A stretch of 64,000 nt of DNA, taken from Paralichthys olivaceus. Lineage: Eukaryota; Chordata; Actinopteri; Pleuronectiformes; Paralichthyidae. Made by a program: the position numbers and the translations under genes. How positions within the stretch are numbered: position 1 is the first letter of the stretch; each line of letters opens with the position of its first letter. The DNA lies in assembly GCF_024713975.1 (NCBI RefSeq), contig NC_091107.1, positions 11,893,501-11,957,500 of the forward strand, written 5' to 3'. Under the pieces are notes generated by a model. It was not told the origin of the DNA. It made no database searches and saw only the letters and a program-made list of their open reading frames with translations. Of this stretch, positions 1 through 64,000 are shown in pieces.

Positions 1-32
1 TTTCCTGTTTAAATCTTCTCGATCATTTTAAG

Positions 33-1158
33 CTGTCAATGGACGCATGTATGGGAACCTTGCCGGACTTGAGATGTGCGCCGGGGACAAAGTTTGGTGG
101 TACACCTTCGGGCTGGGCACAGAGGTGGACATCCACGGTGTTTACTTTGAAGGGAACACCTTCAAGAAGCAGAGCACAACACGTGACACTGTCAGCCTGT
201 TCCCTCACACCACTGCCAGTGTTTTCATGCAGCCCGACACCCCTGGTCAGTCATATTACTCTTCACATTCACTCAAAGCACACGTCTTTTTCTCCTTCAT
301 ACTGTATGTCATGTGTCCTCTGACTGCCACACCAAACCCAACATTAACAACAGCAATCATCAATCAATAACCACTATGCAAACAGGACTCATCAAAGCTT
401 TCTGTTTCATTTATAAGATTTATGGATTGTTGGCTGTTTTGGTTGGTGGAGTTTTCTTTCTCCCATTTGAATGACGTCTGCTTTCGCAAACCTCAAAGAC
501 AAATCCAAAGACAGAAACAGAGTCAACAGGTCATCGTGGATGCTGTAAATTCAACAGTATAATCTGCTGAATGTTAAAGTGTTCTTTAGAAAATCGGCTC
601 ATAATAATTATTTGTCTGATTTGTTTTTCCCACAAAAACTAGGTGTAAAACTACCCAAAACAAGACAATATACAACACAACAAGATATGATATGATACAA
701 TGCTATAGGACGTAACACAATAAAACAGGATAATCCCTTTTTTTATTGAAGGAGATGCAGATGCCACTTTCAGAAATTATACAGTATCAGACAAATGATT
801 ATTAAAGCAGTTTTTTAGTTGCTTCTTACCTAACCCTACCCTACCTTAGATTACCTTACCTAACCCTACCTTAGATTACCTTACCTAACCCTACCTTAGC
901 TTACCTTTACCTCTTTTCATTCCTCTGTTAGGTGTGTATGAAGTGAGCTGCAGAGTGACCGATCACTACTCAGCTGGCATGAGGCAGCAGTACAGAGTTG
1001 ACTTTTGCCCAAGACGTCAAGTGAAGCACACGCACACACACACGCGCACACAGCCAACTAAGATTGTGGAGTATTTCATCAGTGCTGAAGAAATCGAGTG
1101 GGATTACTCACCTGATAGAACCTGGGAGCTGGAGAAGCATCAGGCCACATCAGAGGAC

Positions 1159-1245
<87 letters not shown>

Positions 1246-3550
1246 TGTGTGTGTGTGTGTGTATCAGTGTATCACCATGATAATTGTAGGATGATGCATT
1301 TCAGTGTCTGAGACGGAGGCTGTGATTAGTGGCATTACTTATTACTGTTTGTTAATCGGAGCAAATTTGCACATGTCTCCCAGTCCAGGAAGCATCTTTG
1401 TGGAGAAAGGGAAGGACACAATTGGCTCACGCTATAAGAAGGTGGTGTACAGAGAATACACAAACGGCACCTTCAGTGTTCAGAAGAAACGGCAGCCCAG
1501 TCAACAGCACCTGGGAGTTATGGGTAAATTTAGTTGCAATTTGTGTTGTTTGGTGGAAAAGAAAGAAAATGCTGAAGACAACATGGGTTCATTCCTCCCC
1601 TGTAGGACCGATAATCAAAGCAGAAGTAGGAGAGCAGATCGTGATCTCATTCAAGAACAAAGCCAGTCGTGAATACTCGATTGGTGCACATGGAGTCAGA
1701 GCCAGTGGCGCACACGTTCCTGTCAAACCTGGTGAGAGTAAAATTTGAATAAAATAAATAAAGTGCAAGATGTTGCTGGTGTTTTCTTAAAAACGTGGGA
1801 TTTACTTTTGTTGTCCTGTGTTCTCTTGTCTTCAGGTCACATACTCGAGTTGACCTGGGATGTTCCTGTAAGCTCTGGTCCAGGGGTCTCAGATCCTAAC
1901 TGCATCTCTTACGCCTACTACTCCAATGTTGATTTCATTAAGGTGCATACACTCCATAGACAATCACAGTAATTCACCCTCCTGCTGTTCAAAGAAGGAG
2001 TTTTTCTTTGGGTGGTTGATTTACTACATGTATGTGACAGAGAAGCTTCCTTTGTTTATGTTCAGGATCTGTACAGTGGTCTCTTGGGGCCTCTGGTGAT
2101 ATGCAGGCCCGGGACTCTGCAGCGCGGGGAGGGGCCCGACAGACAGAGGGGTGACGTGGAGAAGGAATTTGCTCTGCTCTTTATGGTACATGATGAAAAC
2201 CAGTCGTGGTATTTGGACGACAACATCAGGACGTACATTGGCGCAGATCCCAATGCCTTCACAAAGAGTGAGGAATTTGAAGAGAGTAACAAGATGCACG
2301 GTGAGAGATAAGAAAAGGAGGAGGGGGTGTAAAGAGTGAAACCATCTAATCTATTAAAAAAATTAAGATTTATTGATGCTGCCAGAAAACTAACCTAGCT
2401 CGACCCAGGCATTCTCTGTTTTGTGTCTGAAACCAAACCAAACCAAACCTGATGTTTTCCAAGGTTACAGACACATGTAGTGTCACAATTCAAATGGATA
2501 GCCCGGCCAACATGATTTGATTTCAAATCTTGTGTCTGAATTTGGTCGACACACTCAAGATGGGATTGGTGTCAACATGTAAAAGGAAAATCTGTTATAC
2601 TGGTTTTACTTTCTGTAATTCTCTGCGTGTATTGAAGGGATCAATGGCAAGCTGTACGGTAACCTCCATGGACTGGTGATGATGCAGGGCCAGAAGGTCG
2701 ACTGGTATCTACTGGGAATGGGCAACGAAGTGGACATGCACACCGTTCACTTCCACGCTGAGACTTTCACCTACAAGGTAACTTAGAGCACCAACGAAAA
2801 AAGATTGTTAAGATAAAAGAGTGTGAGGCAAATGTATTTATACACAAATATTACTGGTTTTATCTGGGAGTGGGGTGATAATGATAATAGTGACTTTTAC
2901 ATTACATTACATATCATTTAGCTGACGCTTTTATCCAAAGCCACTTACAATAAGTGCATTCAGCCATGAGGGTACAAACCCAGAACAGCAAGACTCATGT
3001 ACAATAAATCTTCAAAAATGCTAAACTACAAGCGCTACATGTACATGCAAAATAGTGCAACTAAACTTTTTTTTTTTTAAGTATAGACACCAGAGTTATT
3101 AAACATCATTTTCTTAACCAAAGTGTAGTCGGAAGAGATGTGATTTTGTTGAGCGGCTAGGTGTCCCTCGCAGTGAGGGAGCAGCAAGCGGATTGGCCGA
3201 TGCAGAACGGGGTGGACGGGCTGGGGTGTAATGTTTAACCATGTCCTGGATGTAGACTGGGCCCGATCTGTTCACAGCACGGACGGTACACAAGTACTAG
3301 TGCCTTGAAGGGGACTGGTAACCATTGGAAGTAGCAGAGGAGCGGTGTATTGTAAGTGAACTGAGGTGGGTTGAAGACCAGTCGAGCTGCTGCATTCTGG
3401 ATGAGCTGCAGAGGTCGGATAGGGATAGAGGTTGGATAGCACAAGCAGGCTGACCAACAATCAGGGTGTGTTTCAGCATTGTTAGCAGGAAGGGAGAGTT
3501 GACTGTCGAGAGTGTTTATTTCCTCTTTTTTATGTTCTTGTACTGTATGC

Positions 3551-3592
<42 letters not shown>

Positions 3593-4498
3593 TGTGTGCC
3601 AGACGGACCGTGTCCACCGTGCAGACGTCTTTGACCTCTTCCCCGGGACTTTCCAGACTGTGGAGATGGTGGCCGGGAACCCAGGGACTTGGTTGCTCCA
3701 CTGTCATGTGACTGATCACATCCACGCAGGCATGGAGACCACATTCACCATCAAAGGTGCGTGTGTGTGTGTGTGTGTGTGTGTGCGTGTGTGCGTGTGT
3801 GGTGTGTGAATGGAAATGAACAGCAGTTGAAGAGGATTTGTCAAACATCTCAATTTATATATTTTTCTTTTCCAGAGAACGCCTCACATGGTAAGCACCT
3901 AAATGTTACATAATATTAAATCTACATTCAGTATTGTCAGTTCATTTCTGAATAAATTGGATGTAACACTGTATCCCAATTTAAAATACACATTAAATTA
4001 TTTCCATTAGTAATATTAAAGGTACGGTGTGTAGAATTTTGTGATATCTTGTGTTGAAATTGCATGTTGCAGCTGAACACCCCTCACCTCCTCCCCCTGT
4101 GGAAATCTAAACTTGTCATAAAAACTCAAGGTGTTGAGTTTGTCCAGTCTGGACTAATGTAAAAAACATGGCAGCCTCCGTAGAGCAGGTCCCCTCGAAT
4201 TAAATATAAAATATTTTAATATAAAGGGCCTTTTCTGGGGAAAAAGAAAACTACAATTCATACAATTTAGATGAAACTAACTAGTGAAAACATCATGAGG
4301 ATTATTCTACATAATATTTCTGCCAATAGATCCCTTTCACCTAAATCTTACACATTGGACCTTTAAGGGAGATTTTCCTGAAACAAATGATTTTACTTCC
4401 CACTGCCTTCAGGAACAAGTGGTCTTTCCCCAGCACCAGAAACTAAAGGCTCCATACAGATGCTGCTGCTCCTGCTCATACTCGGTTTCCTGGCCTGA
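33..4498 (+). CDS. Hephaestin/ceruloplasmin-family multicopper ferroxidase, 3' part of gene (5' end outside window)
   Basis: Coding exons: 33-245, 932-1160, 1384-1523, 1606-1731, 1836-1942, 2066-2300, 2638-2777, 3603-3756, 3876-3890, 4413-4498 (TGA); all junctions keep frame, giving about 480 aa that cover cupredoxin domains 4 to 6. Family members oxidise Fe(II) to Fe(III) at the cell surface or in plasma for loading on transferrin. Domain 4 carries a type-1 copper pattern [11 protein letters not shown] (C-x4-H-x4-M). Domain 6 carries [10 protein letters not shown] and [12 protein letters not shown], the trinuclear and type-1 copper ligands. The stretch [20 protein letters not shown] is closer to remembered hephaestin and hephaestin-like 1 than to ceruloplasmin. 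The protein ends ENASHGTSGL..., then a leucine-rich segment ([12 protein letters not shown]) and stop, unlike the long cytoplasmic tail of hephaestin; this suggests a GPI signal (inference). Domain 5 reads GAHG where human homologues have HAHG. Family is certain; the paralogue (hephl1, heph or cp) is not. Confidence 0.9.
828..905. repeat. Minisatellite of CCTTACCTAACCCTA-type units in a ferroxidase intron
   Basis: Repeated ACCTAACCCTACCTTAGATT-like units stand just upstream of the acceptor at 931. The units vary and look like decayed telomere-like or simple repeats; no coding role is seen. Confidence 0.7.
1161..1262 (+). repeat. (GT)n microsatellite containing a splice donor
   Basis: About 100 bases of almost pure GT begin exactly at the donor of exon 932-1160 (GGACAG|gtgtgtgt). 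One interruption (tat) lies near 1238. Confidence 0.95.
2899..3475 (-). mobile_element. Teleost interspersed repeat with LINE-like reverse transcriptase remnant, inside a ferroxidase intron
   Basis: The left part has the widespread fish motif 'gctgacgcttttatccaaag' at about 2921. The right part, read on the minus strand, encodes [15 protein letters not shown] followed by a WLPV...KALVLVYR pattern, which I recognise from the C-terminal end of fish LINE reverse transcriptases. The reading frame is decayed. It is probably one old insertion in the intron 2778-3602, since the two parts often occur together in fish genomes (recollection). Confidence 0.7.
3553..3598 (+). repeat. (GT)n microsatellite directly before a splice acceptor
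   Basis: The GT run with a few GC steps leads straight into gccag|ACGGAC at 3602/3603, so this acceptor has no ordinary pyrimidine tract. A second GT run (about 3757-3803) starts at the donor of the same exon (AAAG|gtgcgtgtgtgt). Confidence 0.92.
4016..4366 (+). mobile_element. TTAA-flanked MITE, copy 1
   Basis: A 351-bp element including TTAA at both ends (4016-4019 and 4363-4366). Its ends are imperfect inverted repeats: AGGTACGGTGTGTAGAATTT on the left, and AGGTCCAATGTGTAAGATTT as the reverse complement of the right end. Two more copies lie at 60890-61263 and 61850-62203. There is no coding capacity. TTAA duplication is typical of piggyBac-type elements, hence the suggestion of a non-autonomous piggyBac-like family. 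It sits in the last intron of the ferroxidase gene. Confidence 0.8.
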
Positions 4499-4839
4499 GG
4501 TGAACTGCACTGATGAGAGAAGTCTGACACTTGACTGTGTGTAAACACCATGAAGCATTTCACAATTCCAGGGACAAGAATCACTGTTGGTGTGTTTGGA
4601 GAATATGTTCTGTATATAAATATCAAACACTTACCAGGGCAGTTATGATTTATCTGAGACTGCAATTCTGTAAAATGTTCAGGATCGTTTCATTTGTTAG
4701 GGCTAAAATTATTTGTTATTATTGTTGCTATACTGTGGATTTTTTTTTTTTTTTTTTTATGTTCTGTTTTCTGACATCTTGCACTGTGTTTGAGCAAAGC
4801 ACTGCTATACCAAATATTTTATTACAGTTTTGAAAGAGC

Positions 4840-4845
4840 AATAAA
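4840..4845 (+). other. Polyadenylation signal of the ferroxidase gene
   Basis: AATAAA lies 342 bases after the TGA at 4496-4498, followed by a GT-rich stretch (gttctgtatgtgtaca). It gives a short 3' UTR. Position and downstream context support use; no transcript was seen. Confidence 0.6.
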
Positions 4846-4869
4846 AAATATTGTTCTGTATGTGTACAC

Positions 4870-6780
4870 AAACTTTACTTGACGGATTTCCACAAAACGT
4901 GGAGGAAGTGATATGGGTCAGGAAGGAACTGGATCTGGGCGGATTCAATCCTTTTTTTTCACTTCCTTTAACATTGTGAGACATTTTCGTTCTCAGAGAC
5001 CGATATTTATGAGTGCAGAACCAAATAAAGATCTGGATCCAGTGTATTTAAATGTGGTTTCATAAAGGGACTGTTGGTGGAGTGGTACGCTCTCTGAAAG
5101 CCCCTCTAGTTTGTCTTTCATGTGCTCTAACACCACAAGATGGCGTTAAATCAAATTGAAAACAGTAAATTGACAAGATTTTTTTTTTTCTTAAATATGC
5201 AATACTGTTTAACTCTTTTTGTAGATTTTATCACAGAAAACATGTTATACTCAGATCCACATGCAGAATATTACTCGAGGAAATGTGGAGGTATTTGTAT
5301 TTTAACATATTGAATTCTTTGGTACTTCTGTAACATATCACACGATTGCACCCTGTCTTGGAAGTGTGTGATATCCTGTGGTACCTGATCAGATCAATAG
5401 GTGTTTTTGATAAGGTTTAGGAAATAAAACACTGCACCAGATTAGCTGATGTGTGTGTTTTGTAATGAGCTTGTAAATAACTGTTAAATCTGGGCAGATA
5501 CATCCACTGCAGCATCAGCAAAACTGAGATCAGCTGATCATTCAACTTCTGATACTCAAACAGTCTGACTGGTTCCTCTAGGACTGATAGATCAATAGAT
5601 CCAATGCCCCATCAGCATGAGGATAGTAGGATGCCAGATTAAAAGCAAATCTGAATTTCAAACTTGGTGGGGTTGTTTTTGTCTTTAATCAGGGTCATTG
5701 ATCACAGTAACAGCACAAATTACCATATCAGTGTTTGTTTAGATAGCTTGACTGTTCACTCAGCCATCGATTAGCATATGGATCACAGTTTCAGCATCAC
5801 TCTTTGTAAGTGGACAATCAGCAGTCTCAAACTTGGAAAACAGTTTTTCACTGCAAGTTTGCTGACTATGTAAACTTCACTTTCAAAATATAATATGTTT
5901 AAACTTCTAGACCAAATTATTAAAAAACAGCCAATAATAAATACACTACCAAAAGTTAAGACACAACCAAAGGGCTGCAGAGCTGAGAGCAAAATCCTGC
6001 AGAAAACTATTGACATCACAACTACAGACAAACATACAAGGTTTTAATTACCTATACATTAAGTTTGTTAAGCTTTCAATTTAAATGGTTTAAATTAGGA
6101 ACAATTAACTGAGTAAAGTTTGTCTTGCATCAGTTTTCACATATGCAATGAAAAAACATTTAAACTCTGGTTGTATCCACTAAACCAAAAGAGGCAGGAC
6201 TGTTGATCAGGTAAATTTGTGAGCACAGCATTAATGTTGAGAAACCACTGATAACAAAGTCCCAATGAAGAAACTAATAACTGGTTTAAATTAACTCACA
6301 TGAGCTGACTGCTTCCCTGGATCTGGGTGTTTACCTCAGCAGCTCATACCCACATAAACATCCAATACACGGTAAACAACAGTAAACAGTTTTGGAAAAA
6401 CAACTGGAACAGATGAGTCACAGCTCCAGTCTGCTCTCTATCAATTCCTGTTATTGATCTGACAACTGTTGATGCATCCTTATCTGCAGAAGTCCATTAT
6501 GTTTAAAGCCAAACTTTGTTTGGCCTGATTAATCCTTTCCATTCAGTCAGTTAAGGTGCTCACAGACTTCCTGCTGCACAGTGGCCGTGATAAAATCATT
6601 CTTACTAAAACAGACACTTTTTTTTTTTTTTTGCTTTTGCTTAAATGTACAGTTTCTTCAGAAAATGATCACCTTCAAAACATGCCTTCGAACTGCCTCC
6701 TGAAAAATCAATGTGCAAGGCCCAAATAGGATGTTGAATGCTCTTTGGCTTAGGTGCAGGTATCAGACATTGTCAATAGG
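4870..6780. other. Intergenic stretch, ferroxidase to slc43a2
   Basis: AT-rich DNA with scattered stop codons in all frames and no splice-compatible coding exon that I can support. No long tandem repeat was seen. Confidence 0.6.
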
Positions 6781-6810
6781 GGGCGCCATGTGATGGCAGC
6801 CAGCCTGAGT

Positions 6811-6818
6811 ATATAAAC
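6811..6818 (+). promoter_or_regulatory. slc43a2: TATA box of slc43a2 (putative)
   Basis: ATATAAAC stands about 30 bases before the likely transcription start near 6840 and ahead of an untranslated exon that ends at a good donor at 6921/6922 (GGAGAG|gtaaag). The core promoter is inferred from position and motif only. Confidence 0.5.
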
Positions 6819-6839
6819 CTGGCTTTTTTCAGAGGACTG

Positions 6840-6921
6840 GTCATTTAAAGCTGAGTGACCAGGGTACATCTGGAAGAGTGGAGCTGGCCTGAGCTGCTGC
6901 TGCTCCTTACAGCCTGGAGAG
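6840..6921 (+). other. slc43a2: slc43a2 5' untranslated first exon (putative)
   Basis: This GC-richer stretch (gagctggcctgagctgctgc) follows the TATA-like box and ends at GGAGAG|gtaaag. The next exon would start at 7769 after ctccacag and carries the start codon at 7910. The 5' boundary is approximate. Confidence 0.45.
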
Positions 6922-7909
6922 GTAAAGATGCTTCCATATATTCCACCTGTGATTTATCTTGTGCTGCAGAAAACTGAATGAGTAGCGAGGAAAGATTCGT
7001 TTTTAATTGAATAAAGCAACACATTTACCAACACTATCTTTGATTATTAGTTTTTACATGGGACACACTGTTATCCCTGCAGCCACTTCCAGGCAGTGGT
7101 AGAGCAGATTGTGTGTGGGTGTACGCACAGCATTGTGTGTGTGTGTGTGTGTGAGTTGACTGTAAGGGCTGGTTTGTTTATTGTTTGTCTGGTAGCTCCC
7201 TTCTGTGTTTTTTGGGTGCACCACAGTAATTGCAGAGGGCAGTCGCGGTTGGATGAGCCCGAGAGGACATTTAGGGGTTGCATAGGGGAGAAGGGCATTG
7301 TGGGTTGGGGGTGGATGGGGGAGACAAGGGGGCCTCGTCGTGAGGGAGCAGTGAGGGAGCCCCACTTTTCTCTCTTGGGTCCAGTTTGGACCAGTTCTCT
7401 AGCGAACAGCAGAAACTGTGACACCAGTGCAGAGGCTTCAGTTATTATAATACCTGTGTTGTGACGTAAGAGCAGAGTGATGTAATGATCTTTGCACTAT
7501 AGCAGGAGAGTTAATCATTGGCCATCTATGAGATAGTTTAGATCTTTAGTGTGAATGTCATTACCTCTCCTCTTTGTTTAGATATAAGGGGTCAATTAAT
7601 CAAGACAAACAGAGCATGGTAATTTTCTTACTTGAAAACAAGTTATATTCATTTGGGTGAAAAGTTAAGTGGTTTTATCTTGTGATCTTTTAAAACTCAC
7701 ACCTTCCTGTCTGTCAGTGAGTTCAGTGTGATAGGCTAACTATAAAACCTCCCCCTTCCTCTCCACAGATAAGTGATCAGAGATCCTTCATCCTGAGCGT
7801 CAGTCAGGGAGACTCTCTCTCTCCGAGCTTCCAGCCTGCTCTTCTCCTCCCTCTCTCTCTCTCTACCTCCACTGACTCTCCTCTACCTGTAATTTCCTAC
7901 CCCTCAACC

Positions 7910-10900
7910 ATGGCTCCAACCCTGGCCACGGCTTTCGCCAAGCGCTGGTGGATGGCAGTGACTGCTATCATTGAGAATCTGCTCTTCTCTGCCGTGCTGC
8001 TGGGATGGGGGTCGCTCCTCATCATGCTCAAATCCGAGGGCTTCTATTCGTACCTTTGCAATGAGGAGGGTGAGTCATAACTACTGTACTTTAGAAAGGA
8101 CACACACTCTTTTTCTCCTACTTGTTCCATTTAACATTTCCACACATGGGCCTAGATTTCTCATGTTTGGGGCATCTGTCTTCATAAGTTTATAGTGAAA
8201 AACTTATTGGCACAACTATTTGCTGTTAATGTAAGGATTTGTGGAGATGGGTCAGTCAGTGAGTATCATCCTGATTTAGGATGAAGGGACAGGAGCAAGC
8301 TTTTATTTAACACACGTAACTCAACACTGCTTCCGTCTTGCCTCTTTCATTCTTTCAGAAGAATACTTGTTTTATGTGACGGGGTCATGAGCTGTCTTTG
8401 CAGGGTCCTGGGAGATTAAACCTGATAAGTTAAATTAAACAGAGAGCCAGGGTTGCAGGCGGGCAAAGTGGTCCAGAGGTAAAAAGGCTCCAGTGTAAGG
8501 CAAGTCCAGCTAAAGTGGCTGCAGACTTATTGAGAGACAACTGATAAACACACAAGGGAAAGACAGAAAAGAGTCAGACCAGACTTATCCTTTGGACCTG
8601 AGGTGACACAGTGTTGTTCCCTGACTGTGCTGAGCACTGCTGAGGAAGTAGACACCAGGCTACTGGTTGGAATCAGGTTTTGTCTCTCTCACCATTGATT
8701 TACCAAACTCGTTATTGGTACAGGAGGATTCACAGAATCCTTTAATCCTGTCCCCAGACAACTTTGTCGGACACTTGATTTGATCTTTCAAATCATTTAG
8801 CAGCAAATTCTACCAAGAACCTCCAAATAATCAACACCGTGCACCACCCTGCAGTACAAGTAATCTGTGATGCTCAGCACCGACACACACTCCCACCACT
8901 GAAGCAACAGTCGAGCATCCACGACTGTAGGTGACTTCCTGGGGCAAAGCCACAGCCGTCTTATCTTGTTGTGATGATATAAGAAGGGAGAGGACAGCAC
9001 CAGCTCAGCTCTTTCCAGGCATGTGACCGGTGATACAGAAAGATCCACAGCAGGGTTTTATTACTGGTAATATGGAAGCTTAAAGTCCACAGATAAAGGG
9101 TCAGAGGACTGATAGTAAAGTGATGAACAGTAGAAAAGTCAGATCTGTGGTGGAGGCTGACAGTCAGAATGAAACGTCGGAACACAAGATAACATAATGT
9201 TGCGGTGCAGGAATTTTAGATATGAGGGGAATGAGTATAAAGCTTGATTTTTCTATGCAGGTCATTGAGTACAGTGGGTACTACTTCACTTTAGATATTC
9301 AGTCTAATATGGTATGGACATTTATTTCTCATGTAAACATATTTGCTCTATGAGTTCACAAGTGTTACTTTAGAACAATTTTAGAGTAGAATACAAAATC
9401 TTTATTTTCTACTTGCATGGAAATGTTGCCTTTGGGAACAAAGCAGGGTGTGATAAGACATTTTAAAAAGATACATGACAAAGACAGTTCATTTATTTAA
9501 AAAAAGACTTTTGCTCATTCTCCCTAGACTTTATCCGTATATGATCTTTCATGCATTTTACCTTTTAGTACACAAGGTATCTCATGATATTTCAATGAAA
9601 TCAGACAAACAAAACTATCAGTCCTTCATGCACAGTTTACTCTGTTCACCTTCATCATTCAACTGTATGTCTTATCACTCACTTGATCACCTTTGCCCCT
9701 CGCTGCTGCTTATCAGTCAGATGTTACTGTAAAGACTTTAAGCGACTCATGGAAAGGTTCGGCTGAGAGATTTATGATTCTTTTCTTCTGTTTTCTAAAT
9801 CTAAGACTCTTTCAAGGCTTTATAAGTTATCAATGATATAAGTTGTGTTATTTCCCCATGTCTCTACCTGGTGCCGTCTATAAATATCTATAAAATAATT
9901 AATACTAAACCATTTAACAAACATACATACGGAGGTAGACAGTTATAACAGTGGTTAAAGGGAATATGTGCATATAGTCTGTTGAGCCTTTTTATTTATG
10001 AGTTCATTCTCCACATTTTTGTACAAGATTGCATTTGCAGATAATGTGACCCTTCATGCCAGTCTTTATTTTGTCAGAGGATGAGAAAACATTACGTGTA
10101 TTTTTGAAGAATCAATGAAAGGCTCTCACAAGCTTTTATTTAGCTCCATTCTGCTCAATCTAATCTTCCTGCAACAACAACAACTACCAAACAACAGGAA
10201 ATACTATCTGCGTTTTAGACACACTTTCCAAACAACTCCCCCGCTGCAGCCTTGCTTCCCACAAAATGTGTTTGATCCGGGTTCCTGCATGAAGACTTTG
10301 TCACTTTGTAACGAAGCACGTCATGGTGTTTCGCACAGGGATGCTACAAACACACTTGCCTCCTATGACTACAAAGACAACAGAGAGGTGACAAGGAGGT
10401 TAACCCAGAAAGCATCGGCTCATACATCACGACCAATAAGTTTCCAAACTGCTGCTGCTCTTCCCTCCCTCTTCCTCTTCACTTGGACTCCTCCTGAACC
10501 TTTGTACTTTTTTCACATTATCTCATTGCAGGTTGCAAGTTAATGAGAAGTTTATTGCCAGTGCTAGTTTATCACTTTGTATCCCTGGCATTCCAACTAA
10601 CTAATAAAGTAGTATAGTTTAGGAGCTGAACTCAAGACACTTACACACGATTATTCACCATCTGTGTGTTTTCGTTCATCAGTATGATCAAATAAAGACA
10701 ATGTTCAAAATGGAACCATCTTACCTGAGAGCACATTTTCTTTACATGCCTCTCCGAAATGTGTCTTTACACCTAATCCTCTTCCTATTTCCATCATGTT
10801 GTGTAGGTAACAGCTCCAGCTATAATCTGTCTCTGCCTGACGCAACGCCGACACCTGATGAGTACGCTGACTACTATGAAGGTGAGGATGCTGTGGTCGG

Positions 10901-13900
10901 TCTGGGAGACGGTGTGGAGATGAGGCCCCTCGTGCCGATGGACGGGCCCCTGAGGATGAACGGCTGGCTGATCTGTAAGGAGCAGGACGAGATGCTGAAC
11001 CTGGCATTTACCGTGGGCTCCTTCCTGCTCTCAGCCATCACGCTGCCTCTGGGGATCGTCATGGACAAATATGGGCCTCGCAAGCTACGACTGCTGGGCA
11101 GGTAAGAAAAGCAGAAAATGATCCAGAATAACTATGAAGCAATGATTTTCCATTCTGGGAACCAAACTCTGTTCACTTCCCTTGTATTTATTGAAATTCA
11201 ATTTGTCATAAGTAGAGTTTGACACTGTTGTCTATTTCCAGCACATGCTTTGGACTGTCCTGTCTTCTCATTGCTTACGGAGCATACAAACCAAATGGTA
11301 AGTATACCTGACGAGTGCATGTAGACCTATGGCAATGTACAGTAGTTTGGTCTTGGAAGACTCATGACCTGTTTTGTGTCATTTGCAGAACTCTCTGTCC
11401 TTATCTTCATTGCCCTGACTTTCAATGGCTTCGGGGGCATGTGCATGACCTTCACCTCTCTCACAGTAAGTGTGCGCACGTTCTAGCGTGTGCTTTGAAT
11501 TCCCCCTGCTGTAGAGCCTTTGCACCAGCTGCATGGTGTTTGTCCAGATGTATATTCTCTATCTTCATAGGTCTCTTTTCAGTTCGGTGTTAATAGTTTG
11601 TATAATAGTTTTCTGGCTCCCCCGTCCGCTCACCCTCTCCCTCCCCTCTTGTCTGGCATTCCTCCCTGTCTCCTGTTCTGTGTTGTCTGTTTGTTTTTTT
11701 GGCTCCTTACACTGCACTCTGTGTTCCTGAGGACAACTGAGCTCAGCTTTGCAAAGCAGGAAGCAGAGACTGATTGGAAAGAGAGAAAGTAGCACAATGG
11801 TTCATTATCACTGTCCACTGCATTTATTTTTGTGCCTCAGCAAGAACATCATGGAGAGCACGTGCACAAATATTCACTGTTCATATTAGTTACTATTTGG
11901 AAAAAAATGTATTGAAGCACAACTTGCAATTCAGCATCATCCTCAAAAACTGAGACGAGAGGCACCAGAGTAGAGTCAGTGCTAATTTTCTGTTTCACCC
12001 TGTGGAAAGTTCAAGGGAAAAGACAGAAGTATAAATCATAAATCCACATCAGTCCGTTTTCCAAGCATATTTAGTTATTGTTATAGGGAAGTTGGGGAAG
12101 TGATTGGTATTGCATACCCTTAACATTTTTAGCCTCAAGATGGACCTTTACGATAATTGTTGCCTAACTTATGCTAACATGCAGTATCCCATGATTTATA
12201 ATTTCATTGCAGGAATCAGGTACCAATACTATTGTTGCTTGAATGTACAGACAATGGGAAAGTAGAATGGTACTCAGTAGACCACATACCTGCGCCAAGG
12301 CCCAACACTCTCCTTAAATTCAATCCTGGTATAAATTGCAATCATATACAGATATCAGTTCCCTAAATATGCCATAAAAAAATATTGGATCTGTCCCTTT
12401 GTCCGGATCTGTGCCAAAATTAAATGTGTTCTTTCTTTGCCCGAGACTCTTCCAAAAGTTGGTGGAAATATGTTTTTTAGTAAAACTTGGAATAATCCTG
12501 CTGAGAAACAATCAAGTTAAATCAAGCAACAAACAAACCAGTGGACAGGGGAGAAAACTCCTTTGCATAGGTAACTCAGCAGAACGCATACCTCCACCTA
12601 GGCCGAACAGTCCCTTCAAGTTCCACTCCACTCCACAAAACCTGTAACCAAATACACAGGGAGAGAAAAACAACTGAGAATCTGCAGAGTTCACACAGGT
12701 CAGTCCTTCACCATTCCTTTGCATTCTTCCCGTGCCATTCTTCATGCTCCTGTTCCCTCCCGGTGCCATCAGTTCAGCCTACACACAGGAGTCCTGGCCT
12801 GTACCATGGTGATGCTTTTCACAAGAGAGGGGCTCTGCTGCAGTTAATCACCCAATAAAACATTCACTTTCTATACCACCACAGGCTGCATAGTTCATCT
12901 CCTATGTGGCATTAGCTGCATCCACCTAAATCTCTCATTAGTAGCTGCCACTAGCTTTAATGTCAGTGATGTAAAACCGTGGATTTACACAGGAGGCCTC
13001 CAGAGTCTCGGTATAAAATACATGTTTCCCCCTTATGTCCCCTTCCACATCATCACTTTCACACCCTAAAGTCAGTGTTGGTTAATAATTAGACTCCATG
13101 TTGCTCCTTAACTCCTTGATTACGACTCCACCTCAGAACTACAAGCAATCGTTCATTCTGACGCCGGCTCCCTGCTAAAGGTCACATCTCTGCCCCAGGT
13201 TTGTCCTAATGTATCTGTAAAGTTCAAAACCCCCCTGCAGCAGTTATTTTTCATGTACCCTGTGCTGATAAAAGTGTAACGTTCTGTAACGTTCTGTGTA
13301 ACAGTGTCCCTACTCCCTCAGACACATGCACATGCCTCTTCCTCGCACCCCCCTCCCTCTCTTATGTAATTCAATGTGCTTGTTGTTGCTCAGTCTCACG
13401 AAAACAAAACAGCTTGTGAATGCCTTTGTATTTGGGTGTTTTTGTTGCCACCCACTGTCTCCTGCCTGTTTTCATCTCCCTGTTCTCTTTTCCTCAAAAG
13501 CCAGTCAGAGAAAATTAACTCTCGTCTTTGTCTGTCCTCAAAGCATATCCTTATTCCTCGATCGTCACCCCACCTCAGTTGCCCTCGATCACCGATTGTT
13601 TCAGCTGTATAGACAATGTTTCATATCGCTTTTGCTGGTGTGTCCCCCCCATGGCGTCAGGCTCAGAGCAACCAAAGAGCAGCTGAGATCACCAGGATCT
13701 AGACACTAGATGATTTAACCTTTATACTCATATTAACAATGGGAAACTTCCTCCTGACTCATAAAAGCAGAATCAGGTCATGATGATATTATAATCGTAT
13801 TAAAGTCTAAATTCAAGATCTGTCTGTGTCTTCTCTAGCTGCCCAACATGTTCGGGGACCTCCGCTCCACCTTCATCGCTCTTATGATCGGGTCTTATGC

Positions 13901-16900
13901 ATCTTCAGCCGTCACATTCCCTGGTGTCAAGGTAACAAGCTCTGAAGCACACATCCACACGCCTGCGCTGACATTATATATGTTAGCAGTTTTTTTTTAT
14001 AGCTCCTATGAGTGTTATTCAGTCTTTTACAACATAATGTAAAAACATAATAACATAAGCTGCCATAACTCTTCTTAAATGCGGATCACAACTGCAACCA
14101 CATGTTGTCTAACATGTTAACTGAGTGATCCTGCAACATCAGAAGACATTGTGCCTCCTTGTGGTACTATAAAATCATCCTCAATTTGTATTACCACCAC
14201 TGAGAAAACGATCTTTCCCAGAGAACATTACGTATGTAGCCACTTATTGAACATTATTGGGCTGTAACCGTGTGCAATGAAGGACATATGACACCAGAAG
14301 CAGATTTAAAATATCGAAACACTGGATTTCTTATATATGTTGTCTTTTCTGTTGTTTTTTACATGTATTTGCCATGTTGTGATGTGTGCAGGTGATCTAT
14401 GACATGGGCATATCTTTCATCTCTATTCTGGTGGTGTGGGCTGCCTGTGCTGGAGTGGTCTTCCTGAACTGTTTCTTCAACTGGCCACTGGAACCATTCC
14501 CAGGACCAGAGGACATGGACTACACGTTAGTGCCATAGATCAATTAAACAGTCTATAGTGTTACTCTGAGTTGATATTCTCATTCTCATTAGCTTTTCCT
14601 GCAGTTCAAGATGTAATTATGTAATATGCTGGGGGGAAGTGCTGTGTACTATGCTCTAGGTTAAAGTCTATCTGCACACTCATCAACTGAACCTGCCTAT
14701 TGAGCAGAAGACTTGATGACAGTCTACTGACTCACATTAAGACTCATCACAATTTTCTATTCATGATATTTACTCCATCTTTTCTATTCCTCCATCACCC
14801 CCTCCCCTCTTATCTCATCTGCCCCCCCCCCCAGTGTGAAGATCAAGTTTAGCTGGCTGGGCTTTGACCACAAAATCACAGGGAAGCAGTTTTACCGGCA
14901 GGTGACAACGGTGGGCCGCCGTCTCAGCGTGGGCAACAGCCTGAAGCAGAAGGAGCTCGCCACCAAGGACGGCCACAAGCTCTGCCTGTCCACCATGGAC
15001 CTGGAGATGGATTGCAAGCCACAAGAAGAGTGTAAGGGAGCAGAAGTTGAAGTGACAATCGTAGTGAGAGTAGATCCGGTGCACATCATTGACTTGTTTA
15101 TCTTCTCTGCAGCCCAGTCATTCCTGAAAAGCATCATCAGCCCGATCTTCCTGCTCAGCGCTTTGACCATGTCCGTCACGCAGCTTCGTCTCTTGTTCTA
15201 CATGGGGGCCATGAACAGCGTCCTGGAGTCTCTCAGCGACGGAGACCTCAACACAGGTCTGATTGGTGCTTTGTTTATGACACAGGCTGCTCAGTGATAT
15301 ATTTGATTGACAAGATTTCAATGCCGCAGGACTTACTTGGTTTTCATTGACTTTTCAGTGGAGAGAATGGAAGTTGGTAAGACTATTGTTGTATTAGTAG
15401 TTTAAACTTTTAACTTTTAGCTGACATCTACTAGAACTAGAATGTTACTTCGTAGAGCACATAAACCTCCACCCAGGCCCAACAATCTACTTAAAGCTGC
15501 ACTAAGTTTCACACACTCGTAGATATCAGTTCCCTGAATGCATCTGATATTTTTTCATGAACATCAATGATATTCCTATCTTCTTATATCCCTAGAGAAA
15601 CAGTAAAAATGTACAACGGCAAATAAAGGCCCTATCTTGCAGTGTTTAAAATGTTATTTGGATCCATACCAAAATTTAATGGGTTCACTCCTGACCCATA
15701 CCACATCCTTCCACCAAGTTTCATGGTAATCCATTTATTCGATTTTACGTAGTCTTGCTTACAATCACTCAAAAAAACAAACGGACAGGGGTGGAAACAG
15801 AACCTTCTTGGCCGAGGTTATTCTAGTCATGTCCAGGCCTGTCATTGCAATCTAATACTCCTCTACCGTGACTTCCTGTCACAGCTTTAGTGTTTCATCA
15901 TTTGACCTTGGCTCTTGTCCATAACACAGTCTTTCAGCTGTTATTCAGCTTTAACCTGAAGTCACCAGGTATCATTTGCTGTACTCATTAACTAACTTTG
16001 CCCCTCAGCACCTGCAGAGATTACACATCATATGAGCAGTTTCACATGGCTCATTTATCATTAGTCCCCCCAGACCATAAATCCACCTAGTAATGACCTT
16101 GTATTAACTTTTGGCTTCTCCGTATCCAACTCTTTCACTAAGTATTATGGCTCCAGCAGTTATAACAAGACTAATAATTAACAATGACATAATTTCCATT
16201 AACCAGGGTAGAAAACAGTCCCTCCTTCTAATCTTAACCTCATTTTTTTCCCATTTATTTTCAATTTTAATCGTTTTCATCCTTTTCCCCTCTCTCCCTC
16301 AGTGAGTCTCTACTCCTCCATCTTTGGCGTGCTGCAGCTGCTCTGTCTGATGACCACGCCTGTGATTGGTCAGATCATGGACTGGAAACTGAAGGACTGC
16401 AGCGATGGAGCGGAGGAACAGGAACCCTGCAGCAAGTGAGTCAAAACCACTAAACACCCACGATGGAGGATAAACCCCCAAACCCCCTGTGTGTCTGAAC
16501 CCCTTTTCATTTATATAACCAGACATTAATATTGACAGTATTTGTCAGCGTAGTGAAGGAGGAATAGAACCTAGAAGCTATCCTGTATTGTGAAATAAAG
16601 TTGTGGTATCAATGTCTGATTGTCTGACCTCTTCTCTGTCACAAGGGACGAGCCAAAGAAAAAGCGTAGAGACAAAAAGACCCAGAAGGTGACCAATGCC
16701 CTGCGAGCATTCCTCCTCACGAACATCCTGTTGGTAGGATTTGGGATCACATGCCTGGTGCCCAATCTCCCCCTGCAGGTGAGTGGTCCACTTCTGCCAC
16801 ACACAGGCCATCGAGTACTTCAGGAATACAGCTGCCTTACTAACAGTGTTATCACTGTCTCTTTGTAAAGACATTACTAATTAACCTCAGGCTGTTGGCA

Positions 16901-17809
16901 GCAGAAACACACAGTTATGTAAAAGTTAACCTGGTTAACATCTTCACTGTGTGTCAATAACAATGTCTTTGAAATCAGCATTAAGTGTCTTAATTGCCCG
17001 CTGGTGGCTGACAGAAGCACAGGTCTGGTTAGCTGTTCCCCTTTGTTACCAGTCTTTATGCTAAGCTAATCTAACCATCTCCAGCTTCATTTTTAATGGA
17101 CAAAGTTATATCCATGTTTTTATTTTATTCTCACACAGTCAAAAAGCACATTTTGCAAACATGTTGAACATTTCCTTTAGGGGCTTGAACACTTATAAAC
17201 CAATTGACTGCATTATACTGAAGTGATAATACATGTATTGTATTTATCTTATCTTCCATCTCAGATCGTGTCATTTGTCCTTCACACTGTGGTGAGAGGA
17301 TTCATTCACTCTGCTGTCGGTGGCCTCTATGCCGCTGTGTAAGTCTCTCACACACATGTGTCACCATAATCATCATCATGATCTTCTGCAGTATGACTCT
17401 TCAAACTGAGGCACTAAATCTACCTGTCCTCTCTCTCCAGGTATCCATCCTCTCAGTTCGGCAGTCTAACAGGCATGCAGTCTCTGGTCAGCGCTGTGTT
17501 TGCTCTGCTGCAGCAGCCACTGTTTCTGGCTATGATGGGACCCCTGCAGGGAGACCCTCTCTGGGTACGAATATGCGTGCACTCAAACAGACTCTGTGCC
17601 TGAATTAAAACCCTTTAGCACATTCTAACTTTGGTGTTTTCCTCCAGGTCAACATTGGACTCCTTGTCCTCAGTATGCTGGGCTTCTTGCTGCCGCTCTA
17701 CCTGATCTACTACAGATGGACACTCAACAGACAGCAACAGCAGAAGGAGGAGAAAGCCAAGATCTTCATCAAAATAAATGGCTCCGACATCCCAGAGGCC
17801 TACGTCTAG
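7910..17809 (+). CDS. slc43a2: Large neutral amino acid transporter LAT4 (solute carrier family 43 member 2)
   Basis: Coding exons: 7910-8069, 10807-11101, 11242-11297, 11389-11465, 13839-13931, 14392-14525, 14835-15031, 15113-15256, 16303-16435, 16646-16778, 17265-17338, 17441-17564, 17648-17809 (TAG); 593 aa against 569 in human. The protein is a Na+-independent, facilitated carrier of branched-chain amino acids, phenylalanine and methionine in the plasma membrane, with twelve predicted helices. The match to human LAT4 is nearly continuous: MAPTLATA start, [20 protein letters not shown] in helix 1, [67 protein letters not shown] and the C-terminal KINGSD. The loop after helix 1 is longer than in mammals, acidic, and has two N-glycosylation sequons (NSS, NLS). 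A Lys/Arg-rich loop ([11 protein letters not shown]) precedes helix 7. A short intron (15032-15112) is stop-free and in frame. The start ATG follows a noncoding stretch of its exon that begins at 7769. Confidence 0.95.
12262..12640 (+). mobile_element. Interspersed 'ctagaatg' repeat, copy A, in slc43a2 intron
   Basis: It shares blocks with three other places in the window: a start like TAGAATGGTACTC, GCCAAGGCCCAACA, GATATCAGTTCCCTAAATAT, GTCCGGATCTGTGCCAAAAT and a purine-rich GACAGGGGAGAAAAC end. A second partial start (ACGCATACCTCCACCTAGGCC) follows at about 12585, so two pieces may be joined. Confidence 0.7.
15032..15112 (+). other. slc43a2: slc43a2 81-nt intron that is open in frame (possible retained intron)
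   Basis: The donor AAGAGT|gtaagg and acceptor ttctctgcag|CCCAG are good, and human LAT4 lacks the encoded residues, so it is normally an intron. It is 81 nt, a multiple of three, with no stop codon. Retention would add 27 hydrophobic residues (including [15 protein letters not shown]) to the cytoplasmic loop before the next helix. Confidence 0.6.
15436..15829 (+). mobile_element. Interspersed 'ctagaatg' repeat, copy B, in slc43a2 intron
   Basis: This is the most complete copy. It starts ACTAGAATGTTAC and ends GGTTATTCTAGT, which are imperfect inverted ends of each other. Its internal blocks (CAGGCCCAACAATCTACTTAAA, GATATCAGTTCCCTGAATG, CGGACAGGGGTGGAAACAGA) match copies A, C and D. Confidence 0.72.
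16985..17175. repeat. Fragment of a common teleost interspersed repeat in slc43a2 intron (putative)
   Basis: The motifs ccgctggtggctgaca, ttatgctaagctaatctaac and tccatgtttttattttattc resemble a repeat I recall from many fish introns. No second copy is in the window, so this rests on memory. Confidence 0.4.
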
Positions 17810-19057
17810 AGGAAAGCACGGGGCGCGAGAGACGGAGAACAGTGGCAATCCACTGATACATTCACACATACACATGTAAAAGGACAACTGAAATCTTAAA
17901 CGTCACATTTATCCATCAATCACACACGAGCAAACAAAATTGCCACCTCCATTTTCCCAAAATCCCACCAAGATGAACTTAGGCTGTTGTTGCCATGGAA
18001 ACGAGTTCATTGGAACAGTGTTGCTGAGGAGAAAAGTGAAACGTGTAGAGGGAAAAAGAAGAAGAAGAGAGAGGAAAAGACTGTGAAAGGAAAGAGGCGT
18101 CAGCTCTCTGCATTCCCCCCAAAATCCTCTGACTTCTCTCTTTTATACCCTCCTCTCTCAGCAGCACGTCGGTGCAGCTCAGCTTCACATAAGACTGCTT
18201 TTATTTTCACTGTACGAAGGAAAAGAAAGCTTGTGTCGCCCACAATTTTCTACTTTTGAAATGCCAGCGTCATTTATGTGTGATTCCATTGTTGTATGAA
18301 TTCTGTTTTCTTTCCTGATTGTGAGTCCCAAAAACATGGTGCTATCTGGACAGATGCCGGAAGGTTAAGTGTGGTGTAATAGGCATTGATGAGTGACAGG
18401 GAGGAGAGTCGAGCCTTATTGCTGATGAACGAGAAGAGAGGACTTTATTAAGATTAATTATGGGGCTTTTTTAATTACAAGGCTAAAATCTTATTATTCA
18501 GTAAAAATTATACTGTCAGTGTTTTACGTGGCTGTATTCCGTAAGAACAAACTCTGGTAAGTTTGCTAAAAGCAAAATGTTTAGATTATTTATTTTGTTT
18601 CTTTTGTTTCTTTTTATACCTTAAGTTTATCAGATGTTTCTTTTTAGATATAGCCTCATATAAAAGATGAGATTTATTGTTCAGTAGCAGAATGCTCTGT
18701 TGAACGTTGACATATCAGTGAAAATATATCATAATACAACTTCTTGTGCACATACGTGCATCCATGAAACCATCATTATCCAGAGGCCTTAGCGTAAAGT
18801 GAGTATTTCATTCTTTCTGTCTACTGTAAGAGAAATGCAGCACTTTATTCCTTGTGAACACACCAGCTCATTTCAGCACTTCTCTCCTGATAGATAGAGT
18901 CTCACTTTTACACATATTTATTTTATCTTACACTCATTTTTTCTTTCCATCATCAACCTCATAAAGTACCGTATTTTAATGAGGCCAGGCTGCCAACTAC
19001 AAACATGTCATATACTGTGTTGTTTGTATCAAGCTCTTGTCTTCTATCATTGAACAT

Positions 19058-19063
19058 AATAAA
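19058..19063 (+). other. slc43a2: Polyadenylation signal of slc43a2
   Basis: AATAAA, 1.25 kb after the stop codon, is followed by a T/GT-rich stretch (gatgtttgttgtattctagg). This is consistent with the 3' UTR end; the UTR itself (17810 to about 19080) shows no repeats. Confidence 0.65.
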
Positions 19064-19345
19064 GAGATGTTTGTTGTATTCTAGGTTAATTTGGAATCAT
19101 TCTTGGGGGTTAATAAAAATGTGTTGATCTCTTTAAATGTTTGCTCCTGTTCCTCACTACTCACCAGGCTACACTATATTTCTGTGTGTAACTATATCTA
19201 TGTGATTCTTATCTGAAGCTCTGGGTATTTAACACTTCTGAGAGGTGGCATTATAACAGAGATTACATCTCAATACATTACTTAATGATGAGAAACAACC
19301 TGCTCACAAAGTGGATATCTGTATTCAGGTTGGTTCAACTCCTTG

Positions 19346-19820
19346 TGACACCTGTTACATATGAAAACATGCATGTTATATAGATATTATTACCTCAGGC
19401 TTTCATATGAAATTCAGTTTTGGGGGGAAAACAATTTGAGTTTCTGTCTCTGTTTGAAGTTTTTGTTTAGGTATTAAAAACTCTGTATAATTTCAGAAAG
19501 GTTAAAGAAACATACATATTTTTTGTTTTAGGTCAGCCTGCAACCAACCAGCAGAGGTCAGTATTAAAGACCTGTGGTTGAGGGCCTCAACATGCTCCAC
19601 ACCAGATAAGGGTCAATCATGGTGCTTTGGGCCTAATTGCAACATCATTTTAGTTATATTTTACTGAAACATCAGGATTTTTAAAATACACTGACAAATA
19701 AGTCAAACTAATTTCCCAAACATTTGTAACAAACCTGCAAAATGTAGAGACATCTTAACTGAGACTAGTGTATCCAGCATGTTCTGTATAACATGCATGT
19801 TTCATATGTAACAGGTGTCA
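19346..19820. mobile_element. 475-bp element with about 35-bp terminal inverted repeats
   Basis: The left end TGACACCTGTTACATATGAA continues as AACATGCATGTTATA. The right end reads TATAACATGCATGTTTCATA and then TGTAACAGGTGTCA, its near-perfect reverse complement with one base of length difference. The interior (about 400 bp) has no open frame. No clear target-site duplication was seen, so the class is unknown. It looks like a non-autonomous DNA transposon just behind slc43a2. Confidence 0.7.
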
Positions 19821-19872
19821 TATCAACAGTGTTGCTGATGGTGACAGATGTTTTAACACCAGATGTTACTCA

Positions 19873-19912
19873 TGTACCACAGTGTTTGTTCTGCACCAAA
19901 CACTGTGGTACA
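19873..19912. repeat. Perfect 16-bp inverted repeat with 8-nt loop
   Basis: TGTACCACAGTGTTTG, then TTCTGCAC, then CAAACACTGTGGTACA. The arms are exact reverse complements. It may be a palindromic transposon remnant or a structured RNA; I cannot choose between these from sequence. Confidence 0.85.
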
Positions 19913-20379
19913 TAAGCCTCCCATACACATCCATTATGAAATCGCAAATTTATATTATTACATGATTACTTAGCCAATACTAGATTATTTCCACTCTACT
20001 TTGACTTATTTTAATCAAATAAAGATATTTTTTTACCGTAGTTTAAATAGATAGATGGATGGATTGGCCATTACCCCTTTCCTTTCAGAAGTCTTTTTAA
20101 AAAAAAATCTTTTTTATTTTATTTATTCAATGATGTGTGACTTTGCTCAAAGCCATAGAGCTAACAGTAACCGAGGAATGACTTAAATGTGGAACTTGTG
20201 TAAATTGTGGGCCCCTAGATCTGCCACTGCTGAGTGGTGATGTAAAAAGTGACGTGCAAACATAAACTCGAAATGTATTTTAGTTTTATTCCTACTCTAT
20301 TTTTGTCCCTTGTTCTTTTGGAATGGGTTATAAAATTAGAAGAACTGGGCAGATTTTCCTTGACAATGTTAATTCTTGG

Positions 20380-20410
20380 ATAGATAGACAGATAGATAGA
20401 TAAACAGATG

Positions 20411-20476
<66 letters not shown>
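20380..20476. repeat. (GATA)n microsatellite
   Basis: About 95 bases of GATA units with a few changes near its left end (acagatagatagataaacagatg). Confidence 0.95.
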
Positions 20477-20477
<1 letters not shown>

Positions 20478-20479
20478 TG

Positions 20480-21060
20480 GTGGAGGCTGTACAGAGCTGA
20501 GGAGACAGGGGGATGATGATAAGCGCTTGTTGGCAGACGGATACAGATGCGCTATAAATACAGCAGCAGTGCGCTGTTACGTAATTTTAGCCAAACACGC
20601 ACGCACACGCAATCACATCCTGCGATCCTCGGGACGTGGGACTGGATTAGGGACCTGTGATGCCATCAGCATCACGCGCCAGCACCATTTCCACAGGGTC
20701 GAGGGTGGTGGAGCAAAGTGTGGCCATGCAAGGGACCACCAGGGGTCCTGGGGAGAAAAGTACAGGTATACATGTATGATGATGTGGGCTCAAGCTTTTC
20801 GTCACAGTGGTTTTAATGTAAAACAAATGAGGTCATGTCAGTCAGTCATCAGTGTGGACATGAGTGGGTTTGACGGATTTTTTTGGATGCAGATAATCAC
20901 ATCCGTTGCGGAGACTTTGCTTAAAGGGCTTTGCAGAGCTGACGCACCGTGCGTCCATCGCTGGTGGTCCCCGTGTCATGCCCATATATATACTCTGACG
21001 GTGAGTAACCACGTTTCTACGTCACTGTCACTGCGATGACGCGGAGGGTGTAGCACACTC
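20480..21060 (+). other. Stop-poor, CpG-containing stretch upstream of pitpna, function unclear
   Basis: An open frame of 170 codons (20527-21039) lies here, but its translation has no recognisable domain and no family resemblance that I know. Composition is richer in GC and CpG than the flanks. It could be a distal pitpna promoter or enhancer, or a chance ORF; I do not annotate a protein. Confidence 0.3.
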
Positions 21061-21910
21061 ACAAGAACGAGGGTGCAGATAAACTCATTGGTCCTGCACC
21101 ACATCAGAGCTGTGCAGGACCCTGTTACTTAAGTTTATCTAGACTACATGTATTTAGTGTGAGTTGTTGTGGGCTTTGTGGTATGAATTTACATTATCTT
21201 GATATTATATGATCACTCATATAATTTATTAATAATGTGGCTTCTGCAAAGTGTCTCCTCTCCCTGTTCCCTGGTAAATAATCTGCAGAATGTCTGAAGG
21301 AGCCAATGTGAGAACACAACAGGAGATGCCGCCATTGCCCATGTGCTGTGTGTGTCTGCTTAAATTGTGGCCCCTTTATGGCTCAGATATTAATATAAAT
21401 GTTTTATTGCCAACTTGAACTTGAAATGTATTGTTGTCTTGTCTTCTATTTTCATTTGTAACCAATTCATATTTAGTTGATTGTCAGTATCCAATAAACG
21501 GCTCCAACATTATTTGTCTATTTAATGTTAATTCTTACTAAAGGGTTTAGCCTCAGTGTACGTTTATTTATAGTGCATTTAAAAAACTGAATGGATCAGC
21601 TCGGTCGTCTGAGCTGTGTGGACCCACCGGGCACTCACCCCTGCGGAACCATCCTTTTGTGGGTGTGCTCTGCGCCTCACAGGCCTCGGTGGCTCTGCGC
21701 GCAACAGCAACGCATCGCCGCGGCTCCGATCAGGAAGTGGATGTGAAGAAAATAAGCGACTGTGGAGGTAGGATGACATAGAGGGGGAGAGGTGTAAGAG
21801 AAGCGAGCGGAAAGAAAGAAGAGACCATCGGAGGGAGGGATCGACCCTGTTTCTGGACCTGCACTGAGCTGCTGCCCTCTGGGATATATATTCCACTGCG
21901 CCGCCAAAAA

Positions 21911-33711
<11,801 letters not shown>

Positions 33712-36700
33712 GGCTGTGTCAGACTGTGAATGCTGCTGCTCATCAGGTGAGAGGAAGTCTTTTGTGAACCCTTGGTATCCATTTGTATTCGTGTTAGTAC
33801 TCGCGTTAGTGTTTTCAGGCTATTTTGCCTCCAAAAATACACGGCTCCGGGTGAAAATGACTGTATCTTAGGTCGCTAAATGCAGTGCAGTGTTCACCAG
33901 CTTGTCACTGACTGTGTCTGTCTGCTGTCCAATGGTGTTTAGGGGGCTTACAGTCAGCGGCAAGCAAAGTTGATGTCACTGGGAATCAAAACAGTAAAGT
34001 TATGGCGTCAGAAGACCAGAAAAATGAACTGAAAGAAGCTAAAAAGCTCTGTACAGTTGGATGGCAATTATCTGTGGGTTCATCACCATGGGCAACACCT
34101 TTCACATTCACATTAGAAATTCACAGACATTTGGTCTACTGTTATTGTAACAGTATTAATTAATGCTGCGTTAACAGATCCTGAGTGAAAACGTGCTACA
34201 CAATATTAATAACATATTCAGCTTTTAAAGTCTTTCATGAGATGTGGCTGCATATTAGAAAAGCATACTGATGAGGGGTAAAACGATTCCAGCAGTTTAG
34301 ACAATGTCAGTGTCTTGTATCCTTGCTCTTACCAGTTTGTGTCTCTTTCAGACCAGAATACCCAGACACCAGCGGATTCACATCCTCCCTCTCCTCCAAC
34401 TGATACAACACCTGATCGGTCGGTCCAAACTCTTCCTCTCCCCGGTGCAATCTGGTTTTTGGGGACCTGGACCCAGTAAACTCCCAGTTTTTCAGACGAC
34501 ATCCCCCACCCCATCCCACCTCCCCCCAGTCCCATCCGTCTCTCTTTGTTTTTCCATCCAGCGTCCCCATCTTAATAATTGCTCTGAGGCCTCCGGTAGC
34601 AACACTATAGATTTTGTCGGTCAGTCCTCTCTTTCTCTCTCAGTCTCTAAACCGTTCTAAACTACAGAGAATATTGTCATATACTCTGCAATTTAGGATT
34701 TATTTCTACTTAAGATATCCCAATGTGTACATATACAGTATATCGGGGAGCTGAATAATTGTATTGAAATATATATATAAATATATAAATATATATAAAC
34801 AGGGTTTTTAAAATGATTTTGTCCGTAAGTTTGTCTGTGGATGTTTATTCTTCCAGACCAAGATGTGTCTGCTCAGTGTTGATCCTGTGATAGTTTTTTT
34901 TCTCGTTTTACTTTTATTTCTTATTTTTCTGGATTTATCGTAGTACCTCCCTTCGCTCCATTCGTGTCATGTTTTATGCAGTGGGTTTTTCCTCCCTTTT
35001 GTTGCTCAAAATCAATTTGCAAATCTACAAAACCGCAGCTGCACGGTCGCAATTGTGCTCAGAGTGTTATGTTGTGTCTGTTGTGCTCCTGGCCTACCAC
35101 ATAGGATTTTTTCGCCGTATATCCCGTAATATGTTGATGCATTCATTAGGTTTTTCGGCTGCTTTGTGAGTTTGTGTGTGCGTGAGAGTGTATGTGTGTG
35201 TAGGTGTGTGTGTCTCTGTAGTAATTGTAGGTCTTCAAGGTTTCCAGCCATATTTTTTATAATTTTTCCTTCACCAGATCATTTCTAGCTCTTCAGTTTC
35301 TCTTCAAACAGTACAGTAATGCACACACACACACACAAAGAAAGATTCTCTTCTACAAAGATAGAAGATGAAATGTGTGACTCTACAAAGGAAAATGCAC
35401 AGTAGACATTTAGGAGTGTAGAACTTGCTCTTTTTTCTCTTAGTCTGACAATCTTTCCGTCCACATCAATCACATGTTAAATGAAAAGCTTGTCAATGTG
35501 ACGGCGATGTTAAAATGAACAGCCATCAAGGATATACAGTGCAGTAGATAGAAAAACAAATGTTATTTGAAAACTTTACGCCATCTGCGTGATTTTTTTT
35601 GCCCTGTCAACCATTCTGTCATTCCTCCAGTGGATAAATGGTATTATCCAGTGATAGCAATAACTACCATGACACGTTGGTTCTCACCTTTTATCATGGC
35701 AAATCCATTTTACTTAACATTTTGTTTCTGTCATGACAACAGCTTCAGTTAAACAGGGTCCAAGCTGAGAGTCAAGTTGTTGGTGAAATTATTTATTAAA
35801 GTCCTGGTTTGAGTTTGGATGAGGTGGGTTTTTTTCTCCTGCTGGAATCTGAATCTGTTGTTTGTGACAGTGTGGTTTTTTCGGTATATGCATGAGTGTA
35901 CATGAGTGATGTACGGTGGCATGTCTTGTTGAAGAGATCTGATGCTGGCTGATTAAAGAAGGGAGGACGTATATTGAAGCTAGAGGAGTGATAACATGCA
36001 TTATACCGCTTCCTCTTGTTGATGTCTGTTTGGCCTCCTTTGTCCTCAGTCACTTTTATTTTCCTCTTTTCCACCATTTCCTTCACATCCTCCATATGTT
36101 TGTACAGTGTGGGAACTTCAGAGAGAAAGCAACAGACAACCATTGGTATAATGCTGCTGACACAGGTATTCACTCAGAGTTAATACACTGGGATTATGAC
36201 AAAGTGTCAAATTACTGCCATCAAAACATGTATTTATAGTTTTAAGCACTTAAGTCTTTATTAACCCAATAGATTACATTGAGATTTGAGGATATAGTAA
36301 ATGGATAAGTAAAAATAAACTGATATTTTGCATTAATGACTCAATCATATATAAACATATTCACAGTCCAGAGGCATTTTATTAGATCAATTCAATTTAC
36401 CCAAGACTTTACAGAAGAGTATTGCATCACTTGAGAAAAAAGGAAATTATCTTATAAATTCTGAAAAATAGAGCAGATCTTTTTTCTCATGTGAATCGAT
36501 ACACTTACGTAACAACATTGAAAATCTGCTCTTTAATAACAATCTCATGGCACTTCCTCCATGTCTTGATAAAGTATCTGTTGCGTCCTCTTTAAAGAAA
36601 ACCCACTGTCCCCCAGATGTCCAACCTCCCTCCTCCTCTCTCTGTGTCCATCAAGCATCTCACTCACTGTCATTGATGGGGCTACCAACTGAATCATGGA

Positions 36701-37554
36701 GATTTGTGGACGTACTGTATGTACTGACTTTGTAAATAGAAAATAAAGTAATGTAGATGAACACATAAATATATATATATAGACCAGACTGTCCTGCCAA
36801 AACCTACAGCACACCCTCTGGTACTTGATCCTCTTGTTCCGTCCGTCCGAAATCTTCAGCATCACACAGACCAGAGTGACCGAGTTGCTCACAGAGGTGT
36901 TGTGAGGATGTGTAGAGATATAGTCGTAGTGCTGATAAGACCATTTCGAGGAGTATTGTCAGCTGTAGACATAAGTAAATGCATTCTTACATATTGTTAG
37001 TGATTTTTTTTTTGCTGGCTGCAGATTTTTAGGATGCGCCAGCAAATTAGTGGAGAGAAAAAAAAAGCGAAGCAAAAAGCCTGTTCACTACTTCCTCCCC
37101 TCACGTTCTTCCCTCCTCACAGGGACCATGTCTCATTGACAGGACAGTGTATAGATATATATTTTTGTTCTGAGTGTTGTTGTACCTCTGTTGTCGGTCT
37201 CTGAACTACACTCGCCTCTCTCTCATGGAAAAAAGGAACGTACTGTATAACGGCAGCTTGGGTCAGGCCATTGATCCACATTACTCGCGGATGGTGTCGG
37301 CACTACAAGTGGAGCCTGGGTTAGATTTGGATAAGTTTTGCCCCGCTTGTGATTTGTGATAGAGGGAAGTTACTCCTCTAAGCAGAAAAAGTAGATCCAT
37401 TTTAAGAGCCTGACACACCACACAAACCGGCGAGAGAACGTGGTTTAACAGAGACAATCTCATAGATATCTGTTGTTAGATTCCTCAATTTATAATCAGA
37501 GTATAAAACCAAATGATTTCACAATGAGTCCAAAACTGTTTTGAAATTGTTAAA

Positions 37555-37597
<43 letters not shown>

Positions 37598-37704
37598 TGT
37601 TGACCTGTCTCCTGTTTTCTTTCTTTTATTGTGAATTTGTGCCTTTTTGTCATCTTATCTTCCAATAACACTACTGTACATTGGAGACGTAAGAAATGAA
37701 TAAA
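33712..37704 (+). other. pitpna: pitpna 3' UTR with an intron (putative)
   Basis: After the TGA at 33709-33711 the exon seems to end at CATCAG|gtgaga (33746/33747) and continue at ctctttcag|ACCAG (34352), so the UTR would be spliced. The junction is 35 nt after the stop, inside the usual limit for escaping nonsense-mediated decay. AATAAA occurs at 36742-36747 and 37699-37704, allowing long alternative 3' UTRs. The block contains AT-rich runs near 34760, a CT tract at 37556-37592 and no supported coding exon. Confidence 0.5.
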
Positions 37705-38037
37705 AAGAAGCAGAGCTACTGTACAGACGCTTTGACGTGAATGTTTTTTTTTTTTTACAAAAGAGCAATCAAGGCAGGAAGTACAATGATACTGGATTTC
37801 AGGTAATTATATGTATGTTATGCTCGTAATAAAACCTATGCAGCAAGCTTCCCACAATTACAGAAAATTATCATAGTCGGAACAGAAAAATCATATTGCA
37901 ATTTTTACATATTTTACCTATATATATATATATATATTCATTTTAATTAGAATTAATATATCAAAAAGATTAGTGATTTAACAATTTGCTGGTGAGAAAA
38001 CAGAAAAAACACTTGTGTTGAGTGTAGCTGCTATATG

Positions 38038-38071
<34 letters not shown>
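37556..38071. repeat. Simple repeats behind pitpna: (CT)n and (CA)n
   Basis: A CT tract at 37556-37592 and a CA tract at 38041-38071, plus short (TA)n near 37920. The rest of 38.1-40.6 kb shows no exon or repeat that I can support. Confidence 0.85.
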
Positions 38072-38074
<3 letters not shown>

Positions 38075-40632
38075 CAGGCAGGGTAAAATTAATCAGGCTT
38101 TGGATGGCAAAGATTACTTTAAATCCTGATTATGAGGCAGAAGAGGAGCCAAGACCGAGAACTGCAACATGTTTAGGGGGACCTTGATGAGACTAAGCAG
38201 TTTGTGGGTGTTTGAAAGGAAATCTTTTCAACAAAAAATATTTATGAAACATTGATTATGTTAAAAAAGTGCTGATTAAGCAGACGTTTCATAACCTTTA
38301 GGACTCAAAGCATTGTTTTCTTTCTTATTTCTCCAAGCTATATGTATTTAATATTTAACAAATATGTCATTAAACTATATGTTAAAGGACAGATTTTATG
38401 TCGTGGGGCACTGTCTAACAGCAACAAAGTTCAGAGTCTGAGCTTTTCTGTGTGGATTTCTTTTTTTTTCATATTCCCATGTATGCGTGTGTTTTCTCCG
38501 AGTGTAAACACATCCAGTTTAAGTTGATTTGCAACATTTAAATGTCTGTTTGTGTAAAAGTGAGTGTCTCTGATTGTCGAGACCAGGCACACCCTGGACA
38601 GGTTGCCAGCGTATTGCAGAAACATATAGAAATATAGTCATACAGACATTTTATGGAATCAATTAACTGTTTCTCATTTTTAAAGGCCCATTCAAATGTG
38701 TAATCTTTTTCCTTTTTACACCACTCCAGCATTTATAAACATCACCTCTTCTGACTTGAGGTCTTTTTTCTCAATCTTTGCTAAACTCAATGAATTATGT
38801 TGTTAAAACAACACTAGCATTTTAACAGCTCTCCCAGCATGCAATGTTAGATGTACAAACCTAATATTTATTATTAATCCATGACTGAATTGTCCAGAAT
38901 CATTGCCCTTTAAGAGAAAGTCTAGGTTTTATTGTATTAACATTGAAATGGAGTGTTGCAGAGCACCAAACATTCCATATATGTTGAGAAAGTTAGGGAT
39001 TATTTATGAACATACAAAGAGGGCTTTAATGCAACAAACGCCATGCGTCATGGTGACATTCAATAAACAGACATGTCCATTCATGAATGAGATAATACTT
39101 TCTCACTGGATTGTTAGCCAACCTGGGATAATAAGCTTGATCCGATGTTCCGCTTTAAGTCCAGAGCAGGTTGTGTGTGGGACCTTGCACCCAGGAGGGG
39201 AACAGCTGAGCGCAAAGTAAAGGCAACCGAGAAGAGAAGAAACAGTCAAACAACGGGGCTCACCGTCGGAAAGCAGATCGAGTCTCTCGACTCCCCTTTG
39301 GAGATCTTCATCATCTGTGCCCAAGGGGTCTGCAGCTTTTTCCAGACACCACAAGAGAGAGACACAGCTAAAGGTACTGGATGGATGGTGGTGGGGGGTT
39401 ATTTTCAGCAAGATTTAATGTCACATAAGAGGACTTCTGTTGAGAACGTATGAGTCATAAACAGGTAGGACTGTCCATCAGGGTCGAAGAACGAAGAAGA
39501 AGTTTTTAAGACTGGACAATCAATTGATTTAAGAAAAAAATCCAACATTTAGAGAAACTGATAGGTTACATTTCAGCAAAATGATTGGAACCATTGTGTA
39601 ACTTTGATAACCAAAAGATGCCAGCCTATATAGAATCCTCTCCAGAAAACGTTGTCTTTACAAGTGTGTGCGTGTGTAGACAAACCCTATTAACAGTCAC
39701 TCATCTTTTGACGGTGTGTCCCCAAAAACTGGTCCCATTGTGGCGCTAAACTTCAGGTTATGAGGTTTCTGCAAATATCACCTCAGCTAAAACTTTACCA
39801 ATGTTTATATTGACTGTGACTTCAATATGTCAATAAATATGTTAGCCTTAGCGACTTGTTAGCTTGCAAACATAGTGAAACATTTAGCAGCTAAAGAGCC
39901 ACAGGTTCATTTTATGGGGACATAAACAGAACTGAGGTGAGGGACTGTGTGACTGTGAGTGAAACATTAGTTTATGTCAATGTTGTTAATGTGTCTACTG
40001 TTACTGTTTGCAGCTTGCTATGCTGCCCCCAAGTGGTCAAAACACCAATTAATGCAACTTTAACCGTTGTGTTTGCATGCGCCTGTTGGAAATTAATCAA
40101 AATTGTCAAAACTGTCTGTGATGCAAAGGCCTCAACATACAGGCTTTTCTAATGTGGATTTCAATGGAAGCATTTAAAAATATATATTTAAATGAACATT
40201 ATATATTGATACTCTGAAGTGTTCTCCCTGTTATTTGCTCTTTTTCTCTGAGACCTTTTGTTTTTTGGCCAATATGCTGTATGACCCCACAGCCAAATAT
40301 CTATTATGGAGATATAAAAAAGTATTAAAAAAATTTCTTTAATACATCAGGAACCTTTTCTTCCACTATCACAAAATCTGTGTAGAGATGGCTCTTAAAG
40401 TAATGTGCTTTTACATGTGACCTTCAGGTCACTCTCACATGGAGGAAGTAAAGCGTGATTTGACATGATTACAAAACCATTTCAGAAATGGCTTTCAGGC
40501 ATCCCGGTCAGGTTTGGCTTTTGTCTTAATTTATTGGGCTCAGGCTCTATTATTGTCCTCGTGTGTCCTGTTTGTTCTCAATTTGTTTGGGCATGTGTGT
40601 ATGTGTGTGTCTGTGTATCTGCAGGGGAGGAA

Positions 40633-40676
40633 ATGAGCACTGGAAGATTTCGAAGTGGTGGGAGAGACAAGTGCAG
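40633..40676 (+). CDS. inpp5k: inpp5k alternative first coding exon (short, vertebrate-type N-terminus)
   Basis: ATG codes for MSTGRFRSGGRDKC and the exon ends in AG at a consensus donor (TGCAG|gtaaga). Joined to the exon at 42834 it reads ...[18 protein letters not shown] in frame. Human INPP5K begins [24 protein letters not shown] as I recall it, which matches in length and character. The resulting protein would be 459 aa against 448 in human. Joining it to the exon that carries the ATG at 42435 would break the frame, so the two starts are alternatives. Transcription from upstream of 40620 is implied; no TATA box was identified. Confidence 0.75.
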
Positions 40677-42434
40677 GTAAGATCAACATTCACCTTTTCT
40701 CCCATTTAGATCTCTTTTTCTTCTATGTCTAGAGACAACAGAGAGAAAATGGCAACGAAAGTAATTCTATAGCCACAGAACGAGTTGCATGTGAGTCCAG
40801 AAAAAGAAGGTTGGACCCTCCTGTAGTTGCCTAACCAGTACAAATTTAAGCCAAATAAAGTATTTTCCGGGCTCTGTGATAAATCTGAAACAGTCTCCCT
40901 TCATCATTTCTCACTGGACCAGTGAACCCCCGTCTCCACTTAACACTTCTGCTCGCTAAAGAATGTGTCCTAATTCTCTTCATGTGACACTGTTACATGA
41001 TGTAACAGGGAGAACTGGGGCACCCAAGATTAAGGGGTAATTTTCCCCAAGCCCATTTCCACCTCTCTTTTCTTTTTCATCATACAGTACCAAACTTAAA
41101 ACACAGACATTGATTACTCATATAAATATGTTTTAAAATTTAATTGGTTAAATGCCTTCAGGAATTTCATTTAATGATGCAGTCCTTAAATAAAGAAATA
41201 TAATTGCTGTGTGATTCAGTGCATAGGGTCAGAATCAAATGTTCAGTGTTTAAAGGCAAAATAAATTTGTCTTAATATGTAAATCATTGATGGCAGCAAG
41301 TTTGCCAAAAATTAAATAAGGAATTTAATCCCAAAATAAAAGGTCACATTAAAATTAATAATTTATCAAGTCTATAAAGAGTCAGAGCCTTGATTGAACT
41401 TTCTCGCAGTATCTAATCCCAGTCATTGTTCACAGAGTAACACATTCTCTAATTCTGGCTACTTAACTCTGAAACTTAACGTCTCACCTAAGTACACCAA
41501 AGTATTATCCACATTCATGGTTTTGAAATCAAAAAGCATCTAAATATAAATCTATGTGAAATTCAGAGTCACAGATTGCTTCATGTATTATGACCTTCTA
41601 AATCCATTATGTAAATTTGTCCACTATCAACTGTGCTGCAACATTGAAATTAGACGAAGCTATTAAAGCCAAAGCCGCATCATTTCCATTTAACCCCCAC
41701 CTCAATCTGGGTTTACAAAGATAACCTTTCCCCTAAATGTGGAGGGGCTGGATTGAGGCCAAAAGAAGCTAATGCTATTGTGTACTGATGTCCCGTCACT
41801 AATGCACGGCTGTAACTGCGGAGCAGTGGTAAGTGTACTCAGCTGATGGGGAGAACGCTGGTTGAGTAAACCTCTTAGAGATCTGAACGGTTGCTCAAGT
41901 CTTGCAACAATACCCGCAAGGATGGAGGATCAGCCCCTGGTCCTCCTTTTCTGCTCCCCTGTGACTCACGGACAAACACATTCACATGCCAGCGATTATG
42001 ATCCAAATCGGTCTCGTTCTTGCCCACATTCCTGAGTCGACCCCACTGCTTTGTGAATCATTGCTCCATCGCTGCCTGATCACACCGGACTCTGCCACAG
42101 AAAGGATTACACCAACACAGAGGCACAGAGTTTTTTTCATCCTGGTCAGTTTGGAGGACCTGAAGCAGAAGCTGCCTGAAGCACCTGCAGAGAGATTTGA
42201 AGAACAGGGGGAAACGATTCACGTTACTTCCACTGGTCTGAGCAGAACGAAGGCCTCTCTCATCAAATGGCTGCAAACAAACCAACTAGAGTCTGAGTAG
42301 GAATCAAGCCAAGAGCGTTTTGTTTCCTGGACGCTGCTCATTTCCAATTTAACGTTTTTATTTGAAGAATCTCAAATAACTTTTAGGACAGAGCTCACAT
42401 CAGGAAGACCTTATTTTCAGTCTAATATCCAAAG

Positions 42435-45400
42435 ATGGACCCCTTGACAGGCAGCCCTCGTTTGCGCTCAGACAGCATGAGCAGCTCTGCATCTCAAGGC
42501 TCGAGGTCCAAGGTGCTCCTCCGCCAGCGTCTGGCCCAGCTGCTGACCTGCATCGAGGACCTGAGCTCTGACGATGAGGCCAGCGAGGAAGTGTCCCGCT
42601 CACTGGACGAGGCGTTTCAGCTCTGTGGAAGCTACATTCCCACTGACGCATTCAGGTTGATTTTGAAAAATGTGGATATCAAAACTTTATTTTTACAAGT
42701 TATGGAAATATTCAGACAATTGTGATTACAATTTCAAGGGAATGTGACCTATGTAACTGATAATAGTTTGTATTTTCTGTATTTCCATCACTTTGATTAA
42801 TTACTGTCATTAACCAAAAACACACACTTCCAGGCTGCACATGGTGACCTGGAACGTGGCCACGGCAGAGCCTCCTGAAGACGTCAGCTCTTTGCTGCAG
42901 CTGGATGTCCAACCCCCCACAGATCTCTATGTGATTGGGTCAGCAACAAAATGTGGAACCTGGCACTTAATTTGTCACATTGGATATGACAGAATGCCAG
43001 TATTTGTAATGATTTGATGTGTGTGTGTGTGTGTGTGTGTGTGTCAGCCTGCAGGAGGTGAGCTCTTCGCCTGTGAGGTTCATCTCAGACCTGTTGATGG
43101 AGGACTCATGGAGCCACGTCTTCATGGACACACTGGCCCCCAGAGGATTCATCAAGGTGAGAGCAGACAAAGGCAGGATGAGGGAAACTAGTGTGTGGAC
43201 TGATGTTAGTAAAGATGTGTGAGGAAACAGGTGTAGGTGAACAACTGGTATAAATAATACTAACCTGAGGCCCTACTGTAAAAAATAACAATAATAATAT
43301 AATAGCTTATACTGGGTTGTTTCACTTTTTCTAATGTCCACACATTGTGAGTTTTTTAGCTTTTCATTGTATTTGGCTGTGTCTGTATTTTTAAATAAAC
43401 TACCTGAAGAACAACTCATGTTTTTTCAAAATCATCAAGCCAAAAAAAAATTACAGAAATAGAGGATTATTTTCCACTAAACACACCTCTCATACGTCCG
43501 AGTACTTGAATTGTTAACTTTACTCACAGCAGCCTGAATAACCACTGGGTTATTGACAATGATTTTAAATTCTCATTCTATTGTTCTCTGGTGTCTACGA
43601 GGATATTTAAAGGGTGTAAGGAAAAAACTTGTCTTGCTTTTGTTGACGACTGAGTTGTAAAACAATACTTTATTTTGTAATGGATCACTGCACCTGTACC
43701 TTTTGGTGTCTTGTATACCAATGAGGGTTGATCATATTTAACATAAATTGATAAATAATCCTGCAGTGTATTTGATACAATAATGTAATTCATGATATTC
43801 CTTTAATAGAATTTGAAACTGAACAAAACTCTCACTCTCTCTCTCTTTGTCAAGGTGACATCAGTGAGGATGCAGGGTTTGCTGCTCCTGGTTTTCGCCA
43901 AACAAGTCCACCTCCCCTACATCAGAGACATCCAGACCACCTACACTCGCACCGGCATCTTCGGCTACTGGGTAGGAAATCACAAGGCGAGCGCACGTCA
44001 GCTCTGAGCCTCAAAGATGACAACAACATGGTTAAACCCAGCACACCAGGAATCCCACTAGCATGAGATGCGGTGGAGTTTAAAGAAACTATGAAAGGCC
44101 TATTGTGTTTGTTTAGTGGAACATCAACAGCTTTTACTGAATGAAATCTCAAACAAAGAACACTCAGTGCTGGAACTGGTACATCCGAGGAAAACACCTC
44201 CACTACAAATGGTTGAATGCATGATTCAAGTTAAAGGAAAAACTTTATTTGATCAGTTTTTTTTAATTGATGCTAAAACTGGGAATCAATAAGTGTTCTT
44301 GAAATAGTATGTGTGATTTTCTTTTTGGTAAATACTGCAGTAGATGTCATGATTGTCTGTATTGATTCATGAAACACTGTGATCTACTTCAAATACTCAT
44401 TTACATTCCTCCCCCTCTGTTTATCTGTGTTAGGGTAATAAAGGAGGAGTGTCCGTGCGTTTCTCTTTCTACGGCCACATGGTGTGCTTCCTCAACTGCC
44501 ACCTAGCAGCCCACATGAACTACGCTCTGCAGCGCGTCGACGAGTTTGAGTACATCCTCGAGGCGCAAGATTTTGACATCAGCGAGAGCCCACACGTGCT
44601 GGACCACAAGTCAGTGCACGCACAAATGCACTGTGGAACATATGCACTGAGGGGTTGTTGAAAGGCAGTTGGCTCCATCCCTCTCTCTCTCTCTATCTCT
44701 CACAGGGTGGTGTTCTGTCTCGGTGACCTGAACTTCCGTATTGCAGACCACGGCTTGCACTTCCTACGCTCGTCCATCAACAGTGGACGCCTTAATTTAC
44801 TGTGGAGCAAAGACCAGGTGATGTGCCAAAATGAGCACAAGCGCACGCACACTCACGCACAAACACTATAATTCTCCCTTGCCAACTTCTGTCGTGTCTT
44901 TGCAGCTCTTGATGATGAAGAAGAATGAAGCGTTCCTGCAGGAATTTGAGGAAGGCCCATTAAATTTTAAACCCACCTACAAGTTTGACCGCAACTCTGA
45001 CACCTATGACACCAGGTAACCTGAGCTTCAAACAAGTCGCCAAAACAGACACACACTTTTCAAACATGCATCCAAACTTCATCTGTACTTCTCTTCCCAT
45101 TTGACTTTTTTGCACAGCTCTCCGAAGACATGGTTTGGTTTTAAGTAAGACCTCTTTTGTGTCGCATGCCGCACGTTCTCTTATTTCTCAGTCACCGCAC
45201 CATCTGTCCTTTTTCCCCAAAGCTTTAGCTGACACGTCTTTGGTTGGTATTTAACATGCACCCCCTGAGGCACACAGACAGAAAACCAAAGCAGAGAACC
45301 CTGATGCATAGATGCAATTGGGAGCAGCTCTTTCTGTGAGTCATATCCGTTCTTGACATGAGCGCCGTGTATGTGTCTCTCTCAGAAAGAGCACTGTGGC

Positions 45401-47196
45401 GCTGCCTCTAACCATGTACAGACCCAGGCCCCTGCAGCGTTGCAGCACCACCCTCTTCTTCCTCCTCACCTCCCTCACATGGGGGCTGCTCTCTGTCTGG
45501 TTGGGGGCCTGGTACAGGGAGCTAGACCCGCCAAGGTGGGTGTCTCCATAGACATGCCCTGTTATTTACATAGGATAGGTTATATAAACATAAAACCTAC
45601 AATCACAAAATAAGTGGAGACACTGATGTAAATGACAAGACAAAAAGGGGTTTAGTAAACTAATCACCATGATGAATTTCAGATGTGATCTGCAAATTCA
45701 TGAAACCGGAGGCGGCTCCCTCCTGCACCCGGCACCCCACTGTTTGTTCCTGCATTATGTATGTCTGGCTTTTTATAGTGAAAGTGCTTAGACATCAGCT
45801 ATATGTCATTATATATCTGTCATTTCTTCACAGCATGCTACAGCTCTGCATCATGTGTTTGTGTGTGTCTGGTTTCTGTTTCCCATATTTTTGTATCAAA
45901 ATAAGAATTGCAAGTTAGGTTGAAATGAATACTTCACACATGTGGTTACCATTAGAAACAGAGTATAACTTTTCAGCCTGTGGTACCAACACCTGTCTTT
46001 GCGTTGCTCAGTGGCAAGAAGAGGAAACCTGCTTGGACAGATCGGATCCTCTGGCGCATCAAACCCAAAGACCTGCCATCGGAGGATGATGAGAAAGCAT
46101 CGACTTCTACCACCGATGGACAGGATGAATATCCAATCATGGTCACCCAGGATAAATACACTAGTGACATGAGCTACGGAGTCAGTGACCACAAACCTGT
46201 CATCGCAACCTTCAGCCTGGAGGTGAGAGCAGTCCTAAATACCACCACTAAGTGAAGGGGTTTTTTTTGTCCATTGTCAAAACTTATCCTCCTCTTGTTT
46301 TTCCATCAGCTGAGGAAATGCTTTGACACCCCGATGGTGCACATCTCTCCTGTGGGTGTATGGAGCGGCGACCAGGATGCAGTTCTTACCTACACCGTCC
46401 AAGAGGACTTCATGTCCTCCACATGGGACTGGATTGGCCTGTACAAGGTACTGAGACAGACATATATTGAAAAAGAAAATGAATGATAAAAGACAGATCT
46501 GACCTCAAGAGGTTGATGTCCTGCAGGTGGGATTCAAGAGTGCGTCCGACTATGAAACCTTTGTTTGGGTGAGGGAGAACGAGCTGCCAGAGACAAATGA
46601 AGTCATACAGGTAAATAACAAATTAGGCTTTAGCATTATATTGTTTATAATGAAAATAAGTTATGAGTGCAGGCTTCGTTATCAGACACGTGTGTGTTGT
46701 GGTTGCAGATATCTGTGGATAAGGATGAGATCCCTCTGCTAGGTGGACAGTATGTTTTGGGTTACTACAGCACAAACATGGGAAGCATCATTGGCCTTAG
46801 CTCAAACTTCCAGGTGAGTCATCTCTCAGTTACTTATTATCATTCCTCCACTGACATAATAGTAATTAATATTCACTGTTATAATGTCAGAAATAGATAA
46901 AGGCAAAATATGGCTCCAGTAATGAACATATAATGGAATTTCTAATGTAAAGAAAAACTATTCATAAACATTGCACTTTACAGGCGAGTAACAGCAGAGC
47001 AATAATATTGAATAGCAATAGGTTATACAGGTGTGCCGAATATAGAGGTTACTGTATTTCCAGTAGTTAATGTGCATGGCAGTAGGTTGGTTCGTTTAAG
47101 GATCCCATCTTTGTTCTGATCTTGCAGATCCTGGAGTCAAAGCGTGCTGTGATGGAGGGTCTCGTTCCTGAGATCATCAACGGGATCAACAAATAA
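42435..47196 (+). CDS. inpp5k: Inositol polyphosphate 5-phosphatase K (SKIP), long N-terminal isoform
   Basis: Coding exons: 42435-42655, 42834-42938, 43048-43156, 43855-43971, 44434-44609, 44706-44817, 44906-45015, 46012-46222, 46310-46447, 46527-46610, 46709-46813, 47128-47196 (TAA); 518 aa. The enzyme removes the 5-phosphate from PI(4,5)P2 and PI(3,4,5)P3 at the ER and plasma membrane and damps insulin signalling. Catalytic landmarks in order: [40 protein letters not shown], the [13 protein letters not shown] stretch, [10 protein letters not shown] and GVSDHKPV. The C-terminal third ([21 protein letters not shown]) is the SKICH domain. The first 73 residues are Ser-rich and then acidic, absent from human INPP5K as I remember it. 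An in-frame stop at 42423-42425 makes 42435 the first possible start in this exon, which begins after an acceptor at 42420, so an upstream untranslated exon is expected. Cassette candidates between 45016 and 46011 are listed separately. Confidence 0.94.
43018..43044 (+). repeat. inpp5k: (GT)n microsatellite replacing the pyrimidine tract of an inpp5k acceptor
   Basis: GT repeats run to within three bases of the acceptor (gtgtgtcag|CCTGCAG at 43048). The next exon encodes the catalytic-site LQEV stretch. Confidence 0.93.
45118..45144 (+). other. inpp5k: inpp5k candidate cassette microexon, 27 nt
   Basis: tttttgcacag|CTCTCCGAAG...GGTTTTAA|gtaaga. Inserted after exon 44906-45015 it reads SSPKTWFGF with the last codon completed by the next exon. 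It starts and ends in the same phase, so inclusion or skipping keeps frame. It has no counterpart in human INPP5K that I know. No transcript was seen. Confidence 0.5.
45386..45535 (+). other. inpp5k: inpp5k candidate cassette exon, 150 nt, encoding a transmembrane segment
   Basis: Acceptor gtctctctcag|AAAGAGC and donor CCGCCAAG|gtgggt bracket exactly 50 codons without a stop. The phase fits both the exon before (directly or through the 27-nt microexon) and the one at 46012. The peptide is basic first ([18 protein letters not shown]), then a membrane-like run ([20 protein letters not shown]), then [10 protein letters not shown]. Reading through the donor gives WVSP and a stop at 45546-45548, so it could also be an alternative membrane-anchored 3' end lacking the PAWTDR motif. 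Confidence 0.5.
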
Positions 47197-47462
47197 GAAC
47201 AAATTCATCACAGTGCCACATCGTGTTCCTCTACCAGCAAATCTATACAGAACTGAACTTTCAGATGCCTCGTGATCAACTGGATACATGGATACAATCT
47301 TGTACTGGATAAGCTGACTCATTAAATAACATCACATGTACTGGAATATTTGAGTTGTTGAATTTTGCATGGTAGGAATTCACCTTAAGTCAGATTCAGT
47401 CTTGCTGGAACAGTTCCTCAATAAGTGTTGTGAGTTTTTGCCTGTTAGAGCAGAAATACAGG

Positions 47463-47468
47463 AATAAA
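47463..47468 (+). other. inpp5k: Polyadenylation signal of inpp5k
   Basis: AATAAA lies 267 bases after the stop codon. It is the first consensus signal downstream. Confidence 0.55.
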
Positions 47469-48589
47469 CATGCCGAACAACAAAATTCCTTTAAAAGCAA
47501 AAGGTGTGCTTAAGTTTGGTCTTTGAAAGTCGTGCAGAATGACCTGTCAATCACACGGAACAATTGTATAGATAATGTTGCCCGTTTTACTTTATCTGTA
47601 CTCTCTCATAATACAGGAAGATGCTGTCTTGCTATCAATTGTTTGCAGCAGCTATAAGACCCACATTTCTTGGGGTGGAATGATGAAGATGGGAGAAGAT
47701 TTAAAAATATATTGTACAAATGAATCCCTTGAAGAACATGTAACGTTGATGTGGACTTTCACACTGAGGTGTTTTGAGTCATATATTGCTTTATGAACCA
47801 TTATCTGTGTGGTAATGTAAAACGTATGTGTATCATGACAGAGTATAAGGTGAGGAAACATCAATCGTAATAGATTTATATTTTGAATTTACCTGTGATT
47901 TAAATATTTCAAATATTTATCTTTCTCTGAACTTCACTGTAGCTTCTTATTTCAGTCAAATGTCTGATGTCTTTTCAAATCCAATGCAAAAATGATCAAA
48001 GACAAACAAAAGTGTCAAAATGTCTGTGTGTCAAAATGTCTGTGTGTGTGTTGTAGTGAAGTTGGTATATTTGATTGACTGATTAATTGTGTGTGTGTGA
48101 TTATTATCACAACAACAGAAACTTACCCTGGTGTGTATTAGGGTCTGTAGTTTTATTGGTAATGAAAAGGAAGTGCTTGCTTTCAGTAAGCTCTGGAAAC
48201 TGTATCTCATCTGTGATGGCAGTGACCCTTTTTTAAATGTGCTGAATCTAAATTATCAGCAGCTCTTAACAGAAATTGTATTTATATATTATGTATAGTC
48301 TACATTTCAGGGATTTACTGTGCATCTGGAGCTTGCAAGGAAATACGAGCCTTGACTTAATGCTTGATGGATACACAAGGCAAGTGGAGGTTTCATTAAA
48401 TTAATACGTTTTATTTCTCCCCTCTAAGCACATTGCCTTCACAGAAACAAAATTGGAGAAATTATCTCATACCTTAATAATAATTTCCATATCTGGCACT
48501 TCCAATCCCATAATTACGAAATAATTGCAAAACAATTTTCATAGTTAGGAAAAAAGACATTGTTATATTTGATATTTCTTGTAAAAAAA

Positions 48590-49060
48590 AAAGGGCCTAC
48601 ATGTGTTCAATCAAGTGAAGACTTTTATTGCTTTTTCAAAACACACAGAATCATATATACATATTAATATTTATCTAGCTATGAGGATAGAAAAAAGATT
48701 TAAAGTTTTTTTTAATCATTAAATTCAAAGACAGAATCAAATACATGCAACATATCATCACATAAAATTCATAACAAAGGATAGAAAACACAAAGTCTAG
48801 GGACATGTCATGTCTCAAAAAGGTCATAGGGAGATGACGGGGCACTAAAACAGATTTATAAACCAAGAAATTATAAAAGAAAGTACAGTCCTCTCTCTCA
48901 ATATAGTCTTTCATCTCAATGTTCTTGTGTTATTATAATCTGACCCATAGTTTTCTGTTTGAGGACAGTTCCAGGTCAAATGTGAGACCGTTTTATCTGG
49001 ACTGTGACAAAAGGAGCAGCTGGAGTTGATCTCTATCTTCTTAGGAAAGATCTGATCAAT
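48590..49060 (-). mobile_element. 3' end of an L1-type LINE, decayed
   Basis: Read on the minus strand, 49060 to about 48910 encodes FPKKIEINSSCSFCHSPDKT and then VSHLTWNCPQTENYGSDYNN. This is the C-terminal C-x2-C...H...C zinc-knuckle pattern I associate with ORF2 of fish L1/Tx1 elements. Stop codons and an AT-rich 3' region follow, reaching an A-run at about 48583-48592 on the plus strand. It fills much of the inpp5k-nle1 spacer. Confidence 0.6.
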
Positions 49061-49339
49061 TTAAACTTCTCTCGCGCTCACTGCAGAGGAGCAGACTTAA
49101 CTCCAGGCCGCATCCTCTATGACGCGTCCTTATTCTTCGTACTTGCGCACTTGCCTGAAACATGACGTAGAAATATCGCGCAGAAAAGGTTACCGAAACA
49201 TTACAAAGAGTAAAGATGCGCAAAGAGGCAAACCATCAACAACCTCTACCGAGTCCGCTCTCCCACAATCCATTGCGAGAATCCGTCCCCTCACTTGACT
49301 ACATGAGCCTCCAGAGCATCTGACACTTAAAGGCTCTTT

Positions 49340-49386
49340 GGTGCTTCACACGTGGGGAGCTTTAGCACGTCGCTACATCTCTGAAG
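49340..49386 (+). other. nle1: nle1 5' untranslated first exon and promoter (putative)
   Basis: A CpG-bearing stretch (about 49060-49390, with gacgcgtcc, atatcgcgc and ccgagtccgctc) leads to CTGAAG|gtaaag at 49386/49387. The next exon starts at 50294 (gttag|GCTTG) and holds the ATG at 50318. No TATA box is seen; a CpG-type housekeeping promoter is inferred. Confidence 0.45.
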
Positions 49387-49976
49387 GTAAAGTTTGAATT
49401 ATTAGCTAACCTTATATCTTATAAACCTGCAAACAGTTGTGTAAACAGGTGACAGTTATCGTAGTGTCATGTGGTCGCTGCTAAAACGTGTCCGAAATGC
49501 TAGCCAGCAGCACGCTAGTGGTTAGCATTGTTGGGTGGGCTAGCTAAAAGTAAACAGCTCGTGAGTTCATTTCATGTGGGTCGAGTTGGTCCAGATTGTA
49601 GTGATAACAATGTTACACATCTATTGTGTGCCGATACTTACACCGTACTTTAATGAGCTAACTAACACACTGTCAGCTAGTTTAGCTAGCTGTAGTGTTG
49701 CCTTCAGGACAACCAGGAAAACCCCATATCCTGTAGTGAGCTGTATTCACTTCAAATTCTGTTTTTATTGAATTAAGCACAACGTTAAGGTTTGGGACTT
49801 AAAGGGATTTACCATCCACGAGCCTTAACATTTAAAACATGGTCTGTCCACTTTATCTGTCTGTGTAGAGAGACTGCTGGTGAATCATTTAGATGTTTCC
49901 CAAACACCACAAGAGACTTCACTTTATTTACAAACTGTAAATAAACATAACATATCACGTGTTTATGCCTCCAGCT

Positions 49977-50095
49977 ATATAATCAACCAATCAATACAAT
50001 TTTATTTGTATAGCTCATATTCACTGTCTGGTAGGGTGTGACATCTTCTGCCCTAAACCTCTAACAAGGGTAAGGGAAAAACTACCAAAGCATTG
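49977..50095. repeat. Fragment of a common teleost repeat in nle1 intron 1 (putative)
   Basis: Contains caattttatttgtatagctcatattcac, then gccctaaacctctaacaagggtaagggaaaaactacc. I recall this arrangement from many fish genomes; no second copy lies here. Confidence 0.5.
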
Positions 50096-50317
50096 ATTGA
50101 TTAGAATAAAAAGTTTGTAACATAATGGAAAGTAAATGTATTGAGGAGTTATTGTTAGTAATGGTCGAGTATCTGAGTTAGCATATTGTATATCAAACAG
50201 TCTTGTTGTAATCATAGTCCACGATCAGGATCCACCAGCACAATCAGATGCCACCATCATCCACATCTGATTTTATAAATCTCTTTTTGTTAGGCTTGTA
50301 TACAAACCAAACCGAGG

Positions 50318-53300
50318 ATGTCGACTGAGGACGTGGAGCGGATGCTGATCCAGTTTCAGAATGAGGAAGGGGAGATTCTGGGTTCACCTTTCGATGTTTC
50401 TCTAGACATCACCCCAGACAAACTACAGCTGGTCTGCAATGCTCTGCTACAGAAGGTAACCACACGGTTTTATGTAACTTCAACAGGATTTAAGGTGTGA
50501 TCTTCACATGAAAGCCTGCCTGTCTTTCAGGTTTCATTATTTTATTGCCATATCAATAAAGTTGATTGAAATATGGATTTTTGAGCTCACCCAAAAATGA
50601 CAAGAAATAATACACATGCTCAAAATACATCATATGTAAGTATGAAAGACATGAATAATACCCAAGCTCTTAAAAGGGATTAAGTAAGAAATTATAAAAG
50701 TAGTGTTACGATAAGTTAAAATAAATAAATCTCAGTCCTGTATCCAGGTGTTCAGGAGTTAGACAGTTTTGGGATATGTACTATTCTGGAATCTGATTGT
50801 TCTTGTCTTAAAAGAAGGAGAATTAAAGATGTTAAGCTGGGTGGGAGGCGTCCTTCAAAATATTTGAGCTTATCGTTTGAAATCTGGCCTTCTACATTTC
50901 CTCTCCTACCTAGTTATATTATACAGGCTCATATGTTAATCACTGTAGTAGTCTTTAACACAGTTCTCACTCTTCCCATGATAAGTCCTAATTCCACTAA
51001 TAATATTGCATTAGCTAATGTAGATTTCATTCTTCCTGAAATTAAAACCGTTTAGATATACTATAAAAAGACTGGGTTCTGTTTAACCCCTCTTAACTAA
51101 CTTTTTTAATGAAATCTTCTGTAGGACGAGCCAGTACCTCTGGCATTTTTTGTGCGAGGAGAGGCCGAGGTGGTGTCCAACCTGGGGTCTTGTGTGAAGG
51201 CTCTTGGCGTCGAGACAGAGCAGGTCCTGCCAGTTGTGTACCAGCCCCAGGCTGTGTTCAGGGTCAGAGCTGTGTCCCGCTGTACCAGCACACTACAGGG
51301 ACACACAGAAGCAGTCATCTCAACTGCTTTCAGCCCCACTGGCAAGTGAGTAACTCTTATCTTAGCAAATTTGTTTGCCTGTTTTCATGATATTTTGTTC
51401 TGTAGATTTATCTTTGTGCCTCTTTTGATATAACAGCATTTAGAGGGAAACACATCTCATAGGCTCAGATATGTTGGTAATTAAGTTGTCCTTGTTTGTT
51501 TTAGATATCTGGCTAGTGGTTCAGGTGATACCACAGTGCGCTTTTGGGACTTGACAACTGAGACGCCTCATCACACTGCCAGAGGTATAGTCTCCTCTGT
51601 GGGGCAGCATGATCTGCAATGTTTTAAAGATACAAATGATAAATCAGTGTATTTAGAAAAGATTGAGCTTTATTCTGCTTTATTAAAGGACACACTCACT
51701 GGGTGCTCAGCATTGCCTGGTCACCTGATGGCAAGAAACTGGCTTCAGGGTGCAAGAACAGTCAGGTATACTTCCAACACACACGTCTGATCTCTGTTAA
51801 ATGTGTCACACGAACATGCATTTATTTTTTTGTGGTTCTGTGTTTCTGCAGATCTGTCTTTGGGATCCAGTGACAGGTGCACAGATTGGGAAGACTTTGA
51901 CAGGACACACCAAGTGGATCACCTGGCTCTGCTGGGAGCCTCTCCATCTGTAAGTACGCAAGTCATCACTTTCTCACATATGTAAACTGCCTCCTCTTAT
52001 TGTAGGGTTAGTGGGCTGTTTTCACTGAAAACATTTTGACATGTAAATTATAAAAAAGATTCAATTTATATTCCTCAGTTTCACTGTCTCATTGGCATGG
52101 CTTACCAAGATTTTTTTTTTGCTCAAGTAAGAAAATATCATTCAGACTTTATTTAATAAAATACAATTGGAAGATAACTGATAAGATCAGTGTGTGTGTG
52201 TGTATCTGCGTTTCTCTCTCTCAGCTGACCCTGCAGTTTTAATCGTTCTGTCCTGATTTATTGTTTCTCTGATCAGTATATCCCTTTCTCTTTCAGTAAC
52301 GCAGAGTGTCGTTACTTAGCCAGTAGCTCGAAGGACGGCTCATTACGAATCTGGGACACCGTGTTGGGACGCTGTGAGAAGATCCTGACTGGACACACTC
52401 AGTCAGTCACCTGTGTGAAGTGGGGAGGAGATGGACTTCTGTATACTTCTTCTCAGGACAGAACGATCAAAGTCTGGAGAGCCAAAGACGTAAGTGTGTG
52501 TGCATGCGTGTATGTGTGGCTGAGAAAATCGCACAAATAATGAGCTGAATAAGAGTGAGGAGACATCTGTGTGGCAAAGCAAGTCTTAATGTGTGTAATG
52601 TGTGTCTGTGGATACAGGGTGTCCAGTGCAGGACTCTGCAGGGTCATGCCCACTGGGTGAACACACTAGCTCTCAGCACAGACTATGTTCTGCGCACTGG
52701 TGCTTTTGAACCTGCAACTGCCACCGTGAACCCACAAGACCTCAGAGGATCACGTAAGGCCTTAGAGTTTAAAGTGTGAACTGATGTTAAAACATGTTTC
52801 TTTGGAGGATTCTTTTCATGTAACAAGTATTTTTCCCCCAGTGGAAGAGCTGAAGGAGAAGGCCTTGCAGAGATATAGTAAAGTTAGAGTAAGTTATTCT
52901 CTGTTGTGAAGTATTGATGTGTAAATGTCTGTCTCCACTTTATATCAGTGCCCTTACTCCTGCTCCTCTGCTGCAGGGTTCCGCCTCAGAGCGTTTGGTG
53001 TCTGGCTCGGATGATTTCACCCTGTTCATGTGGAACCCTGCAGAAGAGAAGAAACCTCTCGCCAGGATGACCGGCCACAGCGCTCTGGTCAACGAGGTCC
53101 TCTTCTCCCCGGATACCAGGCTCCTCGCCTCTGCCTCATTCGATAAATCTATTAAAATATGGGACGGACGCACTGGAAAGTAAGACATTCTCTCAACCGC
53201 AACATCTGGCATTTTAAGAGGTGTCATAAATAATCTGTGTGTAATACTGCTGTTGTCCAGAGGATGGGGCTGTAAGCCTAATAGTGTTTCTATTACTTTA

Positions 53301-53765
53301 TAATGCCCCTGCCTATTTGTCTATCTACCTGCAGGTACTTGATGTCCCTGCGTGGCCATGTGGCATCTGTGTATCAAGTGGCGTGGTCCGCAGACAGCAG
53401 GTTGCTGGTCAGTGGCAGCAGTGACAGCACTCTAAAAGTTTGGGATGTTAAGACTGGAAAGCTTAACATGGACCTGCCTGGCCACGCTGATGAGGTGAGG
53501 AAAGATGTCACAGGATTCATGACAGTTGTATATTAATTGGATTTTTCCCCTCTAATACCAATGTTTGTTGTATCTCTAGGTTTATGCAGTGGACTGGAGT
53601 CCTGATGGACAAAGAGTGGCCAGTGGCGGGAAAGACAAATGTCTCCGAATGTAAGTGAAATGCCAAAAACCGTTTTATCTGTTTAGTCAACTGTTAAATA
53701 TCAGTGTTTCCTCTGACCTAACACCGTGGCAATCTTTTGTGTGTGTTCCCAGATGGAGAAGATAG
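50318..53765 (+). CDS. nle1: Notchless homolog 1, WD40 60S ribosome assembly factor
   Basis: Coding exons: 50318-50455, 51125-51345, 51505-51584, 51689-51765, 51852-51949, 52297-52489, 52618-52753, 52842-52888, 52977-53179, 53335-53494, 53580-53650, 53753-53765 (TAG); 478 aa against about 485 in human. The protein (yeast Rsa4) binds pre-60S particles and the MDN1/Rea1 AAA+ machine through its N-terminal NLE domain, and was first described as a Notch modulator. The NLE domain spans about residues 8-75 ([20 protein letters not shown] to the [14 protein letters not shown] strand). A WD40 propeller follows with regular GH...D...WD blocks: [144 protein letters not shown] non-WD insertion ([18 protein letters not shown] to [10 protein letters not shown]) after the fifth of these is typical of the family. 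The last exon codes only for the final IWRR. Confidence 0.96.
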
Positions 53766-54533
53766 CCAGACCTCTGTTCTCCTGACTGACGTTGGCTGAG
53801 GATTCACATCTTCTAATGTCAAGAAACCCGACAGCTGGAGCAAGGGTGACTAGACTGTTCCTAATCCCCCATTTGGCTTTATTACACTGTCTGTCAAATG
53901 TGGCATTGTGTCAAGGAACTCTACTCTGGTCACGATGCAGACGTCATGGGAATACTGATGAGTGTAAAGGTGTTCAGCTCAATGGAACTGAAAAATGGGA
54001 GACGTTCTTTTCATCACAACAACCATCCATAGACCATTTCAAATAGAAGCTGTACTGTGAGGATTTCAGTATTGGCATCTCAGATTTGCGCTATGAAAGG
54101 GTTTTGTATCCATGTACATACTGTTCATGTACTTACTGAATATACAGAAACCACAAACAAGGACTTGTATTTAAAAATGAATACATTTCACCAGCACATT
54201 AGGAAACATATTTCTCAACAGCATGTTCGTCCCCTCTTTCACCTTAAGCTTCACTAAATGACCTATATCCTGAAGGGGACAGGTGGGAGTGCTAATACCT
54301 TTCTCTGTGATGTTAATGCCGACGGAGCTCGCCGTGTTCTATCAGCCTTTAATCTCCTCAGTCCCGCGGTCAGCAAAGCCGCAACCCGCTGTATTTTCTG
54401 CCTGTGTAGCAAAGCCAAGTGTCACCAACTCTGAACCATGCGATTCTCATCAGTGAGGAAAAACCAGGTACACCATTCCAGCTACAAGATGTTTTATGAT
54501 CTGTATCAACTTCCTTTGTGAAAATTTAACACC

Positions 54534-54539
54534 AATAAA
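54534..54539 (+). other. nle1: Polyadenylation signal of nle1
   Basis: AATAAA, 0.77 kb after the stop. The following 54550-55580 stretch holds repeat copy D and no gene, separating nle1 from the convergent slc25a1. Confidence 0.55.
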
Positions 54540-54745
54540 TTTAAATCACAGCATTTACGTCACTTCCAGTTAATTTGAATAACTGATTCTATGTAAAAAA
54601 AAAACAACCTATAAGACAATAAATAACAGCATTTTATAAATCAGCATCATTGAAAACAAACTTTTCAATGCTTATTGGAAAGGTTATAAACATGATTTTT
54701 TTGTTTTGTTTTTACAGCTCCTAGATGTTGCACAAGCATATCAGA

Positions 54746-55125
54746 CCAAAACTAGACATGCACTCTAGTAGGGCACATACATGTATTTTCACCCAAGTCC
54801 CAACAGTCCCCTTCAAATCCCCAAATTGCAAACACTCAAAAATATCGGTTCCCTAAATATGCCAGTTTTTTATTTTTCATCAAGAGCCATGAATTTCTCC
54901 CAAGAAAATCTGTGAAAATGTCACAAAAAAACTCACTATCTCACAATGTTAAAGAAGGTGAAATAAAAATCCTGGATCCTGCCCTTTGTCCGGATCCATG
55001 CCAAAATTGAATGGATTCTTTCTTGACCCATGTATTTGTTCGGTAGTTTAGTAGTTGTTCCAACCAAGCACCAAACAAACCAACAGGCAAAAAACACAAC
55101 CTGCTCGGTGAAGGTAACAAATTAA
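54746..55125 (+). mobile_element. Interspersed 'ctagaatg' repeat, copy D
   Basis: AAAACTAGACATGCACTCTA, AAGTCCCAACAGTCCCCTTC, ATATCGGTTCCCTAAATATG, TTTGTCCGGATCCATGCCAA and CTGCTCGGTGAAGGTAAC match the order of blocks in copies A to C. Confidence 0.72.
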
Positions 55126-55609
55126 TTGTCTTAACACACAACCAGAATCACAACAGAATAAAGTTACAGACGTAAGTCGAGGGGAAAAATTGATTTGTTT
55201 GGGGAGGAAAGTATGCGCATTATAAACATGGGGGGTGGTGGGGCCCAGCACTTTCATAGAGAGGGATACACATGCACTGACGGGCACATGCACCTCAGCA
55301 CGCCACTACTCTATATCTTTATGTAGTAAATAGTTGTTGGCTGATTTATGTTTAGTATCACTTTTACCTTTCGAAGACACTTTCTACATTCCTGAAGGCA
55401 GAACTCACCCAAAATTCCATATAAACACAAACACACAAACTCACAGTACAGTTACCTTTGCTCAAATCATTTCTATTAAGTATATTGAGACCAATGAAAC
55501 CACATTATTTCTAAATATTTCTTCAGAGGTCTCCACATCTGATGACCTAAATCAAACTGAGCACTGATGTTTTTTTAACAATATTTTTTATTGATGTCTT
55601 ACCAACATG

Positions 55610-55615
55610 TTTATT
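55610..55615 (-). other. slc25a1: Possible slc25a1 polyadenylation signal
   Basis: TTTATT on the plus strand (AATAAA on minus), with a second at 55587-55592. It would give a 3' UTR of about 1.6 kb. 55700-57219 has no coding exon that I recognise. Nearer signals could be used instead. Confidence 0.3.
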
Positions 55616-57219
55616 TCCTTTCAACTCAAATCATTCAATATGCTTGACAGGCTCCTCTGAAATGTCAATGATTACACAATATGAATATACTGTATAAAGA
55701 GGTCCACACGGTGTTAACCTGGTTATACAAAGCAGTAAAGCAGAAGCACAAAGTTGGTAACACAGTAAAAAAATGTGCTTTGGTTAGTAAAACCAAAGTG
55801 GCAGCGAGATATTTTAGATTCTACAGAAGTAGTTTGGCAAAGAGCAGTAAAAGGCTTCAATGCGAGGCTGTGTAATGCAACTAGGTCAAGGAAAAGCCTC
55901 ACTAAAATACTTGCTTTGCTATCAAGCCTCTGACACGCCTACTTTTTCCCCTGTTGAGGTTCAATGCATGTAAACACTATGTTAGACAAGAATGAGTGCA
56001 TTCAATGATACTAATGAACAATTTCATCAGTTGACGTACAAAATACTTATTTTAGCTTGACATAAAAAACAAAGGATACTCAAGTGACGTAAATCTTGAA
56101 TCTGAATATAACATTAATGGTCATATATTCCCAAATAAAGCTGTTGAATTCATTTGTAGAGATCACAAGTACCTACTGAATACTTCTGTAACTTAATCGA
56201 TGTTGACAATTTAGTATTTTTTTCAAGGAAGTGGGAAATGAGTTCATAAACTTCTACCAATATTTTGCTACATATTATTTTTGCTTCCCAACAGTATGCT
56301 TTAATGTTGAGTTAGTCATGTCTGGTCTAAACTTAGAGTTACTGACTCCAGACCAGTTGGTGTAGTGTCAGCAAGCCTGTGAGTCACTGTCAGTGTGTAA
56401 CAGGACAGATGCAACATCAAGTTTCATTCAGCCATACTCTTGTTTGTCAGCCGCAGCCATAAAATAAGCAGTATCTACACTTCATCACTAAGACACAGCG
56501 ACAAAAATACTGTGAGTACTTAAGTACAACGATGTCACAATCACAGTCAAGTAAGCGATTACAACACCAAGACGTGTTGAAGTACTGCACAGACATTTTA
56601 AATTTCTGCACCAGGCTCGTTTTGTGTCCAGTAGCATCCCAGTTCTTCCCTCAGTATTAAGTAGTAAGTACTTAGTGAATCAGAAGACACATTTATGGTT
56701 TCAGTACAAAGTGGTCACTCTACAACATGTACAGTAACAACAGTCATAGAAAGCTTAAACAATAGAAAAACATAATGCCTCTTGAAATCTACTCAAGTAA
56801 TTTTGTGCTGCTTCTCTAAATACTGAGTTATGTTTTTTGTAATCTGACTCAAGAAATTGAGTCTACAATTTGGTCAGGTGCAGAGAATAACACATCACCT
56901 ACTTCATTACCTTCTTTTCCTTTCCTGTTTCCTTCAAAACAAAGGGATCCCTCTTTATTCCCAAATCTGACCACTAGAGAGGAGGAGAAATGCAAAACTG
57001 AGCTGTTTATCCTGCAACTAGACATTCTCCCTTTGTTTTCACCGTTTGTAGATAGGTCCTGCAAAAGAATTTATGAGTGGAAGCTGCTCAAGATGAAGTG
57101 TCATCTGCTCTGGGCGAATGCAGGGAGCTAGTATGAACTGGAGTAGAGGTGTTCAGTTGTGCGTAGCATGATGCACTGCTCCGTGCTTCCCTCTGGACCT
57201 CTGCCACCGAGCGGTCGGT

Positions 57220-59962
57220 CTACTGGGTCTTCCACATGTTGTTGAGTAGTTTGACCACCTCCTCGTAGATGACAAACACTATGGCCACGTCCAAGCACAC
57301 ACGGCCAAGCCTGGGGACTGTCCCTTTGTAGAATCTGCAGGAAGGACAAGGTGAGATGTGAGGGTTCATCTGAAACAGTGAAAACTGAAACAATTCAAAC
57401 CATGGATCAGGGTTACTCACGCTTGTGGTCCTTCGTGCTTCAAGATCTGGAAGGCACAGTCCACTGTGTTTTTGTAGCGGTGAGCCTCCAAACCCTAAAA
57501 AAATAAGCGTCTTAAATAAGGCAAACCTGGTGACAGTAGACTCATCAGTGGATGGACTTCCTACCTGCATCCTAGTCTTCACCACATCCAGAGGTGTATT
57601 TCCAAAAACACTAGCAGCTCCAGCTGTTGCGCCAAACATCGCTGTGACAATCGGGTGCATGTCTCGTCTGGGATCATCCCCTTTGAGGCCAAATCCAGGA
57701 GTTGGATTCATGGAAGTGAAAAGAGGATAGTAGGAATTTTTCAATGAGAGGATTTGGATCATTTAAGAAGAAAGAGAGAGACATTGGATTTAGTTTTGCA
57801 GTCTTTCTCACCTTTGTACCAATTTCGTAGTGCATTCATCACATAGAAACGAATGGCCTGATTGCTCCCTTGTTTCAGCACTGTCGCTGTCAGTCCTTGA
57901 TACGTCCCCCGCACACCTACAGTCAAACAGATTCGGTTTCACTATGGAGCACTAAACATTCACAGACAAATTTCTAGTCAAATCTGGAGTTTGTACTTGT
58001 AATTATTTTAGATTCACTGCTCTCTTTACCCTGTTCTCTAATAATCTCACTGACGCCATGGAAGAAGCCTCTGTAACGAGGTCTGAGGGAACACTGGTCG
58101 TGGATCATCTTAACCTGGACCAAAACAGAAAACCATTTAAGTCACGTCAATGTTGATTAAAAAGACACTGGAGAGTTTTTTTTTTTCAAAGTCCACCGAC
58201 CTTGAGTGTCTCCATCGGACAGACCACCACGATGGCCTCTGCTATCCCTGCTCCCAACCCACACAAGAGGCTCCGCGTGTTATCCAGCCGACCTGTGGCA
58301 TCTCGCATCGGGTTGCTGAGCATCTCAAATGTGCCAAACCTGAGAGAAAGAGGGGGAGGTGACACATTCACGGGAAAAAAACAATGGGTGGACATTTGTT
58401 TGATGGAATTGATAAATGCCTGGTTCCAAACAACTGACTCAATGGTGCTATCAAGACGAGACGAAGAAGATACTGAGTAACTAAGATCTTCAAGCAGGGA
58501 GTTCCAGAGATGAGAAGCCTGGAAAGCAAAGGCCCTGTGAACTCTAGAGATTAGATCATCTTGACCTCTTAAGGTTTTGTAACTTTTTACAGACCGAACA
58601 GTTATTCAAGACTTGCACAAAAAATACAATAAATAGATTTTAACAGGACTAATCAGTTGCAGCCCTTTACATTTGGCTGGCTTTAACTTTAAGTACTGAG
58701 AAATGCTGAGTCGGCGCTTTGACACAAGTCAACTGTTTAAGTAATTAAAAGATTACAACCTTGACGATATGTGACTCTTAAAGAATGTAAGAGCCAAATG
58801 TGCTTTACTACTGCAGCTGCAGTGTTTTTACACATAATCCGGTAAATTACGTGCTGTGTGTCGTGTGCATCTTTACCTCACAGCAGATTTGGGTATTGAT
58901 CCATAGAGCAGCGAGCTGAGTCCTCTATACAACCCTCGGAGTCCGTGATCCTGCACTGTCAACTTCACACAGTCGCCTGGAGACACACACACACGGCGTC
59001 CAGGAGTGAGTAACCCAGCAGGGGATGAGCACACAACCCAGCAGTCAGTCATACATGTCCCAGTGACCTACCAATGCCTCGGTATCGCGGCGGGTTGGCT
59101 CTCTCGTCTAGCTGCAGCTGGGTCTTGACATACTCAGTAGGGAAGGTGATGCAGATCTCGATCCCTCCTGCGATGCCACCTGGGTGAGGGCGAGAAAGGG
59201 GAGAGAAGAGAACTGCATGTCAATCTTTGTTGACTAACTGCAGGATTGTTTGTGCATGTTCTGAGATCAGGAGAAACCAGAATCTCCGTTTCAGTAAATG
59301 TAAAAAAAGATTAAATGATGGATTAAATGCAGAGTGATGCTAATGTTGAATCAGTGCTGGTGTGTTGGATCTTTGCCTTAAATAAATGCTGATGTGATTA
59401 TACAGCAAAATAGCCGGGGTTACTGAATGTACCTGCCTCTATTCAAAACACAGCATTAAAACTTTCAGCATCTTTATATATATTAAATAAGGAAGACAAT
59501 GTGAGTATGATGATAAATAAATACAGAAGAGTAACACAACTACATCATGCAACTGCTGTAGCATCACTGCTGGCCCTGCGCGTTTTGACCCAGTTCTGCA
59601 TGGATAACCTTAATGGGCGATTTGAGATTAGGCTGCGCTTTGCTGAAAGCGATAGGCGACTATGATGAAAGGGGTGGGGGGGGACCTGCATGCTGAATCT
59701 TTGCGTCGCAATATCAACCTGCAAGAATAGCTTTCCCGGGATGCGTCATTTTCCCCCCTCCGACCGCGGCCGCCGCCAGGTTCCTCCTGGCCGCGTACGA
59801 GCTCTGGTGGGCCGGCAGAGAGCCGCCCAGCCCCGCCGCGGCGCTCAGACGCTGGAATGGAGGCTGCTGATGCGGAGCCGGACTCGGGCATCCTCTCCGG
59901 ACACCACCGCTGCTCTCGCACGGCCCCTCGCACACCGCGAACGGCTTCAGTAGCGACGACAT
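57220..59962 (-). CDS. slc25a1: Mitochondrial tricarboxylate (citrate) transport protein
   Basis: Minus-strand coding exons, 5' to 3': 59962-59719, 59179-59072, 58976-58877, 58339-58201, 58114-58030, 57916-57812, 57680-57565, 57494-57421, 57334-57220 (TAG). The inner-membrane carrier exchanges mitochondrial citrate for cytosolic malate and feeds lipid synthesis. All three carrier signatures are present: [18 protein letters not shown] and TPLDVVKTR, one per two-helix repeat. Other landmarks are [30 protein letters not shown] and [20 protein letters not shown]. The start is uncertain. The ATG at 59962 gives 361 aa with a 73-residue, Ala/Arg/Ser-rich leader (ending [18 protein letters not shown]); the ATG at 59749 gives 290 aa without the leader, while human has 311 with about 21 residues before this point. 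The leader just upstream ([15 protein letters not shown]) aligns with the human presequence, so the longer start is preferred. Fish have two paralogues (a and b); I cannot assign which. Confidence 0.92.
58478..58640. repeat. Possible interspersed repeat in slc25a1 intron 3
   Basis: agggagttccagagatgagaagcctggaaagcaaaggccctgtgaactc resembles a repeat I recall from fish non-coding DNA. There is one copy only, so confidence is low. Confidence 0.35.
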
Positions 59963-60130
59963 GTCTGGTCGCACAGAGGCTGGTTCCAGAAGATCCTGCA
60001 CTGGGGCGAAGGTCCCAGTCAGACAATGTCACACAATAACAACACAGGGAGGAGGGCGGACCGATCGTGGCGGCAGAGGCAGCATCAATATTCAAAGAGT
60101 GGTCAGGTGATGGGCCGGGCCATTGGCTCA
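59640..60130 (-). promoter_or_regulatory. slc25a1: CpG-rich 5' region of slc25a1
   Basis: The most CpG-dense stretch of the window (ccgcggccgccgcc, gtacgagctc, ccgccgcggcgctc) covers exon 1 and its upstream side. It fits a CpG-island housekeeping promoter. No TATA box is seen. Confidence 0.6.
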
Positions 60131-60540
60131 CCACGCTGCCATACTGTCATTAGTCACGTCATGTGACCATGCATGACTTCTGGCCACCAATAGGCTGCAG
60201 GATGCTGATGCACTGATGTGTCAAGACTCATTTCCAGTCTGACTAGAGGTGTGATCCTGTTGACGACCACTACAATCCCTCTGCTGCTCTGACCACTTAT
60301 ATTCACAAATCTTATATCATTTATGCATTTAGCAAATATTGAAATGATACAATTTGAAGCGATCAGATGTATGTTCTCTAAATGTGCTAGAGTAGTCAAT
60401 GAAGATAAGGTGAGATAATCCTTTGTTAGTCCTACAATGGGGAGATTTGCAATATTACAGCAGCAAGAGTCAAAAATAGGCATCACTAAGTAAAATTTGT
60501 AACGTGCATACTTCAGTGTAAAGATTATAATACTTAAATA

Positions 60541-60860
60541 TATATGTATATATATGTATCATTATATGTGTATATACACACGAGTGTGGAAAGGGTTTAT
60601 ATTATTATATTGAATTTTCAGACATAGATATGTGTACACATTCATACATATAAGACATTGAAATTTCAGTCGGACATTTTTAACTACATGAACATATGTC
60701 TACTGACATACTTGTGAGATATTGAAATTTCAGACATACTAGCCTATATCTAGATGTACATGGTCCATGAAGATATTTATATCTACGTACATGGTAGGGT
60801 ACATGTGCTACCATGCAGAAATATATGTATATATTTGTCTAGCTGTCTGAAATTTCAATA
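60541..60860. repeat. AT-rich block with direct and inverted copies of 'atattgaaatttcagacat'
   Basis: Forward copies lie near 60608, 60655 and 60718, and a reverse-complement copy (CTGTCTGAAATTTCAATATCTTA) is at about 60843-60865. (TA)n-like sequence surrounds them. The block abuts MITE copy 2. Confidence 0.7.
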
Positions 60861-60889
60861 TCTTATATCTGCAAGCTTGTTCACACTAT

Positions 60890-61263
60890 TTAAAGGTACA
60901 GTGTGTAGAATTTTGTGATATCTAGTGTTGAAATTGCATGTTGCAGCTGAACACCCCTCACCTCACTCTCTCCTTCCAAACATGAAGAAGAAACTGTGGT
61001 AGCCTTTAATTGTCATAAGATCTCAAAAGGTGTTTAGTTTGTCCAGTCTGGACTAATGTAAAAAACATGGTGGCCTCCGTAGAGAGGACTCCCTTGAAGT
61101 AAATATAAAGTATTTAAATATAAAGTAGCTTTTCTGGGCTAAAGAAAACTACAATTCATACAATTTAGATGAAACGAACTAGTGAAAACATCATGAGGAT
61201 TATTCTGCATTAAATTTCTGCCAATAGATCCCTTCACCTAAATCTTACACACTGGACCTTTAA
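60890..61263 (+). mobile_element. TTAA-flanked MITE, copy 2
   Basis: 374 bp including TTAA at both ends, same orientation as copy 1. Left end AGGTACAGTGTGTAGAATTT; the reverse complement of the right end is AGGTCCAGTGTGTAAGATTT, so the inverted ends differ at only a few of 20 positions. It carries an internal stretch (ccttccaaacatgaagaag) missing from copy 1. Confidence 0.82.
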
Positions 61264-61600
61264 ATACTGTTTACATGGAATTGTTATTCTTTTCTATTCC
61301 CTCATGTTTATATTTGTTTTATTTTATCGTATCTTATACACATACATTTAGTATGCAGGAGTATTTATTATGTATTTTGTGCATCTATGTAGACATAAAA
61401 TAAAAGGCATGAAATATAACAGTTACAATAGCCTATATTAATTATAATGTGGAAGCTATAAAAGGTATAAGATTGAGACATAAAAAAGACTTAGCTTCAT
61501 GATCATGTGTCATGAGCCGTGCGATCAGTTTAGTTTATTGCTCTTGCCTCTTAATCTCTGCTCCTTTAAATAGTGCTCTCCCTATGCCAGAGCGTGCTCG

Positions 61601-61601
<1 letters not shown>

Positions 61602-61666
<65 letters not shown>
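61602..61666. repeat. (CA)n microsatellite
   Basis: About 65 bases of pure CA, between MITE copies 2 and 3. Confidence 0.95.
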
Positions 61667-61668
<2 letters not shown>

Positions 61669-61849
61669 GCCTCCCCATCACCCTTTACAATGAAACTAGG
61701 TCAGTGTTTTCACTCGCACTCATACCCAGAACCCCAAGCCCCTGAGAAAAACAGTCAGAGTCAGTGAGTCAGCCAAAACTCAACAAACTAAAATGATCAG
61801 TTGTCGATCATCAAGTCAATTAATTTGTAAAACAAACTGATTTCATGCT

Positions 61850-62203
61850 TTAAAGGTTCAGTGAGTAAGATTTAGGTGAAAGGGATCTATTGGCAGAAAT
61901 CATGATATTTTCATTAGTTTGTTTCATCTAATATGAATTGTAGTTTTCTTTATCCCAGAAAAGGCCCTTTATATGTAAATACTTTATATTTTCATCGAGG
62001 GGGTCCGCTCTATGGAGGCCGCCTTTTTTTTTTTACATTAGTCCAGATTGGACAAACTAAACATCTTTTGAGTTTTTATGATAGGTCAAGTTCACCACAG
62101 GTTCTTTTCATGTTTGGAAGGGGAGGGTGAGTTGAGAGGTGTTCAGCTGCGACATACAATTTCAACACTAGATACAACAAAATTGTACACACTGTACCTT
62201 TAA
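61850..62203 (-). mobile_element. TTAA-flanked MITE, copy 3 (inverted)
   Basis: 354 bp including TTAA at both ends, opposite orientation to copies 1 and 2. Left end AGGTTCAGTGAGTAAGATTT; the right end's reverse complement is AGGTACAGTGTGTACAATTT. With copy 2 it forms a large inverted repeat with a spacer of about 590 bp. Confidence 0.82.
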
Positions 62204-62640
62204 TTGTTTTATTTGTTTGAACTTACCATCTCTTCTACAAGCTCCAGTGCTTGTTCTGACAATATTTCCTTCACTTCCTCTGCCAGTCATTTCCTTGACT
62301 TGTTTGCAGCAGCCTCTCTACTTCTCTGATTTCCAAAAAAGCCCATGACTCCATGTCTCTGGACCTGCGGTATCGAGGTCCCGCCAAGGCACATACTTAG
62401 CCAATAGCGAGTCTGTCTCAGCTGTTAATCATGACATTTCTTTATTCCATCAAATAACTCATTAAGACCAAAATAATCACGAACAAACATTAGTGTGATA
62501 AGAACTATGGAGGAGGAGGGGTTTATTACGTATACTGCAGCCAGCCAAAATGGGGGGCGATTTAGATGCTTTGCTTTACTTTGGGGGAGCTGTCACGTCG
62601 TCAATCTTTATATAAAGTCAATTGTCCTGAGCAGAGAATA

Positions 62641-62935
62641 GTTATTCTGTCTCTTCAGTGACTTCCACTCAAGTCCCACATCGTTTACAAAATCCTCCTC
62701 CTCACCTATAAATCCCTTGCTCTGGTCCCCAAGACCTCCTTCAGCCTTATACTCAGTCCAGAAACCAATGGTGCTTGGACACAGGTCTTTTCATCAGCCT
62801 AAGGACCTTTGGTGACAGGGAATTCAGTGTGGCACACCCCCACCCTCTGGAAGTCTCTCCTGGCAGATATTCACAATGCCCCATCTTTCAACACAACTTT
62901 TCTAAACCCATTTAGTCACAATCTTTTGACCAATA
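62641..62935 (+). mobile_element. LINE reverse transcriptase C-terminal remnant
   Basis: Translation with frame slips gives LPLKSHIVYKILLLTYKSLA, then TPTLWKSLLADIHNAPSFN. This is the pattern of the end of fish non-LTR reverse transcriptases (WLPV..R..FK.LLLTYK...PTLWNSLP..IR). Internal stops (for example SSA*GPL) show it is dead. Confidence 0.6.
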
Positions 62936-62939
62936 GATG

Positions 62940-64000
62940 TATTATCTCCAGCTAGCAATATTAGTTTCTGCTGTTGGTTTTTTTAGTTTTATTTCCTCTT
63001 CCCAGGAGTTTTTGTGTTTCCCCCCTCACCATTGGTTTGTTTGTTTGTTGGTTGGGTGGTTTGTCGGCGGTTGGGCAAAATCTACCAGATGGATTCCCAT
63101 GAAACTCTGTGGAAGGATGGGACATGGGCCAAGAAAGACCTCATTAAATTCTTTTACAGATCCAGACAATGGGGTGGAACCAGGAACTCTTTATACTTAA
63201 TTTAACAGTGTGAAGGGAACAATTTGGTTTTATTTTCATGCTCAAATGACTCTCAAATAGTTACGGGTGTAAATTGGCTCCAGCTCCAAATGACAATTAG
63301 TAAACATGACACTTTTCTACGTTGTGATGTCTTTCATAACACACAAACACTGTAACTTAAACAATCTACGACACTGGAAACATTTATAAAAGTATTTAAT
63401 ATATGGATGAACAAATTTGTGGACAGTTAACAATCAAGTAAAAAAAATCTGAACTAAAATACGGTTGCGGATCCAGTTAAAATTGATTGTTACTGTCACA
63501 AGCCGAGGTTGCATAATAAAAACAGGTTGTACTGTGACTGTGAAACCATTTATAGCAACGAGTAACATCTGAAATGTGAGACATGACTCACGTCTAAAGT
63601 TGTTTTGCTCTGAACCGCAGACAGCCGAGCTTCTTGTTCACTCCAGTTATTGGTGGAGGAGTCTGTCAATCCCAAGATACAAGATGTGATTGGACTGCTC
63701 TTCAGTAGGGTATAGGCTAAGCAAAAATCAGGCAGAGACCTTTTCTGAACTTTTTTCAGACCACCAGTATTAGATCGTGATAATGCTGACAAAAATCAAA
63801 GGACTCGCAACTGTGTGTCCAAATGTTTGAAAAGTAAGACCAGCTCTGAAAGACTAGTCTGAATTAGGACTTCAAGTTACGCTGCATTTTTAAAACAGAG
63901 ATTTCCCCTTTCAAAAATTATGTTTCAATGTTTCATAATTTCTTTTCCCCAACATATGCCCAGTAGTTTTCAGATCCTTATTTCACCCTCTAAACATCAT
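62940..64000. other. Right edge: no gene recognised
   Basis: AT-rich DNA. An 80-codon minus-strand frame (63550-63792) has no recognisable domain. No splice-supported exon was found. Confidence 0.5.

Follow-up and report, generated by a model that had tools for sequence, protein, structure and literature searches.

Membrane-held 5-phosphatases and a predicted zebrafish alternative exon

The yeast 5-phosphatase Inp54p is held at the ER and has its own hydrophobic segment, located at its C-terminus (Wiradjaja 2001, as cited in PMC6562803; the accessible portions of PMC8157044, PMC11576722 and PMC5372647 contain no description of this anchor). Human INPP5K is brought to ER tubules by ARL6IP1 (PMC9804665, PMC10239392). 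According to PMC10239392, predicted transcripts of both zebrafish genes, inpp5ka and inpp5kb, have a 27-bp alternative exon 9 that was not found in humans; being in both duplicates, it perhaps predates the teleost duplication. Neural microexons of the Srrm4 type have UGC and a pyrimidine run immediately upstream (PMC12626420).

In the flounder the inpp5k gene, contained in the window considered here (the whole 64-kb stretch of DNA analysed), has two candidate exons within one of its introns, the longer of which would place an optional membrane helix inside the catalytic domain. With Inp54p this would have in common that a 5-phosphatase carries an anchor of its own, though the anchor is C-terminal there and would be optional and intradomain here. 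Human INPP5K is the same enzyme with likely the same destination, but a partner recruits it and its sequence lacks an insert here. That splicing can make a transmembrane segment optional is known; to our knowledge it is unusual for such a segment to sit within a catalytic domain, flanked by two catalytic motifs. If real, an isoform with its own helix and a split active site would separate the two functions of INPP5K and provide a natural test of those that are phosphatase-independent, and fish models targeting inpp5ka would need to reckon with it.

Gene model and protein

Exon joins and translation give the gene model of Table 1. The protein has Pfam Exo_endo_phos2 (residues 78-382, E 1.8e-68) and then SKICH (residues 397-497, E 1.1e-28), a 5-phosphatase domain followed by SKICH being the layout of INPP5K, a type II 5-phosphatase. 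Its best solved relative is human INPP5K (22mj_A, 2.2e-96 when the query was the form with both inserts). In translation the insert-free isoform keeps WNV, QE, GDLN.R, PAWTDR (at 323) and SDH (SDHKPV at 375), which we take to be the catalytic motifs of a 5-phosphatase, PAWTDR presumably being the phosphate-binding one that handles the membrane-borne substrate.

Table 1. Features of the flounder inpp5k locus (window coordinates)
Feature	Position	Strand	Details
inpp5k coding region	42435-47196	+	12 exons, 518 aa, from exon joins and translation
inpp5k exons 1-4	42435-42655, 42834-42938, 43048-43156, 43855-43971	+	
inpp5k exons 5-8	44434-44609, 44706-44817, 44906-45015, 46012-46222	+	
inpp5k exons 9-12	46310-46447, 46527-46610, 46709-46813, 47128-47196	+	
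Constitutive exon 7	44906-45015	+	ends DTYDT, phase 2; aligns to human DYDTS
27-nt microexon candidate	45118-45144	+	4.8 bits (acceptor), 1.3 bits (donor); reading open in phase
Inverted repeat	45327-45392	+	arms 45327-45340 and 45379-45392, 13/14 pairs; if paired, would cover acceptor of 150-nt candidate
150-nt cassette exon candidate	45386-45535	+	(K/R) + 49 residues; acceptor 3.9, donor 6.1 bits
Hydrophobic core of 150-nt candidate	45444-45503	+	20 residues, predicted transmembrane helix
Read-through past 150-nt donor	45536-45551	+	adds R-W-V-S-P, TAG stop 45549-45551
Constitutive exon 8	46012-46222	+	carries (S) + 11 residues and SDHKPV

Two candidate exons in intron 7

Intron 7 (45016-46011) holds a 27-nt and a 150-nt segment, each with usable splice sites at both ends, a length divisible by three and a reading that is open in phase. 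The four splice combinations give proteins of 518, 527, 568 and 577 aa, none with an internal stop. A first-pass annotation of this DNA had proposed the pair as frame-preserving cassettes, and its coordinates, phases and translations, like its statement that all four combinations stay open, proved exact. Splice sites were scored in bits with a simple weight matrix, by which the internal acceptors of inpp5k (n = 11) range from -2.8 to 8.8 and its donors (n = 11) from -1.7 to 8.8. Candidates with both sites at 0 or above, flanked on each side by 60 nt or more of intron, can occur in 5 of the 11 introns (1, 3, 4, 7 and 11, those of at least 129 nt), and intron 7 is the only one of the five where any were found: the 27-nt segment, the 150-nt segment and three versions of the 150-nt one that are shortened by the use of inner acceptors. 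Judging from such features of the sequence we lean, by a little, towards the two segments being frame-preserving alternative exons, with the 150-nt one a membrane on/off switch.

By itself the 27-nt segment is weak. Its codon score is -2.85 over 8 codons, and when intron 7 was dinucleotide-shuffled 1000 times, 36 of the shuffles contained an equivalent (15-60 nt, sites as good). It reads as 10 residues when included alone and also, with a different junction, when the 150-nt exon comes next. The zebrafish exon is of the same gene family and the same length (27), and the flounder candidate may be that very exon, hence not new. Its placement raises a difficulty. The primers for exons 2, 3 and 9 in PMC10239392 match flounder inpp5k exons 2, 3 and 9 at 16/20, 16/20 and 16/19 bases (the best match of the exon 10 primer is just 13/20, in inpp5k exon 1), so that the zebrafish alternative exon 9 fits intron 8 better than intron 7. 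By this numbering an additional exon between 7 and 8 would be 8, not 9, and the zebrafish exon would fit intron 7 only if its transcripts have one more upstream exon. Introns 8 and 9 here, of 87 and 79 nt, are below the scan length and neither has a candidate. With Srrm4-type microexons the 27-nt candidate shares an in-frame 27 nt, UGC and a UC-rich tract, the TGC being at -7 following a pyrimidine run; however, TGC is also upstream of 5 of the 11 constitutive inpp5k acceptors, once at the same -7 position, and because it is so common there the likeness is a match of layout only.

The 150-nt segment looks like a true coding exon. Its donor is strong, and none of the 1000 shuffles of its intron has a match for it (open, frame-preserving, 120-400 nt, both sites as good). 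Its GC at the three codon positions is 0.51/0.55/0.82, and its codon score of 26.3 bits over 49 codons, or 0.54 per codon, is inside the range of 0.09-0.71 for the 12 real inpp5k exons when these are left out one by one. Its rank is second among the 20 non-overlapping candidates on both strands of the window; nine of the 20 have at least 15 bits and include, besides the 150-nt segment, inpp5k exon 6 and two Pfam matches (IP_trans and WD40), the other five presumably being SLC43 or multicopper-oxidase exons. Part of the score reflects high GC, since the antisense frame is open as well, with 20.6 bits. GC is 0.62 in the segment versus 0.32 in 45552-45700, and already 0.48 in the intron upstream. 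Very high GC3 is found in 10 of 1994 open tiles, two of which are antisense to the 150-nt exon and none, on this tile grid, its sense frame.

The 54-aa product of the 150-nt segment has no match among PDB chains up to E 10. Pattern matches to it in viral contigs (47 and 13) and in bacterial and archaeal genomes (414) yielded 0 confirmed cases, in collections that are without fish genomes as such and so are silent on conservation in fish. Pfam gave only BcsF, a family of small bacterial membrane proteins, at a level below threshold (E 0.031; 14.7 bits, cut-off 23), which was taken as shared hydrophobicity. As to a transposon origin, a blastn search with the exon as query found 12 other matches in the window, all of at most 21 nt. 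No report of the 150-nt exon was found in the accessible portions of the open-licence INPP5K/inpp5ka literature, and nothing on an INPP5K microexon or transmembrane splice variant in those of the open-licence literature; there is no mention of the exon in the available part of PMC10239392, and no isoform term in that of the PMC5339217 main text.

A predicted membrane helix ahead of PAWTDR

The hydrophobic core of the 150-nt exon has a Kyte-Doolittle mean over 19 residues of 1.72, versus a maximum of 1.44 in the canonical protein, and a summed insertion energy of 0.11 over 19 residues (-0.74 over 17) versus 6.13; on these scales, used with common thresholds, it is a stretch of some 20 residues above threshold. 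AlphaFold2, run on the single sequence of the insert product and silent on the whole fold, models a continuous helix at residues 15-46 of the 54-aa product, with a pLDDT of 92 for the block and 94 for residues 21-40. The roughly 20-residue run singled out at the outset is retained as a likely transmembrane helix, which the model and the hydropathy both suggest. Hydrophobicity alone is weak evidence for the exon: 89 of the 598 open 49-codon stretches in the window equal that of the core. When the exon was shuffled 4000 times, 10 of the 1204 open products reached it.

The insert would fall between S317 and G318, just N-terminal of PAWTDR and inside the phosphatase domain, as had been proposed, and the alignment to 22mj_A bears out that the human enzyme is without an insert at the matching point. 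On sequence grounds the insertion should break the catalytic domain. With both segments skipped the product would be the ordinary phosphatase, its motifs intact as read. The 27-nt microexon would add nine residues, aromatic at one end, before PAWTDR, and may tune activity or membrane contact. Inclusion of the 150-nt exon would add 50 residues, a basic flank and then a helix of transmembrane grade at S317/G318, making an integral membrane protein that has the initial four fifths of its catalytic domain on one side of the membrane and PAWTDR, SDHKPV and SKICH on the other, and that should be inactive. Splicing would in this way be an on/off switch, with a built-in anchor replacing partner-mediated recruitment to the ER. 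For a regulated isoform it would be odd to have its catalytic domain split by such a helix. We consider it doubtful, if worth stating, that a regulated fish splice switch turns a soluble PI(4,5)P2 phosphatase into a catalytically dead, integral ER-membrane protein, perhaps acting in ER organisation as a scaffold or dominant-negative, and that inclusion is set by an RNA hairpin over the acceptor, possibly by temperature, the animal being cold-blooded.

Other readings

Must the helix cross the bilayer? The hydrophobic segment could lie in, or dip into, the cytosolic leaflet as a loop beside the active site, giving an enzyme that is membrane-bound yet active. The insertion adjoins the motif that handles the membrane-borne substrate, and a lumenal PAWTDR half would be odd; the part that would be lumenal has no N-glycosylation sequon. 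However, the modelled helix is single, continuous and long enough to span a bilayer, with no proline in the hydrophobic run, and we think this reading unlikely. Equally there is the question of where the transcript ends. Read through as a last exon, the 150-nt segment would encode a tail-anchored protein of 371 or 380 aa that ends in WVSP, has the first four fifths of the phosphatase domain in the cytosol and is without PAWTDR. The annotation had offered this as its alternative, and the stop after WVSP is indeed there, within 16 nt of the donor, so that the tail after the helix would be short, as in tail-anchored proteins; the Inp54p-like arrangement, a single hydrophobic helix close to the C-terminus and then a short tail, would be true of the read-through form only. 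There are weak poly(A)-like hexamers as well (TATAAA at 45583, CATAAA at 45589, AGTAAA at 45654 and AATGAA at 45924). Against it, the frame is preserved exactly to exon 8, the donor at 6.1 bits is the fourth strongest of the 13 in the gene with both candidates counted, and no AATAAA or ATTAAA occurs in 45536-46011; because of the strong donor and the lack of these hexamers downstream in the intron, read-through is less likely than splicing. The tail-anchored form is in consequence disfavoured, with only a small chance of being made, and it could coexist with the cassette.

The probabilities we attach to these readings are not mutually exclusive. That both segments are chance open stretches, never spliced in or just noise, would suit the negative codon score of the 27-nt segment and the ease with which shuffling produces its like, but the longer segment has the codon statistics of real exons, a strong donor and no equal among the shuffles, and no candidate of either kind occurs in the other 4 long-enough introns; we hold chance to be improbable as an account of the pair. 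Much the least probable, and one to which we give hardly any credence, is an alternative first exon starting at ATG 45414, which has A at -3 in the context ACCATG and a helix directly after a short basic N-terminus. It would make a signal-anchored C-terminal part (PAWTDR, SKICH) without the N-terminal catalytic part, but would leave without explanation both the acceptor of fair strength (45385/45386) and the fact that the frame is already open ahead of the ATG.

A possible RNA hairpin at the acceptor

For the cassette reading that we prefer, a role of the hairpin in inclusion of the 150-nt exon is speculation. No RNA family reaches its gathering score in 44900-46300. The inverted repeat is one of 5 such loci of non-low complexity in the 64 kb. 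Its fold has a z-score of -1.17, with 27 of 200 shuffles as good, so that the fold energy is not unusual. In the fold model the acceptor AG of the 150-nt exon is fully paired, and that of constitutive exon 2 likewise.

Cassette candidates in intron 7

The product of the 12-exon inpp5k model is 518 aa long; Pfam places its 5-phosphatase domain over residues 78-382 and its SKICH domain over 397-497, and its closest solved chain is human INPP5K (22mj_A). The catalytic motifs are in this form, which lacks inserts. Intron 7, between DTYDTS and [11 protein letters not shown], is at 996 nt the longest of the 11 introns. It holds two segments, of 27 and 150 nt, whose start and end phases match the flanking exons, and the proposal in the first-pass annotation of two frame-preserving cassette candidates stands, with all four splice combinations open. 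A scan for every frame-preserving open segment in the 11 introns (both sites scoring at least 0, and flanking intron of 60 nt or more both upstream and downstream) yielded candidates in intron 7 only, these two and three shortened forms of the longer, a comparison resting on introns 1, 3, 4 and 11 since six of the ten other introns are too short under the rule. The donor of the 150-nt segment, at 6.1 bits, ranks fourth among 13 inpp5k donors, both candidates included. An inverted repeat whose arms, 38 nt apart, match at 13 of 14 pairs would pair over the acceptor of that segment; it is one of five such loci in the window and its fold energy is ordinary.

Features in and around inpp5k, by window position
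Feature	Position	Strand	Remark
Exon candidates	932-2300		presumably multicopper oxidase; no Pfam match above cut-off, searched as fragments
Exon candidates	7769-16778		presumably SLC43-type transporter; no Pfam match above cut-off, searched as fragments
Neighbouring exon	29308-29453		phosphatidylinositol transfer protein (Pfam)
inpp5k model	42435-47196	+	12 exons
Exon 1	42435-42655	+	encodes most of the first 73 residues
TG repeat	43018-43047		abuts exon 3 acceptor
27-nt segment	45118-45144	+	cassette candidate
Inverted repeat	45327-45392		
Antisense open frame	45341-45565	-	74 codons, over the 150-nt segment
150-nt segment	45386-45535	+	cassette candidate
Inner acceptors	45422, 45446, 45518	+	three shorter forms
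Neighbouring exon	53335-53494		WD40 repeat (Pfam)

Coding character of the longer segment

G+C in the 150-nt segment is 82% at third codon positions, as against 51% at first and 55% at second, and the third-position range in the 12 inpp5k exons is 54-81%. With a codon score trained on inpp5k exons versus inpp5k introns, the proposed frame has 26.3 bits and the other two sense frames -3.1 and -7.0, the latter value penalised for its two stops; real exons left out in turn gave 2.8 to 50.2 bits, all 12 positive. The antisense frame mirroring the proposed one is also open and scores 20.6 bits, so the score in part reflects composition. None of 1000 dinucleotide shuffles of intron 7 produced an open segment with equal sites, a result flattered by the shuffles spreading local G+C. 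The harder control was real sequence, both strands of the 64-kb window, with open candidates of 90-400 nt, acceptor at least 3.5 and donor at least 4. There the segment ranked second of 20 non-overlapping candidates, with 27.3 bits on a slightly different intron background. Nine candidates reached at least 15 bits, the others being inpp5k exon 6, two with Pfam matches (IP_trans, WD40) and five which, searched against Pfam as fragments, gave no match above cut-off and which we take to be exons of an SLC43-type transporter and of a multicopper oxidase.

A scan for tiles of very high third-position G+C flagged 10 of 1994 open tiles, two of them antisense to the 150-nt exon; with the tile grid chosen, none fell in its sense frame. 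The scan is therefore no help in choosing the strand; the sense-frame codon score and the splice sites do help. We read the long antisense frame as a shadow of sense codon use.

The 27-nt segment

The shorter segment scores -2.85 over 8 codons and was matched in 36 of 1000 shuffles of intron 7. PMC10239392 describes, among transcripts not found in humans, a 27-bp alternative exon 9 in predicted transcripts of both zebrafish inpp5ka and inpp5kb, and gives no sequence for it in its text. Since the primers there named for exons 2, 3 and 9 match the exons of the same numbers in our model, an exon placed after exon 7 would be number 8 in that scheme. Number 9 would fit the next intron, or intron 7 given one more upstream exon in those transcripts; introns 8 and 9 here, of 87 and 79 nt, are too short for a cassette under the scan rule. 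The chances that the two are the same exon we put at about even. Upstream of the 27-nt segment a pyrimidine run is followed by TGC at -7, an arrangement that PMC12626420 describes for Srrm4 microexons; TGC is unspecific, being also upstream of 5 of the 11 constitutive inpp5k acceptors, once at -7.

A predicted membrane helix within the phosphatase domain

The product of the 150-nt segment runs from a basic stretch through about 20 hydrophobic residues to a short mixed tail. On scales without positional weighting, its best 19-residue Kyte-Doolittle window is 1.72 (canonical protein 1.44) and the summed apparent insertion energy over 19 residues 0.11 (canonical 6.13), which makes membrane insertion borderline to favourable. 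Equal hydrophobicity is common among open stretches of the window (89 of 598) and scarce among open shuffles of the exon itself (10 of 1204). AlphaFold2 on the single exon product predicted a single helix spanning residues 15-46, in which the blocks covering residues 21-40 had pLDDT of 92 and 94, weak evidence as a single-sequence model.

Both inserts fall at S317/G318, about four fifths through the phosphatase domain, five residues ahead of PAWTDR (323-328) and well ahead of SDHKPV (375), in agreement with the earlier placement inside the domain before PAWTDR; the gap seen against the human chain likewise bears out the earlier statement that human INPP5K has no insert at this point. Were the longer exon spliced in, a transmembrane helix here would leave the catalytic domain divided by a membrane, possibly that of the ER, with one part on either side; on our reading of the sequence, the basic flank ahead of the helix favours an N-inside topology. 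Given such a split we expect an inactive, membrane-resident form. That the helix instead lies within one leaflet, in an isoform still active, seems to us improbable. Reading on past the 45535 donor to RWVSP and a stop would also yield an inactive protein, tail-anchored; as that donor is strong and AATAAA and ATTAAA are both absent from 45536-46011, it is the lesser reading.

According to PMC10239392, zebrafish Inpp5kb has nearly no activity on PI(4,5)P2 and no residue change accounts for this, the eye is the site of highest expression for both inpp5k copies, and phosphatase-independent roles are left possible. ARL6IP1 brings INPP5K to the ER (PMC9804665), and Inpp5ka accumulates in photoreceptor outer segments of bbs1-mutant zebrafish (PMC8917222).

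Other features of the gene

The first 73 residues of the model, which are serine-rich, precede the start of the human INPP5K alignment and resemble an alternative exon 1 of zebrafish that, according to PMC10239392, adds 48-63 residues. Exon 3 has 109 nt, not divisible by three, and as the TG repeat runs into its acceptor, repeat length could affect its inclusion.
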